NCBI RefSeq assembly: GCF_019635465.1
Contig: NZ_JAHBZK010000014.1
Span: 1-64,000 of the forward strand
DNA: 64,000 nt
Reading direction: 5' to 3'
DNA from: Hydrogenophaga sp.
Lineage (GTDB): Bacteria; Pseudomonadota; Gammaproteobacteria; Burkholderiales; Burkholderiaceae_C
In this document: positions 1-64,000 of the stretch, in pieces
Layout: every line of letters starts with the position of its first letter
Numbering within the stretch: position 1 is the stretch's first letter
Made by a program: the position numbers and the translations under genes
The notes under the pieces: model-generated
Told to the model about the DNA's origin: nothing
What the model saw: the letters and a program-made list of their open reading frames with translations, nothing else
Databases searched by the model: none

Positions 1-498
1 GGGCACCGGGAAACGCACCGCGGTGATCAGCTCGCCGCTGTTGAGCGCGGTCGCGTACATGCCCTGGAAGTAGTCGTCGGCCTTGATCTCGCGCTGATCG
101 GTGACGATGGTGGCACCCAGCGCCAACACCGCGCTGGGGTAGCAGGCGGCGGGGTCGTTGTTGGCCAGCGAGCCGCCGATGGTGCCCATGGCGCGCACCT
201 GCCGATCGCCGATCTGGCCGGCGAGTGCGGCCAGCGCCGGGATCGACGACTTCACGTCGGCGTTGCTTGCCACGTCTTCGTGGCGCGTCATGGCACCGAT
301 GACCAGCTGGTTGCCCTCGCGGCGGATGCCGCGCAGCTCGGCCACGCCGCCGAGGTCGACCAGCGCGCCCGGCTGGGCCAGGCGTTGCTTGAGCGAGGCG
401 ATCAGCGTCTGGCCACCGGCCAGGGCTTGCGCGCCACCGCCGACCAAGCGCTTGGCGTCGGCCAGGGACTTGGGTTGTTCAAGGGTGAAGGCGTACAT
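1..498 (-). CDS. Molybdenum hydroxylase FAD-binding (medium) subunit, CoxM-like, partial
   Basis: This is the FAD subunit of a CO-dehydrogenase/xanthine-dehydrogenase family enzyme; it passes electrons from the [2Fe-2S] subunit to an acceptor. Only the N-terminal 166 codons are inside the window; the C-terminus lies beyond base 1. It begins MYAFTLEQPKSLADAKRLV. Two FAD-contact motifs are visible: AGGQTLIASLKQR near residue 29 and TIGGSLANNDPAACYP near residue 105. The start at 498 follows AAGGAG, which overlaps the TAA stop of the large subunit 12 bases upstream. It is the last of three genes in the order small-large-medium, the form II order; form I is medium-small-large. The true substrate is unknown. 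Confidence 0.9.
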   Translation of the reverse strand, partial: MYAFTLEQPKSLADAKRLVGGGAQALAGGQTLIASLKQRLAQPGALVDLGGVAELRGIRREGNQLVIGAMTRHEDVASNADVKSSIPALAALAGQIGDRQVRAMGTIGGSLANNDPAACYPSAVLALGATIVTDQREIKADDYFQGMYATALNSGELITAVRFPVP

Positions 499-510
499 GG
501 TCCTGTCTCC

Positions 511-2892
<2,382 letters not shown>

Positions 2893-2904
2893 GTCGTGTC
2901 TCCT

Positions 2905-3369
2905 TCACTTCATGGCGGCAGCGCCTTGCTGCACGGCCTTGACGATGTTGTGGTAACCCGTGCAGCGGCAGAGGTTGCCTTCGAGCTGCTCGCGGATGGC
3001 GTGTTCGTCGGCCTTGGGTTGGCGCTGGCACAGGTCCACCGCACTCATCACCATGCCGGTGGTGCAGAAGCCGCATTGCAGGCCGTGGCACTCCTTGAAG
3101 GCCGCCTGCATGGGGTGCATGGTGCCGTCGGCGGCGGCCAGACCCTCGATGGTGGTGACCTCGCGCCCGGCCACCTGCGCCACCAGTACGTTGCACGACT
3201 TGACGGCCTTGCCGTCGATCAACACGGTGCAGGCGCCGCACTGGGCGGTGTCGCAGCCGACATGGGTTCCGGTGAGTCGCAGGTTCTCTCGCAGGGCCTG
3301 CACCAGCAAGGTGTGCGCAGGCGCATCCACGGTCACGGCGCGGCCGTTGACCTTGAGTTCGACGGGCAT
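2905..3369 (-). CDS. Molybdenum hydroxylase [2Fe-2S] small subunit, CoxS-like
   Basis: A 154-residue electron-transfer subunit with two [2Fe-2S] clusters. The plant-ferredoxin-type site is GCDTAQCGAC plus a later SC (Cys near 39, 44, 47, 59). The second, helical-domain site is QCGFC together with NLCRCTGYHN. The start at 3369 (MPVELKVNGR) is chosen because AGGAG stands seven bases before it. A longer reading begins at 3414, but its extra N-terminus is not family-like and has no ribosome site. It is the first gene of the leftward operon and faces the rightward aldehyde oxidoreductase cluster across 331 bases of control DNA. Confidence 0.93.
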   Translation of the reverse strand: MPVELKVNGRAVTVDAPAHTLLVQALRENLRLTGTHVGCDTAQCGACTVLIDGKAVKSCNVLVAQVAGREVTTIEGLAAADGTMHPMQAAFKECHGLQCGFCTTGMVMSAVDLCQRQPKADEHAIREQLEGNLCRCTGYHNIVKAVQQGAAAMK

Positions 3370-3428
3370 GTTTGTCTCCTGGGTTGTCGTGGGAAGGCCA
3401 ATCCAGTGGAGCACGCGACCCGGGGCGC

Positions 3429-3445
3429 GATTCGAGGGTTAACCC
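3429..3445. repeat. Direct repeat copy 1 with GGGTTAACCC palindrome
   Basis: The 17-base string GATTCGAGGGTTAACCC occurs here and again at 3594-3610. Each copy holds the perfect 10-base palindrome GGGTTAACCC. The two copies sit near opposite ends of the 331-base intergenic region and bracket two longer dyads. They could be a regulator's operators or the ends of a duplicated promoter block. Seen directly; function inferred. Confidence 0.6.
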
Positions 3446-3472
3446 CCGAAAGCCCGGCACTGCCCGACATGT

Positions 3473-3485
3473 TCTCAATTTGAGA
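3473..3485. promoter_or_regulatory. Operator-like dyad TCTCAATTTGAGA
   Basis: A perfect 13-base dyad, arms TCTCAA/TTGAGA around a central T. A near copy is centred 89 bases to the right at 3568. Paired dyads with TCTCA/TGAGA arms between divergent operons suggest binding of a dimeric regulator, possibly with looping. No regulator gene lies next to them, so the binding protein is unknown. Confidence 0.5.
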
Positions 3486-3560
3486 TTCGGGCCATGCACA
3501 ACGCGCATTGGCATGACGTATGGGCAAGTTGCATAGGGATTTGAGCCATCCGTTGCGGGC

Positions 3561-3575
3561 GTCTCAATCTGAGAC
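3561..3575. promoter_or_regulatory. Operator-like dyad GTCTCAATCTGAGAC
   Basis: A 15-base dyad with six-base arms GTCTCA/TGAGAC. It shares the TCTCAA/TGAGA core with the dyad at 3473-3485. It sits about 130 bases upstream of aorA and 190 bases upstream of the small-subunit gene. It probably belongs to the same regulatory system. I found no GG-N10-GC sigma54 element near it on either strand. Confidence 0.5.
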
Positions 3576-3593
3576 TTTCTGCGACACCGGCCG

Positions 3594-3610
3594 GATTCGA
3601 GGGTTAACCC
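3594..3610. repeat. Direct repeat copy 2 with GGGTTAACCC palindrome
   Basis: Second copy of the 17-base repeat at 3429-3445, 165 bases away in the same orientation, again containing GGGTTAACCC. It lies just upstream of the only weak promoter-like match for aorA (3633-3661). Confidence 0.6.
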
Positions 3611-3632
3611 TTTCTTCAAACCGGGTGGACCT

Positions 3633-3661
3633 TTGAACAATCGTATGCAGACCCATGCATA
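3633..3661 (+). promoter_or_regulatory. Weak candidate sigma70 promoter for aorA
   Basis: TTGAAC (3633-3638) and TGCATA (3656-3661) are 17 bases apart and lie 40 bases upstream of the aorA start. The -10 match is poor, so this is only a candidate. The rest of the 3370-3700 stretch holds the dyads and repeats listed separately and no gene. Confidence 0.25.
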
Positions 3662-3700
3662 CCGCGCCGCGGTCATGGCGTCGCCCCACAGGAGACAAGA

Positions 3701-4177
3701 ATGCAGAAGGTGCTTCACATCGACCCGGAGAAGTGCACGGGTTGCCTGCAGTGCGAAATGGCCTGCTCGTACGAGAACCACGGGGTGTTCGCGACCTCGA
3801 AGTCGCGCATCAAGGTCTTCGACTTCCACCACACCGGCAAGAAGGTGCCCTACACCTGCACCCAGTGCGACGAGGCCTGGTGCCTGCACGCCTGCCCGGT
3901 GGAAGCCATCACGCTGGACAAGGCCACCGGCGCCAAGGTGGTCAACGATTCCACCTGCGTGGGCTGCAAGGTCTGCACCATCGCGTGCCCGTTCGGCACC
4001 ATCAACTACGTCCAGGAGACGGGCAAGGTCCAGAAGTGCGACCTGTGCGGCGGCGAGCCCGCCTGCGCCGAGGCCTGCCCCACCGGCGCGATCACCTTCA
4101 TCGACGCCAACTGGACCGGTCTGGACCGCATGAAGCAATGGGCCGACAAGCTGGGCAACCAGCCGTCTGCGGCCTGA
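3701..4177 (+). CDS. aorA: Tungsten aldehyde oxidoreductase, ferredoxin-like subunit AorA
   Basis: A 158-residue polyferredoxin. Four cysteine groups support four [4Fe-4S] clusters: CTGCLQCEMAC near 18, CTQCDEAWCLHAC near 52, CVGCKVCTIAC near 86 and CDLCGGEPACAEAC near 112. In Aromatoleum aromaticum the AorA subunit forms the electron wire that stacks with AorB into filaments (established knowledge). The start follows AGGAG at good spacing, and the gene is 27 bases upstream of aorB. Other 4Fe-4S subunits of this size exist (HycB/DmsB type), but the adjacent AFOR-family gene fixes the assignment. Confidence 0.92.
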   Translation: MQKVLHIDPEKCTGCLQCEMACSYENHGVFATSKSRIKVFDFHHTGKKVPYTCTQCDEAWCLHACPVEAITLDKATGAKVVNDSTCVGCKVCTIACPFGTINYVQETGKVQKCDLCGGEPACAEACPTGAITFIDANWTGLDRMKQWADKLGNQPSAA

Positions 4178-4204
4178 GCACCGAACACCCGAAGGAGCCA
4201 CACC

Positions 4205-6052
4205 ATGTCCTGGGCTGGAAAAATCCTCCGCGTCAACCTGACCGCGGGCACCATCACCTCTGAACCCCTCAACAAGGCCTGGGCGCGCGACTACATCGGC
4301 TCGCGCGGCCTGGGGACCAAGTACTTCGTGAGCGAGGTTGACCCCAAGGTCGATCCGCTGGCGGTCGAGAACAAGATCATCTGGGCCACCGGGCCCCTGA
4401 CCGGCACCATGGCCTCCACCGGTGGGCGCTACACCGTCATCACCAAGGGGCCGTTGACCGGTGCCATTGCCTGCTCCAACTCGGGCGGCTACTGGGGCGC
4501 GGAGCTCAAGATGGCCGGCTGGGACATGGTCATCTTCGAGGGCAAGTCGCCCAAGCCGGTGTACCTAGTCATCAACGACGACGTGGCCGAGCTGCGCGAC
4601 GCCTCGCACCTGTGGGGCCAGACGGTCTGGAAGACCGAAGAGATCATCAAGAACCAGCTGCAGGACCCGCTGGTGCGCGTCTCCAGCATTGGCCAGGCGG
4701 GCGAGAACGAGGTGCTGTACGCCGCCATCGTCAACGACCTTCACCGCGCGGCCGGCCGCTCGGGCGTGGGCGCGGTGATGGGCAGCAAGAACCTCAAGGC
4801 CATTGCCGTGCGCGGCACCAAGGGTGTCGGCAACATCCGCGACCCCAAGGGCTTCATGCAGGCCGTGAAAGAGAAGAAGAAGATCCTGGCCGAGAACGCC
4901 GTGACCGGCCAGGGCCTGCCCACCTATGGCACGCAGGTGTTGATGAACGTCATCAACGAAGTGGGCGCGCTGCCCACGCGCAACCACCGCGACGTGCAGT
5001 TCGAGGGCGCCAAGGACATCTCGGCCGAGGCCATGGCCACGCCGCGCGAGAGCGATGGCAAGAAGCACCTGGTGACCAACCAGGCCTGTTTCGGTTGCAC
5101 CATCGCCTGCGGTCGCGTGAGCAAGATCGACGAGACCCACTTCACCGTGAAGAACAAGCCCGAGTACTGGGGCGCCAACGGCGGTCTGGAGTACGAAGCG
5201 GCCTGGGCGCTGGGCGCGGCCAACGGGGTGAACGATCTGGAGGCGCTTCAGTACGCCAACCTGCTGTGCAACGAGTACGGCATGGACCCGATCAGCTTCG
5301 GCGCCACCATTGGCGCGGTGATGGAGCTCTACGAGATGGGCGTGCTTACCAAGGAGCAGATCGGCATCGACGCGCCCTTCGGTTCGGCGGCGGCACTGGC
5401 GGCGTTTGCCGAAATGACCGGCAAGGGCGAAGGCTTCGGCAAGGAGATCGGCCTGGGCTCGGCGCGCCTGACCAAAAAGTACGGCCACCCTGACCTGTCC
5501 ATGAGCGTCAAAGGCCAGGAGTTCCCGGCCTACGACGGCCGCGTGATCCAGGGCATTGGCCTGGCCTACGCCACCAGCAACCGCGGCGCCTGCCACCTGC
5601 GCGGCTACACCATTGCTTCCGAGGTGCTGGGCATTCCGGTCAAGACCGAGCCGACCGAGAGCGCCGGCAAGCCCGAACTGGTCAAGGCCTTCCAGGACGC
5701 GACCGCGGCGTTCGACTCGTCGGGCCTGTGCGTGTTCACGACCTTCGCCTGGGGCGTGGCCGATCTGGCGCCGCAGCTGCAGGCCGCGTGCGACGCCAGC
5801 TACACCACCGAAGAACTCGAGAAGATCGGCGAGCGCATCTGGAACATGGAGCGCGAGTTCAACAACGCGGCCGGCTTCACGCCCAAGGACGACTCGCTGC
5901 CCAAACGCCTGCTGACCGAAGCCGCCAAGACCGGCCCGGGCAAAGGCATGGTCAGCCAGCTGCCCGAGATGCTGCCCAAGTACTACGCGGTGCGCGGCTG
6001 GGACAAGGAAGGCCGGCCGACCAAGGAAACCAAGGCCCGTCTGGGCCTGTGA
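4205..6052 (+). CDS. aorB: Tungsten-dependent aldehyde oxidoreductase catalytic subunit AorB
   Basis: A 615-residue member of the aldehyde ferredoxin oxidoreductase family, which oxidises aldehydes to acids, or reduces acids with low-potential electrons, at a W-bis-pyranopterin centre. The N-terminal pterin-binding domain opens MSWAGKILRVNL and contains the ATGPLTGT stretch near 61. The [4Fe-4S] ligands are Cys295, Cys298 and Cys302 (CFGCTIAC) plus Cys509 in DSSGLC, as in the Pyrococcus enzyme. Length matches the family. It is preceded by GGAG and followed by an intrinsic terminator before aorC. No tungstate transporter or cofactor gene is in this window apart from the MoaD-like gene downstream. 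Confidence 0.95.
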   Translation: MSWAGKILRVNLTAGTITSEPLNKAWARDYIGSRGLGTKYFVSEVDPKVDPLAVENKIIWATGPLTGTMASTGGRYTVITKGPLTGAIACSNSGGYWGAELKMAGWDMVIFEGKSPKPVYLVINDDVAELRDASHLWGQTVWKTEEIIKNQLQDPLVRVSSIGQAGENEVLYAAIVNDLHRAAGRSGVGAVMGSKNLKAIAVRGTKGVGNIRDPKGFMQAVKEKKKILAENAVTGQGLPTYGTQVLMNVINEVGALPTRNHRDVQFEGAKDISAEAMATPRESDGKKHLVTNQACFGCTIACGRVSKIDETHFTVKNKPEYWGANGGLEYEAAWALGAANGVNDLEALQYANLLCNEYGMDPISFGATIGAVMELYEMGVLTKEQIGIDAPFGSAAALAAFAEMTGKGEGFGKEIGLGSARLTKKYGHPDLSMSVKGQEFPAYDGRVIQGIGLAYATSNRGACHLRGYTIASEVLGIPVKTEPTESAGKPELVKAFQDATAAFDSSGLCVFTTFAWGVADLAPQLQAACDASYTTEELEKIGERIWNMEREFNNAAGFTPKDDSLPKRLLTEAAKTGPGKGMVSQLPEMLPKYYAVRGWDKEGRPTKETKARLGL

Positions 6053-6087
6053 CGGGACTTGTTCCCGTCGGCATGTGTTGAACCTCC

Positions 6088-6118
6088 GGGGCAGTGCGTG
6101 CGCTGCCCCCTTTTTTTT
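6088..6118 (+). terminator. Intrinsic terminator between aorB and aorC
   Basis: A GC-rich stem GGGGCAG (6088-6094) pairs with CTGCCCC (6103-6109) and is followed within one base by eight T residues (6111-6118). This is a textbook rho-independent terminator, yet it lies inside the aor cluster, 36 bases after the aorB stop and 13 bases before the aorC start. Partial read-through would make AorC and the downstream proteins scarcer than AorA and AorB. Confidence 0.85.
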
Positions 6119-6131
6119 GCAGGAGCCCTGC

Positions 6132-7406
6132 ATGCACCACGTCATTCTTGGCGCCGGCCCGGCCGGCGTGATCGCCGCCGAAACCATCCGCAAGCAGGCG
6201 CCCGCCGCCACCATCACGCTGGTGGGCGACGAGGCCGAGCCGCCGTACTCGCGCATGGCCATTCCCTACCTGCTGGTGGGCAACATCGATGAGCGCGGCA
6301 CCTACCTGCGCAAGCAGGCTTCGCACTATGAGCAATTGCGGGTGAAGCAGGTGCGGGCCAAAGCCACGGCGGTGGACGCGGCCAAGCGCACTGTGACGCT
6401 CGACGACGGCCAGACCTTGTCCTTCGACCGCCTCTTGATCGCCACCGGTTCGCACCCAGTCCGCCCGCCGATCCCCGGCATCGACCTGCCCGGTGTGCAC
6501 CCTTGCTGGACGCTGGAAGATGCGCGGGCCATCGCGCAGCTGGCCAGACCTGGTGCGCGGGTGCTGCAGATGGGCGCGGGCTTCATTGGTTGCATCATCA
6601 TGGAAGCGCTCAAGCAGCGTGGCGTGGCGCTGAGCGTGGTCGAGATGGGTGACCGCATGGTGCCGCGCATGATGGGCCCCACCGCGGGTGCCATGATCAA
6701 GCGCTGGTGCGAACAGCAGGGCGTCACCGTGCACACCGGCACCAAGGTCGAAGCCATCGAGGCCGGCTCGCCGCTGCGGGTGAAGCTGTCGAACGGCCAC
6801 ACCGTCGACGTCGATCTGGTGATCAGCGCCACGGGCGTGCGGCCCGCCATCGGCTTCCTCAAGGACTCGGGCATCACCTGCCTGCGCGGTGTGCTCACCG
6901 ACGAGCACCTGCAGACCAACGTGCCGGGTGTGTACGCCGCTGGCGATTGCGCCGAGGCCTTTGACAAGGTGAGTGGCCAGACCATCGTGAGCGCGATCCA
7001 GCCCAACGCCGCGGAGCAGGCGCGCGTGGCTGCCCTCAACATGGTCGGGCAGCGCACCAGCCTCAAAGGCGTGACGCAGATCAACGTGCTCGACACGCTG
7101 GGCATGATCTCCACCAGCTTCGGCAACTGGGAAGGCGTCCCCGGCGGCCAGCACGTCGAACTCACTGATGAGGCGGCCGGGCGCCACCTGAGCCTGCAGT
7201 TCGCGGGCGATGTGATGGTGGGCTGCAACTCGGTGGGCTGGACGGCACACGTCGGCGTGATGCGCGGCCTGGTGGAAGGGCAGGTGAAGCTGGGCGAGTG
7301 GAAGGACCACCTCATGGCCGACCCCACGCGCCTGATGGAGGCCTACCTGGCGGCGTCGCAAGGGCAGGACGACTGGAGCGGTGCGGCCGACTCCCGCCGC
7401 CGATGA
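6132..7406 (+). CDS. aorC: Aldehyde oxidoreductase FAD/NAD(P)-binding subunit AorC
   Basis: A 424-residue pyridine-nucleotide-disulphide-type oxidoreductase that would exchange electrons between the AorA iron-sulphur chain and NAD. The N-terminal FAD motif is GAGPAGVIAAETIRK near residue 6, and the second nucleotide-binding motif is GAGFIGCIIMEALK near 152. The TNVPGVYAAGDCAE motif near 273 contacts FAD. The start at 6132 (MHHVILGAGPAG) has AGGAG nine bases upstream. A longer reading from 6075 would run through the terminator and is rejected. The stop overlaps an ATG at 7403, so translation may be coupled to the next gene. Confidence 0.9.
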   Translation: MHHVILGAGPAGVIAAETIRKQAPAATITLVGDEAEPPYSRMAIPYLLVGNIDERGTYLRKQASHYEQLRVKQVRAKATAVDAAKRTVTLDDGQTLSFDRLLIATGSHPVRPPIPGIDLPGVHPCWTLEDARAIAQLARPGARVLQMGAGFIGCIIMEALKQRGVALSVVEMGDRMVPRMMGPTAGAMIKRWCEQQGVTVHTGTKVEAIEAGSPLRVKLSNGHTVDVDLVISATGVRPAIGFLKDSGITCLRGVLTDEHLQTNVPGVYAAGDCAEAFDKVSGQTIVSAIQPNAAEQARVAALNMVGQRTSLKGVTQINVLDTLGMISTSFGNWEGVPGGQHVELTDEAAGRHLSLQFAGDVMVGCNSVGWTAHVGVMRGLVEGQVKLGEWKDHLMADPTRLMEAYLAASQGQDDWSGAADSRRR

Positions 7407-7426
7407 GCGCGGTCCACAATGCCCGC

Positions 7427-7681
7427 ATGAAGATCACGCTCAAGCTGTTTGCCACGCTGACGGATTACCTGCCGCACGAAGCGCGCCGCGCCAACCAGAT
7501 CGACATCGAGGTCGACCCCGACGCCAGCGTGCAGCAGATCATCGACCCCTACGGCATGCCGCCCAAGCTGGTTCACCTGGTGCTGGTCAACGGCAAGTAC
7601 CTCTCGCCCGAGGAGCGGCTGTCGGCGCACCTGCAGCCGGGCGATGTGTTGGCGATCTGGCCGCCAATCGCCGGCGGCTGA
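7427..7681 (+). CDS. MoaD/ThiS-like sulphur carrier of the aor cluster
   Basis: An 84-residue ubiquitin-fold protein beginning MKITLKLFATLTDYLP and ending PPIAGG. The C-terminal Gly-Gly is the tail that is adenylated and thiocarboxylated in MoaD-type carriers for the pyranopterin dithiolene. A dedicated MoaD-like gene is normal in tungsten-enzyme clusters, where it is thought to supply the metal-binding pterin. The start is uncertain. MKITL at 7427 fits the family, while an ATG at 7403 overlaps the aorC stop as ATGA and would add eight residues; neither has a clear ribosome site. Confidence 0.87.
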   Translation: MKITLKLFATLTDYLPHEARRANQIDIEVDPDASVQQIIDPYGMPPKLVHLVLVNGKYLSPEERLSAHLQPGDVLAIWPPIAGG

Positions 7682-7691
7682 CGAGTGCAGC

Positions 7692-7991
7692 GTGCAATCG
7701 CATTACGCCGAGGCCTTCGAGCGCGACATGGGTTGCACCGAGGCCGAGTGGCTGGGCTGGCTGCCGGCGGCCATCGGCGAGCACCCCTGGCGACGCGATG
7801 GCTCCCTAGTTGAGGTCGAACTGCCTGGCGGGCGCTTGTACCTGCAGTGGACCGTGATGCCACGGCGCGTCATTGCCCTGGTGCGTCTGCCGGTGTTGCG
7901 GGTGCGGTTCCGCTTCGACGGGCTCGACGACGCGCAGCGCTACGCCTTCATGCGGCGCTTTGACCTGTACATGCAACGCGGGGGTGGCTGA
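7692..7991 (+). CDS. Small conserved protein of the aor cluster (AorE-like)
   Basis: A 99-residue protein of unknown function starting at GTG 7692, eleven bases after the MoaD-like stop. It begins MQSHYAEAFERDMGCTEAEW. It has a basic, arginine-rich middle (MPRRVIALVRLPVLRVRFRF) and an aromatic C-terminus ending FDLYMQRGGG. No cysteine motif, signal peptide or membrane span is visible. A gene of this size occupies the same place in the Aromatoleum-type aor operon, so a role in assembling or maturing the tungsten enzyme is plausible but unproven. An ATG at 7728 is an alternative start. Confidence 0.72.
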   Translation: MQSHYAEAFERDMGCTEAEWLGWLPAAIGEHPWRRDGSLVEVELPGGRLYLQWTVMPRRVIALVRLPVLRVRFRFDGLDDAQRYAFMRRFDLYMQRGGG

Positions 7992-8025
7992 AGCCGCGAG
8001 CGCGGTGCGGCTACGCTTCGCGATC

Positions 8026-9249
8026 ATGGATGCCCTGATCACCGCCGCCGCCCGCGCCCTGGCCGCGGGCGATGCGCTGGGCGCGCTCAAACGCGTGGCC
8101 TTGCGCGACGACCCGCCCGCGTTGGCCTTGCGCGGCATTGCGCTGGCGCAGCTGGGCGAGTTCGAGCGGGCGCGCGAGTTGTTGCGTCAGGCGGCCAGGC
8201 GCTTTGGGTCGCACGAAGCCTTGGCGCGCGCACGCTGCGTGGTGGCCGAGGCCGAGGTCGCGCTGGCCATGCGCGATCTGGGTGGTCTGCCGCGCGGCTT
8301 GCTGGCCGCGGCCGAGGTGCTGGCGGCGCACGGTGATGTGGCCAACGCGGCGCAAGCGCGGTTGGTGGCGGCCCGCCGGTGCGTGTTGCTCGGGCAGCTC
8401 GACGAAGCGGCGCAGGCGCTGGCCTTGGTGGACGAGGCGGCATTGCCCGGGCCGCTGCACCAGGCACTGGCCGCCTTGACCGCCGGTGAGCTGGCCTGGC
8501 GAGCCTGGCGCGTGGGCCCTGCGGACGAGGCCTTGCGGCGGGCACAGCTTCTGGCTGCACGCGCCGGCGTGCCCGCGTTGCTGGCCGAGGTGAGCGATGC
8601 GCAGTCGGCCTTGCTGCGTCCGGCCGCACAGGTGGTGCGTCAGGGACAAACCACCTTGCTTGCGCTGGGCGAGGTGGATGCGTTGCTGGCAACGCCCGCG
8701 CTGGTGGTGGACGCGTGTCGGCGTGGCCTGGGTGTGGGCGCGCAGTGGGTGCCGCTGGCCGGGCGGCCGGTGCTGTTCGCACTGGCCCGTGCGTTGGCGG
8801 CCGCGTGGCCGGGCGACGTTGCGCGCCATGCGCTGATCGCCGAGGCCTTTCGCACCCGCCACGCCGATGAGACCCTGCGCGCGCGCCTGCGTGTGGAGAT
8901 CGGGCGCCTGCGCGCGCTGTGGCGCGATGTGGCCGCCATCGAAGCCACGCCGAGCGGTTATGCCTTGCGCGCGCTGCATGGGCGCGAGGTGGTGCTGTTG
9001 CTGCCGCCGGTGGCGGGCGAGCAGGCCGCGCTGCAGGCCCTGCTCTCGGACGGCGTGGCCTGGTCCACCTCGGCCCTGGCATTGGCCATGGGCGCCAGTC
9101 AGCGCACGGTGCAGCGCGCACTGGCCGAACTGCAGGCCGAGGGCCGGGTGCGTGCCATTGGGCAGGGCAGGGCGCGGCGCTGGCTGGCCCCACCCCTGAG
9201 CGAAATCGCGACGATCTTGTTACTCCCCACGGCGCTGCCGATTGCCTAG
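8026..9249 (+). CDS. TPR-rich transcriptional regulator with C-terminal winged helix
   Basis: A 407-residue, Ala/Leu-rich protein. Residues about 1-230 are repeated helical pairs of the TPR type (LALRGIALAQLGEFERAREL near 30). A middle segment near 255-315 resembles the DNA-binding effector domain of SARP/OmpR-like proteins (RHALIAEAFRTRHADETLR). The C-terminus near 345-395 is a winged helix-turn-helix (ALAMGASQRTVQRALAELQ, then GRVRAIGQGRARRW). It probably controls the neighbouring propeller and DUF899 genes. ATG 8026 (MDALITAAARAL) is chosen; a longer reading from 7873 overlaps the previous gene and has a non-protein-like Cys/Ser start. Confidence 0.75.
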   Translation: MDALITAAARALAAGDALGALKRVALRDDPPALALRGIALAQLGEFERARELLRQAARRFGSHEALARARCVVAEAEVALAMRDLGGLPRGLLAAAEVLAAHGDVANAAQARLVAARRCVLLGQLDEAAQALALVDEAALPGPLHQALAALTAGELAWRAWRVGPADEALRRAQLLAARAGVPALLAEVSDAQSALLRPAAQVVRQGQTTLLALGEVDALLATPALVVDACRRGLGVGAQWVPLAGRPVLFALARALAAAWPGDVARHALIAEAFRTRHADETLRARLRVEIGRLRALWRDVAAIEATPSGYALRALHGREVVLLLPPVAGEQAALQALLSDGVAWSTSALALAMGASQRTVQRALAELQAEGRVRAIGQGRARRWLAPPLSEIATILLLPTALPIA

Positions 9250-9296
9250 AGTGCGCTCCATGGCACCGCCTCCGGTGCCGATGAAAGGAGCCACCC

Positions 9297-9956
9297 ATGA
9301 GCCGAAACCCGCCCCCGCCAACCGCCGACATCGTCCGCGAGTACGGCCCGTTCGACGGCGCGAGCGCCGTGCACGGCGTGACCCACGATGGCCGGCACGT
9401 CTGGGCCGCTGTCGGCGCGCGCATCGTGGCCTTTGATCCGGCCAGCGGCGAGACCCAGCACCGCATTGAGCAGCCGTGCGACGCCGGCACCGCGTTCGAT
9501 GGCCGATTCCTGTACCAGATCGCCGAGGCCCGCATCGACAAGATCGATCCGGCCAGTGGTGCGGTGGTGGCCAGCATCCCGGCGCCGGGGCAGGGTGCGG
9601 ACTCGGGTCTGACCTGGGCCGAGGGCAGTCTCTGGGTCGGGCAGTACCGCAGCCGCCAGATCCACCAGATCGACCCGGACACCGGTGCCATCCGCCGAAC
9701 CATCGAGTCGAACCGCTTTGTGACCGGTGTGACCTGGGTCGATGGTGAGTTCTGGCACGGCACCTGGGAGGGCGACGAGAGCGAGTTGCGCCAGATCGAC
9801 CCGGCCAGCGGCGCCGTGCTGCAGCGCCTGCAGATGCCCAGTGGCATGGGTGTGAGCGGACTGGAGTCCGACGGCGCCGATCTGTTTTATTGCGGCGGAG
9901 GTGGCAGCGGCAAGGTGCGCGCCGTGAAGCGGCCGCGCCGCACGGCCGTCAAGTGA
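9297..9956 (+). CDS. Six-bladed beta-propeller protein (Vgb/glutamine-cyclotransferase-like)
   Basis: A 219-residue protein made of repeats of about 42 residues, each with an IDPASGAV-type turn (VAFDPASGET near 43, KIDPASGAVV near 82, QIDPDTGAIR near 123, QIDPASGAVL near 164). Such repeats fold as a beta-propeller and are found in Vgb lyases, SMP-30 proteins and glutamine cyclotransferases. The catalytic set of none of these is clear, so function is open. There is no signal peptide, so it should be cytoplasmic. AAGGAG stands ten bases before the start. It lies between the TPR regulator and DUF899, probably in one operon. Confidence 0.8.
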   Translation: MSRNPPPPTADIVREYGPFDGASAVHGVTHDGRHVWAAVGARIVAFDPASGETQHRIEQPCDAGTAFDGRFLYQIAEARIDKIDPASGAVVASIPAPGQGADSGLTWAEGSLWVGQYRSRQIHQIDPDTGAIRRTIESNRFVTGVTWVDGEFWHGTWEGDESELRQIDPASGAVLQRLQMPSGMGVSGLESDGADLFYCGGGGSGKVRAVKRPRRTAVK

Positions 9957-10004
9957 CGGCCTTGTACCCAACCCGACCCACAACCCTCACCGAGGAGTCC
10001 CTTC

Positions 10005-10784
10005 ATGAACACCGACACCGATCTCCTGTCCCCCGCCCGCCACACCGTGGTGAGCCGCGACGCCTGGCTCGCGCAACGACGCAGCCTGCTGGAACGCGAG
10101 AAAGCCCTGACGCAGGCGCAGGACGCCATGGCCGAAGCACGCCGCACCATGCCCTGGGTGCGCGTTGAGCAGCCCTACGTGTTCGACACGGCCGATGGGC
10201 CGCGCAGCCTGTCGGACCTGTTCGAAGGGCGGCGGCAACTGCTGGTGCAGCACTTCATGTTGGGCCCGGGCTGGGCGCAGGGGTGCCCGAGTTGTTCGTT
10301 CATGGCCGATCACCTCGACGGCATGGCTGTGCACCTGGCGCAGCGCGACGTCAGCCTGCTGCGCGTCTCTCGCGCGCCGCTGGCCGAGATCCAGCGCTTT
10401 CAGGCGCGCATGGGCTGGCAGGTGCGTTGGGTGTCGTCGCACGGCAACCGTTTCAATTTCGACTACGGCGTGAGCTTCGAACCCGGCGCCACCGCGGCCG
10501 GCGAGGTGGACTACAACTACGCGCTGCGCCCGTTTCCCAGCGACGAAGCGCCGGGCATCAGCGTGTTCTGCCGCGACGACGCGGGCGATGTGTTCCACAC
10601 CTACTCCACTTACGGGCGGGGGGTGGAGGTGATGATGGGCACCTACCCCCTGCTGGACCTCACCCCCAGGGGGCGCGATGAAGCGGGGCTGCCGTACACC
10701 ATGGCCTGGGTGCGTCACCACGACCGCTACGAGCCGGCACCAGCGACGAAGACCTCGGCCGCCTGCTGCGCAACCCACGGTTGA
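10005..10784 (+). CDS. DUF899 thioredoxin-like family protein
   Basis: A 259-residue protein of the DUF899 family, which has a thioredoxin-like fold. The diagnostic segment GPGWAQGCPSCSFMADHLD is near residues 86-104, with the CPSC pair where thioredoxins have CxxC. The second family motif, STYGRGVEVMMGTYPLLDLT, is near 204. The C-terminal TMAWVRHHDRYE is typical, and the last residues (KTSAACCATHG) are strain-specific. The reaction is unknown; a redox or detoxification role is often assumed. The start follows GAGGAG. Confidence 0.9.
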   Translation: MNTDTDLLSPARHTVVSRDAWLAQRRSLLEREKALTQAQDAMAEARRTMPWVRVEQPYVFDTADGPRSLSDLFEGRRQLLVQHFMLGPGWAQGCPSCSFMADHLDGMAVHLAQRDVSLLRVSRAPLAEIQRFQARMGWQVRWVSSHGNRFNFDYGVSFEPGATAAGEVDYNYALRPFPSDEAPGISVFCRDDAGDVFHTYSTYGRGVEVMMGTYPLLDLTPRGRDEAGLPYTMAWVRHHDRYEPAPATKTSAACCATHG

Positions 10785-10806
10785 CCCAGCGCTTGCGAGC
10801 CCGGCC

Positions 10807-11502
10807 ATGGACACGATCGGGTGGCTGGGCGGACTGGCGTTCGGCGCAGGGGCTTTGCATGGCCTGAGCCCCCTGAGCGGCTGGCCCCTCCTGGCCTTGT
10901 GTGGGGGTGCCGCCGGGCACGGGGGGCGGCCACGGTGGTGGCGCTCTGCGCTTGGCGGCTGGGGTGCGATGGTTCTGGGCCATGCCTTGGCGATGGCATG
11001 GCTGGCGCTCGGAATCGGCGGTGCCGCCATCCTCATTGGCGATCGCGCCTGGCCGGTCTTTGTGGTGCCCGTTCTGGTCGTCTTGCTGATCCTGGTGCCC
11101 GGTACCCGTGCCGTCGCCCGCGGCGCACCGGCCCGGGCGCGCATCCCCTGGGGCGCCATGGCCCTCGCCCTGTGGTCCTTCGGCGCGGCCTCGGTACCCG
11201 CTGTGGGCGCGGCGCTGGTGCCCGCCTTGCTGCCGTGGTGCACCTCGGCAGGTGGCACCTCAAGCGCCAAGGGGCTGTGGCTGCCCATGGCGATGGTGGC
11301 CTTGCACACGGCAGGCATGGCGCTGGCGGCGGTGTTGGCGGCACGGGGTGCCGCGCTGATGAAACCGCTCTGGCGGCGGCTGTTCACGCGGCGGTGCGAT
11401 CATGTGTGCCTGTCTGTCCACGGGAGCATGCATGGGGCTGCGTTGGGGTTTGTTGGGCGTCTGGCTGATCGCGGCCGGCGCCTTTGCCGCGCCGGCGGTT
11501 GA
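10807..11502 (+). CDS. Predicted polytopic membrane protein
   Basis: A 231-residue hydrophobic protein with about six membrane segments: near 3-35, 52-80, 83-99, 112-138, 145-160 and 165-180. The segment GALHGLSPLSGWPLLAL near 17 has a GxxHxLxP-like pattern reminiscent of TauE/NicO-type exporters, but the match is too weak for a family call. The last 30 residues are not hydrophobic and overlap the next gene by 71 bases, so the real end of function may be earlier. ATG 10807 is 22 bases after the DUF899 stop; a longer reading from 10678 overlaps DUF899 and is rejected. Confidence 0.6.
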   Translation: MDTIGWLGGLAFGAGALHGLSPLSGWPLLALCGGAAGHGGRPRWWRSALGGWGAMVLGHALAMAWLALGIGGAAILIGDRAWPVFVVPVLVVLLILVPGTRAVARGAPARARIPWGAMALALWSFGAASVPAVGAALVPALLPWCTSAGGTSSAKGLWLPMAMVALHTAGMALAAVLAARGAALMKPLWRRLFTRRCDHVCLSVHGSMHGAALGFVGRLADRGRRLCRAGG

Positions 11503-12238
11503 CTGCGGGCCGGCCTGGCAACGCTCGGTCGAGCAACGCCTGCCGAGTGGCGACGGGCAGGGCCATGGACCGGACCTGGGTTCGGCCGAATGGCGCGCCG
11601 TGGTGGCCTTCAAGCTCGGGCTGCGTGGGCGCAGCGATATGCCCCCGATTGACAGCGACGCCTGGTGTACTGCCGTTGAGCAGGCATTGGCCAGGCGCAA
11701 CGCCAACCCGGGGCCATCGTTTGATTGCAAAGCCGTGCCGCCCGCCAGCGTGGCCGCGCAGGTGTGCGCCGATGCATCGCTGGCCGCGCTGGACCGTCGG
11801 CTGGCCTGGGTCTACCAGGCCGCACTCAAGCGCGCGCGCAATGAACACCCGCCCGTGCTCAAGGCCGCGCAGCGCGGTTGGGTCAAAGGCCGCGACGATT
11901 GCTGGAAGGCCGCCGAGCCGGGCGCCTGCGTGCGGGACGCCTACGTGCAGCGCATTGCCGAGCTGCAGGCACGCTACCGATTGATTCCGCCAACCGCCAC
12001 CGTGACCTGGCAATGCAACGGCCGCGCCGCCGACGAGGTGATCGCCACCTACTTTCGTACCGAGCCGCCCACGCTGATCGCCGAGCGCGGCGACAGCGTG
12101 TCGCTGATGTTCGTGCAGCCATCCGCCAGTGGTGCGCGCTACCAGGGCCGCAACGAGTCGCTGTGGGAGCACCAGGGCGAGGCCACCATCACCTGGGGCT
12201 TTGGCGCACCCGAGATGCGCTGCGTTCGCCAGCGTTGA
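11432..12238 (+). CDS. Secreted LprI–MliC fusion, predicted lysozyme inhibitor
   Basis: A 268-residue periplasmic protein. A signal peptide (MGLRWGLLGVWLIAAGAFAA) ends near residue 20. The middle, about 92-165, is an LprI-type DUF1311 domain with paired cysteines (FDCKAV, AQVCADASLAALDRRLAWVY, KGRDDCW). The C-terminus, about 190-268, is a membrane-bound-lysozyme-inhibitor C-type (MliC) domain (TWQCNG ... WGFGAPEMRC). Both domains inhibit lysozyme in characterised relatives. ATG 11432 is preferred because it follows GGGAG and begins the signal peptide; an in-frame ATG at 11402 would place ten residues before it. Confidence 0.8.
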   Translation: MGLRWGLLGVWLIAAGAFAAPAVDCGPAWQRSVEQRLPSGDGQGHGPDLGSAEWRAVVAFKLGLRGRSDMPPIDSDAWCTAVEQALARRNANPGPSFDCKAVPPASVAAQVCADASLAALDRRLAWVYQAALKRARNEHPPVLKAAQRGWVKGRDDCWKAAEPGACVRDAYVQRIAELQARYRLIPPTATVTWQCNGRAADEVIATYFRTEPPTLIAERGDSVSLMFVQPSASGARYQGRNESLWEHQGEATITWGFGAPEMRCVRQR

Positions 12239-12276
12239 GACCGATTTTTTGTTCGACCCGAAAGGAATTTCCAGCC

Positions 12277-12747
12277 ATGGCCGAAGACGCCGTCAACACC
12301 ATCACCATCACCATTGCCCGCCAGCAGGGCTACCAGTTTCTGGTCGACTTCGGCGACAGCCTGCCCACCATCGTGGCCGACGAGCCGGCACCGCTGGGCA
12401 CGGGCAGTGGCCCGTCGCCCAACCAGCTGCTGCTGTCGGCCATTGCCAACTGCCTGAGTGCGAGCCTGCTGTTTGCGCTGCAGAAGTACAAGCAGGACCC
12501 CGGCACCCTGCGCGCCACCGCCACCGCCACCATCGGGCGCAACGAGGCCAGGCGTTTGCGTGTGAAGCAGGTGGACGTTGCGCTCAGCCTGGACAAGCCC
12601 GCCGCTGAACTGGCGCACCTGGACCGCGTGCTGGCGCAGTTCGAGGACTTCTGCACCGTGACCCAGAGCGTGCGCCAGGGCTTCCCGGTGACCGTGACGG
12701 TGCAGGACGGCAGCGGAAAGACGCTGGCCGTGGGCGAGGCCGGTTAA
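12277..12747 (+). CDS. OsmC family peroxiredoxin-like protein
   Basis: A 156-residue OsmC/Ohr-fold protein that would reduce organic peroxides. The two family cysteines are in SAIANCLSASLLFALQKY near 60 and QFEDFCTVTQSVRQG near 124. The proline/glycine-rich GSGPSPNQLLLSA segment before the first cysteine is also typical. It is closest to the YhfA-like OsmC subfamily rather than classical Ohr. AAAGGA lies upstream of the start at 12277. It is convergent with the copD-like gene, with one base between the stops. Confidence 0.88.
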   Translation: MAEDAVNTITITIARQQGYQFLVDFGDSLPTIVADEPAPLGTGSGPSPNQLLLSAIANCLSASLLFALQKYKQDPGTLRATATATIGRNEARRLRVKQVDVALSLDKPAAELAHLDRVLAQFEDFCTVTQSVRQGFPVTVTVQDGSGKTLAVGEAG

Positions 12748-12748
12748 T

Positions 12749-13210
12749 TCAGTAGCGCGCCGACACGGCCGCTGCCACCGTCAGCAGGCCCAGCCAGAGG
12801 TTGGTGTAGACCAGCACGCGGATGCGGTTCTGCACCGCGGCCGCGGCCGGCCAGGCCTTGTCGGCCACGTGCCGGCGCAGCTTGGGAAACAAGCCATGGT
12901 TGATGAAGCCGAAGATGGCCGTCATCACCAGTCCCAGCGTGAGCATGATGTGCCAGCCGATGGGCGCATTGGCCATGCCGACCTGCACCAGCAGCGTGAT
13001 GCCGGTGGCCAGCAGTACCACCACGGCCACGGCCACGATGCGAAAGAAGCGGCCCAGCACCGCAGCGATCAACGGCAGGCGTTGCGGTGGCTCCAGCATC
13101 TGCGCGACGGTGGGGCGGAACACATAGTGGGCAAAGGCCATGCCGCCGATCCACAGGATGGCGCTGAGCAGGTGAAGCAGGACGAGGATGGCGTGCAGGT
13201 TGGGGGTCAT
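12749..13210 (-). CDS. CopD family inner-membrane protein
   Basis: A 153-residue protein with four predicted membrane helices (near 7-28, 47-70, 80-105 and 128-150). The first helix contains LLHLLSAILWIGGMAFAHYV, the histidine-bearing motif of the CopD superfamily (copper resistance D / DUF2269-like). The histidines near 13 and 28 are candidate copper or heme ligands. The start at 13210 (MTPNLHAILVLLHLL) is chosen because upstream in-frame codons are made of a tandem heptamer array rather than protein-like sequence. There is no Shine-Dalgarno sequence; the array (13215-13284) occupies that position. Confidence 0.82.
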   Translation of the reverse strand: MTPNLHAILVLLHLLSAILWIGGMAFAHYVFRPTVAQMLEPPQRLPLIAAVLGRFFRIVAVAVVVLLATGITLLVQVGMANAPIGWHIMLTLGLVMTAIFGFINHGLFPKLRRHVADKAWPAAAAVQNRIRVLVYTNLWLGLLTVAAAVSARY

Positions 13211-13214
13211 GGGC

Positions 13215-13284
13215 GTTGTGCGATGTGTGTTGTGCGTTCGGCGTTGTGCGTTCGGCGTTGGGCGTTCGGCGTTGGGCGTTCGGC
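13215..13284. repeat. Tandem GTTNNGC heptamer array, ten units, upstream of copD-like gene
   Basis: Ten consecutive seven-base units read GTTGTGC, GATGTGT, then eight units alternating GTTGTGC or GTTGGGC with GTTCGGC. The array ends four bases before the copD-like ATG on the minus strand, so it forms that gene's 5' leader, reading GCNNAAC in mRNA sense. The same heptamer family recurs at 27652-27679 and 30678-30761. The units are contiguous with no spacers, so this is not a CRISPR array. Confidence 0.85.
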
Positions 13285-13381
13285 GCGCATTGTGGGGCAC
13301 GCCATCGCGCGTTGGCGTGCACAGGCTGGATCGCCTGCCTACACTGCAGGTTCCCCAGCCCGATCGCCAAGGAGGCCCACC

Positions 13382-13630
13382 ATGCTGCAACTGCGACCCA
13401 ACTGCGAATGCTGCGACACCGACCTGCCACCCGATGCGCGCAATGCCCGCATCTGTTCGTTCGAGTGCACCTTTTGCGAAGCCTGTGCCAGCGAGCGCCT
13501 GGGTGGGGTGTGTCCGAACTGTGGGGGCGAGCTGGTGCGTCGGCCGATCCGCCCGGCCGGCAAGCTGATCAACAACCCGGCGTCCACCGAGCGCGTGCTC
13601 AAGCCGCAGGGCTGCACCGAGGCCACCTGA
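13382..13630 (+). CDS. DUF1272 zinc-binding small protein
   Basis: An 82-residue protein of the DUF1272 family. It opens MLQLRPNCECCDTDLPP and has eight cysteines in paired form: CECC near 8-11, CSFECTFCEAC near 25-35 and CPNC near 44-47. These should bind two zinc ions in a RING-like arrangement. Its function is not established. An AAGGAGG ribosome site precedes ATG 13382. It is followed 13 bases later by a VOC-family gene. Confidence 0.9.
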   Translation: MLQLRPNCECCDTDLPPDARNARICSFECTFCEACASERLGGVCPNCGGELVRRPIRPAGKLINNPASTERVLKPQGCTEAT

Positions 13631-13643
13631 GGGTCGGTCAGCG

Positions 13644-14042
13644 ATGCTGTCGCACGTCTTCCTCGGGGTGCGCGACTTCGACCTCGCGCTCGCTTTCTAC
13701 CGCGCGTTGATGCCGGTGCTGGGCATCGCCGAGCGCTTCTGCGAGCCTGAACGTCCCTGGGCCGGCTGGCAGTCTTTGCCGGGCCCGCGACCCCTGTTCC
13801 TGATCGGCACACCGTTTGATGGCCAGACCCATGTGCCGGGCAACGGGCAGATGGTGGCCTTGCTCGCGTCCAGCCGGGCGGTGGTGGCAAGGGCCCACGC
13901 AACGGCCCTGGCGAGCGGCGGCAGTGACGAAGGCGCGCCCGGCCTGCGCCCCGAGTACCACCCGCATTACTACGGCGCCTACTTCCGCGATACCGAGGGC
14001 AACAAGCTGTGCGTGGCCTGCCATGAACCTGAACCTGTCTGA
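13644..14042 (+). CDS. VOC/glyoxalase family protein
   Basis: A 132-residue vicinal-oxygen-chelate fold protein. The first beta-alpha-beta module starts MLSHVFLGVRDFDLALAFYR, with His4 as the usual first metal-ligand position. The second includes HYYGAYFRDTEGNKLCVAC, with a histidine near 111 and Asp/Glu-Gly-Asn at the family turn. The substrate cannot be told from sequence. Its last 20 bases overlap the following LysE-type gene, which suggests co-translation. Confidence 0.88.
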   Translation: MLSHVFLGVRDFDLALAFYRALMPVLGIAERFCEPERPWAGWQSLPGPRPLFLIGTPFDGQTHVPGNGQMVALLASSRAVVARAHATALASGGSDEGAPGLRPEYHPHYYGAYFRDTEGNKLCVACHEPEPV

Positions 14043-14709
14043 ACTGTTGCCTGTGCTGCTGCCCGGCCCGCTGTTGCTGGCTTTCCTGGGCGCAGCCCTG
14101 GTACTGGCCGTCACGCCGGGGCCCGGGGTGCTCTACATCGTGGCGCGCACGCTGGCGCAAGGGCGCGGGGCCGGCATGGCCTCGGTGGCGGGCGTGGCGC
14201 TGGGCAACCTGGCCAACGCGGTGGCCGCCTCGCTGGGGCTGGCTGCGGTGCTGCTGGCGTCCGACCTGGCCTTTGCCGTCATCAAGTACGCCGGTGCGGC
14301 CTACCTTGTGTGGCTGGGCGTGATGGCCCTGCGCGCGCGGGCGCCGATGTCCTTGCCCGGGCAGGTGAGCCGGGTTCGACTGGGCAAGTTGTTTCGCGAC
14401 GGCTTCGTGGTGGCCTTGCTCAACCCCAAGACCACCTTGTTCTTTGCGGCCTTTCTGCCGCAGTTCATCGACCCCGCGCGCGCGGCCACCTCGCAGGCGA
14501 TGGCCCTGAGCGCGCTGTTCGTGGCGATCGCCGCGTGCAGCGACAGTGGCTACGTGCTGTTGTCGCGTTGGCTGGCCAGACGCCTGGCGCCCGGTGCAGA
14601 TCGCATGGCCGGCGCGCAGCGCTGGGGGCGCTACCTCACGGCGGGGGTGTACCTTGGGCTGGGGGCCTGGGCAGCGGTGTCCTCAGAACGTCCGACGCCG
14701 AGGGGCTGA
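14023..14709 (+). CDS. LysE/RhtB family amino-acid exporter
   Basis: A 228-residue inner-membrane protein with about six helices. The family signature VTPGPGVLYIVARTLAQGRG is near residues 28-47. The segment DGFVVALLNPKTTLFFAAFLPQF near 126 is the second LysE/RhtB motif. Family members export amino acids or homoserine lactones; the cargo here is unknown. The start inside the VOC gene (20-base overlap) is the only in-frame ATG that keeps the first helix. Its stop abuts the crcB stop in the palindrome TGATCA. Confidence 0.88.
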   Translation: MNLNLSELLPVLLPGPLLLAFLGAALVLAVTPGPGVLYIVARTLAQGRGAGMASVAGVALGNLANAVAASLGLAAVLLASDLAFAVIKYAGAAYLVWLGVMALRARAPMSLPGQVSRVRLGKLFRDGFVVALLNPKTTLFFAAFLPQFIDPARAATSQAMALSALFVAIAACSDSGYVLLSRWLARRLAPGADRMAGAQRWGRYLTAGVYLGLGAWAAVSSERPTPRG

Positions 14710-15075
14710 TCAGGCCAGCGTGCGAAGCCCGAGCCAGGTCAGCAGCAGCGAGCCGAACAAATGCAGCGAGGCCACGCCCATGGCGAGCGTGAGGCGGCCT
14801 TGCTGCAGCAGCGTGACCACCTCGACCGAGAAGGTGGAGAAGGTGGTGAGTGCGCCCAGCATGCCGGTCACGATGGCCAGGCGCCAGACCGGGTCGAAGT
14901 GTGGGTTGGCCTGGAACACGGCCACGGCCAGGCCGATGGCGTAGGCGCCTGCCCAATTGGCGACCAGCGTGCCCCAGGGTAGCAGGCTGCCCGGGGTGCT
15001 CAGCCACAAACCAAGCCGCCAGCGCAGCAACGCACCGATGGTGGCACCCAGGGCGATGGCGAGCACCGACAGCAT
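14710..15075 (-). CDS. crcB: Fluoride channel CrcB/FluC
   Basis: A 121-residue four-helix membrane protein that exports fluoride as a dual-topology dimer. It contains GATIGALLRWRLG near the N-terminus, WGTLVANWAGAYAIG in helix 2 with the conserved Asn, and TGMLGALTTFSTFSVE in helix 3 with the TFSTF break that forms the ion path. Length is typical. The start overlaps the rdgC stop by three bases as ATGA, so the two genes are probably translationally coupled. No fluoride riboswitch is visible upstream because the gene directly follows rdgC. Confidence 0.92.
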   Translation of the reverse strand: MLSVLAIALGATIGALLRWRLGLWLSTPGSLLPWGTLVANWAGAYAIGLAVAVFQANPHFDPVWRLAIVTGMLGALTTFSTFSVEVVTLLQQGRLTLAMGVASLHLFGSLLLTWLGLRTLA

Positions 15076-16085
15076 CAGAAGGGCGCTCCGTCGTCGTCGG
15101 CGGTGGTGGCCGCTGTGGCTGTTGTGGTCGTGGCCACGGGTTTGGGCGCAGCCGTGTCATCGGGCGCCCCTGCCGGCATCTGACCCGGCATCAGTTCGCC
15201 GCCCAGTGCGGCGATCAGGGCATCGAGGGTGCCGCGCAGCTCGCCGGTGCCAATGGCCACGTTGGTGTCGAAGGTCTCTTCTTCCTTGGCATTGCTCTCT
15301 TCAAACACGCCCTCGAGGAACTGGATTTTCTTGAGCTGCATGCTTTCGGTGAGCACGAAGCCGACGCGGCCTTCCCAGCTCAGCGCCAGGCGGGTGGGGC
15401 GCTTGCCCTCGGCCACGTGGCGACGTACCTCGTCGTTGAACAGGTGGTGGCGGGTGAAGCGCACGATGGAGCGCTCCTCGTCGGTGGAGCGCAGCTCGCA
15501 GTCGCGCTCAACCGCCAGGCCAGCGGGCCATTCTTCGGGGTCGGTGGCGGTGAGCCATTGCGTCATGCCGGCCTGTGGCGTGACCTGCGTGTTGAGCAGG
15601 GTGATGACCAGGCCGTCGAAGGCACGCACCAGCGCGGTGACGATGGCGTCGAGCTTGCCCTGGCTGCTGGCGTCGGTGGCCAGCCAGCCGCGCTCGGGAT
15701 CGATCCAGACCCAGGCGCTTTGCTGGCGCGCAAAGGCCTGCGGCAGCAGGGCCTGCAACGCGTCCTCTCGCAGGGCCTTGGTTTCCTTCTTGCCGGGTTT
15801 GCGCCCGGTGGTGGCTTCGATGTGGTCGGCCTGCTCCTGTGCCTTGCGCCGCACCACGGCGCCCGGCACGGATTTGGTCTCGATCTGCAGTTTGAGGATG
15901 CGCTGGTTGGCGATGGCCTCCACCAGCGGGCCGTGGGCCTCGCCGCGCGGCTCCACCCAGCCCACCGACAGGTCTTGCGTGGCGCCGCAGGGCACGAAGC
16001 GGGCGCTATCCAGCGCTTTTTCCATCGCATCGAGCGTGGGCGCCCAGCCGGGCGCGATGCGATAGAGCGTGAGGTTTTTGAACAC
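15075..16085 (-). CDS. rdgC: Recombination-associated protein RdgC
   Basis: A 336-residue DNA-binding protein that forms a ring around DNA and limits RecA activity. It begins (M)FKNLTLYRIAPGW and has the family stretch ERGWLATDASSQGKLDAIV in the middle. The N-terminus is placed at GTG 16085, where homologues begin MFKNLT and where GGAG lies ten bases upstream. An ATG at 16109 adds eight basic residues without a ribosome site. The C-terminal 30 residues are a low-complexity Thr/Ala tail ending DDDGAPF. Confidence 0.93.
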   Translation of the reverse strand: MFKNLTLYRIAPGWAPTLDAMEKALDSARFVPCGATQDLSVGWVEPRGEAHGPLVEAIANQRILKLQIETKSVPGAVVRRKAQEQADHIEATTGRKPGKKETKALREDALQALLPQAFARQQSAWVWIDPERGWLATDASSQGKLDAIVTALVRAFDGLVITLLNTQVTPQAGMTQWLTATDPEEWPAGLAVERDCELRSTDEERSIVRFTRHHLFNDEVRRHVAEGKRPTRLALSWEGRVGFVLTESMQLKKIQFLEGVFEESNAKEEETFDTNVAIGTGELRGTLDALIAALGGELMPGQMPAGAPDDTAAPKPVATTTTATAATTADDDGAPF

Positions 16086-16160
16086 GAAACGGGATCTCCG
16101 GAAAAACAAACCCCGCGCACCGAGGCGGCGGCGGGGTGGTCATCTTAGCGGTCGGCGCCC

Positions 16161-17456
16161 CTACATCTTGCCGGGCAGCCAGGTGACCAGCCCTGGGAAC
16201 CAGTACAGCACCAAGACCGCCACCACCATCAGCAGGAAGTAGGGCAGGCAGGCGCGCGCGATCCAGGTGATCTGGCGCTGCGTCATGCCCTGCAGCACGA
16301 ACAGGTTGAAGCCCACGGGCGGCGTGATCTGCGCCATCTCGACCACGATGACGACGAAGACGCCGAACCAGATCAGGTCGATGCCGGCGGCCTGCACCGT
16401 GGGCAGGATCACGCCCATGGTGAGCACGATCATGGAGATGCCGTCGAGAAAGCAGCCCAGCACGATGTAGAAGATGGCCAGGGCCACCAGCAGCATGCCG
16501 GGCGACAGACCCAGGCCACCCACCCATTCGGCCAGGTGGCGCGGCAGGCCGATGTAGCCCATGGCCAGCGTCAGGAAGGCCGCGCCCGCCAGGATCAGCG
16601 CGATCATGCAGTACAGCCGGGTGGCACCCAGCAGCGCATCGCGGAAGGTGGCCCAGTTCAACGAGCCCTGGGCGCCCGACAGGATCAGCGCGCCCACCAC
16701 ACCCACGGCCGCCGCCTCGGTGGCGGTGGCCACACCGGTGTAGATGGCGCCGATGACGCCACCGATAAGCAGCACCACCGGAATCAGATGGCGCGCCTCG
16801 GCGAGCTTCTCGCGCAGCGTCATGTCTGCGTCGGCCTTGGGCACGCGATCGGGGTTGAGCAGCGCCCACACCATGAGCGAGCCGCTGAACAGCGCCGCCA
16901 GCAGCAGGCCGGGGATCACGCCCGCGACGAACAGCTTGGCGATCGACACCTCGGCCGCCACGCCGTAGACGATCATGATGATTGAGGGCGGAATGAGCAG
17001 CCCCAGCGTGCTGGCGCCGCCGAGCGAGCCGACGATCTTCTCGGGCGGGTAGCCGCGGCGCGAGAGCTCGGGGATGCTCATCTTTCCCACGGTGGCGCAG
17101 GTGGCGGCCGACGAGCCCGATACCGCGGCAAAGATGGTGCTGCCCAGGATGTTGGTGTGCAGCAGCCGCCCGGGCAGGAAGTTCACCCACGGCGCCAGGC
17201 CGCGGAACATGCTCTCGGAGAGCTTGGTGCGAAACAGGATTTCGCCCATCCACACGAACAGCGGCAGGGCGGTCAGCGTCCAGCTGCTGGCCGAACCCCA
17301 GATGGTGAGGGCCATGGCGTCGCCGGCGGGGCGCGATGAGAACAGCTCCATGCCGATCCAGGCCACGCCCGCCAGGGTCAGGCCGATCCACACGCCGCTG
17401 CCCAGCAGGGCAAACAGCGCCACGATCAGCATCGTGGTGACGACGAACTCATTCAT
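16161..17456 (-). CDS. TRAP transporter large permease (DctM type), system 1
   Basis: A 431-residue inner-membrane protein with about twelve helices that carries solute with sodium in a tripartite ATP-independent periplasmic transporter. Typical DctM motifs are SGSSAATCATVGKMSIPEL near 94, LLIPPSIIMIVYGV near 140 and MAQITPPVGFNLFVLQG near 376. The start at 17456 (MNEFVVTTMLIV) overlaps the DctQ gene end by eight bases. It is clearly homologous to the DctM of system 2 at 22929-24227. Confidence 0.94.
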   Translation of the reverse strand: MNEFVVTTMLIVALFALLGSGVWIGLTLAGVAWIGMELFSSRPAGDAMALTIWGSASSWTLTALPLFVWMGEILFRTKLSESMFRGLAPWVNFLPGRLLHTNILGSTIFAAVSGSSAATCATVGKMSIPELSRRGYPPEKIVGSLGGASTLGLLIPPSIIMIVYGVAAEVSIAKLFVAGVIPGLLLAALFSGSLMVWALLNPDRVPKADADMTLREKLAEARHLIPVVLLIGGVIGAIYTGVATATEAAAVGVVGALILSGAQGSLNWATFRDALLGATRLYCMIALILAGAAFLTLAMGYIGLPRHLAEWVGGLGLSPGMLLVALAIFYIVLGCFLDGISMIVLTMGVILPTVQAAGIDLIWFGVFVVIVVEMAQITPPVGFNLFVLQGMTQRQITWIARACLPYFLLMVVAVLVLYWFPGLVTWLPGKM

Positions 17457-17952
17457 GGCGGGTGTCCTCCGCCGTGCGGGCACGCTGGCCGCGCAGCTCA
17501 AGCACCCACTCGTCCATCAGAGCGATCAGCAGCACGGTGCAACCCAGGCCCATGAGGATCTGCGGAATCCACAGCGGCGTGGCATCGGCCGCGGTGGAGA
17601 TGTCGTGAAACAGGTGCGACTGCCAGACCAGTCGCCAGGAGAACCAGCTCAACAGGCCGGCCAGCAGCACCGCAATCGACAGGGCCCATAGCTCCAGGCC
17701 CTGGCGCGCCTTGCCGCCGAGGTGGCCGATGATGAGCGTCACGCGGATGTGCTCGTTGCGTTTGAGCGTGTGCGCCAGGGCCAGAAAGCCCGCGCCGGCC
17801 ATGGCGTAGCCCGCATAGGCGTCGGTGCCGGCCACATAGAAGCCGGCCAGCCGGCTGACGATGGACAGCAGCACCATGACCAGCACGCCGACCATGAACA
17901 GCGCGGCCAGCCAGGCCGCGCCAAGGTAGAGAGCATCAAGCGACTTGCGCAT
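17449..17952 (-). CDS. TRAP transporter small permease (DctQ type), system 1
   Basis: A 167-residue protein with four membrane helices, the small membrane subunit of a TRAP transporter. The family pattern is visible in GTDAYAGYAMAGAGFLALAH and LKRNEHIRVTLIIGHL. It lies between the binding-protein gene and DctM and overlaps DctM by eight bases. A closely similar DctQ is encoded at 22382-22888 on the other strand. Confidence 0.92.
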   Translation of the reverse strand: MRKSLDALYLGAAWLAALFMVGVLVMVLLSIVSRLAGFYVAGTDAYAGYAMAGAGFLALAHTLKRNEHIRVTLIIGHLGGKARQGLELWALSIAVLLAGLLSWFSWRLVWQSHLFHDISTAADATPLWIPQILMGLGCTVLLIALMDEWVLELRGQRARTAEDTRHE

Positions 17953-18025
17953 GGGGAAACCCAGGTGGCGTACCCGCCACGCAGTTCAGAGGCACCGAGG
18001 AACCGGCTTGGCCGGGCCTCTGGTG

Positions 18026-18064
18026 CCGCCCCCTTGAGGGGGTCGCGCAAAGCGCGGCGGGGGT
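18026..18064. repeat. Intergenic inverted-repeat element between dctP and dctQ (system 1)
   Basis: CCCCC (18029-18033), TTGA and GGGGG (18038-18042) form a tight hairpin. It is followed by a GCGC-AAA-GCGC stretch and a final GGCGGGGGTGAT. From memory, elements of this form recur between genes in Comamonadaceae genomes. It sits three bases after the binding-protein stop. It may stabilise the upstream mRNA or lower expression of the permeases. No U-tract follows, so it is not a classical terminator. Confidence 0.55.
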
Positions 18065-18066
18065 GA

Positions 18067-19032
18067 TTACTTTTTGTAGGCGTCCACGAGTTGCTGGCCT
18101 TCGGGTCCAGCCTTGGACAGCCACTCCTGCAGCATGGTGGCGCCCACCTTCTGCAGGTCGGCCTTGAGGGCGGCCGAGGGCGGCTCCACCGCCATGCCGT
18201 TGGCCTTGAGGGTGGCCAGCGTGTCGGTGTTGACCTTCTCGGAGGCGGCCCAGCCACGGGCCTCGGCGTCGGCGCCAGCCTTGAGCAGGGCGCCTTGCGT
18301 GGCCTTGTCCAGGGCGTCGAAGGCCGCCTTGTTCACGATGACGGCGTTCTTGGGCAACCAGGCCTGCACGTCGTAGTAGTACTTGAGGTGCTCGTAGAGC
18401 TTGCTGTCCACACCGGTGGCGCCCGAGGTCATGTTGGCCTCGACCACGCCGGTGGCCAGCGCCTGCGACAGCTCGGCGGCTTGCACGGTCACGGGCTGAG
18501 CGCTCACCAGCTCGGCAATGCGGGTGGTCGACGGGCTGTAGGCGCGCCACTTGGCGCCCTTGAGGTCGGCCGCGCTGGCGACGGCCTTCTTGCTGTACAG
18601 ACCCTGCGGCGGCCATGGCACGGCGTAGAGCAGCATCATCCCTTGCTCACCCAGCTTCTTTGCCAGGATGGGTTTTTGCGCGGCGTAGAGCTTCTTCGCA
18701 TCGGCGTAGCTGGTGGCCAGGAACGGGATGCCGTCGGCACCGAAGATCTGCCATTCGTTCTGGTAGGCCGCGAGCAGCATCTCGCCGATCTGCGCCTGGC
18801 CGCCTTGCACCGCGCGTTTGATCTCGGGCGCCTTGAACAGCGAGGCACCCGGGTGCACCGTGATCTTGAGCTTGCCGCCGCTGGCCTTGTCGACGTCGCT
18901 GGCGAAGGTGGCAAGATTGACCGAGTGGAAGTTGGTGGCCGGGTAGGCGGCGGGCAGGTCCCAGGCGGTCTGGGCCTGGGCAGCAGCGCCAAAGGCGACG
19001 GCCAGGCTGGCCAGGGCAAGTTTGAATTTCAT
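18067..19032 (-). CDS. TRAP transporter periplasmic binding protein (DctP type), system 1
   Basis: A 321-residue secreted protein with a signal peptide (MKFKLALASLAVAFGAAAQA) cut near residue 20. The mature protein starts QTAWDLPAAYPATNFHS. The conserved arginine stretch for carboxylate binding is in GAKWRAYSPSTTRIAELV near 159. It is closely related to the binding protein at 21040-22008; both share DVDKA, GGKLKIT-like and EIKRAVQ segments. The start at 19032 follows GGAG. It is divergent from the LysR gene and first in a leftward operon with DctQ and DctM. Confidence 0.93.
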   Translation of the reverse strand: MKFKLALASLAVAFGAAAQAQTAWDLPAAYPATNFHSVNLATFASDVDKASGGKLKITVHPGASLFKAPEIKRAVQGGQAQIGEMLLAAYQNEWQIFGADGIPFLATSYADAKKLYAAQKPILAKKLGEQGMMLLYAVPWPPQGLYSKKAVASAADLKGAKWRAYSPSTTRIAELVSAQPVTVQAAELSQALATGVVEANMTSGATGVDSKLYEHLKYYYDVQAWLPKNAVIVNKAAFDALDKATQGALLKAGADAEARGWAASEKVNTDTLATLKANGMAVEPPSAALKADLQKVGATMLQEWLSKAGPEGQQLVDAYKK

Positions 19033-19053
19033 GGTCGCTCCAGGGTTTGAACG

Positions 19054-19082
19054 ATTGACAAAGATGGGCAGCATAGTTGCAA
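19054..19082 (-). promoter_or_regulatory. Candidate promoter for TRAP system 1
   Basis: On the minus strand TTGCAA (19082-19077) and GTCAAT (19059-19054) are 17 bases apart, 22 bases before the binding-protein start. The region is the 96-base gap between this operon and the divergent LysR gene, so the LysR protein may bind here. The match is moderate. Confidence 0.35.
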
Positions 19083-19128
19083 AAGGCGGGCCAGGTTCGT
19101 CCGTGTTTCCCCGGAGGCCAGGCGCGTC

Positions 19129-20088
19129 ATGAACCTTCGCTTCGTAGAAGCGTTTTACTGGGTGGCCACGCTCAAGAGCGTCACCCGCGCGGCAGAAAAG
19201 CTGTTCCTCACGCAGTCGGCCATGTCCAGCCGCATTGCTGCGCTGGAGGAAGAACTCGGCGTGTTGCTGCTGGACCGGCGCGACAAGCAGTTTCGCCTGA
19301 CCACGGCCGGCACGCGATTCCTGACCTATGCCCAGCGCATGCTGGAGCTGCAGCGCGAGGCCAAGACCGAGATGGGCTCGGGCGAAGCACTGGCGGTATC
19401 ACTGCGCATTGGCGCCATCGAGTCGGTGTTGCACGCCTGGCTGATTCCGTGGATGGAGCAGCTGCGCATCGAGCACCCGGGGCTGGAGCTGGAGCTGTCG
19501 GTGGAGACCACGCCCATCCTGATCGAGCAAATGCGCCGGGGCACGCAGGACATCGTCTTCACCGCCTTGCCCACGGCCGCCGATGGCGTTCGCTCGCGCA
19601 GCCTGCCGTCGATGGACATGGTGTTTGTGGGCAGCGCCAGCCTGCACCGCAAGCGCCGCTACACGCTCGACGATCTGGCCGAGCTGGACTTGCTGACCTT
19701 CCAGCGCGGATCGCTGCCCCATGTGGCCCTGCTGGAACTGTTCCGCGCGGCGCGCGTGGAGCCCCGGCGGGTGCACACCATCTCGTCGGTGTCGGCCATG
19801 CTGCAGATGGCGCAGGGTGGCTTTGGCGTGGCCACGCTGCCGCGCGAGGCGGTGCAGCACCTGTTTGCCGTGGCCGACCTGCGCGAGCTCCCCTGCGACG
19901 CGCGCTTGCAGCCCCTGCCCATCCACGCCAGCTACCGCAGCGACCCGTCCACCCAGGCCGTCGAGACGGTCATGCGCTCGGCGGTGGCCTTTGTGGACGC
20001 CTGGCGGGCGCACCGCGAAGGCACCGCAATGGGGCGTTCGCGCGCCAAAGCGCCCCAAGGCAAAGCATCGAAAAAATCGATGAGCTAA
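19129..20088 (+). CDS. LysR family transcriptional regulator
   Basis: A 319-residue LysR-type regulator. The N-terminal winged helix-turn-helix reads RAAEKLFLTQSAMSSRIAAL near 20-39, followed by the usual wing and linker helix. The effector-binding domain runs from about 90 to 295. The last 25 residues are a basic, lysine/alanine-rich tail (SRAKAPQGKASKKSMS). It lies between two divergent TRAP operons and probably controls one or both in response to a transported acid. Ligand unknown. Confidence 0.93.
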   Translation: MNLRFVEAFYWVATLKSVTRAAEKLFLTQSAMSSRIAALEEELGVLLLDRRDKQFRLTTAGTRFLTYAQRMLELQREAKTEMGSGEALAVSLRIGAIESVLHAWLIPWMEQLRIEHPGLELELSVETTPILIEQMRRGTQDIVFTALPTAADGVRSRSLPSMDMVFVGSASLHRKRRYTLDDLAELDLLTFQRGSLPHVALLELFRAARVEPRRVHTISSVSAMLQMAQGGFGVATLPREAVQHLFAVADLRELPCDARLQPLPIHASYRSDPSTQAVETVMRSAVAFVDAWRAHREGTAMGRSRAKAPQGKASKKSMS

Positions 20089-20104
20089 GCAAGAAAATTT
20101 GCGT

Positions 20105-20133
20105 TTGTGGCCGCACGGCCGGCTGCCCACAAT
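20105..20133 (+). promoter_or_regulatory. Candidate promoter for DUF1445–TRAP system 2 operon
   Basis: TTGTGG (20105-20110) and CACAAT (20128-20133) are 17 bases apart, followed by about 90 bases to the DUF1445 start at 20223. This is the only gap in the rightward cluster large enough for a promoter upstream of the first gene. A short GC-rich inverted repeat (GGCCGCACGGCC, 20109-20120) lies inside the spacer. Confidence 0.4.
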
Positions 20134-20222
20134 CCGCCCCAACGTGACAAGCCTGTGACGTGCAACCGAAGCGGCACATGCCGTTTCAACCGGAGACCAG
20201 GACCGTGGGGCTGTTGGAAGAC

Positions 20223-21038
20223 ATGGACGTGATTCGCATCGATGCCGACGCCCAGGCGCGTGCCCGGCACCTGCGCGACACCATCCGCCACGGCGAGTGG
20301 ACGCAACACACCAGCGGCCTGGCTGACGATCTGGTGCAGGGCAACGTGGTAATCCTGCCGCGCGATCTGGCCGACGAATTTCTGCTGTATTGCCAGCGCA
20401 ACCCCAAGCCCTGCCCGCTGCTGGCGGTGGGTGAGGCGGGCAACCCGGCGCTGCCCGGTCTGGGCGACGGCATCGACATCCGCAGTGATCTGCCGCGCTA
20501 CCGCGTCTGGCGCGACGGCGTGCTGGTGGACGAGCCGACCGAGATCACCTCGCTCTGGCGCGATGACCTGGTCACCTTCGTGATTGGCTGTTCGTTCTCG
20601 TTCGAGCAGGCCTTGCTGGAGGCCGGCATGCGCCTGCGCCACATCGACCAGGGGCGCAACGTGGCGATGTACCGCACGAACCTGGCCACGGCACCCGCCG
20701 GCCCGTTCAGTGGCCCCATGGTGGTGAGCATGCGCCCGCTCAAATCGGCCGACGCCATCCGCGCGGTGCAGATCACCTCGCGCTTTCCCGACGTGCACGG
20801 CGCACCGGTGCACATCGGCGACCCCGCACTCATCGGCATCCACGACCTGGCGCACCCCGACTACGGCGACGCGGTTGAGGTGATGCCCGACGAACTGCCT
20901 GTGTTCTGGGCCTGTGGCGTCACGCCGCAAGCGGCCATCACACAGGCGCGCCCCGCGTTCTGCATCACGCACGCCCCGGGCGCGATGTTGATCACCGACC
21001 TTCTCAACCAGCAACTCGCAAGCGACCAAGGAGAGTGA
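20223..21038 (+). CDS. DUF1445 putative hydro-lyase / D-glutamate cyclase family
   Basis: A 271-residue protein of the DUF1445 family. Diagnostic segments are [20 protein letters not shown] near the start, [13 protein letters not shown] near 60, the cysteine-bearing [17 protein letters not shown] near 120 and [15 protein letters not shown] at the end. The mammalian relative DGLUCY turns D-glutamate into 5-oxo-D-proline (established). A 5-oxoprolinase is encoded later in the same cluster, which fits a pyroglutamate-related pathway. ATG 20223 has GGAAG six bases upstream and matches family length. A GTG at 20160 or ATG at 20178 would add up to 21 residues. Confidence 0.85.
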
Positions 21039-21039
21039 C

Positions 21040-22008
21040 ATGTTCAAGACGGTAATCGGCCTCAGTGCCCTGGCACTGGCCGGCGCGGTGCACGCGCAGG
21101 CCAAGTGGGACCTGCCCAGCGGCTACGGCGCCAACACCTTCCAGGTGCAGAACCTGCAGCAGTTCGCCAACGACGTGGACAAAGCCACGGCCGGCAAACT
21201 CAAGATCACGCTGCATCCCGGCGGCTCGCTCTACAAGGCCAACGAGATCAAGCGTGCGGTGCAGACCGGCCAGACACCTGCGGGCGAATTCATCATCTCG
21301 GGGGCGGCCAACGAGAACCCGCTGTTCGGCGTGGACTCGGTGCCTTTCCTGGCGACCGGTTATGCCGACGCCAAGAGGCTGTACATGGCCGCCAGGGGCG
21401 CGCAAGAGAAGGCGCTGGCGCAGCAGGGCATGAAGGTGCTGTTCTCGGTGCCCTGGCCCGGCCAGTCGCTCTATTCCATCAAACCCGTCAACGGGCCGGC
21501 CGATCTGGTGGGCACCAAGATGCGCGCCTACAACCCGGCCACCACCCGCATCGCCCAGTTGCTCAAGGCCCAACCGGTGACCATCCAGCTGGCCGAGCTG
21601 CCGCAGGCATTGGCCACCGGCGCTGTGCAGAACTTTCTCACCTCCAGCGCCAGCGGGGTGGAGAGCAAGCTGCATGAGCAGGTGAAGAACTTCTACCCGG
21701 TGTCGGCCTGGTTGCCGCGCAACATCACCGTGGTCAATCAGAAAGACTTTGACGCCCTCGACAAGCCGACGCAGGACGCGCTGCTCAAAGCGGCGGCCGA
21801 GGCCGAGACGCGTGGCTGGGCCATGAGCGAGAGGCTCGACGGCGAGTACATCAAGCAGCTGGCCGCCAATGGCATGGCCATCACGCCGCCGAGCGCCGAG
21901 CTCAAGCAGGCCCTGGCCGCCATCGGCGAGACCATGACCGCCGAATGGATCAAGGCGGCCGGCCCTGAGGGCCAGGCGATCGTGGACGCCTTCCGCAAGC
22001 AGCCCTGA
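21040..22008 (+). CDS. TRAP transporter periplasmic binding protein (DctP type), system 2
   Basis: A 322-residue secreted protein. The signal peptide MFKTVIGLSALALAGAVHAQ is followed by mature AKWDLPSGYGANTF. The carboxylate-binding arginine is in GTKMRAYNPATTRIAQLL near 158. It is strongly similar to the binding protein of system 1 in both sequence and length, so the two systems look like paralogues. It starts two bases after the DUF1445 stop, with AAGGAGAG as ribosome site inside the end of that gene. The nested palindromic element follows its stop by 12 bases. Confidence 0.93.
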   Translation: MFKTVIGLSALALAGAVHAQAKWDLPSGYGANTFQVQNLQQFANDVDKATAGKLKITLHPGGSLYKANEIKRAVQTGQTPAGEFIISGAANENPLFGVDSVPFLATGYADAKRLYMAARGAQEKALAQQGMKVLFSVPWPGQSLYSIKPVNGPADLVGTKMRAYNPATTRIAQLLKAQPVTIQLAELPQALATGAVQNFLTSSASGVESKLHEQVKNFYPVSAWLPRNITVVNQKDFDALDKPTQDALLKAAAEAETRGWAMSERLDGEYIKQLAANGMAITPPSAELKQALAAIGETMTAEWIKAAGPEGQAIVDAFRKQP

Positions 22009-22020
22009 GCGGCTGATGCC

Positions 22021-22288
22021 AGTCCAATGAATCAGAGAAAACGCACCCCCGTGAGCACCTGCCAGGGGCGCCATCTAGGCGCCAAGCGCAGCCAGGCTGG
22101 TTGCCTGGCGAGCATTGGCAACGACGAGGGTGCCCCTGGCAGGTGCTCACCCTTCGGGCCGTGCCGCCAAGGCGCGCATGCGGGCGTTGCGGCCCTTGCG
22201 CAGGCGGCCAGCCTGCGCGGCGGACCGCGTCTACGCCTGCACACCTTGGCGGCACGGCGGGGGTGCGTTTTCTCTGATTCATTGGACT
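22021..22288. repeat. 268-bp nested palindromic element with 30-bp perfect terminal inverted repeats
   Basis: The 30 bases at 22021-22050 (starting AGTCCAATGAATCAGAGAAA) are the exact reverse complement of 22259-22288. Two further stems fill the interior without gaps at their outer edges. Stem 1 is 19 bases (22051-22069 with 22132-22150); stem 2 is 15 bases (22158-22172 with 22244-22258), separated by CCTTCGG. Each arm carries a smaller hairpin: GCCAGGC/GCCTGGC at 22091-22109 and GCGCAGGC/GCCTGCGC at 22198-22218. The whole folds as a three-way junction. No transposase, coding sequence or clear target duplication is present. It fills most of the 373-base gap between dctP and dctQ; the remaining 93 bases hold only the dctQ leader. 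Confidence 0.9.
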
Positions 22289-22381
22289 AGGTGGCCACGC
22301 GGCCTTACCTGGGTGGTGCCCCGGTGGGCGGCACCGCCCGAACCTCTCTCCCTTCTCTTTCTCAACGTGGCGAGGCGCACG

Positions 22382-22888
22382 ATGGACAAGCTCGTCCTGC
22401 AATTCTTCCGCCTGTTGCTGGCGCTGGCCAGTGTGGCGATGCTGGCGGCCTTTGCCAGCGTGAGCCTGGGGGTGATGGCGCGGCTGATGCGCTGGGACAT
22501 CCCGGGCCTGGACGCGTACGCCGGCTACGCCATCGCGGCGGCGCTGTTCCTGGCCTTGCCCGGTACGCTGGTGCGCGGCGAGCACATCCGCGTGACGCTG
22601 GTGCTCGATCGCCTGCCTGCCGGCTGGCGCCGCGGATTCGAGTGGTGGTGCCTGCTCGCCGGCCTGGCCTTGTCGCTCTACACGGCGTGGTACGCCGGCC
22701 AGTTGGTGTGGATCTCGCACCTGACCCACGACGTCTCGCCCGCAGCCGATGCCACGCCCCTGTGGTTGCCGCAACTGGCGATGGCGCTGGGCTGTATCGG
22801 TCTGGCCCTGGCCTTTGCGCAGGCGGTGATCTGGCGGTTGTCCGGGCGCGAGCTGATCGCAGCCGACACCGCCGCCCGCACCGAATGA
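22382..22888 (+). CDS. TRAP transporter small permease (DctQ type), system 2
   Basis: A 168-residue, four-helix small permease. It shows the same pattern as system 1: GLDAYAGYAIAAALFLALPG followed by RGEHIRVTLVLDRL, and DVSPAADATPLWLPQ near the third loop. The start at 22382 (MDKLVLQFFRLLLAL) is the first in-frame ATG that gives a normal first helix. Longer readings from 22115 run through the palindromic element and are rejected. The DctM gene follows 40 bases later. Confidence 0.92.
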   Translation: MDKLVLQFFRLLLALASVAMLAAFASVSLGVMARLMRWDIPGLDAYAGYAIAAALFLALPGTLVRGEHIRVTLVLDRLPAGWRRGFEWWCLLAGLALSLYTAWYAGQLVWISHLTHDVSPAADATPLWLPQLAMALGCIGLALAFAQAVIWRLSGRELIAADTAARTE

Positions 22889-22928
22889 GCCTTGACTCAC
22901 CACTGAATCAACCCTCCAAGGACCGCGC

Positions 22929-24227
22929 ATGGAAGCCTTGATTGCCCTGGTGCTCGTGATCGCCCTGTTTGCCGTGCTCGGTTCGGGCCTGTGGATCGGC
23001 CTGTCGCTGGTGGCGGTGGGCGTGGTGGGCATGGAACTCTTCACCCACCGGCCTGTGGGCGACAGCATGGTGCTGACCATGTGGGGCGCCACCTCCAGCT
23101 GGACGCTGACGGCGCTGCCATTGTTTCTGTGGATGGGCGAGATCCTGTTCCGCAGCCGCGTCTCCGACAGCCTGTTCAAGGGCCTGGCGCCGTGGCTGAA
23201 CTGGTTGCCCGGGCGGCTGCTGCACGCCAACGTGGTGGGCTGCACCATCTTCGCGGCGATCTCGGGCTCGTCGGCCGCCACCTGCGCCACGGTGGGCAAG
23301 ATCACGCTGCCCGAGCTGCAACGGCGCGGCTACCCCGAGCACATGGCCGTTGGCACGCTGGCGGGCGCCGGCACCCTGGGCCTGTTGATCCCGCCCTCGA
23401 TCATCCTCATCGTCTACGGTGTGGCGGCCAACGTGTCGATCGCCAAGCTGTTCCTGGCCGGCGTGGTGCCTGGCCTGGCGCTGGGTCTGCTGTTCAGCGG
23501 CTACATCGTCGTCTGGTCGCTGCTGCGGCGCGACCAGTTGCCACCGCCCGAGGCGGGCAGCGGCTGGTGGCAGAAGCTCAACGACTCGCGGCACCTGATC
23601 CCGGTGGTGCTGTTGATCGTGCTGGTGCTCGGCGGCATCTACAGCGGCGTGGCGACTGCAACCGAAGCCGCCGCCCTGGGCGTGGCGGGTTCGCTGCTGC
23701 TCTCGCGCATCGACGGCACGCTGAGCTGGGCCACGTTTCGCGACGGACTGGTCTCGGCCTGCCGGGTGTACTGCATGATCGGCCTGATCCTGGCGGGCGC
23801 AGCCTTCCTCACGCTGGCCATGGGCTTCATCGGTCTGCCGCGCCAGGTGGCCGAGCTCATCGGCGCGCTGCACCTGCCGCCGCTGGGCCTGCTGGTGCTG
23901 CTCACGGTGTTCTTCATCGTGCTGGGCTGCTTTCTCGATGGCATCTCGATGGTGGTGCTCACCATCGCGGTGCTGCTGCCCACGGTGCAGGCTGCCGGCT
24001 TCGACCTGATCTGGTTCGGCATCTACATCGTGCTGGTGGTCGAGATGGCGCAGATCACGCCGCCAGTGGGCTTCAACCTGTTCGTGCTCAAGGGCCTGAC
24101 CCAACGCGAGGTGACCTGGATCGCGCGCGCCACGTTGCCGCTGTTCGTGCTGATGGTGGTGGCCGTGTTGATGACCTACCTGGCGCCGGGCCTGGCGCTG
24201 TGGCTGCCCTCGCAGATGCAGGGCTGA
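22929..24227 (+). CDS. TRAP transporter large permease (DctM type), system 2
   Basis: A 432-residue, about twelve-helix permease. DctM motifs are SGSSAATCATVGKITLPEL near 95, LLIPPSIILIVYGVAAN near 141 and MAQITPPVGFNLFVLKG near 377. It begins MEALIALVLVIALFAVLG after AAGGA. It resembles the system 1 DctM along its length, which supports duplication of the whole transporter. It is followed 13 bases later by a second binding protein gene. Confidence 0.94.
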   Translation: MEALIALVLVIALFAVLGSGLWIGLSLVAVGVVGMELFTHRPVGDSMVLTMWGATSSWTLTALPLFLWMGEILFRSRVSDSLFKGLAPWLNWLPGRLLHANVVGCTIFAAISGSSAATCATVGKITLPELQRRGYPEHMAVGTLAGAGTLGLLIPPSIILIVYGVAANVSIAKLFLAGVVPGLALGLLFSGYIVVWSLLRRDQLPPPEAGSGWWQKLNDSRHLIPVVLLIVLVLGGIYSGVATATEAAALGVAGSLLLSRIDGTLSWATFRDGLVSACRVYCMIGLILAGAAFLTLAMGFIGLPRQVAELIGALHLPPLGLLVLLTVFFIVLGCFLDGISMVVLTIAVLLPTVQAAGFDLIWFGIYIVLVVEMAQITPPVGFNLFVLKGLTQREVTWIARATLPLFVLMVVAVLMTYLAPGLALWLPSQMQG

Positions 24228-24240
24228 GGAGGGCACCCCC

Positions 24241-25230
24241 ATGCGACGTCGCACCGCACTGATCGGCCTGGGCCACGCCCTGGGCGCGTCACTGGCGCTG
24301 GGCGCCAACGCACCCACGACCTGGCGGCTGGCCACGGGCTATCGCGCCAGTTCCTTCCACACCGAAAACCTGCGCTGGTTTGCCGAGGCCGCGGGCAGGG
24401 CCACTGGCGGTGCATTGCGCATCGATGTGGTGCCCGACAACCAGTTGGCCCCGTTGGCCCGCATCGAAGGTGAGGTGCGCGCCGGGCGCATCGAGGCAGG
24501 CGAGACCATCATGAGCAGCCTGGTCGCCGAGGTACCGATCGCCGGGGCCGACTCGGTGCCGTTCGTGGTGTCGAGCTACGTGGACGCCCGGCGCCTGTGG
24601 ACCTTGCAGCGCCCGCTGATCGAGCGTCACTTTGCCGAGCGCGGTCTGGTGGTTTTGTATGCCGTGCCCTGGCCGCCGCAAGGCTTGTACAGCCGGCGCC
24701 CGATCAGCGACGTCAGCGACTTCCGTGGCAGCCGCATGCGCACCTACAACGCCACCACGGTTCGCATTGCGCAGTTGCTGGGTGCCGAGCCGGTGGATGT
24801 GCCCATGGTGCAGGTGGCGCAGGCGCTGCAGGCCGGGCGCATTGACAGCATGATCACCTCGGCCGTGACGGGCGTTGAAAGTTCGGTGTGGCAGCACATC
24901 AACCACTACCACGAGATCAACGCCTGGTTTCCCAAGAACATCGTGTTCGTGAGTCGACTCGCGTTCGAGCGACTGGACGCATCTCAACGCCAGGCGCTGC
25001 TGCGAACGGCTGGCGAGGCCGAGGCGCGCGGCTGGCAGTTGAGCGAAGCGGCGGCCTCCACCTCCACGCAGACCCTGCGCCAGCAAGGCATGACGGTCTC
25101 GCGCGTGCCAGCCCAGGTGGACGCCGCACTCAAGCGACTGGGCGAGAAATTTTCCCGCGAGTGGGTACGATCCGTCGGTCACGAAGCCAACGCGATCTTC
25201 GTCCCCTATTACCTGCAATCCCCCCGATGA
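24241..25230 (+). CDS. Second TRAP binding protein (DctP type) in the system 2 operon
   Basis: A 329-residue periplasmic binding protein with an arginine-rich signal start (MRRRTALIGLGHALGASLAL) and a predicted cut near residue 22. The family core is present: DSVPFVVSSYVDARRLW, VPWPPQGLYSRRPISD and GSRMRTYNATTVRIAQLL with the binding arginine near 166. It is more distant from the other two binding proteins than they are from each other. Two binding proteins for one permease pair is unusual and may widen substrate range. GGAGG precedes the start. Confidence 0.91.
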   Translation: MRRRTALIGLGHALGASLALGANAPTTWRLATGYRASSFHTENLRWFAEAAGRATGGALRIDVVPDNQLAPLARIEGEVRAGRIEAGETIMSSLVAEVPIAGADSVPFVVSSYVDARRLWTLQRPLIERHFAERGLVVLYAVPWPPQGLYSRRPISDVSDFRGSRMRTYNATTVRIAQLLGAEPVDVPMVQVAQALQAGRIDSMITSAVTGVESSVWQHINHYHEINAWFPKNIVFVSRLAFERLDASQRQALLRTAGEAEARGWQLSEAAASTSTQTLRQQGMTVSRVPAQVDAALKRLGEKFSREWVRSVGHEANAIFVPYYLQSPR

Positions 25231-25263
25231 GGGCCTGACCCTCCCGACGTTTCTTCAACGCAC

Positions 25264-28869
<3,606 letters not shown>

Positions 28870-28872
28870 CGA

Positions 28873-30018
28873 TCAGAGTTCTTCGACGCGGCGCGCGGGG
28901 TAGCTGTCCCAGGCCTGGCAGCCCGGGCACTGCCAGAAGTGCTGGCGGGCTTCGAAGCCGCAGGCCGCGCAGCGGTAACGCTGCAGTGGCCCGCTGGCCT
29001 GATCGAGTGCCCGGCGCACGGGCTCTGCCGCGGCGGGGTCAGAGAGTGCCTCGCCGGCGAGCCACTGGCTGGCGATCACCAGGGAGGGCTCGGCCTCCAG
29101 GTGGTGCAGCAGCACGCGGCGGGATTCGTCGCCCGCCGGGCTCAGGCGCGCCAGCGCGTCGGTGACATCGATCGAGGGGGCGCGCGCCTGCAACGCCTCC
29201 AGTGCGGCGCGCACCTGGGGAATCCGTTCGGTCTGCTGTGCCAGCTCGGCCATGGCGCGTGCCGCCAGTGGCGCAGCCTGTGGGGCGAGGCGGGTCAGCG
29301 AGAACAGGTCGTCGAGCGCGCCGGCGGTATCGCCTTGTTGCGCACGCAAGGCCGAGCGGGCCATCCAGCCGCGCGCCAATGAGGGCACGCGCTGCACCGC
29401 GTCGTCGAGCAAGGCGCGGGCGCGGGCGGGATCGCCTTCGCGTTGGGCGTTGTCGGCCAGCTCGCACAGGTAGTGGGCAATGCGCGTGGCAAAGCTGCCT
29501 TGCTCCACCGCGTCGAGCTTCTCGGCAATGGTGCGGGCCAGGGCCCAGTCGCGCGAACGCTCGTAGATGGCCAGCAGCGCCAGCCGGGCTTCGCTCTCGA
29601 AGGCGGTGCCTTCGAGCTTTTGCAGGGCCGACTCGGCGCGGTCGAGCAGACCGGCCTTGAGGAAGTCGAGCGCCAATGCGTGCTGGGCGCGATCGCGGTC
29701 CTTGCGCACCAGGTCTGCGCGCGAGAGCAGGTGTTCGTGCACGCGCACGGCACGGTCGTAGTCGCCTCGGCGGCGAAACAGATTGCCCAGGGCGAAGTGC
29801 AGTTCGGTGGTGTCGGGGTCGCCCTGGACGGCCTCGATGAAGGCGTCGATGGCCTGGTCCTGCTGCTCGTTGAGCAGGTGGTTGAGACCGCGGAAGTAGG
29901 CCTTGGGCGCCTGCCTGCTTTCCATGCGCCATTGGCGCAGGTCCAGGCGAGAGGCCACCCAGCCGAGCGCAAAGGCCACCGGCAGGCCCCATAGCAACCA
30001 GGTGAGATCAAAGTCCAT
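28873..30018 (-). CDS. lapB: Lipopolysaccharide assembly protein LapB (YciM)
   Basis: A 381-residue inner-membrane-anchored TPR protein that controls LpxC turnover and links LPS synthesis to transport. One N-terminal helix (WLLWGLPVAFALGWVASRL) is followed by about nine TPR-like repeats, starting KAYFRGLNHLLNEQQDQAID near 39. A C-terminal rubredoxin-like metal site follows: CAACGF near 354 and CPGC near 368. This layout is diagnostic of LapB. It overlaps the lapA-type gene by 11 bases. Its stop is three bases from the oxoprolinase stop on the other strand. Confidence 0.94.
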   Translation of the reverse strand: MDFDLTWLLWGLPVAFALGWVASRLDLRQWRMESRQAPKAYFRGLNHLLNEQQDQAIDAFIEAVQGDPDTTELHFALGNLFRRRGDYDRAVRVHEHLLSRADLVRKDRDRAQHALALDFLKAGLLDRAESALQKLEGTAFESEARLALLAIYERSRDWALARTIAEKLDAVEQGSFATRIAHYLCELADNAQREGDPARARALLDDAVQRVPSLARGWMARSALRAQQGDTAGALDDLFSLTRLAPQAAPLAARAMAELAQQTERIPQVRAALEALQARAPSIDVTDALARLSPAGDESRRVLLHHLEAEPSLVIASQWLAGEALSDPAAAEPVRRALDQASGPLQRYRCAACGFEARQHFWQCPGCQAWDSYPARRVEEL

Positions 30019-30307
30019 GCCGGCGATCGATGGGTTCGTGGGGCATGACGGTCGATTCAGGCCCGAAGGTGGTGGTGCCTGCGCCCGAGCGTGAGCGGGG
30101 CCGGCGCGCGCGCAGCCACAGGGGCAGCATTACCAGCACACCCAGGCCGACACCGATCAGGAGCACCAACAGCAGCACAAGCACCAGCGGGGCCTGCCAG
30201 CTGTGGCCGAAGAAGAAGTGCAAGGTCACGCTGTCGTGGTTGTTCAGCGCGAATGCGAAGAGGACAAAAAAAATGGCTGCGTTGAGCAGCCACATCAGGT
30301 ACTTCAC
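30008..30307 (-). CDS. LapA domain-containing membrane protein
   Basis: A 99-residue protein of the LapA/DUF1049 family, the usual partner of LapB. Two membrane helices are visible (LMWLLNAAIFFVLFAFALNN and APLVLVLLLVLLIGVGLGVL), then a basic cytoplasmic tail. The GTG at 30307 is chosen because the protein then begins MKYLMWLLNAAIFF, as in relatives, with a GGGG-type ribosome site. A longer reading from 30334 adds nine polar residues. Confidence 0.88.
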   Translation of the reverse strand: MKYLMWLLNAAIFFVLFAFALNNHDSVTLHFFFGHSWQAPLVLVLLLVLLIGVGLGVLVMLPLWLRARRPRSRSGAGTTTFGPESTVMPHEPIDRRHGL

Positions 30308-30348
30308 TGCATCCCCTCTGTGGTGGGCATGCATTGTAGTCAGGGTGT

Positions 30349-30672
30349 TCAGCCTGGCAGGTCGGATGCCTGCTGCTGTTGCATGGCCTTGGTGCGTTCG
30401 TCCACCTGCTCGCGCAGCGCTTTGCCGGGCTTGAAGTGCGGCACGCGTTTCTCGGGAATCATGACGCTCTCGCCCGAACGCGGGTTGCGCCCGATGCGGG
30501 GAGAGCGGCGGTTCACCGAGAAGCTGCCGAAGCCCCGGATTTCAATCCGGTGCCCTTTGACCAGGGCATCGCCCATCGCGTCGAGGATGGCCTTGACGGC
30601 AAACTCCGCGTCGCGGTGGGTGAGCTGGCCAAACCGTGCGGCCAGGGCTTCGACGAGATCGCTTCGGGTCAT
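30349..30672 (-). CDS. ihfB: Integration host factor subunit beta
   Basis: A 107-residue HU/IHF-family DNA-bending protein. It starts [20 protein letters not shown]. The DNA-intercalating arm reads [27 protein letters not shown], and the C-terminal [13 protein letters not shown] is typical. The MTRSDL start, the beta-specific arm and its place after rpsA identify IHF-beta. The last 15 residues are a Gln-rich extension. No Shine-Dalgarno sequence precedes the ATG; heptamer repeats begin six bases upstream. Confidence 0.95.
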
Positions 30673-30677
30673 GAAAG

Positions 30678-30761
30678 GTTGTGCGTTGTGCGTTTGGCGT
30701 TCAGCGAGGAGCGGGCGCGCAGGTATCCCCCACGCTCAACGCCCCACGCCGAACGCTCAAC
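30678..30761. repeat. Inverted pair of GTTNNGC heptamer arrays between rpsA and ihfB
   Basis: Four heptamers run forward at 30678-30705 (GTTGTGC twice, GTTTGGC, GTTCAGC) and four run in reverse at 30734-30761 (GCTCAAC, GCCCCAC, GCCGAAC, GCTCAAC). The two arms can pair imperfectly around a 28-base loop. The element fills nearly all of the 94 bases between the rpsA stop and the ihfB start. It could set relative expression of the two genes or shape the ihfB leader. Confidence 0.8.
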
Positions 30762-30766
30762 GTCTA

Positions 30767-32449
30767 TCAGCGTCCGTTGTTGTTGTCGAGCTTGGCGCGC
30801 AGCAGGGCGCCCAGGCTGGTGGTGCCGGCATTGCCCGCGTTCTGGCTCAGGCTGGCCATGGCTTCCTGCTGGTCGGCAGCGTCCTTGGCCTTGATCGAGA
30901 GCTGGATGTTGCGGGTCTTGCGGTCCACGTTGACAACCACGGCGTTGACCTCGTCGCCTTCTTTCAGCACGTTGCGCGCGTCTTCGACGCGGTCGCGGCT
31001 GATTTCGGAGGCGCGCAGGTAGCCGATCACGTCTTCACCCAGGTCGATCTCGGCGCCCTTGGCGTCCACGGTCTTGACCTTGCCGGTCACGATGGAGCCC
31101 TTGTCGTTGACCGACACGAAGGTGGTGAACGGGTCGCCATCGAGCTGCTTGATGCCCAGGCTGATGCGCTCGCGCTCCACGTCGATGGCCAGCACGACGG
31201 CGTCGACTTCCTGGCCCTTCTTGTAGTTGCGCACGGCTTGTTCGCCGGGCTCGTTCCAGGACAGGTCGGACAGGTGCACCAGACCGTCGATGCCGGCGGC
31301 CAGACCCACGAAGACGCCGAAGTCGGTGATCGACTTGATCGGGCCCTTGACGCGGTCGCCACGCTTGGTAGCTTCAGCGAACTCGTGCCAGGGGTTGGCC
31401 TTGCACTGCTTCATGCCCAGCGAGATACGGCGCTTGTCTTCGTCGATGTCGAGCACCATGACTTCGACTTCGTCGCCCAGCGACACCAGCTTGGACGGGG
31501 CCACGTTCTTGTTGGTCCAGTCCATTTCGGAGACGTGCACCAGGCCTTCGATGCCGGGCTCGAGTTCCACGAACGCGCCGTAGTCGGCGATGTTGGTGAC
31601 CTTGCCGAACATGCGGGTGCCTTGCGGGTAGCGGCGGCTCACGCCCAGCCACGGATCGTCGCCCATCTGCTTCAGACCCAGCGACACGCGTTGCTTCTCG
31701 GTGTCGAACTTGAGGATCTTGGCGGTGATTTCCTGGCCGGCCTGCACCACTTCGCTCGGGTGGCGCACGCGGCGCCATGCCATGTCGGTGATGTGCAGCA
31801 GACCGTCAATGCCGCCGAGGTCGACGAACGCACCGTATTCGGTGATGTTCTTGACCACGCCGTTGACGATGGCGCCTTCTTTCAGCGTTTCCATCAGCTT
31901 GGCGCGCTCTTCGCCCATGGAGGCTTCCACCACGGCGCGGCGGCTCAGCACCACGTTGTTGCGCTTGCGGTCGAGCTTGATGACCTTGAATTCCAGGGTC
32001 TTGTTCTCGTAGGGGGTGAGGTCCTTGGTGGGACGGCTGTCCACCAGCGAGCCCGGCAGGAACGCGCTGATGCCGTTGACCATGACCTTGAGGCCGCCTT
32101 TGACCTTGCTGGTGGTGGTGCCGGTCACGAATTCGCCCGATTCCAGGGCTTTCTCGAGGGCCATCCACGAGGCCAGGCGCTTGGCCTTGTCGCGCGAGAG
32201 CAGGGTGTCGCCGAAGCCGTTTTCGACGGAGTCGATGGCCACGGAGACGAAGTCACCGACCTGCACTTCGAGTTCGCCCTGGTCGTTCTTGAATTCGGCC
32301 AGCGGCACATAGGCTTCCGACTTCAGACCGGCGTTGACCACCACGTGGTTGTGTTCGATGCGAACGACCTCGGCGGTGATGACCTCGCCAGCACGCATTT
32401 CAGCGCGCTTGAGGGACTCTTCGAAGAGGGCGGCAAAAGATTCAGACAT
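30767..32449 (-). CDS. rpsA: 30S ribosomal protein S1
   Basis: A 560-residue protein with six S1 RNA-binding domains, which brings mRNAs to the 30S subunit. Domain starts can be seen at [18 protein letters not shown] near 19, [20 protein letters not shown] near 111, [20 protein letters not shown] near 194, [20 protein letters not shown] near 280, [20 protein letters not shown] near 367 and [20 protein letters not shown] near 453. AGGAA precedes the ATG. The 175 bases upstream to aroA/cmk hold its leader. It sits between cmk and ihfB, as in many proteobacteria. Confidence 0.97.
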
Positions 32450-32624
32450 TGGGTTTCCTGAGAACCGCCTGACGTCGGCGCGGTACGCCCCAATGGGCAG
32501 CGCGGGTTCGACGGGTGGGCGGCGTTGCTTGTGCCGTGCGAAACACGGCGGGTTGAGTGAAAGAACCCTAAGACCTGCGGACGGGGAACATCCGGCGGGG
32601 CCGTCGGGGCCTGGATCGGCCTTC

Positions 32625-34667
32625 TCAGCGTGCTGGGAAAGCTTGCTTGCTGTGCCACCAGGTCAACACCTGCCGCACCGATTGCTCGATGGTCAGCTCG
32701 GAGTTGTCCAGCAGCACCGCGTCTTCGGCTGGCTTGAGGGGCGCGTGCTTGCGATTCATGTCGCGGGCGTCGCGCGCCTTCAGGTCATCCAGAAGGTCGG
32801 CGAGTATAGCGGGTATTCCCTTTGAAATCAATTGCTTATGGCGACGCGAGGCGCGCTGTTCGGCGCTGGCGGTGAGGTAGACCTTGAGCGGGGCCCCGGG
32901 GAAGATGACGGTGCCCATGTCGCGGCCGTCGGCCACCAGGCCAGGCAGGTGCCGAAACCCGAGCTGTAGATCGAGCAGCGCCGCACGCACCTGGGGCACG
33001 GCGGAGACGCGCGAGGCGGCCATGCCTGCGGACTCGGTGCGCAGCACTTCGGTGACGTCTTCGCCGTCCAGCCAGGTCTTGCCTGGGGTGAAGCGAACGT
33101 CGAGCGAGGAGGCCAGCTTGCCCATGCGATCGGCGTGCTCGGGTTCGCGCAGGTCGGCTTCGGTGGTGGACAGGCCTTCGCGCTCGGCGGCCAGCCCGAC
33201 CAGTCGGTACAGCGCGCCGGAGTCGAGCAGGTGATAGCCCAGCTGCGAGGCCAGTTCGGCCGCCAGCGTGCCCTTGCCGGACGCCGTCGGCCCGTCGATG
33301 CAGATGACCGGGATCGATTCGGCACGGGTGCGGCAGACGCTGAACAGGGCTTCGAAGTAGTCGGGAAAGGTCTTGCCGACGCACTTCGGGTCGTCGATGC
33401 GCACCGGCAGGCCAGCCGGGTTGAAAGCGGCCAGCGAGAAGCACATGGCCACGCGGTGGTCGTCGTATGTGTGGATGTTGGCCTTGCGCCAGACCGTCGG
33501 CGGTGTGATGCGGATGAAGTCGTCGCCGGCTTCGACGGTGGCACCCAGTTCGCGGCATTCGGTGACCATGGCCGCAATGCGGTCGGTTTCCTTGACCCGC
33601 CAGCTGGCGATGTTGCGTAGCGTGGAGGGGCCGTCTGCAAACAAGGCCATGACGGCCAGCGTCATGGCCGCGTCCGGAATGTGGTTGCAGTCGAGGTCGA
33701 TGGCCTTGAGCGGCCACGCGCCGCGCCGAACCCGCAGACTGTTGGCCTCGCCCTGAACATTGGCGCCCATGAGGCGCGCCGCGTCCACAAATCGGATGTC
33801 GCCCTGAATGGACGACAAGCCCACGCCTTCAATGACGACGCCGTCGGTGCCCGGCGTCGGGGCCGCGATGGCACCGAGTGCAATGAAGTAACTGGCCGAC
33901 GACGCATCGGCCTCCACGGCGATGTGCCCGGGTGAGGTGTAGCGACTGCCTCGGGGAATGACGAATCGTTGCCAGCCCTTGCGCTGCACCTGCACGCCAA
34001 AGCGTTGCAGCAGGTTGAGGGTGATTTCGATGTAGGGCTTGGAGATGAGTTCGGTGACCACTTCGATCACCACGTCCTGCGAGTGCGCGGCCAGGGGCAG
34101 CGCCATCAGCAAGGCGGTGAGGAACTGGCTGGACACATCGCCCCGCACCTGGATGGGCGCGTCAAGCTGCAGTGAATGCGCTGCACCGTCACCCAGTTGC
34201 AGCGGCGGGTAGCCTTCGTTGCCCAGGCATTTCACTGGGCAGCCCAGTTGGCGCAGTGCATCCACCAGATCGCCAATGGGGCGTTCGTGCATGCGCGCGA
34301 TCCCGCTGAGCTCGAAGCGGGCACCTTCGGCGGTGGCCATCAGCGCAAGAGCGGCCGTCAGCGGACGCATGGCCGTGCCGGCGTTGCCCAGGAACAGACG
34401 GGCATCGCGAACGGGGAGCCGGCCGCCGAGGCCGCGCACGCGCACCGAGGACTCGCCGGTGGACTCCACGCCGCAGCCCAGTGCGCGCAGGGCGTCCAGC
34501 ATCACGCGGGTGTCGTCGGAGTCGAGCAGGTCATCGACCTGGGTGGGGCCGTCGCTCAACGCGGCCAGCAGGAGCACCCGGTTGGAGATGCTCTTCGAGC
34601 CGGGGAGTCGCACCCGCCCACCGGCAGTGGCAAGGTGGGGTAGGTCCAGGCTGGGTATTGAGAACAT
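32625..34667 (-). CDS. aroA: Bifunctional EPSP synthase–cytidylate kinase (AroA–Cmk fusion)
   Basis: A single 680-residue reading frame joins two enzymes that are separate genes in E. coli. Residues 1 to about 445 are 3-phosphoshikimate 1-carboxyvinyltransferase: [20 protein letters not shown] near 22, [19 protein letters not shown] near 91 and the [12 protein letters not shown] motif near 358. Residues from about 452 are cytidylate kinase, with the P-loop [17 protein letters not shown] and the family [15 protein letters not shown]. No stop or frameshift lies between them. The join couples aromatic synthesis to CMP/dCMP phosphorylation only by expression, as far as is known. Similar fusions are annotated in Comamonadaceae. 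Confidence 0.95.
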
Positions 34668-34686
34668 GCGTGGCGACCCGACCCGC

Positions 34687-35565
34687 TCAGCCTTGCGGCT
34701 TGATGGCCGTCATGCGCCAGTTCGCCCGCGCCTCGCTCGCCTTGTCGATAAGCGCTTCAAGTGCGTCCGCGTCGCCGTTCTTGATCGTGGCCTCGAACTG
34801 CTGCATGGCGCGCAGAAAGTGGCGCGACTGAGCGATGAGCTCTTCGCGGTTGGACAGCAGGATGTCGCGCCAGATCGCCGCGTCGCTGGCTGCGATGCGG
34901 GTGAAATCGCGAAAGCCCGGACCCGCCAGGGAAAGGTAGTCAGCCCCTTCCGGCTGGTTCTGAATGGCGGTCATCAATGCAAAGGCCATGAGGTGTGGCA
35001 GATGGCTGATCGCCGCATAGGCGGCGTCGTGACCTTCGGGCGTCATGCGCTTGACCTGGCAGCCCAGCGCACGCCAGACCTTCTCGGCCTTGTCCACGTG
35101 GCCAGGCGAGGTGCGTTCGATGGGGGTCAGGATGACCTGGCGACCGGTGTAGAGATCCACGTCGGCGTTGTCCACGCCGGCGAGTTCCTTGCCTGCAATG
35201 GGGTGCGCCGGTACGAAGACGCCGACCTGTTCGCGCAGCACGCGGCGAGCGGCGTCAATGACCTCACGCTTGGTGGACCCGACGTCCATGATCAGCACGT
35301 CGTTGCGCACGAGGTGGCGAATGGCCTTGAAGGTGGCTTCGGTGGCCGCTACCGGCACGGCCAGCAGCACCAGGTCGGCGCCGGACACCGCCAGCAAGGC
35401 ACTCGGGGCCTCGACATCAATGACCCCCATCTGCCGCGCGCGCTCCGTGGTGGAAGGTGACTTGCTGTAGCCAACCACGCGCTTGACCAGGCCAGCGCGC
35501 TTGAGCGCCAGCGCAAACGAGCCGCCCATGAGGCCGCAGCCGATCAGTCCCAACTGTTCAAACAT
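34687..35565 (-). CDS. tyrA: Prephenate dehydrogenase
   Basis: A 292-residue NAD-dependent enzyme that converts prephenate to 4-hydroxyphenylpyruvate in tyrosine synthesis. The Rossmann motif [16 protein letters not shown] is near residue 6, and the catalytic-region motifs [14 protein letters not shown] and [16 protein letters not shown] follow. [14 protein letters not shown] is the typical helical-domain segment. No chorismate mutase or ACT domain is fused. Its start overlaps the pheA stop; two adjacent ATGs (35568 and 35565) are possible. Confidence 0.95.
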
Positions 35566-36665
35566 CATTCGGTTACCGGGTAGGCACCCAGCACCTTGTA
35601 GAAGGCGCAAAGGCTTTGGAGTTCTTCAAGGGCGGCGGCCACGTTCGCTTGTGACGGGTGGCCGGCGAGGTCGATGTAGAAGTAGTACTCCCACTGCCCT
35701 GACTTTGCCGGGCGACTTTCGAAGCGGGTCATTGACACACCATGGCGCTTGAGCGGTACCAGCAAGTCGTGTACCGCCCCTGGGCGGTTGGGCACTGACA
35801 CCACCAGGCTGGTGCAATCGCGCCCGCTGGCCGGCGGTGTGGCCAGCGTCTGGGGCAGGCAGATGATGGCAAAGCGCGTGCGGTTGTAGGCCTCGTCCTG
35901 TACGGCGTGGGCCACGATGTGCAGCCCGAACTGGGCCGCTGCGCGTTCACTGGCCAGGGCCGCAAATCGCGGATCCTCTGCGGCCAAGCGTGCACCTTCG
36001 GCGTTGCTGCCCACCGCGCGGCGCTCGGCGTGTGGCAAATGCTGCGACAGCCAGCCCTGGCACTGTGCGAGGGCCTGGGGGTGGGCCATGACCACCTCTA
36101 TCCCGTCGAGGCCGACCTGGCGGCGCAGCAGGTTGTGCCGCACCAGCAGACTGACTTCGCCAACCACGTGCACCGGCGAGCGCAGGAACAAGTCAAGCGA
36201 GCGCGCGACCACGCCTTCGGTCGAGTTCTCGACACCGACCACGCCGAACTGCGCCGTGCCGGCCGCAGTGGCGTGGAACACCTCGTCAAAGCTGGCGCAA
36301 TACACAAGGTTGGCCGCGCTGCCGAAGAACTCGATGGCGGCCTGTTCGCAGAACGTGCCTTGCGGTCCGAGCACGGCCACCCGCTGGGGCGTCTCCAGCG
36401 CCAGGCAAGCAGACATGATTTCGCGCCAGATGGACGCCACATGCTGATTGAGCAATGGGCCTTCATTGGCGTGCTGGATCTTGTCGATGACCTGGGCCAC
36501 GCGATCCGGGCGGAAAAATGGCGTGCCTTCTTGGCGTTTGAGCTCGCCAACCTGCTCGGCCACGCGGGCGCGCTGGTTCAGCAAGCTGAGCAACTGGCGA
36601 TCGAGCGAGTCGATCTGCACGCGCAATTCGCCCAGGGCATCGGATTGTTGTGGCTGTGCGGCCAT
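35565..36665 (-). CDS. pheA: Chorismate mutase–prephenate dehydratase (P-protein)
   Basis: A 366-residue bifunctional enzyme of phenylalanine synthesis. The AroQ-type chorismate mutase (about 8-95) includes LRVQIDSLDRQLLSLLNQRA. The prephenate dehydratase domain (about 98-275) starts VAVLGPQGTFCEQAAIEFFG and holds GVVGVENSTEGVVARSLDLF. The ACT regulatory domain (about 285-366) has the ESRP motif in MTRFESRPAKSGQWEYYFYI, which confers phenylalanine feedback in relatives. It follows serC by three bases and overlaps tyrA. Confidence 0.96.
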   Translation of the reverse strand: MAAQPQQSDALGELRVQIDSLDRQLLSLLNQRARVAEQVGELKRQEGTPFFRPDRVAQVIDKIQHANEGPLLNQHVASIWREIMSACLALETPQRVAVLGPQGTFCEQAAIEFFGSAANLVYCASFDEVFHATAAGTAQFGVVGVENSTEGVVARSLDLFLRSPVHVVGEVSLLVRHNLLRRQVGLDGIEVVMAHPQALAQCQGWLSQHLPHAERRAVGSNAEGARLAAEDPRFAALASERAAAQFGLHIVAHAVQDEAYNRTRFAIICLPQTLATPPASGRDCTSLVVSVPNRPGAVHDLLVPLKRHGVSMTRFESRPAKSGQWEYYFYIDLAGHPSQANVAAALEELQSLCAFYKVLGAYPVTE

Positions 36666-36668
36666 GGG

Positions 36669-37759
36669 TCAGGCCATCTCTTTCTCGAAGTCGCGCATGA
36701 AGTCGACCAGGGCTTGCACGCCCTCGATGGGCATGGCGTTGTAGATGCTGGCGCGCATGCCACCCACCGATTTGTGCCCCTTGAGCTGCAGCAGGCCGCG
36801 CGCATGTGCGCCGGCCAGAAAGGCCTCATTGCGCCGCTCGTCCTTGAGAAAGAACGGAACGTTCATGCGTGAGCGGCAATCGATGGCCACGCGGTTTTCA
36901 TAAAAGTCAGAGCCGTCGATGAAGCCGTACAGCAGCTTGGCCTTGGCGATATTGCGCTGCTCCATGGCCGCCACGCCACCCTGGCGCTTGAGCCACTGAA
37001 AGGTGAGGCCAGCCATGTAGATCGCGTAGGTGGGCGGCGTGTTGAACATCGACTGGTTGTCGGCGACGGTCTCGTAGTCGAAGGCCGACGGGCAAACGGG
37101 CAGGGCATGTCCAATGAGGTCTTCGCGAACGACAACCAGCGTCAGCCCGGCTGGCCCAAGATTCTTTTGCGCACCGCCGAAAGCCAGGCCGACACGCGAC
37201 CAGTCCACCGGGCGCGAGGCCACGTGCGAAGAGAAGTCGATCACCAACGGTGCGTCGCTGCCCAGCGACTTGAGGTCGGGCAACTCATGGCACTCGACGC
37301 CATGAATGGTCTCGTTGCTGCACAGGTGCACGTACTGCGCGTCGGCACTCAGTTGCCAGCTCGTGGGCGGAGGAAGCGTGGTGTGTTGGGTGTCTGCGTT
37401 GGAGGCCGCCACACGCGCCGTGGCGTAGCGGGCCGCCTCCTTGAGCGACTTCTGGCTCCAGCTGCCCGTGACCACGAAGTCGATGGCACCACCCTTTGAG
37501 AGGTTCAGCGGGACGATGGCGTTCTCGGCCAGGCCACCACCTTGCATGAACAGCACCTTGAAGTGCGCCGGCACCGCCAGGAGCTCTCGCAGATCGGCCT
37601 CGGCTGCGGCCAGAATTTCGCCGAATGCCTTGCCGCGATGGCTCATCTCCATCACGCTCATGCCCGTGCCGTGCCAGTCGAGCATCTCGGTCGCTGCGGT
37701 TTGCAAGACCTCAGCCGGCATGGCGGCCGGACCGGCCGAAAAGTTGAAGGGTCGCGCCA

Positions 37760-37760
<1 letters not shown>
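36669..37760 (-). CDS. serC: Phosphoserine aminotransferase
   Basis: A 363-residue PLP enzyme of serine and pyridoxal phosphate synthesis. It begins [20 protein letters not shown]. The cofactor lysine lies in [20 protein letters not shown] near 196, and the family segment [20 protein letters not shown] follows. The C-terminus [16 protein letters not shown] binds the substrate phosphate. ATG 37760 overlaps the gyrA stop as ATGA, so translation is probably coupled. A GTG one codon upstream is the alternative start. Confidence 0.96.
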
Positions 37761-40396
<2,636 letters not shown>

Positions 40397-40667
40397 GGGT
40401 GTTTGAGCTGGTGGACAGGGCCTGGAAGCAACCGGGCATTTTAGTTCGCGAGCCGCGGTGCTCTCCTGTGGGGGGGCTGTTGCGATGGGGCAACGGATGT
40501 CGCCTTGGTGGCGCAGGCAGCCAGCCGCGCCAAACCGGTCCCACGACCGTCATCATGCTTGTGGCACAATGTTTTCAGCGTTTTGGGTCGATTGGCCTCC
40601 CGAACGTTTTCTGTCGTACCGTTATTTGTGTCACGCAGGTCGTCTGCGGCTTACCAAGAGGAAAACC

Positions 40668-41327
40668 ATGAAAAAACTCAACCGAGTGGCAATGCTGTTT
40701 GCAACCGCCGCCATGGCAACGGCTGCAGGTGCTCAGAGCATCGACAACTGGCGTAACGGGACCAGCGAGCTGGTGTGGAAGAACGGCACGAATGAACTGT
40801 GCTGGCGCGATGCCACTTGGACGCCTGCCACTGCTGCTCAAGGTTGCGACGGCGCGATTGTTCCCAAAGCCGCCATGCCCGCTCCGGCCCCGGCTCCCGC
40901 ACCTGCCCCGGCGGCAGCTGCTCCCGCACCGGCGCCGGCTCCCGCTCCGCGCCCGGCACCTGCGCCGGCCGCCACCAAGGTCACCTACGCAGCCGACGCA
41001 TTCTTTGATTTTGACAAGGCCGTTCTCAAGCCCGAAGGCCGCGCCAAGCTGGACGATCTGGCTGGCAAGGTGCAAGGCATCAACCTGGAAGTCGTGATCG
41101 CCGTGGGTCACACCGACGCCACCGGTGCCGCTGCTTACAACCAGGCACTGTCTGTCAAGCGCGCCGAGGCCGTGAAGGCGTATCTGGTGAGCAAAGGTAT
41201 CGAAAGCAACCGTATCTACACCGAAGGCAAAGGCCTGACCCAACCGGTCGCTGACAACGCCACCCGCGAAGGTCGCGCCAAGAACCGTCGCGTGGAAGTC
41301 GAAGTTGTGGGCACCCGCAAGAACTGA
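40668..41327 (+). CDS. ompA: OmpA family outer-membrane protein
   Basis: A 219-residue protein with a signal peptide ([20 protein letters not shown]) cut near residue 22. A short N-terminal part (about 23-66) contains two NGT-x-ELxW repeats and Cys45/Cys60, and lacks the eight-stranded barrel of E. coli OmpA. A proline-alanine linker (about 68-101) leads to the OmpA C-terminal peptidoglycan-binding domain, with [13 protein letters not shown] and [10 protein letters not shown]-like motifs (seen as [16 protein letters not shown]). An intrinsic terminator follows the stop. AGAGGAAAA lies upstream of the ATG. Confidence 0.92.
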
Positions 41328-41344
41328 TTCGCCTCGCGATCAAG

Positions 41345-41371
41345 AAAAACCGCGCCATGGCGCGGTTTTTT
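41345..41371 (+). terminator. Intrinsic terminator after ompA
   Basis: A perfect 26-base palindrome, with stem core CCGCGCC/GGCGCGG around CCATGG and an A-tract before and T-tract after it (41345-41371). The A and T runs mean it can also act on transcripts from the other strand. It ends 24 bases before ubiG. Confidence 0.9.
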
Positions 41372-41394
41372 GTTGCCCTTTGCATAATTCGCTC

Positions 41395-42102
41395 ATGTCT
41401 GCTCAAAGCAATGCTGACCCGGCCGAACTGGCCAAGTTTTCGGACCTTGCCCATCGTTGGTGGGATCAGGACAGCGAGTTCAAGCCCTTGCACCGAATCA
41501 ATCCGCTGAGATTGGATTGGATTGATGGACTGGCTTCGGTCGCTGGCAAGAACGTACTGGACGTGGGGTGCGGTGGCGGCATCTTGTCGGACGCCATGGC
41601 AAGGCGCGGGGCCCAAGTCACTGGTATCGATCTGGCGTCCAAGGCACTAAAAGTCGCTCAGCTTCACGCGCTGGAGGCGTCTACACCCAATGTCAACTAC
41701 CGTGAGGTGAGTGCGGAGGAGCTTGCAGCCGAATTGCCGGGCTCTTTTGATGTAGTGACTTGTATGGAGATGTTGGAGCACGTGCCTCGCCCGGCGTCTG
41801 TCGTGAACGCGTGCAGTCGATTGGTAAAGCCAGGCGGCTGGGTGTTCTTTTCCACGATCAATCGCAACGCGAAGGCGTTCCTGTTTGCGATTCTTGGTGC
41901 CGAATACATGCTCCGGATGCTGCCGCGAGGCACGCATGAATATGCCAAGTTCATCCGCCCCAGCGAACTCGCAACCCATTGCCGCGCGGCAGACTTGGAG
42001 CTTATCCAGACCCGAGGCATGGAATACAACCCGCTGACACAGCACTATTGGCTCAGCAGTGACACCGCCGTCAATTACCTGTTCGCAACCCGGCGTTTGT
42101 GA
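41395..42102 (+). CDS. ubiG: Ubiquinone biosynthesis O-methyltransferase UbiG
   Basis: A 235-residue SAM-dependent methyltransferase that performs both O-methylations in ubiquinone synthesis. The SAM motif is [20 protein letters not shown] near 57, followed by [14 protein letters not shown]. Post-motif segments [20 protein letters not shown] and [20 protein letters not shown] are typical. It begins [20 protein letters not shown]. It lies just upstream of gph, a pairing common in proteobacteria. Confidence 0.95.
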
Positions 42103-42103
42103 C

Positions 42104-42781
42104 ATGGCCGAAGGGATGTGGCGCGATGTACGTGCTGTGCTTTTTGACCTGGACGGCACCTTGTTGGACAGCGCGCCCGACCTTGGGGCTGCGGCTCAGC
42201 ATTTGCGGGCTTCTCAGGGCCTGGCGCCTTTGCCGTTGATTCGGTATCGGGCGCACGCCGGCTCCGGCGCGCGTGGCATGTTGCGAGTGGCCTTTGGTAT
42301 CACCCCTGAGGCCGAGGGCTATGAGGCCTTGCGCCAGGCGTTTTTTGACGCCTACGAGGTGCGCATGCTCGATGCGACACGCCCGTTTGGCGGTGTTGAT
42401 GAATTGCTGGCACGTCTTGCTGAATCGGGTCGAGGTATGGGCGTGGTGACGAACAAGTCTGAGCGGTTCGCACTTCCCATTGCCCGTGCGTTGCCCGTGT
42501 TTGAAAGAATGCAGGCCTTCGTGTGCGGTGACACAACACCCCATGCAAAACCCCACCCTGCGCCTTTGTTGGAAGCGGCAAGGCGTATGGGGGTTGAGGC
42601 TCGAGACTGTGTGTACGTCGGAGACGATGAGCGCGACATTCAGGCGGGTCGGGCAGCGGGTATGCGCACAGTGGCAGCGCGATACGGCTACCTCGGGTCG
42701 GAGGCCAACGTCGCGTCGTGGAACGCCGACGCTGCCATTGACAGCCCGCTGCAGCTCTTGAAACTGTTCAATTTGCCCTAA
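42104..42781 (+). CDS. gph: Phosphoglycolate phosphatase, HAD family
   Basis: A 225-residue HAD hydrolase that removes phosphate from 2-phosphoglycolate. Motif I is FDLDGTLLDSAPDLGAA near residue 13, motif II VVTNKSERFALPI near 110, and motif III-IV KPHPAPLLEAARRMG with VYVGDDERDIQAGRAAGM near 170. The cap domain is the short helical type. ATG 42104 is two bases after the ubiG stop; an in-frame ATG at 42119 is possible. A paralogue with MupP function would look similar. Confidence 0.9.
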   Translation: MAEGMWRDVRAVLFDLDGTLLDSAPDLGAAAQHLRASQGLAPLPLIRYRAHAGSGARGMLRVAFGITPEAEGYEALRQAFFDAYEVRMLDATRPFGGVDELLARLAESGRGMGVVTNKSERFALPIARALPVFERMQAFVCGDTTPHAKPHPAPLLEAARRMGVEARDCVYVGDDERDIQAGRAAGMRTVAARYGYLGSEANVASWNADAAIDSPLQLLKLFNLP

Positions 42782-42795
42782 ACTCTCGCTCTCCT

Positions 42796-43172
42796 GGGGC
42801 TGCACCGGTTTCGACGTGGGTTCGGACACGCAGCAGGGCATGTCGAGGTTCTGTCACCTCGTAAAACCGCAGAAAAAAACTAACTGCAAACGACGAACGT
42901 TTCGCACTCGCCGCTTAAACACCGGTGAGCCTCGCAACAGCACGCCGATGGGCTGGGCAAGGGGGTCGCAAGACCTCCCGGCTGCGAGGGCATTCACATC
43001 GGCTGGTCTCGTGCCGGGCAGCTTGGCGCGAGGTGAGATTCAAGGCTGCTGGCTTGATGGATAGCGTGCCGCTGCGCGATCCAGAAGGCGAGATTCAAAT
43101 CAGACGGCTACACATGTAGAACTGCGCGAAGAAGGCTTGCGGACGGGGGTTCAATTCCCCCCAGCTCCACCA
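42796..43172 (+). ncRNA. ssrA: Transfer-messenger RNA (tmRNA)
   Basis: The 5' end GGGGCTGCACCGGTTTCGAC and the 3' end with GGGTTCAATTCCCCCC, AGCTCCA and CCA form the tRNA-like domain. The CCA is encoded (43170-43172). The tag frame starts at the resume codon GCA 42886 and reads ANDERFALAA then TAA at 42916-42918, a form known from Burkholderiales. The segment between holds pseudoknot-forming GC repeats. It rescues stalled ribosomes with SmpB. The stop codon of the convergent DUF2062 gene begins two bases after the 3' end. Confidence 0.97.
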
Positions 43173-43173
43173 C

Positions 43174-43767
43174 TCACTGCAAGGGTCTGTTGCCACGCAA
43201 GGCGCGTTGGCGCAGGCGGCGCTTGCGTTGCCACCTAGTGCGGGCCACCCAGGCTGCGCTGGCCAGCGCATAGGCGGCCAATCCACTGACGCAGGCAACG
43301 ACGGCCAACCCCAAGAACAAGGGTTTGCCAACTGCCCCAATGCGCTCCAGCCACAGCCTCAGCTGACCCGATGCGCCGCCCTGAGTTGGCAGGTTCTGTA
43401 CATGATCGAGCTCCCGGGCGGCGTCTTGATGTGAGACGGGCTCTTCACCTAGCAAGGCTTTACCCAGCCTGTAGGCGCCGTAGTAGACCGGGCCGAAGGT
43501 GACGGGGTTCGTTACCAGCGTGCTGCCAACCGCGACAGGCAGGTTGGCTCGAGCGATCACAGCCGCAGCGGCGGCAAACGGAATTTGCGCTACCGGAACA
43601 AGGAACCCGAAGAAGACGCCGATCCCCAGCCCCATGGCGATACCTCGCCGGCTGAAGTGCCACAGCCTTGGCTGGTGCAACAGGGGTCTCAGCCAACGCA
43701 GCCATCGGTTGGATCGGATCGTCTCGGGAGAAGGTAGCCAGGCCCGCAGGCGGTCTTTCATGCGCAT
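43174..43767 (-). CDS. DUF2062 domain membrane protein
   Basis: A 197-residue protein of the DUF2062 family. A basic N-terminus (WLRWLRPLLHQPRLWHFSRR) leads into three predicted helices, with the family segment GIAMGLGIGVFFGFLVPVAQIP near 42 and LVTNPVTFGPVYYGAYRLGK near 84. The C-terminus is very basic (TRWQRKRRLRQRALRGNRPL). Function is unknown. The start at 43767 faces the rsuA gene 82 bases away. Confidence 0.88.
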   Translation of the reverse strand: MRMKDRLRAWLPSPETIRSNRWLRWLRPLLHQPRLWHFSRRGIAMGLGIGVFFGFLVPVAQIPFAAAAAVIARANLPVAVGSTLVTNPVTFGPVYYGAYRLGKALLGEEPVSHQDAARELDHVQNLPTQGGASGQLRLWLERIGAVGKPLFLGLAVVACVSGLAAYALASAAWVARTRWQRKRRLRQRALRGNRPLQ

Positions 43768-43848
43768 GAATAGCTTCGGTCGAGCCTGGATTGTGGCCGA
43801 GCGCGAGCATCAGCCAGGGTGGCACGCTGTGCATGGACAATCGCAGGC

Positions 43849-44586
43849 ATGTTGCGCTTGGAAGAAGTGTTGTATTCGCAGGGTTTTGGAACCCGTCGAA
43901 TCTGTCGTGGCCTGATTCAACAGGGGCTGGTGGTCGTGGGCGACGCCATCGATCCTTCGCTGGACCCAGATGAATTCGTTGATCCCCATTCCCTGCGCTT
44001 TCGCGTGGACGGGCAGCAATGGATGTGGCAGGAACGCGCCTATTTGATGATGAACAAGCCGGCAGGCTATGAGTGTTCACAGCGCGCTTCGTCGCATCCC
44101 AGCATCTATACCCTCCTGCCTGGTCCCTTGCGCCAGCGCGGAGGTGGAGCGGCCGCCGGCGTGCAAGCGGTGGGGCGCCTGGACCAGGACACGACCGGCC
44201 TTTTGCTGTTGTCGGACGATGGTGCGTTCATTCATCGCCTGACCTCGCCCAAGCACCACGTTCCCAAAGTCTATGAAGTGGTCTTGCGGCATCCGTTGAC
44301 AGCGAACACGTGTGCCCGGCTGGAAGCGGGGGTGGTTCTGGATGACGACCCCCGCCCCGTCAAAGCGGCCAAGGCGGATGCCACTGGCGATTGCAGTCTT
44401 CGCCTGGTACTGACCCAGGGGAAATACCACCAGGTCAAACGCATGATTGCGGCGGTGGGCAACCGCGTGGAGCAATTGCATCGCTCGGCCATTGGCGCAG
44501 TGGTGTTGCCTGATGATCTGTCACCTGGTCAATGGCGCTGGCTCAGCGCTGACGAGGTTCAATTGTTGAGGCAGCCGCCGCGGTGA
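43849..44586 (+). CDS. rsuA: 16S rRNA pseudouridine synthase, RsuA family
   Basis: A 245-residue enzyme that isomerises a uridine in rRNA. An S4 RNA-binding domain is at the N-terminus (MLRLEEVLYSQGFGTRRICR). The catalytic aspartate is in AVGRLDQDTTGLLLLSDDG near 104, followed by RLTSPKHHVPKVYEVVLRHP. The latter HxxPKxY segment and overall length point to RsuA (16S U516) rather than RluB/E/F. The ATG at 43849 gives the normal S4 start. Confidence 0.87.
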   Translation: MLRLEEVLYSQGFGTRRICRGLIQQGLVVVGDAIDPSLDPDEFVDPHSLRFRVDGQQWMWQERAYLMMNKPAGYECSQRASSHPSIYTLLPGPLRQRGGGAAAGVQAVGRLDQDTTGLLLLSDDGAFIHRLTSPKHHVPKVYEVVLRHPLTANTCARLEAGVVLDDDPRPVKAAKADATGDCSLRLVLTQGKYHQVKRMIAAVGNRVEQLHRSAIGAVVLPDDLSPGQWRWLSADEVQLLRQPPR

Positions 44587-44602
44587 TCGCGTCGGTTTGA
44601 GC

Positions 44603-45340
44603 TCAAAGAAGATCACCTTTGCGGCTGTCCAGAGGCATCAGGAACGAGTTGTTGTCCTGCCACTGGGAGTGGAAGTCGCTGCTGCGCGCATCGGCTGGCA
44701 CGCTGTTGGGCCAGTTCGACAGGGGGCCAAAGTCGCTGTTGGAACGGGTGCTGCGTTGGCGATTGATGGCACTGCGCAGGTTGGCCTGGGCCGCGATGAT
44801 GGCGCGCTCTTCCATCTCGCGCTCGCGCATGGCTCGGTTGAACTCCGACTCGCCCAGAAATTCGGCGCGGATCTCCGCAACGGTGGGCAGGCTGTTCGAG
44901 CGGACCACCCAATAGGGCAGGCCGATCTGGCTGAGCAGCGAGTGCTTGAGCGCACGGGTGCTGCGCGGAATGCCCGCCGCTCCGGGGACGTCGAGGCAGC
45001 CGACCACGCGCCCGTCCGACTTGCAGACTGTAAATGTGCAGTAGACGCCGCCCAGCAGCTTGTACCAGTCCACACCTTCTTCGCGCTGGCGAGGCAGCGT
45101 GAAACGGGTTACCGGCAGCTTGATCATCACGTGGTGGTCGTAGAAGGCACGGGCCAGCCAATGCCAGACCCTGGCTTCCTCGCTGTTGGCCAGTGGGCGC
45201 GCTGCCAGTGGCCAGTGTTTCGGAATGCGACGCTTCTCCCGGGCTTTTCGCGCGGCCCAGAACCGGTGCAGCAGCGCACCCACCGCCAGCAGGGCGGGGG
45301 CGAGGGCTACAAGCAGCCAGGGTTGGTTCCAAGTGTTCAT
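44603..45340 (-). CDS. DUF2726 domain protein with N-terminal membrane anchor
   Basis: A 245-residue protein. One N-terminal helix (PWLLVALAPALLAVGALLHRF) is followed by a DUF2726-like domain from about 40 to 150. Features of that nuclease-like fold are LANSEEARVWHWLARAF, VDWYKLLGGVYCTFTVCKSDGRVVGCLDVPG and KHSLLSQIGLPYWVVRS. The remaining 90 residues are polar and unrecognised. Relatives include predicted restriction-like nucleases, but activity has not been shown. The 211 bases upstream hold no gene. Confidence 0.7.
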   Translation of the reverse strand: MNTWNQPWLLVALAPALLAVGALLHRFWAARKAREKRRIPKHWPLAARPLANSEEARVWHWLARAFYDHHVMIKLPVTRFTLPRQREEGVDWYKLLGGVYCTFTVCKSDGRVVGCLDVPGAAGIPRSTRALKHSLLSQIGLPYWVVRSNSLPTVAEIRAEFLGESEFNRAMREREMEERAIIAAQANLRSAINRQRSTRSNSDFGPLSNWPNSVPADARSSDFHSQWQDNNSFLMPLDSRKGDLL

Positions 45341-45551
45341 GGAGGGGCGATTTGCCAGACTTGTATCAAAGTGTATACATGTCCGCCGTCACGCTTTGCA
45401 CTGCCGGGGGATTAACCCGGGGAGCCGTGACTTCCTTCAGGTTTCGGGGGGTGCACTGTGGCGCGTTGGCTGCGGCGCCAACTGGCGGGGCGAGTGGATT
45501 CTGGGATTCCAGTCGCAGGCAATCTATCCCCAAACTGAGGTAACGCTTCGT

Positions 45552-46376
45552 TCAATTCGGGACGGAATTCACGAATGCCTGAAGCAGTGTGGTCAGCGCG
45601 TGCGGTTGATCACGCTGGGGGCTGTGACCGCAATCGGGCAGGGTGTGGGCAAGGCTGTGCGGCACGGCACGTCGCACAGATTCCACTTGTTGCAGGCTTC
45701 CGTATTCGTCCTGCTCGCCTTGCACCACCAGCAGCGGGGCGCGAATGCGCGAGCACTCATCCACGATGTCGTAGGTGCGAAACGCCTCACTCAGCCAGAC
45801 GTCGTTCCACTGCCAGAACGCGTTGTCGACGTCGCGATGATGGCGCGCGAGTCGCTGGCGCAACCCGGTCGGCGAGTCCGGGTCAGCGATGTAGGCCTCA
45901 CGCGCCTGAGCGATGGCCTGGACCGACATGTCCTCGACGAAGACGTGCGGTGCGATGGCCACGCACGCGCTCACATCAAAACGGGCCGCGTGCAGCAACG
46001 CGATGGTGGCGCCGTCGGAGTGGCCGACCAGCACCGGCCGTTCGATGCCCAGTTGCGCCAGCACCAGCGGGAGCACGTCCAGCGCTTCACGGTGCATGTA
46101 GTCGGGTTCGTGCCTGCCAACGTGCCAGAAACCCTCCATGCGCGCCGGCCCACGAACCTGCGCCACCGGATCGGACTGCCCATAGCCGCGGCGCGAGTAC
46201 ATCCACCCCGCGCGCCCCGTTGCCTCGCACAGCTGGGCGGGCCAGCACACACCACGCTGCGTCCACAGTGAAACGCTACCAAGGCCTTCATGCAGAAAGA
46301 CCATTGGGGGCCGATCCGAAGGCCCGGGGATGTGGGCCACTTCCAGTTGCACGCCGTGAATGTCGACCGAGTTCAT
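45552..46376 (-). CDS. Alpha/beta hydrolase
   Basis: A 274-residue alpha/beta-hydrolase. The nucleophile serine is in LVGHSDGATIALLHAAR near 113, the oxyanion segment is VFLHEGLGSVSLW near 27, and the acid and histidine are in VVQGEQDEYGSL and LPDCGHSPQRDQP near 219 and 248. HEGLGSVSLW resembles the 2-hydroxymuconate semialdehyde hydrolase/MhpC group, but the substrate cannot be named. ATG 46376 has AGGA eight bases upstream and is preferred over 46385. Confidence 0.87.
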   Translation of the reverse strand: MNSVDIHGVQLEVAHIPGPSDRPPMVFLHEGLGSVSLWTQRGVCWPAQLCEATGRAGWMYSRRGYGQSDPVAQVRGPARMEGFWHVGRHEPDYMHREALDVLPLVLAQLGIERPVLVGHSDGATIALLHAARFDVSACVAIAPHVFVEDMSVQAIAQAREAYIADPDSPTGLRQRLARHHRDVDNAFWQWNDVWLSEAFRTYDIVDECSRIRAPLLVVQGEQDEYGSLQQVESVRRAVPHSLAHTLPDCGHSPQRDQPHALTTLLQAFVNSVPN

Positions 46377-46429
46377 GGCCGCCATCCTAGCGAGAAGGCA
46401 ATGTCGCCTGCTGAAGGTATTCTTCGCTC

Positions 46430-47317
46430 ATGCGAGCCATGTTCGACGCCTTCTGGCGATCCGTTGCCTACTGCCTTCACCCCCGGGTGATTGCGCTTTC
46501 CTTTCTCCCGCTGGTGCTGATGGTCGCCGTGTCCTTCGCACTTGGGTATTTCTTCTGGGACTCGTCGGTGGCCGCCGTGGCCGCCTGGTTCGAGGCCTTC
46601 GACCTGATTCAGGCCTTCCTTGGCTGGCTGGAGCGCATGGGGCTGGGGTCCTTGCGTGCGGTGTTCGCGCCGATGATCGTGCTGGTGCTGGCCACGCCTG
46701 CCATCGTCGTGTTGTGCCTGCTGCTGGTGGCCTCGTTCATGACGCCGGCCATGGTGGATCTGGTTGGGCAACGCCGCTTCCCCACCCTTGCCAAGCTGCA
46801 CGGTGGCTCGGTGCTGGTGAGCATTTTCTGGTCGCTTGGCTCAACCTTGTTGGCGGTTGTGGCCTTGGTGTTGTCGATGCCGTTGTGGCTGATTCCGCCC
46901 CTGGTACTGGTGCTGCCCCCATTGATCTGGGGGTGGCTCACCTACCGGGTTTTTGCGTTTGACGCACTGGCCACGCACGCCAGTGCCGATGAGCGCCGCC
47001 ACATCTTGCGCGAGCACCGTGCGACCTTGTTGGTGATGGGCGTTCTCAGCGGCTACCTCGGTGCGGCGCCCAGCTTGCTGTGGGCGTCCGGCGCCATGTT
47101 CATTGCCTTGGCGCCGCTGCTGGTGCCGGCCGCCATCTGGATCTACACGTTGGTGTTTGCGTTTGCGTCGTTGTGGTTCGCGCATTTTGCGCTGGCGGCG
47201 CTGGAGCGCATGCGCGCAACGGCCAGCGTCGAGGTCCTTGATCCGGAGCCCGCACTCACACACGATGCGACCCCGCCTGCGGCGCTTTCCCTGCCCGAAC
47301 CCCCTACGACACCATGA
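46430..47317 (+). CDS. EI24 domain membrane protein
   Basis: A 295-residue protein of the EI24/CysZ-like family with about six membrane segments. It begins MRAMFDAFWRSVAYCLHPRV, the usual entry into the first helix, and contains MTPAMVDLVGQRRFP and the tyrosine-rich WGWLTYRVFAFDALATHASADER loop. The C-terminal 40 residues are Pro/Thr-rich and not in the membrane. CysZ proteins carry sulphate; distant EI24 members have no known cargo. The stop overlaps the next gene by four bases. Confidence 0.85.
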   Translation: MRAMFDAFWRSVAYCLHPRVIALSFLPLVLMVAVSFALGYFFWDSSVAAVAAWFEAFDLIQAFLGWLERMGLGSLRAVFAPMIVLVLATPAIVVLCLLLVASFMTPAMVDLVGQRRFPTLAKLHGGSVLVSIFWSLGSTLLAVVALVLSMPLWLIPPLVLVLPPLIWGWLTYRVFAFDALATHASADERRHILREHRATLLVMGVLSGYLGAAPSLLWASGAMFIALAPLLVPAAIWIYTLVFAFASLWFAHFALAALERMRATASVEVLDPEPALTHDATPPAALSLPEPPTTP

Positions 47318-48126
47318 GCACCACGTTTGGCCTGATCATCGTCGGCGACGAAATCCTCTCGGGCAAACGCCAGGACAAGCACCTGCCCAAGGTGGCCGAG
47401 CTGCTGGCTGCGCGCGGTCTTTCCCTGGCCTGGGCGCAGGTGGTAGGAGACGATCCCGATCGCATCACGGCCACCTTGCGCGACGCCTTTGCGGGGCAGG
47501 GTGTGGTGTTTTGCAGTGGCGGCATCGGTGCCACCCCCGACGACCATACGCGCCAATGCGCGGCGCGCGCTCTTGGCGTGGAGCTGGCACTGCACCCCGA
47601 GGCCGCACGCCTGATCGAGTCACGCATGCGCGACGTGGCGGCCGAACAAGGCGTGGCCTTCGAGCCTGAACGAACGGACAACGTGCACCGCTACAACATG
47701 GGTGTCTTCCCGGTTGGGGCAGAGATCATCCAGAACCCCTACAACAAGATTCCCGGGTTCAGCTGCGTCGGGCCGGGTGGGGCGCAGGTGCATTTCGTCC
47801 CGGGGTTTCCGGTCATGGCCTGGCCGATGATTGAGGCCCTGCTGGATCATCGGTATGCGCATCTGCACCGAATCAGCGCGTTTCAGGAGCGGTCTGTGAT
47901 CGTCATGGGCGCCATGGAAGCCACGCTGACGCCGCTGATGCTTCAGATCGAAGCCACGCACGGGGTCAAGGTGTTCAGCCTGCCCAGCGTGGACCACCCC
48001 ACTTTTGGGCGCCACATTGAACTGGGCGTCAAAGGCCCGCCTGAGGAAGTGAGGCCCGCTTTCGAGGCTTTGCTCGCGGGGCTCAGGGGCCATGGCGCCG
48101 AACTTGGCCCCGAAATGGTGCGCTGA
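47314..48126 (+). CDS. CinA-type molybdopterin-binding domain protein
   Basis: A 270-residue protein with an N-terminal MoCF-biosynthesis (MoaB/MogA-like) fold: FGLIIVGDEILSGKRQDKHL near 5, VGDDPDRITATLRDAF near 43 and FCSGGIGATPDDHTRQCAA near 66. The C-terminal third matches the middle part of competence/damage-inducible CinA proteins. It lacks the CinA amidohydrolase domain that cleaves nicotinamide mononucleotide, so that activity is not expected. The ATGA overlap suggests co-translation with the EI24 gene. Confidence 0.85.
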   Translation: MSTTFGLIIVGDEILSGKRQDKHLPKVAELLAARGLSLAWAQVVGDDPDRITATLRDAFAGQGVVFCSGGIGATPDDHTRQCAARALGVELALHPEAARLIESRMRDVAAEQGVAFEPERTDNVHRYNMGVFPVGAEIIQNPYNKIPGFSCVGPGGAQVHFVPGFPVMAWPMIEALLDHRYAHLHRISAFQERSVIVMGAMEATLTPLMLQIEATHGVKVFSLPSVDHPTFGRHIELGVKGPPEEVRPAFEALLAGLRGHGAELGPEMVR

Positions 48127-48133
48127 GCGCGAT

Positions 48134-48165
48134 GCACCAAGATTGGGCGAGCACTGAAAAGGTGC
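48134..48165 (+). promoter_or_regulatory. Two NtrC-type enhancer sites upstream of glnA
   Basis: Site 2 (48151-48165) is GCACTGAAAAGGTGC, a perfect GCAC-N7-GTGC match to the NtrC consensus. Site 1 (48134-48148) is GCACCAAGATTGGGC, with one mismatch in the second half. The two centres are 17 bases apart, as in enteric glnA enhancers. They lie about 95 bases upstream of the sigma54 promoter, a workable enhancer distance. Confidence 0.8.
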
Positions 48166-48257
48166 GATGGTGGCTGGGTCCAGTCCTGGCGCGGGCTCAA
48201 GTCGTTCACGCGCCATAATCTCCGGCGCGTCTGAACGCCGTGTCCACGGCGTTCGAG

Positions 48258-48273
48258 TGGCATGGAACCTGCA
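48258..48273 (+). promoter_or_regulatory. Sigma54 promoter of glnA
   Basis: TGGCATGGAACCTGCA has the required GG (48259-48260) and GC (48271-48272) exactly ten bases apart and matches TGGCAC-N5-TTGCA at most positions. Transcription should start near 48284, about 47 bases before the glnA ATG. With the two upstream NtrC sites, this explains nitrogen-regulated expression. Both NtrB and NtrC are encoded downstream. Confidence 0.8.
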
Positions 48274-48330
48274 TGCCGGCGGGCGTCCCATTTTTTTATC
48301 CACCTTTCCACAGAGACACAGGAGCATTTG

Positions 48331-49746
48331 ATGGCAAAGACCGTCGCAGACGTGATGCAGATGGTGAAGGAGAACGAAGTCAAATTCGTCGACTTCCGCT
48401 TCACCGACACCCGCGGCAAAGAGCAGCACGTCACCGTGCCGATCTCGGCCTTCGACGAGGACAAGTTCAGCTCGGGCCACGCGTTCGACGGTTCGTCCAT
48501 CGCCGGCTGGAAGGGCATTGAAGCCTCGGACATGCAGCTCATGCCCGACCCCAACACCGCCAACATCGACCCCTTCTTCGAAGAGACCACGATGTTCCTG
48601 CAGTGCGACGTGGTCGAGCCCAGTGATGGCAAGGCCTATGACCGCGATCCGCGCTCCATTGCCCGCCGCGCCGAGGCCTATCTGAAGGCGTCCGGCCTGG
48701 GCGACACTGCTTACTTCGGACCGGAACCCGAGTTCTTCATCTTCGACGGCGTGCGCTTCAGCAACGAGCCTGGCCGCGTGTTCTACGAGATCGAAGAGTA
48801 CGAAGCCCCCTGGAACAGCGGTGCCAAGCTCGAAGGCGGCAACCGCGGTCACCGTCCCACCGTCAAGGGTGGTTACTTCCCGGTTCCCCCGGTCGACAGC
48901 ACGCAGGACATGCGCGCCGAGATGGTGCTGATCCTTGAGTCGCTGGGCATCCCCTGCGAAGTGTTCCACCACGAAGTGGCGGGCGCAGGCCAGAACGAAA
49001 TCGGCACCAAGTTCAGCACGCTCGTCGAGCGCGCCGACTGGACGCAGGTGCTGAAGTACGTGGTCTGGAACGTGGCCAACGCCTACGGCAAGACGGCCAC
49101 CTTCATGCCCAAGCCCTACGCCGGTGACAACGGCTCTGGCATGCACGTGCACCAGTCGATCTGGAAGGACGGCAAGAACCTGTTCGCGGGCGACGGCTAT
49201 GCCGGCCTGAGCGAGTTCGCCCTGTACTACATCGGTGGCGTGATCAAGCACGCTCGCGCGCTCAACGCCATCACCAACCCCGGCACCAACAGCTACAAGC
49301 GCCTGGTGCCCGGCTTCGAAGCTCCGGTGAAACTGGCCTACAGCTCGCGCAACCGCTCGGCATCGATCCGCATCCCGTACGTGGCCAACCCCAAGGGTCG
49401 CCGCATCGAGGCACGCTTCCCCGATCCTTCGGCCAACCCCTACCTGGCCTTCTCGGCCCTGATGATGGCGGGCCTGGACGGCGTGGAAAACAAGATCCAC
49501 CCGGGCGAAGCCGCCACCAAGGACCTGTACCACCTGCCGCCGGAAGAGGACAAGCTGGTCCCGACCGTGTGCTCCAGCCTCGACCAGGCGCTGGACTACC
49601 TCGACAAGGACCGCGCGTTCCTGACCAAGGGTGGCGTGTTCACCGACTCCATGCTCGACGCCTACATCGAGCTGAAGATGAACGAAGTGACCCGCTTCCG
49701 CATGTCGCCTCACCCGGTCGAGTACGACATGTACTACAGCCTGTGA
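48331..49746 (+). CDS. glnA: Glutamine synthetase type I
   Basis: A 471-residue dodecameric GSI that joins ammonia to glutamate. Motifs are [19 protein letters not shown] near 53, [13 protein letters not shown] near 132, the metal/ATP-site [20 protein letters not shown] near 265 and [17 protein letters not shown] near 323. The adenylylation tyrosine is near 400 in [10 protein letters not shown], so GlnE control is expected (GSI-beta). GGAG precedes the ATG. Transcription is from the sigma54 promoter at 48258, and a terminator follows. Confidence 0.98.
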
Positions 49747-49779
49747 TCGCGCGCCGCGCATGCGGCGTCGGCTCACCAG

Positions 49780-49806
49780 AAGGGACGGCTCCGGCCGTCC
49801 CTTTTT
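49780..49806 (+). terminator. Intrinsic terminator after glnA
   Basis: AAGGGACGGC (49780-49789) pairs with GCCGTCCCTT (49794-49803) around the loop TCCG and is followed by a T run to 49806. It separates glnA from the downstream secreted-protein gene and ntrBC, so those need read-through or their own promoter. Confidence 0.9.
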
Positions 49807-49897
49807 CTTGGGCGCACGTCGATGCGGGTGAGCCCTCGGCACTTTTGCGTGGCATTTCGGTCATACTGCCTCGCGTTCGCATTCAGGAGGTGACCCG

Positions 49898-50392
49898 TTG
49901 TCTGTCCAGTCCCGCTTCGTCCGTTGTGGTGTGTCCAGCCTGGTGCTGATTGCTGCATGGCCGGCCTTGGCTCAGGAGCCCATCTACCGGTGCGGCAACG
50001 AGTACACCAACAACGCCGCGGTGGCCAAGCAGCGTGGTTGCACGCCGCTGCAGGGTGGCAATATCACCATCATCGAGGGCACCAAGCCGTCGCCGGCAGC
50101 GCGTCCGAGCTCGCCCGCCAGTGCGCCACGGGTCGACAACGCGGCGCAGCGTCAGCGTGATGCCGACGCCCGCGCCACGCTGGAGGCAGAACTGCGCAAG
50201 GCCGAAGAGCGTCTGGCGGCTGCGCAAAAGGCTTACGCCAACGGCGAGCCTGAGAAGCAAGGCATCGAGTCGCGCAACTACCAACGCTACCTGGACCGCG
50301 TGGCCGAACTCAAAGACGCGGTGACGCGTGCCGAGAACGACGTGGCCGGCATCCGCAGGGAGTTGCAGCGCATGGGCGGTGCCACGAACTGA
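49898..50392 (+). CDS. Secreted coiled-coil protein between glnA and ntrB
   Basis: A 164-residue exported protein of unknown function. The start is TTG 49898, chosen because AGGAGG stands seven bases upstream and because the signal peptide (VRCGVSSLVLIAAWPALA) follows. The mature start EPIYRCGNEYTNNAAVAKQRGC has the look of a DUF4124-type module with two cysteines. A Pro/Ser linker leads to a charged helix from about 85 to 160 (EAELRKAEERLAAAQKAYA) that should form a coiled coil. A gene of this kind between glnA and ntrB is seen in related bacteria from memory; no role in nitrogen control is known. Confidence 0.78.
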   Translation: MSVQSRFVRCGVSSLVLIAAWPALAQEPIYRCGNEYTNNAAVAKQRGCTPLQGGNITIIEGTKPSPAARPSSPASAPRVDNAAQRQRDADARATLEAELRKAEERLAAAQKAYANGEPEKQGIESRNYQRYLDRVAELKDAVTRAENDVAGIRRELQRMGGATN

Positions 50393-50467
50393 AGTCCCCT
50401 GGGGCTTCCTCGGGCGGCGGCGGGTTCTGCCGCACCTCTCCCGAACTTCTGCCGCACAATTGACGGC

Positions 50468-51607
50468 TTGAAAAAGCCCGACGCCTTCTCTCTTTTCAGT
50501 CTCGCCGCTCGCCGCACCAACGGCCGGGCGAGCGATGCCCGTTCCAACCCCGATCTGGCCGCGCGATTGCAGGCGCTGGATCTGCTGGCCACCTTGGTGG
50601 CGGTGGTCGATGCCGAGGGCCACGTGGTGTTTGCCAACGCTGCGCTGGAGGACGCCCTCAGCCTTTCCAGGCGCAGCCTGGCGGGCGTTCGGCTGCAGGA
50701 CTGCTTCACCGAACCCGTGCTGCTCGACAACGCCCTGCAAGGCGCGCGCAGCAACGAGTTTGCCGCCTTGCGCTACGACGCTTTCCTGCGTCGACTCAAC
50801 CATGAGCCGCTGCCGGTGCACGTGGTGGTGGCACAGACCGAGAAGACAGGCGAAGTGGTGGTCGAGCTGCTGCCGCAGGAGCAACAGACCCGCCAAGAGC
50901 GCGAGGAGCGACTGCTGGATCAGGCCCAGGCCAACAAGGAGCTCATCCGCAACCTGGCCCACGAGATCAAGAATCCCCTGGGCGGCATTCGCGGCGCGGC
51001 GCAGCTGCTGCAGATGGAACTGCAAAGCAAGGAGCTCATTGAGTACACGCAGGTGATCGTGCACGAGGCCGACCGCCTGCAGTCACTGGTGGACCGCCTG
51101 CTGGCGCCGCACCGTCGTCCGCATGTGGTGGGCGACGTCAACATCCACGAGGTGTGTGAGCGGGTGCGTTCGCTGATCGTGGCCGAGTTCCCGCGTGGGT
51201 TGAAGGTCGTGCGCGACTACGACACCTCGATCCCCGAATTCCGGGGCGATCGCGAACAACTCATTCAGGCCGTGCTCAACATCGCGCACAACGCTGCGCT
51301 GGCGCTGACCGAGCGCATCGAGGCGGGTGACGCCCGCATCACCTTGCGAACGCGCGTGGGCCGTCAGCTCACCTTTGGCAAGCAGCGCTATCGGCTGGCA
51401 CTGGAATTGCATGTCATCGACAACGGGCCCGGCGTGCCGGACTCGATCAAGGACAGGGTGTTCTTCCCGCTGGTGTCGGGTCGCGATGGTGGTTCCGGAC
51501 TGGGCCTCACGCTGGCGCAGACCTTCGTGCAGCAGCACCATGGCCTGATCGAGGTGGAGAGCGTGCCGGGTCACACGGATTTCAAGATCCTGATTCCGTT
51601 GCCTTGA
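50468..51607 (+). CDS. glnL: Nitrogen regulation sensor kinase NtrB (GlnL)
   Basis: A 379-residue histidine kinase/phosphatase without membrane helices. A PAS domain (about 38-140) contains VVDAEGHVVFANAALEDALS. The H-box is NLAHEIKNPLGGIRGAAQLL with His165. The ATPase domain has QAVLNIAHNAALAL, VIDNGPGVPDSIKDRVFFPL and GGSGLGLTLAQTFV. It phosphorylates NtrC when nitrogen is short and is controlled by PII proteins. The predicted start is TTG 50468 and could be further downstream, since the first 30 residues are not conserved. NtrC follows 43 bases later. Confidence 0.94.
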   Translation: MKKPDAFSLFSLAARRTNGRASDARSNPDLAARLQALDLLATLVAVVDAEGHVVFANAALEDALSLSRRSLAGVRLQDCFTEPVLLDNALQGARSNEFAALRYDAFLRRLNHEPLPVHVVVAQTEKTGEVVVELLPQEQQTRQEREERLLDQAQANKELIRNLAHEIKNPLGGIRGAAQLLQMELQSKELIEYTQVIVHEADRLQSLVDRLLAPHRRPHVVGDVNIHEVCERVRSLIVAEFPRGLKVVRDYDTSIPEFRGDREQLIQAVLNIAHNAALALTERIEAGDARITLRTRVGRQLTFGKQRYRLALELHVIDNGPGVPDSIKDRVFFPLVSGRDGGSGLGLTLAQTFVQQHHGLIEVESVPGHTDFKILIPLP

Positions 51608-51650
51608 TCGATACCAACCGCGCTGCGAGACCTGAAGGGACCACCGATAC

Positions 51651-53216
<1,566 letters not shown>

Positions 53217-53251
53217 GGCCGCTCGCTGGCGCCCAGCGGGCGCCGGGCGAC

Positions 53252-54016
53252 TCAGCCCAGCGTCAGCACCACCGGCGCGTGATCGCTGGGGCGTTCGTTC
53301 TTGCGGGGCAGCTTGTCCACGGCGCAGGCGCTGGCGCGCGCCTTGATGGCCTCGCTCACCAGAATGTGGTCGATGCGCAGGCCGCGGTTGCGCCGGAAGG
53401 CGAGGTCGCGGTAGTCCCACCACGAGTAGTTCTTCTCGGGTTGCGGAAACAAACGCACGGCGTCGCTCAGTCCCAGGCCGATCAGCGACTGCAAGTGGGT
53501 GCGCTCTTCGGTGGTGCAGTGAATGGTCTCGCGCAGGCCTTGCGGATCCCACACATCGAGGTCGTCGAAGGTGATGTTGTAGTCGCCCATCAGCACCAGC
53601 GCCGGGTGCGCGATGAGTTCGTTGCGCACCCATTCCCGCAGCGCCTCGAGCCAGCGCATCTTGTAGGCGAACTTGTCGGAGCCTGGCGCCTGCCCGTTGG
53701 GAAAGTAGCCGCCGATCACCCGCACGCCGTCCACCGTGGCCGTGATCAGGCGTGCCTGTTCGTCCTCAAAACCTGGAATGTTCTTGACCACATCGGCCGA
53801 CGGCGAACGCGTGATCAGTGCGACGCCGTTGTAGGTCTTTTGCCCATGCCATTGCGCCTGGTAGCCGGCGTCGGCAAAGGCCTGTGCCGGGAACTTGTCG
53901 TCGGTGAGCTTGAGCTCCTGCAAGGCCAGCACGTCGACCGGATTGGCAGCCAGCCAGTCGAGCACCTGCGGCAATCGCACGGCCAGGGAGTTGACGTTCC
54001 AGGTCGCCAGTTTCAT
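53252..54016 (-). CDS. xthA: Exodeoxyribonuclease III
   Basis: A 254-residue AP endonuclease/exonuclease of base-excision repair. Motifs are KLATWNVNSLAVRLPQVLDW at the start, LALQELKLTDDKFP with the metal-binding Glu, GDYNITFDDLDVWDP, and the end RIDHILVSEAIKARA with PSDHAPVVLTLG (catalytic Asp-His). The start at 54016 (MKLATWNVN) has GGAG upstream; a GTG three codons earlier is less likely. It is eight bases from folA... xthA follows folA by 16 bases in one leftward run. Confidence 0.95.
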   Translation of the reverse strand: MKLATWNVNSLAVRLPQVLDWLAANPVDVLALQELKLTDDKFPAQAFADAGYQAQWHGQKTYNGVALITRSPSADVVKNIPGFEDEQARLITATVDGVRVIGGYFPNGQAPGSDKFAYKMRWLEALREWVRNELIAHPALVLMGDYNITFDDLDVWDPQGLRETIHCTTEERTHLQSLIGLGLSDAVRLFPQPEKNYSWWDYRDLAFRRNRGLRIDHILVSEAIKARASACAVDKLPRKNERPSDHAPVVLTLG

Positions 54017-54032
54017 CGGTGTCACCTCTCCT

Positions 54033-54524
54033 TCAGGGTCGACGTTCGTAGGTCACGAAGGCGAATGGCAGGCCGTTGGCGCCTGTCTGGCTGTCGCGCG
54101 CGGTTTCCGCCCATTCGGGGCCGAGCGCATCCATGTGCGCGTCACCGTCAAAGGCCTGGGCAATTTCGGTCACCACCACCCGCTGGGCGTGCGGCAGTGC
54201 GAGTCGGTAGACCTGGGCGCCGCCGATCACCCAGATCTCGGGCACGTCACCGCAACTGGCGATGGCCTGATCGAGGGACGCCGCGGTCGACGCCCCTGCC
54301 GCTTGCCACTGTGCGTCGCGCGAGAGCACGATGTTGCTTCGCCCGGGCAGGGGGCGAAAACGCGGCGGCAGGGAGTCCCAGGTCTTGCGTCCCATGATCA
54401 CGGGCGCGCCGAGCGTGGTGCGCTTGAAGTGCGCCATGTCCTCCGGCAGGCGCCAGGGAATGGCGTTGTCCTTGCCGATGACGCCGTTGGCGGCGCGCGC
54501 GTAGATGAGGTTCAGTCGTGCCAT
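54033..54524 (-). CDS. folA: Dihydrofolate reductase
   Basis: A 163-residue enzyme that reduces dihydrofolate with NADPH. It begins MARLNLIYARAANGVIGKDN and has the substrate-site AIPWRLPEDMAHFKRTTLG with Asp29-type acid, VIMGRKTWDSLPPRFRPLPG, and WVIGGAQVYRLAL. The ATG at 54524 is the family start; a longer reading from 54575 is not conserved. Clustering with thyA, two genes upstream, is common because thymidylate synthase makes its substrate. Confidence 0.96.
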   Translation of the reverse strand: MARLNLIYARAANGVIGKDNAIPWRLPEDMAHFKRTTLGAPVIMGRKTWDSLPPRFRPLPGRSNIVLSRDAQWQAAGASTAASLDQAIASCGDVPEIWVIGGAQVYRLALPHAQRVVVTEIAQAFDGDAHMDALGPEWAETARDSQTGANGLPFAFVTYERRP

Positions 54525-54528
54525 GGCG

Positions 54529-55413
54529 TCATTGTGCGGCGGCGCGGGTGGGCCACAGCACGCTGGCGATGGCAACCATGACGAACAGGATCGCCAGCCA
54601 GTCCTGCCAGTGCGGGATTTCGCCCACGATGAAGGTGGCCGACAGCGTGCCCACCAACGGGATCGCCATCACGCTCATGGCGCTGGTGGCCGGTGGCAAG
54701 TGGCGCGCCAAGCCGAACCAGATCAGCTGCGCCACACCGTAGTTGATGATCACGCCATAGGCCAGGGCCAGCCACATCGGCAGGCTGAAACGCTGCGGCG
54801 CGGGCACTGGCTCCAGGGCGATGGCCAGAACCCACAACACGCCGCTGCCCAGCAGCAGCATCCACACCGTGACCACCATGGGCGTGAGCTGAAAGTGCGC
54901 GCGCTTGAAGGTGAGGGTGCCCAGGCCCCAGCAGGCCGCGGCACCCAGCATCCAGGCAATGCCAGCGGGGCGGCCGCTGAGACTTTGCAACTCGTGCCAG
55001 AGCAGCAGGCCGATGGCGATGCCGGCCGATACCACCGCCAGGCGCACGCGCGGCGTGACGCGCTCGCCAAAGAACAAAGCGCCCAGCAACACGGTGAAGA
55101 TCGGCATGGTGAAGCCGATGATGGCCGCACGCCCCGACGCCAGCTCCTTCACGCCGAAGATCGAGAGCGTGTGCCAGCCCAGAATGTTGGGCAGGCCCAG
55201 CCAGGCAATCGTGAGCCACTCGCGCCCGCGGGGCCACATGCGCTCGCCGTGCTGTGCGACGTAGACGAACAACCAGAGCGCGCCCAGGCACATGGTGCTG
55301 GCGCGAAAGTACAGCGGTGTGAGCTCTTGCAGCGAGAGCTTCATCATCGGCCAGTTGACCCCCCACATGAGGGTCAGACCCACCAGGGCCCAAAGCTGTC
55401 GGCGGCTGAGCAT
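54529..55413 (-). CDS. EamA/DMT family transporter
   Basis: A 294-residue membrane protein with ten predicted helices in two EamA repeats. It opens LWALVGLTLMWGVNWPMMKL and has the typical RAAIIGFTMPIFTVLLGALFFGERV near 106 and MSVMAIPLVGTLSATFIVGEI near 249 at the ends of each repeat. Family members export metabolites or amino acids; the cargo is unknown. It sits between thyA and folA and is four bases from the folA start. ATG 55413 is chosen; longer readings overlap thyA. Confidence 0.9.
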   Translation of the reverse strand: MLSRRQLWALVGLTLMWGVNWPMMKLSLQELTPLYFRASTMCLGALWLFVYVAQHGERMWPRGREWLTIAWLGLPNILGWHTLSIFGVKELASGRAAIIGFTMPIFTVLLGALFFGERVTPRVRLAVVSAGIAIGLLLWHELQSLSGRPAGIAWMLGAAACWGLGTLTFKRAHFQLTPMVVTVWMLLLGSGVLWVLAIALEPVPAPQRFSLPMWLALAYGVIINYGVAQLIWFGLARHLPPATSAMSVMAIPLVGTLSATFIVGEIPHWQDWLAILFVMVAIASVLWPTRAAAQ

Positions 55414-55421
55414 GGGGGCGC

Positions 55422-56258
55422 TCAGACCGCGACCGGGGCTTTGATGACGGCGTGGTGCTGGTAGTCGACGATCTCGAAGTCGTCGAGCGCGTAGTCGAAG
55501 ATCGACGCCGGGCGGCGCTTGATCTTCAGCGTTGGATAGGCGAAGGGCGTGCGCGAGAGCTGCTCCTGCACCTGCTCGCGGTGGTTGCTGTAGATGTGGC
55601 AATCGCCACCGGTCCAGATGAACTCGCCCACCTCAAGGTCGCATTGCTGCGCCACCATGTGCGTGAGCAGGGCGTAGCTGGCGATGTTGAACGGCACACC
55701 CAGAAAGATGTCGGCGCTGCGCTGGTAGAGCTGGCAGCTGAGCTTGCCCCGCCCACCGGGCGTCTCCGACGGGGCCACGTAGAACTGGAAGAACGCGTGG
55801 CAGGGCATCAGCGCCATCTTGTTCAGGTCGGCCACGTTCCAGGCACTGACGATGATGCGGCGCGAATCGGGGTTGGTCTTGAGCTGCTTGACCACCTCGG
55901 CGATCTGGTCGATGTGACCGCCGTCCGGCGTGGGCCAGCTGCGCCATTGCACGCCGTAGACCGGGCCCAGGTCGCCGTCTTCGCGGGCCCATTCGTCCCA
56001 GATGGTGCAACCGCGCTCCTGCAACCACTTGACGTTGCTGTCGCCGCGCAGGAACCACAGCAGCTCCACGATGATGGCCTTGGTGAACACCTTCTTGGTG
56101 GTCACCAGCGGGAAGCCTTCGTTCAGATCGAAGCGCATCTGGTGGCCGAACACGCTCACGGTGCCGGTCCCGGTGCGGTCGGTCTTGGGCACGCCCGTGG
56201 TGAACACGTGGCGCATGAAGTCTTCGTACTGGGAACGGATGGGGCGGGAGGGCGTCAT
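55422..56258 (-). CDS. thyA: Thymidylate synthase ThyA
   Basis: A 278-residue folate-dependent enzyme that methylates dUMP. The start is [20 protein letters not shown]. The catalytic cysteine is in [12 protein letters not shown] near 158, the substrate arginines in [19 protein letters not shown], and the folate loop in [17 protein letters not shown] near 30. Length fits the non-inserted form. ATG 56258 is preferred over 56276. Confidence 0.97.
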
Positions 56259-56309
56259 GGCGGCTCGTCGAGGCAAGCCGGCATTGTGCCTCGGCGCCGC
56301 TGCCGGCCG

Positions 56310-57245
56310 TCAGGGCCGGGCCGATACCGTCTGCTGCAGCAGGGGCGATGGCGAGGTCAGCGTCGGATCGAACGGGTGTTCGAGCAGCGCGAAGTAGCGC
56401 TGGATGCGCTGCACGTAGTCGCGCGTCTCGGCAAACGGCGGCACGCCGCCGTATTTGTCCACCGCGCCTTCGCCGGCGTTGTAGGCGGCCACCGCCAGAG
56501 GCACCTGCCCACGGAAGTACGACAGCAGCCAGCGCAGGTAGGCCATGCCGCCGCGGATGTTCTGCTCGGGGTCGAAGGGCTTGCGCACCGCGAACCGCGC
56601 CGCCGTTTCGGGAATCAGCTGCATCAGGCCCTGCGCGTTCTTGTCGGACACGGCCTGGGCATTGAAATTGGACTCGGCGCGGATGATGGCGTAGACCAAG
56701 CCCGGCTCCAGGCCGAAGCGTGGTGCCAGGCGGTCGACGATCTTCATCACGCGCTGTTGCTCGGGGGTGTCGATGTGTGCGCGGTAGGCGGTGCGCCGGG
56801 CCAGCAATTCATCGGCCAGGCGTTGTCGTTCGGCCTGCTCGGCGGCGGTGCGCGCCTCGTGGGCGTCGGCCTCGCGCACGCAGTCGGGTTTGTCGGCCGG
56901 GGTGTTCATGCGCTGGAACATGGCCTGGGCCTGCGTGTCCCCTTGCAGGGCAGCACGGGCAAACCAGTGGGCGGCAAAACCGTCGTTGCGCGGCACGCCG
57001 CGGCCGTTGGCATAGAGCCAGCCGAGGTTGTAGGCGGACACCGCATCGCCCGCAAGGGCGGCCTGGCAATAGAGCTGCACGGCGGCGCTCACGTCGCGCG
57101 GCACACCCTCACCGTGTTCGAGCGCGATCGCCTGCTCGCGCCAGTGGGTGCGCAAGGCCGGGTCGACCGGTGTCGCCGCGCGCACCGGCGCGCCCAGCAG
57201 GGGCAGCGCCAGGCAGGCAACGACGGCGAACGAGGTGGGCTTCAT
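56310..57245 (-). CDS. Lytic transglycosylase with Sel1 repeats
   Basis: A 311-residue exported protein. The signal peptide is MKPTSFAVVACLALPLLGAP with a cut near 23. Two Sel1-like repeats (about 50-115) contain AVQLYCQAALAGDAVSAYNL and HWFARAALQGDTQAQAMF. The C-terminal SLT domain (about 170-290) has the catalytic glutamate in IIRAESNFNAQAVS, then AQGLMQLIPETAARF and AYNAGEGAVDKYGGVPPFAE. It cuts the peptidoglycan glycan strand. The start overlaps the preceding gene as ATGA. Confidence 0.92.
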   Translation of the reverse strand: MKPTSFAVVACLALPLLGAPVRAATPVDPALRTHWREQAIALEHGEGVPRDVSAAVQLYCQAALAGDAVSAYNLGWLYANGRGVPRNDGFAAHWFARAALQGDTQAQAMFQRMNTPADKPDCVREADAHEARTAAEQAERQRLADELLARRTAYRAHIDTPEQQRVMKIVDRLAPRFGLEPGLVYAIIRAESNFNAQAVSDKNAQGLMQLIPETAARFAVRKPFDPEQNIRGGMAYLRWLLSYFRGQVPLAVAAYNAGEGAVDKYGGVPPFAETRDYVQRIQRYFALLEHPFDPTLTSPSPLLQQTVSARP

Positions 57246-58663
57246 GGCAACAGGACGCGACCGGGATTGCAGCGGTTGTGGGGGTCCAGCGCCTGTTTGA
57301 TGCGGCGCATCATCGTCAGCGCCACCGGGTCCTTGAAGTGGGTCAGGTGCTCGGCCTTGAGGCTGCCCACACCGTGCTCGGCGCTGATCGAGCCATCGTA
57401 GCGGGCGACCTGGTCGAACACCAGTTGGTTGACCCACATTTCCTGCTCGATCAGGAAGTTTTTGGCATCTGCGCCGGCCGGCGCCTGCACGTTGTAGTGC
57501 AGGTTGCCATCGCCCAGGTGCCCGAAGTTGACCAGCCGCACGCCAGGAATCTCGCGCTGCAACAAGGCGTCGGTGTCATCGCAGAAGGCCGGAATGCGCG
57601 AGACCGGAATGCTGATGTCGTGCTTGATGTTCAGCCCTTCCTGGGCCTGCGCCAGCGGAATGTTCTCGCGGATGTGCCACAGGCCATGCGCCTGCGCGAT
57701 CGATTCGGCGACCACGGCGTCGCTCACCAGGCCTTGCTCGATGGCGGCCTCCAGCAGCCCTTCGAACTGTGTGCGCGCGTGGTCTTCGCTTTCGCTGTCG
57801 CTGTTCTCGAGCAGCACGCAATACGGCGCCGTCTGCCACAGCGGCACGCGCAACTGCGGCATGTGGCGATCGACCAGCGACAGCGCGAACTGCCCCATGA
57901 CCTCGAAGCCGGTGAGCCCGGAGGCCAGGCGCTGCTGCGCCAGTCCGAGCAGCGCCACCGCCGCCTGCAGTGAGGGCACCGACGCCCAGGCCGTGAGGGT
58001 GGCGGCCGGTTGCGGGTAGAGCTTGAGCGTGGCCGCGGTGATGATGCCCAGCGTGCCTTCACTGCCCACAAACAGGTCTCGCAGGTCGTAACCGGTGTTG
58101 TCCTTGCGCAGGCCGCTCAGGCCGTTCCAGACGTCGCCATCGGGCGTCACCACCTCCAGGCCCAGGCACAGCTCGCGCGCGTTGCCGTAGCGCAGCACCT
58201 GGGTGCCGCCCGCGTTGGTGGCCAGGTTGCCGCCGATGGTGCAGCTGCCTTCGGCCGCCAGGCTCAGGGGAAACAGCAGGCCCTCGGCCTCGGCCGCTTG
58301 CTGCACCGCCTGCAGCACGCAGCCGGCGTCCACCGTCATGGTCAGGTTGGCGTGGTCGATGGCGCGCACCTGGTTCATGCGTTGCAGGCTCAGCACCACC
58401 TGGGTGCCGCTGTCATCGGGTACCGATCCGACCACCAGCCCGGTATTGCCCCCCTGCGGCACCAGCGTGGCGCCGTGCGCCGCACAGGCGCGCACGACAG
58501 CGGCCGCCTCGGCGGTGTTGCCTGGGCGCACCACCGCCAGCGCCCGGCCATGGGCGCGCTGGCGCCAGTCGCGTTCATAAGCGGCCAGATCGTGGGTGTC
58601 GCGGGTGAGCACGTTGGCGGCGCCCACGGCGGTGCGCAGGGCATCCAGCAGATCGGACTTCAT
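57242..58663 (-). CDS. FAD-binding oxidase, GlcD / D-2-hydroxyacid dehydrogenase type
   Basis: A 473-residue flavoprotein of the vanillyl-alcohol-oxidase fold. FAD motifs are VPQGGNTGLVVGSVPDDSG near 69, EGSCTIGGNLATNAGG near 137 and VGSEGTLGIITAATLKLYP near 199. The C-terminal segment GHLGDGNLHYNVQ near 374 and the end HNRCNPGRVLLP are typical of D-lactate/D-2-hydroxyglutarate dehydrogenases. No iron-sulphur domain is fused. The electron acceptor is probably an electron-transfer flavoprotein or quinone. It overlaps the neighbours on both sides by four bases. Confidence 0.9.
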   Translation of the reverse strand: MKSDLLDALRTAVGAANVLTRDTHDLAAYERDWRQRAHGRALAVVRPGNTAEAAAVVRACAAHGATLVPQGGNTGLVVGSVPDDSGTQVVLSLQRMNQVRAIDHANLTMTVDAGCVLQAVQQAAEAEGLLFPLSLAAEGSCTIGGNLATNAGGTQVLRYGNARELCLGLEVVTPDGDVWNGLSGLRKDNTGYDLRDLFVGSEGTLGIITAATLKLYPQPAATLTAWASVPSLQAAVALLGLAQQRLASGLTGFEVMGQFALSLVDRHMPQLRVPLWQTAPYCVLLENSDSESEDHARTQFEGLLEAAIEQGLVSDAVVAESIAQAHGLWHIRENIPLAQAQEGLNIKHDISIPVSRIPAFCDDTDALLQREIPGVRLVNFGHLGDGNLHYNVQAPAGADAKNFLIEQEMWVNQLVFDQVARYDGSISAEHGVGSLKAEHLTHFKDPVALTMMRRIKQALDPHNRCNPGRVLLP

Positions 58664-59106
58664 GGACGGGGCGCCGCGGCGCGTTCGGCGGCTTCGTTGG
58701 CAGCGGCCACGTCGGCGGCAACCGCGTCGGGGCCGGCGGCGCGCAGGCGAATGCGCACGTGCAGGGCGCAGGCCACAAACAGGCTGATGCACAACACAGT
58801 CTGCAGCACAGCCATCAGCGTGGACATGGCGCTTTCGCCACTGGTGGCACGCACCACGCCCTCGGTGAAGTACAGCCACACCAGCAGGCTGACCCAGCGG
58901 TAGGTGTACATGCGGTTCTTGAGCAGACCGGCCAGCGGCAGGGCCAGCGGCAGCACCTTGATGGCCCACCAGGAGCCCCCTTCGCGCAGCGGCGCCAGCC
59001 ACAGTTCCCAGGCCAGACCGACGGCGATCAGGCCCACCAGGCTGGCCACTGCCAGGGCACGAGTGAAGGCCACGCGAGAGGCGGTGGCGGCGGAAACGGA
59101 CGACAT
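58660..59106 (-). CDS. DUF2069 membrane protein
   Basis: A 148-residue protein with four predicted helices, family DUF2069. The family core is LPLALPLAGLLKNRMYTYRWVSLLVWLYFTEG, seen here with the MYTYRW turn near 65. The last 30 residues are alanine-rich and charged. Function is unknown. It overlaps the FAD oxidase by four bases (ATGA) and starts 38 bases from the divergent yihY-type gene. Confidence 0.88.
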   Translation of the reverse strand: MSSVSAATASRVAFTRALAVASLVGLIAVGLAWELWLAPLREGGSWWAIKVLPLALPLAGLLKNRMYTYRWVSLLVWLYFTEGVVRATSGESAMSTLMAVLQTVLCISLFVACALHVRIRLRAAGPDAVAADVAAANEAAERAAAPRP

Positions 59107-59144
59107 GCGGACCCTGCAGAAAACGAGGCTGGCATGATACCGGG

Positions 59145-60386
59145 ATGACCCTTGCCGACCGCCTTGACGCGCTGCGTGCGCTGGCCCACGACGTGTGGGA
59201 AGCCGCGCTCAATTTCCCCTGGCGCACCACGGCAATCACCCTGCGGGAGCGCTTTCGCGAAGACCGGCTGGGCATTACTGCCAGCAGCCTGACCTTCACC
59301 ACCACCATTTCGCTGGTGCCCTTGTTCACCGTGGCGTTGGCCATCTTCAGTGCCTTTCCCACCTTCGATCGACTGCAGCGGCTGCTGCAGCGCAGCCTGG
59401 TTGAAAGCCTGGTGCCCGAGAGCATTGCGCGACCGGTGCTGGGCTACCTCAACCAGTTCGCGGCCAAGGCCACGCAGATGGGCGGTGCGGGCGCTTTGGT
59501 GCTGCTGGTCACGGCGCTGGCGCTCATCCTGACCATCGATCGCAAGCTCAACGACATCTGGCGGGTGCGCCAGCCGCGGCCGATCGCGCAGCGCGTGCTG
59601 GTGTACTGGGCCGTGCTGACGCTGGGGCCCCTGTTGCTGGCCGGCAGCGTCGCAGCCACCACCTATGCCGTGGGCGGCGCCCGCGCCATGGCGGCCTTGC
59701 CGGCGCCGGTGCGTTTCCTGATCGACTCGCTGCAACTGGCCCTGTCGACCGGCGCCATGGCCGCGCTCTATCGCTATGTGCCCAACACCCGCGTGCGCTG
59801 GAGCCATGCGGTGCTGGGTGGGTTGTTTGCCGCCGTGGCGCTGGAGGTGGCCAAGGAAGGATTGGCCTGGTACCTCAAGCAGGTTCCCACGTTCTCGGTG
59901 CTGTACGGCACCTTCGCGACCGCGCCGATCCTGCTGGTGTGGATTTACCTGGCCTGGGTCATCGTGTTGCTGGGCGCGGTCATCACCGCCTACCTGCCCA
60001 GCCTGCTCACTGGCGTGGCACGGCGTGCCGACGCGCCGGGCTGGAACTTTCAGCTGGCCTTGGAGGTGATGGCGCAACTGGATGCCGCACGAACCGAATC
60101 ACCCAGAGGGCAAAGCCTCGAGTCATTGGCGGCCTCGCTGCGCGTGGAAGCCCTGCAACTCGAGGAACCGGTGGCCGCGCTCGTGGCGTTGGACTGGCTC
60201 GGTCGTCTTGACGAAGACGCCGAGCGCTATGTGCTGCTCATCGATCCCACGCAAACCGCGCTTGGCCCGTTGATGGAGCGGCTGCTGCTGTCGCGCCAGA
60301 GCGCGACGTCGAGGCTGTGGGACCAAAGCCGCTGGGCCGCCATGACCGTGGCCGAAGCGTTGCCCGAGCCGTTGCGGTTGCGCTGA
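59145..60386 (+). CDS. YihY/BrkB family inner-membrane protein
   Basis: A 413-residue protein with about six membrane helices in the first 290 residues. Family segments are LGITASSLTFTTTISLVPLF near 42, NDIWRVRQPRPIAQRVLVYW near 137 and GTFATAPILLVWIYLAWVIV near 254. The C-terminal 120 residues are a soluble winged-helix-like extension. Older databases call this family ribonuclease BN, which is a mistake. Its function is unknown. Its stop is six bases from that of the M48 gene. Confidence 0.9.
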   Translation: MTLADRLDALRALAHDVWEAALNFPWRTTAITLRERFREDRLGITASSLTFTTTISLVPLFTVALAIFSAFPTFDRLQRLLQRSLVESLVPESIARPVLGYLNQFAAKATQMGGAGALVLLVTALALILTIDRKLNDIWRVRQPRPIAQRVLVYWAVLTLGPLLLAGSVAATTYAVGGARAMAALPAPVRFLIDSLQLALSTGAMAALYRYVPNTRVRWSHAVLGGLFAAVALEVAKEGLAWYLKQVPTFSVLYGTFATAPILLVWIYLAWVIVLLGAVITAYLPSLLTGVARRADAPGWNFQLALEVMAQLDAARTESPRGQSLESLAASLRVEALQLEEPVAALVALDWLGRLDEDAERYVLLIDPTQTALGPLMERLLLSRQSATSRLWDQSRWAAMTVAEALPEPLRLR

Positions 60387-60392
60387 GCGGGC

Positions 60393-61496
60393 TCATCGGG
60401 TGGACGGAGGCAGCTTGGTCGCCGCCTTGACCCCACCGGCCTTCAGCTCGCTCAAGACGTCTTTGAACAAGGCCTCACGCTCTCCGGTCGATGGGTGGCG
60501 GTCCACGGGTCGTTCGACGATGGCCGCCACATCCGCGAGATTGGTACTGGTGACCACTGCAAGATCAGCGTGATCCTTGCCGATGGCAGGGGGTAGCGAG
60601 GCCAGAAAGTCGCGAACCGCGCTGTACAAGCGGGCGTCGTCGTCAAACATGCGCTGTGTGATTCGCACGGCGCAGGCATCCGATTGCAGTTCCTGGTGGA
60701 CCTTGTGGCGCTCGAATTGCAGCTTGCCCGAAACGACCGTCTTGAGCACTTCTGTCTGGCCCTGGCTGATGTTGGTGAGTTGTTCCATCAACTCGGTCAG
60801 GCTCATGGACAAGGCCAGGGTGTCGATGATGCGCGCCTGAAGGGCGCGCGTTTCGTGTCGCTGCAAGACGTGGGCGATCTCATGGGCGAAGGCCAGATGC
60901 GCCATGTTGTACTTGCGCGAATCCTTGAGAAGATTGCTGTCCAGAAAGATGAAGCCACCCGGCAGAGCCATGGCGTTGCCTTCGTTCGAGGCACGGACGA
61001 ACACTTGGAACTGGTACGGATGCGATTCGCCGATGCCTTCGGTTGCACGCTGCATCAAGGTGTCCGCCGCTGCGTAGAGCTTGGGGTCGTCCTCGCGTTC
61101 GATCAGCTTGCCGCTGTCCCGAATGACGCCGAGGTAGTGCTCGCCGTAGGCCACTTCGAGAGGCATCGGAAGCCAGTTCATGCGGGCGGCGGCGGTGCGC
61201 ACGGCCGCCGAGACCTTGTACCCGCCAGGCGCGGCTGCGGTTTGCCCAAGATTGAAAATGGATCGAAAGCCTTCGGTGAACCCAACGCGGGTGAGCTCCA
61301 CGAAGTTGCTGCTCAGGTCGAATGGCGCCACCATTTTGGTGCATTTGCCGTCGCCATCGATGGAGGCCAGCGACACCGCCTTTCGACCGACTTGAATGCG
61401 CTCGCCAGGCTTGGTTTGCGCCGCGGCGACCAGCGCCGCACACGCGAGCAGCGCAACTGCGGCGCCACGCGCCCAAGGCATCCCTGTGTTCATCAT
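60393..61496 (-). CDS. Periplasmic M48 family metallopeptidase
   Basis: A 367-residue exported protein with a signal sequence (GAAVALLACAALVAAAQ, cut near 27). The zinc motif HEIAH is at 205-209, and the third ligand Glu269 with Asp273 is in ELQSDACAV. This HExxH ... ExxxD pattern is that of M48 peptidases such as BepA and LoiP, which act in outer-membrane quality control. It lacks the BepA TPR tail; the C-terminal 90 residues are helical. Its start overlaps the upstream small-protein gene by four bases, so the two are probably co-translated. Confidence 0.88.
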   Translation of the reverse strand: MMNTGMPWARGAAVALLACAALVAAAQTKPGERIQVGRKAVSLASIDGDGKCTKMVAPFDLSSNFVELTRVGFTEGFRSIFNLGQTAAAPGGYKVSAAVRTAAARMNWLPMPLEVAYGEHYLGVIRDSGKLIEREDDPKLYAAADTLMQRATEGIGESHPYQFQVFVRASNEGNAMALPGGFIFLDSNLLKDSRKYNMAHLAFAHEIAHVLQRHETRALQARIIDTLALSMSLTELMEQLTNISQGQTEVLKTVVSGKLQFERHKVHQELQSDACAVRITQRMFDDDARLYSAVRDFLASLPPAIGKDHADLAVVTSTNLADVAAIVERPVDRHPSTGEREALFKDVLSELKAGGVKAATKLPPSTR

Positions 61497-61948
61497 GGGG
61501 TCCCTGCCAGTTCTCGTGCCTTGACCAGGCGCAGGTCGCGCGCACTGTAGGCGCCCTTGCCGTGGAAGAGTGCCGCCTCCCGCATCGTGCGTTCCAGCGG
61601 GTCGGGCAGCGCCGAGATCGATGCCAGTTCCGCAGCGACGGCTGCATCGGCCCGCAGCTGGGATTCTTCCTGTGCGGCCTGTGCCGCATCAACGCCGGTG
61701 GATGTCTTGAGCTGGGAGCCACCATGCACGCGGGCGCTGGTGGCCATCTTGAGCACAGCGATCATGGATCGACATTTGTCGGGCTGCAGGGCCTTGATGC
61801 CAACGCTCTCAAGCAAGGCCTTCCACAGCGGCTGTCCTTCGTGGGTGACCGAGATTTGCCTGGCCGGGTCGCAGGGCGCTGTTGCATCGGATGCTGCGTG
61901 CAGCGTCGACGACATGGCGAGAACACAAAGGGCGAGGGTGTGTCGCAC
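61493..61948 (-). CDS. Small periplasmic protein of unknown function
   Basis: A 151-residue exported protein starting at GTG 61948. The signal peptide is MRHTLALCVLAMSSTLHAAS. The mature part has two cysteines (near 26 and 59) that could form a disulphide, then a helical, alanine-rich half (QAAQEESQLRADAAVAAELA). I recognise no family. It lies between the CHASE2 gene (21 bases upstream) and the M48 gene (four-base overlap), which suggests that it works with one or both. Confidence 0.72.
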   Translation of the reverse strand: MRHTLALCVLAMSSTLHAASDATAPCDPARQISVTHEGQPLWKALLESVGIKALQPDKCRSMIAVLKMATSARVHGGSQLKTSTGVDAAQAAQEESQLRADAAVAAELASISALPDPLERTMREAALFHGKGAYSARDLRLVKARELAGTP

Positions 61949-61969
61949 GGCGGCTCCTTTCTTTTCGAG

Positions 61970-63544
61970 TCAGTGCGCCAGGTGCAGGGCGGCCGCAATG
62001 ACCACGGTGAGGTAAATCACCTTGGGAACGGCATACAGAAACACATGCAGCAAGCTCCAGAGGTCGCCCCCCAATCCTTGTCCGAGGCGGCGCAGGCTCA
62101 GAATCAGGGATTCCTTCGCCGATGCAGGGGTCAGCGGCGCCGACTGCACGCCCGCCGTGACGAAGCCATCGATCGTCATGCCGACCAGTACGGGCACTGG
62201 CGAAACCCACAAGTCGCTTTGGTGCAGCGCGTATGCGGCAATCGCCACGCCGCCGATGGCGGCCATCGCGAGCCCCAGCGTGAGAGCAACCAGTGCCAGC
62301 CAGGCGTTGTGTGACTTCAGAGGAATGAGCCCGATCAGGTTGCCCTGGTCACGACGCGCGTCGAACCAGACGTGCCAGCAGTGATGTGCCAGCGCACCGA
62401 AGAGCACGCCAAACAGCACATCCATCAGGAAGCTGACCAAAGAGTTCTCGTTGACGGGCGCTGCGGACGCGGCCATGGCATGCACTTCGGCACCGCTGCG
62501 CACCCCCAATGGGGTGATGAACTGATCGGCTGGGTCGGAGCCGCTGCCGAACACTACGGATGTATTGCGCCAATCGATCTCCTGACCGACATCCTCCTGG
62601 CTGGCGCAGTCGAGGCGAATCCTGGGCGCCGGGACTTGCGTGGGCAAGGTGTCGGGGCACCAGTGCGCGACGCGCGTCAGGTGCAGCGACTTGTGGAACG
62701 GCAGGATGCGCGCTTGCGTGTCTGGGCAAGGCGAGGACACGCATTTGCCGTTGGGCCGGTACCGTTTCGTGACCTGCTCTCCAAGCTGATCGAGTGTGGT
62801 CGACCCGCTATCGGGGTTCACCAGGGCCCGAGCAAGCTCTTCGCTGCCGCCGATCGACGGGCAAAGATTGCCCAGATCTCCCCTCGCACCCGCACCGGCG
62901 CGCAGGCCGACGCCAACGGTCAATGCGTCGTAGGCCATCGACCGGGTGACCATGCCCAAGGTGGGGTGCAGCCTCGGGTCAGCGATGGCAACACCGGCCC
63001 GACACATCTCGATCAACCACGCCGCGCGCCTGGATTGCAGCTCGGGGTTGGTCACCGTCCGCGGGGCGATGAGCGTCAACGAAGTGGCGTTGCGTTTCAG
63101 CAGCGCGTGCAACGCCTTCTCCTCCGTGTCGAAAGCCTTGTCAACGTGCGCGCGTGCCGAAGGCGAAACGTCCAGGTCAAGCACGATGTGTTTCACGCCC
63201 GGCCTGGAGAGCAGGTAGCCCAAGTCTTCGCTCAGCGCCTGTCTGGGCAGCGGACTCGTGCCGGCGTATTTCGTTTCGTACCTGGACCGATCGATGAGGA
63301 CCGCTACGACCGACACCGGGTCTTGCAAAGAGGCGCTCGGGCGCGCAAGGTGGCTCGCCAGATTGAAGGTCGCAAGCGTCGGGACCTCAAGCGGTGTCAA
63401 CAGCCACTTCACCGTGGAGAGGTGCAGCAGGCTTGCCATGAAGATCGCGGCCACCAACAGGTGCCACCACGAGAACCCATGGCTGTGGGCATCGTCCTCA
63501 CCATCGCCGTCCTCGTCGTCGACGTTGTTGGTCGCGTGCGTCAC
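61970..63544 (-). CDS. CHASE2-type sensor membrane protein without output domain
   Basis: A 524-residue membrane protein. After an acidic cytoplasmic start (NNVDDEDGDGEDD), helix 1 (about 24-42) leads to a large periplasmic CHASE2-like domain (about 50-370) with VAVLIDRSRYETKY near 81 and VKHIVLDLDVSPSARAHV near 118. Four or five C-terminal helices follow (about 375-520). No kinase, cyclase or other output domain is present, which is unusual for CHASE2 proteins. The GTG at 63544 follows GGAGGAG; a TTG at 63580 has no ribosome site. It is first of a three-gene unit with the small periplasmic protein and the M48 peptidase. Confidence 0.78.
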   Translation of the reverse strand: MTHATNNVDDEDGDGEDDAHSHGFSWWHLLVAAIFMASLLHLSTVKWLLTPLEVPTLATFNLASHLARPSASLQDPVSVVAVLIDRSRYETKYAGTSPLPRQALSEDLGYLLSRPGVKHIVLDLDVSPSARAHVDKAFDTEEKALHALLKRNATSLTLIAPRTVTNPELQSRRAAWLIEMCRAGVAIADPRLHPTLGMVTRSMAYDALTVGVGLRAGAGARGDLGNLCPSIGGSEELARALVNPDSGSTTLDQLGEQVTKRYRPNGKCVSSPCPDTQARILPFHKSLHLTRVAHWCPDTLPTQVPAPRIRLDCASQEDVGQEIDWRNTSVVFGSGSDPADQFITPLGVRSGAEVHAMAASAAPVNENSLVSFLMDVLFGVLFGALAHHCWHVWFDARRDQGNLIGLIPLKSHNAWLALVALTLGLAMAAIGGVAIAAYALHQSDLWVSPVPVLVGMTIDGFVTAGVQSAPLTPASAKESLILSLRRLGQGLGGDLWSLLHVFLYAVPKVIYLTVVIAAALHLAH

Positions 63545-63739
63545 GATCGATCTCCTCCCCGGAGGATCAATGGTCGTCAAGTGCTGGGTGTGGCCGCCTG
63601 ATCGGGCGGGATGCTCTTGAGGGCAATCGCCTGCGACGGTGCTCGCATTGCAGCATTGCGGGCCGCGTCCGTCAATCGTGTGACGATGTCATCCGCAAAG
63701 GCCCGCCCCCGCGCGGGCTCTCGGGGGCCTTGGCGCCGC

Positions 63740-64000
63740 TCACCGGGCGGCGAACGGCGCCGCCAGAAAGCCGCGAAAGCGCGCTCGCCCCCCACGCGTG
63801 GGCGCTTCGGTCAGCCGGAACGCCGGGAAGCGCCGCAGAAAGCGGCCGATCGCGATGCGGCCTTCGAGCCGCGCCAGGCTGAGGCCGGCGCACTGGTGGA
63901 TGCCGAAACCAAAGGCCAGGTGCTTGTTGGGTTCGCGGGCAATGTCCAAGGTTTCGGCGTCGGCAAACTGAGCGGCGTCGCGGTTGGCGGCACCGATGCA
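63740..64000 (-). CDS. Cytochrome P450, C-terminal part
   Basis: Only the last 86 codons lie in the window; the gene continues past base 64000. The heme-binding loop FGFGIHQCAGLSLARLEG carries the cysteine ligand. It is preceded by AANRDAAQFADAETLDIARE, the usual lead-in to the P450 meander, and followed by the L helix (RIAIGRFLRRFPAF). The subfamily and substrate cannot be told. About 195 bases separate its stop from the CHASE2 gene; they hold a GC-rich inverted repeat (AAGGCCC ... GGGCCTT, near 63697-63733) that may end this transcript, and nothing else I can identify. Confidence 0.9.
   Translation of the reverse strand, partial: CIGAANRDAAQFADAETLDIAREPNKHLAFGFGIHQCAGLSLARLEGRIAIGRFLRRFPAFRLTEAPTRGGRARFRGFLAAPFAAR

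Follow-up and report, generated by a model that had tools for sequence, protein, structure and literature searches.

A nested palindrome between dctP and dctQ in Hydrogenophaga as a probable member of a widespread MITE family with a conserved hairpin core

Introduction

How does a nested palindrome of 268 bases come to lie between two genes of a transporter operon, and does it serve that operon or merely occupy it? The palindrome was picked out at 22021–22288, inside the dctP–dctQ gap, of a 64,000-nucleotide stretch of DNA from Hydrogenophaga sp. (contig NZ_JAHBZK010000014.1; hereafter the window), and the original prediction offered for it a non-autonomous mobile element, a regulatory site of the operon, or a structured RNA. 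MITEs are mostly viewed as worn-down insertion sequences (IS) with little interior. We conclude below that the element is very probably a MITE whose copy here was placed by an IS5-type transposase acting in trans, and whose interior consists of two facing, conserved modules that would work as a single strand. The MITE family to which it belongs is real, widespread and unusually structured, and the window holds one lineage-specific insertion.

The element and its locus

The predicted position between dctP and dctQ of a TRAP operon is borne out by Pfam, which identifies DctP, DctQ and, after dctQ, DctM (PF06808). The parts of the locus are listed here, with bit scores from R1, a covariance model of one arm built on 36 arms that include both arms of the window element, and with base counts in 97 representative arms, which are partly favoured by that model:

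21040..22008, + strand: dctP, upstream neighbour of the element (PF03480, E 2.1e-37)
22020..22021, + strand: left junction dinucleotide CA (37 elements compared: TA in 23, CA in 6)
22021..22051, + strand: left outer arm, terminal inverted repeat of 31 nt, complementary to 22258–22288; end type as in L238, L010 and L014
22052..22149, sense +: arm 1, hairpin module of 98 nt (R1 match, 99.8 bits)
22077..22082, + strand: 5' box AGGCGC of the internal loop of arm 1, from sequence; its six columns are kept in 90–97 of 97 representatives
22118..22123, + strand: 3' box GCAACG of the internal loop of arm 1; GCAAC in 94–97 of 97 representatives, the last G in 77 of 97
22150..22158, no strand assigned: CCCTTCGGG mini-hairpin at the junction, a fourth arm of 3 bp; CCC-3 nt-GGG in 21 of 21 two-arm elements
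22159..22257, sense −: arm 2, hairpin module of 99 nt (R1 match, 80.5 bits)
22185..22190, − strand: GCAACG box of arm 2 (CGTTGC on +), from sequence and alignment
22227..22232, − strand: AGACGC in arm 2, a one-base variant of the AGGCGC box, from sequence and alignment
22258..22288, + strand: right outer arm, terminal inverted repeat of 31 nt, complementary to the left arm
22288..22289, + strand: right junction dinucleotide TA (37 elements compared: TA in 23, TG in 12)
22382..22888, + strand: dctQ, downstream neighbour of the element (PF04290, E 2.2e-16)

The outer repeat is perfect, as had been proposed, with arms of 31 nt and not 30 (22021–22051 and 22258–22288, complementarity 100%), and the two inner stems, 22051–22075/22126–22150 (complementarity 92%) and 22158–22182/22234–22258 (88%), contain uninterrupted stretches of 19 and 15 bp, exactly the lengths first described. 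The junction, originally drawn as three-way, is four-way, because CCCTTCGGG forms a tiny extra arm; the small hairpin seen in each inner arm is present, but belongs to a single conserved module of 98–99 nt. Folded as RNA, the element reaches −220.5 kcal/mol, and 200 shuffles average −126.4 (sd 5.3; z −17.7). Nowhere else in the 64 kb window do perfect inverted-repeat arms of at least 14 bases lie 120–320 nt apart. Its 268 bp contain mechanical ORFs only and no transposase gene, one such ORF (87 aa, 22027–22290) covering nearly the whole element. With CA on the left and TA on the right, this copy has no clear target duplication, in keeping with the first description. A chance palindrome was considered as a reading of the element and rejected. 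Elsewhere in the window, a perfect 26-base palindrome without spacer (41345–41370, 13 bp) is perhaps a terminator or operator, and 4722–4815 matches R1 weakly (21.4 bits, E 0.026), either by chance or as a decayed module.

Comparison with relatives separates the element from the operon. The genes dctP and dctQ lie side by side in 13 of the 14 relatives whose region was fetched, with a gap of about 6–244 nt versus about 376 in the window, and the R1 module was found in the dctP–dctQ region of none of the 14 relatives' loci, one of which (L113) stops short of the gap and is uninformative. Because the 13 relatives with both genes have a short, module-free gap, the window copy is a lineage-specific insertion; the element does not belong to the basic plan of the dct operon, and a dedicated, operon-specific regulator of the TRAP genes, one of the roles first envisaged, is rejected on the same evidence. 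An influence of the insertion on dctP, dctQ and dctM expression is possible. Three genes for DctP-type binding proteins (18067–19074 on the − strand, 21040–22008 and 24241–25230 on the + strand) surround the single dctQ–dctM pair, and a D-glutamate cyclase family gene (20160–21038) lies near them.

A dispersed family of copies

The search with all 268 bases that the original prediction called for revealed dispersed copies, by BLAST in at least 75 of 200 genomes of the taxonomic family; matches to R1 reach up to class level. Among 29 of the BLAST loci (L010–L038) an outer repeat is present in 21 and no clear one in eight; 18 of those 21 are full length (about 266–276) and three are shorter (185, 218 and 223). 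Twenty-one two-arm elements, three of them from the window's genome, were cut into 42 arms, of which R1 uses 36; left out of the underlying set (A1) were L007 arm 1, where the boxes are missing, L031 arm 2, which runs in the other direction, and both arms of L021 and of L027, near copies of others.

R1 was positive in eight of eight genomes, all chosen for prior BLAST matches, with at least 32 matches in the window's genome, at least 46 in G007, at least 41 in G149, at least 20 in G099, at least 12 in G174, at least four each in G133 and G060 and at least one in G114. The 31 matches listed for the window's genome fall at 19 sites, among them L152, which has no clear outer repeat. At E ≤ 0.001 and with stricter filters than in the eight-genome search, under which G114 drops out, R1 matched at least 82 of 200 genomes in the order and at least 74 of 274 in the class, the window's own genome being included in both counts; the class through which the module is spread we take to be Gammaproteobacteria in the GTDB sense. 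An arm-core pattern found 14 stretches in named genomes, of Rivibacter, Aquabacterium, Pelomonas, Hydrogenophaga, Roseateles, Ramlibacter and less closely named Burkholderiales; Rivibacter subsaxonicus and Roseateles saccharophilus are examples of hosts in culture. The closest copy seen, L238, comes from a Hydrogenophaga genome and is identical at 244 of 268 positions (91%), with a shared end type and different flanks.

In a collection of plasmids, BLAST with the window element or L238 gave no match; L023 matched 10 records, one of them weakly over its full length, in Variovorax (66%, E 0.02), and the others over short stretches, and L261 gave two partial Burkholderia matches. Modules are present in one Variovorax and one Burkholderia record of this collection, and neither of the two records inspected had gene annotation near the match. 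One core pattern had no match in viral contigs, and open-frame length did not differ between insertion sites and random places (p 0.78 and 0.63, GC-rich genomes).

Mobility and partner insertion sequences

Movement can be followed in G432, a complete genome of a family other than the window's, which holds 22 copies of 266–268 nt in both orientations (all 22 end pairs listed at two-arm spacing were fetched). In ungapped comparison with one of them, L261, in the better orientation, 21 of the 22 (L261 included) score 0.929–1.0 and L271, one base shorter, scores 0.881. TA stands at the right junction in 22 of 22 copies and at the left in 21, as against both sides in only 17 of the 37 elements of mixed age compared earlier. 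The same genome carries a one-arm form of 163 nt and two armless forms of 49 and 50 nt (L294–L295). Aligning copies for empty sites and target duplication, as had been recommended, was productive: where L274 is inserted, the flanks meet at a single TA in 16 of the 19 relatives aligned and at AA in three, and uninterrupted counterparts exist also for L273 (TA) and L261 (CA), in a comparison that covered five of 12 G432 sites searched, with L266 and L269 only poorly aligned. By eye, L274 seems to be inserted about 14 codons within a minus-strand coding sequence, so copies may not always be intergenic.

G432 also contains an 857-bp element in 11 copies, one end of which, GAACCCATTTCATAAATAG, equals the end of the small element over 19 nt, the other end differing from it by one or two mismatches; one copy has two overlapping frames, which reach 112 and 134 bits with NF033580 (IS5 family transposase; cut-off 110). 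In the window's family, PF13340 matches occur in 52 of 200 genomes, and the 30 loci fetched include IS of about 810–880 bp with the end AGGGCCTGTTAAC (L191, L194, L199 and L201), as in other copies of the element, and one with AGAGCGTGTTATG (L193), like the element in L218. Seven proteins from IS loci match NF033580, half-frames of L201, L199 and L197 falling just below the cut-off. No IS with the window's own end type was found, nor an IS5-type transposase in the window's genome (88% complete) by PF01609 or PF13340, nor any transposase near seven solitary ends inspected by eye. The R1 module was absent, at E up to 0.1, from nine IS5-type loci (L277, L278, L201, L199, L191, L194, L197, L193 and L179), and the element's interior is therefore not a remnant of the IS examined. 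The ends of family members are clearly unlike, although the number of kinds depends on the mismatch cut: 38 hand-picked ends, clustered by single linkage over 12 nt, form 11 groups at up to three mismatches, five at up to four and two at up to five.

The G432 copies at TA, the empty site and an IS whose ends are almost those of the element make a MITE mobilised in trans by transposases of IS5 type the best reading. The relatives display IS5-like terminal inverted repeats, TA insertion, an empty TA site and, in one genome, a partner IS, and the original suggestion of a non-autonomous element moved in trans thus holds at the level of the family, with its many copies. In the window, an IS5-type transposase supplied in trans would have inserted the copy into the dctP–dctQ gap. 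The armless and one-arm forms of G432 speak against the MITE reading.

The conserved module

Each module comprises a 21-bp stem of free sequence, a near-fixed internal loop, AGGCGC/GCAAC, and two short inner stems. Of 57 pairs of neighbouring arms, with each related copy counted separately, 56 are arranged face to face, L031 being the exception, and in 54 of the 57 the gap between the modules is 8–9 nt. The test for covariation in the inner arms, also proposed at the outset, was made on 150 aligned arms (A2; 147 distinct), the best of 188 R1 matches in 100 loci after the 38 weakest were dropped. In this alignment, which was fitted to the structure, 95.5% of cells pair versus 56.5% when shuffled and 36–42% when slid; covariation is 0.944 versus 0.204 for shuffles, and two-sided changes occur in 32 of 33 pairs versus 29.8. 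One of the five measures, further pair types, was not above shuffles (89 of 500 as high). A MAFFT alignment of 36 arms, made with no structure supplied, already shows two-sided changes that preserve pairing in 30 of 33 pairs.

Sequence is conserved where pairing does not demand it. Among the 97 representatives, in counts partly favoured by the model, the unpaired loop bases C34, A80 and A81 are present in all 97, A31 in 96 and G33 in 94, and the paired bases of the loop boxes are nearly as constant (G32 and C82 in 97, G35 and C79 in 96, G78 in 94, C36 in 90); G27, C29, A69 and A70 are also common to the 36 arms aligned without a model. Strong constraint acts on pairing in the module, which occurs in many families and beside unlike ends.

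On the sense strand, G-T exceeds A-C by 120 to 35 in the 97 representatives, an excess that may be partly model-derived, by 27 to 10 in the BLAST-found set (p 0.008) and by 25 to 12 and 41 to 8 in model-found sets; in sets found without a structure model the ratios, 12:8 for the end pattern and 8:5 for named genomes, are not significant. The lean has the same direction in all sets, but is weakened by the outer stems, intended as a neutral control, which give 16 to 9. The proposal of a structured RNA is accordingly upheld in part: the arms covary and sense-strand G-T outnumbers A-C, but RNA and single-stranded DNA are indistinguishable. As anticipated, the module is no known RNA family, a possibility rejected on Rfam gathering scores: the window segment 21500–22800 (E up to 1) had four microRNA matches, all far below them, and ten loci had no match reaching them.

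These features suggest that the module would work as a folded single strand, most likely RNA in read-through transcripts, lagging-strand DNA being a less likely working form. With one arm on each strand, an insertion in either orientation would supply one sense module, and a conserved factor would read its loop.

Weighing the alternatives

Two other origins may be set against a MITE moved by an IS5-type transposase. A regulatory RNA or mRNA stabiliser of the TRAP operon, setting the ratio of dctP to permease, would suit the location in the dctP–dctQ gap and the very stable fold, and a ratio effect could result from the insertion itself; the short gaps without R1 module in the 13 relatives and the occupation of unrelated loci by other copies make it very unlikely. 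A REP/REPIN-like repeat moved by a RAYT (Y1) transposase would share with the element its paired hairpins and conserved mismatches. Yet the long terminal inverted repeats at TA are common to a DDE-type IS5 element, and the ends read AG...CT at TA and do not show the GTAG-type tag that marks the hairpin foot of REP/REPIN (PMC3733652); on these grounds a REPIN is rejected as scarcely credible.

Other alternatives concern the module. Template switching copies one arm onto the other in imperfect palindromes, and a module with no selected function could in this way keep its stems perfect. In 15 pairs of related copies (identity 0.78–0.97), 51 two-sided changes kept pairing versus 63 one-sided changes, and three two-sided changes broke it, the pairs not being independent of one another (five of them include L145, and L145–L138 gives 19 of the 51; without this pair, 32 to 54). 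The window copy and L238 differ by seven two-sided and four one-sided changes, and the outer stems of ten copies in the window's genome (G000) show 16 versus eight, which again favours copying; outer stems in two G007 sets give 6 to 6 and 2 to 7. By an estimate, not a computation, two-sided change exceeds the expectation from independent mutation at such identity, for which arm-onto-arm copying, selection for pairing, or both would do. Copying leaves the near-fixed unpaired bases (A31, G33, C34, A80 and A81) unexplained, and a module without selected function is in our judgement improbable. Alternatively, the arms might act as DNA, extruded or lagging-strand hairpins joining the ends or attracting the transposase, with the core as a transposition enhancer. 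The facing arms, one per strand, would fit this, as would the folding of the entire element back on itself and the fact that in DNA hairpins, too, G-T is milder than A-C. Against it, the G432 IS has nearly the same ends in its 11 copies and no module, and armless and one-arm elements exist in the G432 subfamily, so the arms are not strictly needed, unless these forms are deletion products; we regard an enhancer as rather unlikely, though more plausible than a functionless module. Returning to a module read as a folded single strand within a MITE, it might be a transposable 'passport', an independently selected motif, spread through an entire class, repeatedly joined to different IS5-type ends and read, in RNA or single-stranded DNA form, by a conserved factor of the host or of the element, an idea that we offer tentatively and would not yet favour.

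Relation to known elements and significance

In shape, the element recalls the T-shaped AAV-type terminal repeats, viral replication ends in which a stem bears two side hairpins, but no relation is suggested. Like IS5-type MITEs, it is short, has no transposase gene and comes in dispersed copies with empty sites, to which its relatives add TA and shared repeats; the usual though not obligatory origin of a MITE, internal deletion of an IS, is not borne out for it by nine IS loci, none of which has the module. IS5-family IS (NF033580) agree with it in the first 13–19 nt of their ends and in a TA or CTAG junction, but are mostly about 810–880 bp, encode a transposase and, in those nine loci, lack the module. 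MITEPsy1 of Pseudomonas syringae, as characterised in the parts of PMC3189936 used here, is likewise non-autonomous, with demonstrated transposition and ends like those of ISPsy2 (family listed as IS5?); it is 100 nt long with 18-nt repeats, inserts after CTAG or YTAA with a 4-nt duplication and, in those parts, is not described as having a conserved two-arm core. ERIC, Correia, RUP, YPAL and similar repeats are also short and dispersed, some palindromic and some with effects on transcripts, whereas the present family joins one folded core to many unlike ends, a distinction drawn by description only and from portions of the two sources (PMC10969869; PMC2229807). No description of the hairpin core was found in the literature searched, and an earlier, partial one in work on a Polaromonas JS666 MITE is possible.

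That a core with a near-fixed loop recurs across unlike ends suggests that the interior of a MITE has a selected function here and that some factor recognises it. In G432, forms with two arms, one arm or none share their ends and stand beside an IS with nearly those ends, and because these natural experiments coexist in one genome the role of the core is directly testable. The family would also account for many very stable hairpins in Burkholderiales and beyond.

Variant forms

Several loci depart from the two-arm plan. In the window's genome, L146 and L147 are mutually inverted copies in which only one arm keeps the conserved loop, the other being a long hairpin that lacks it, and L203–L205 are armless palindromes of 41 nt made of two ends only. 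Such armless forms (41 and 49–50 nt) are the smallest members of the element series. In G149, L211–L214 have the AGGGCCTGTTCACAC end but a different interior; since L211 (247 nt) and L212 (250 nt), in which both ends are visible, give no R1 match, other cores may ride on AGGGCCTGTTCACAC ends.
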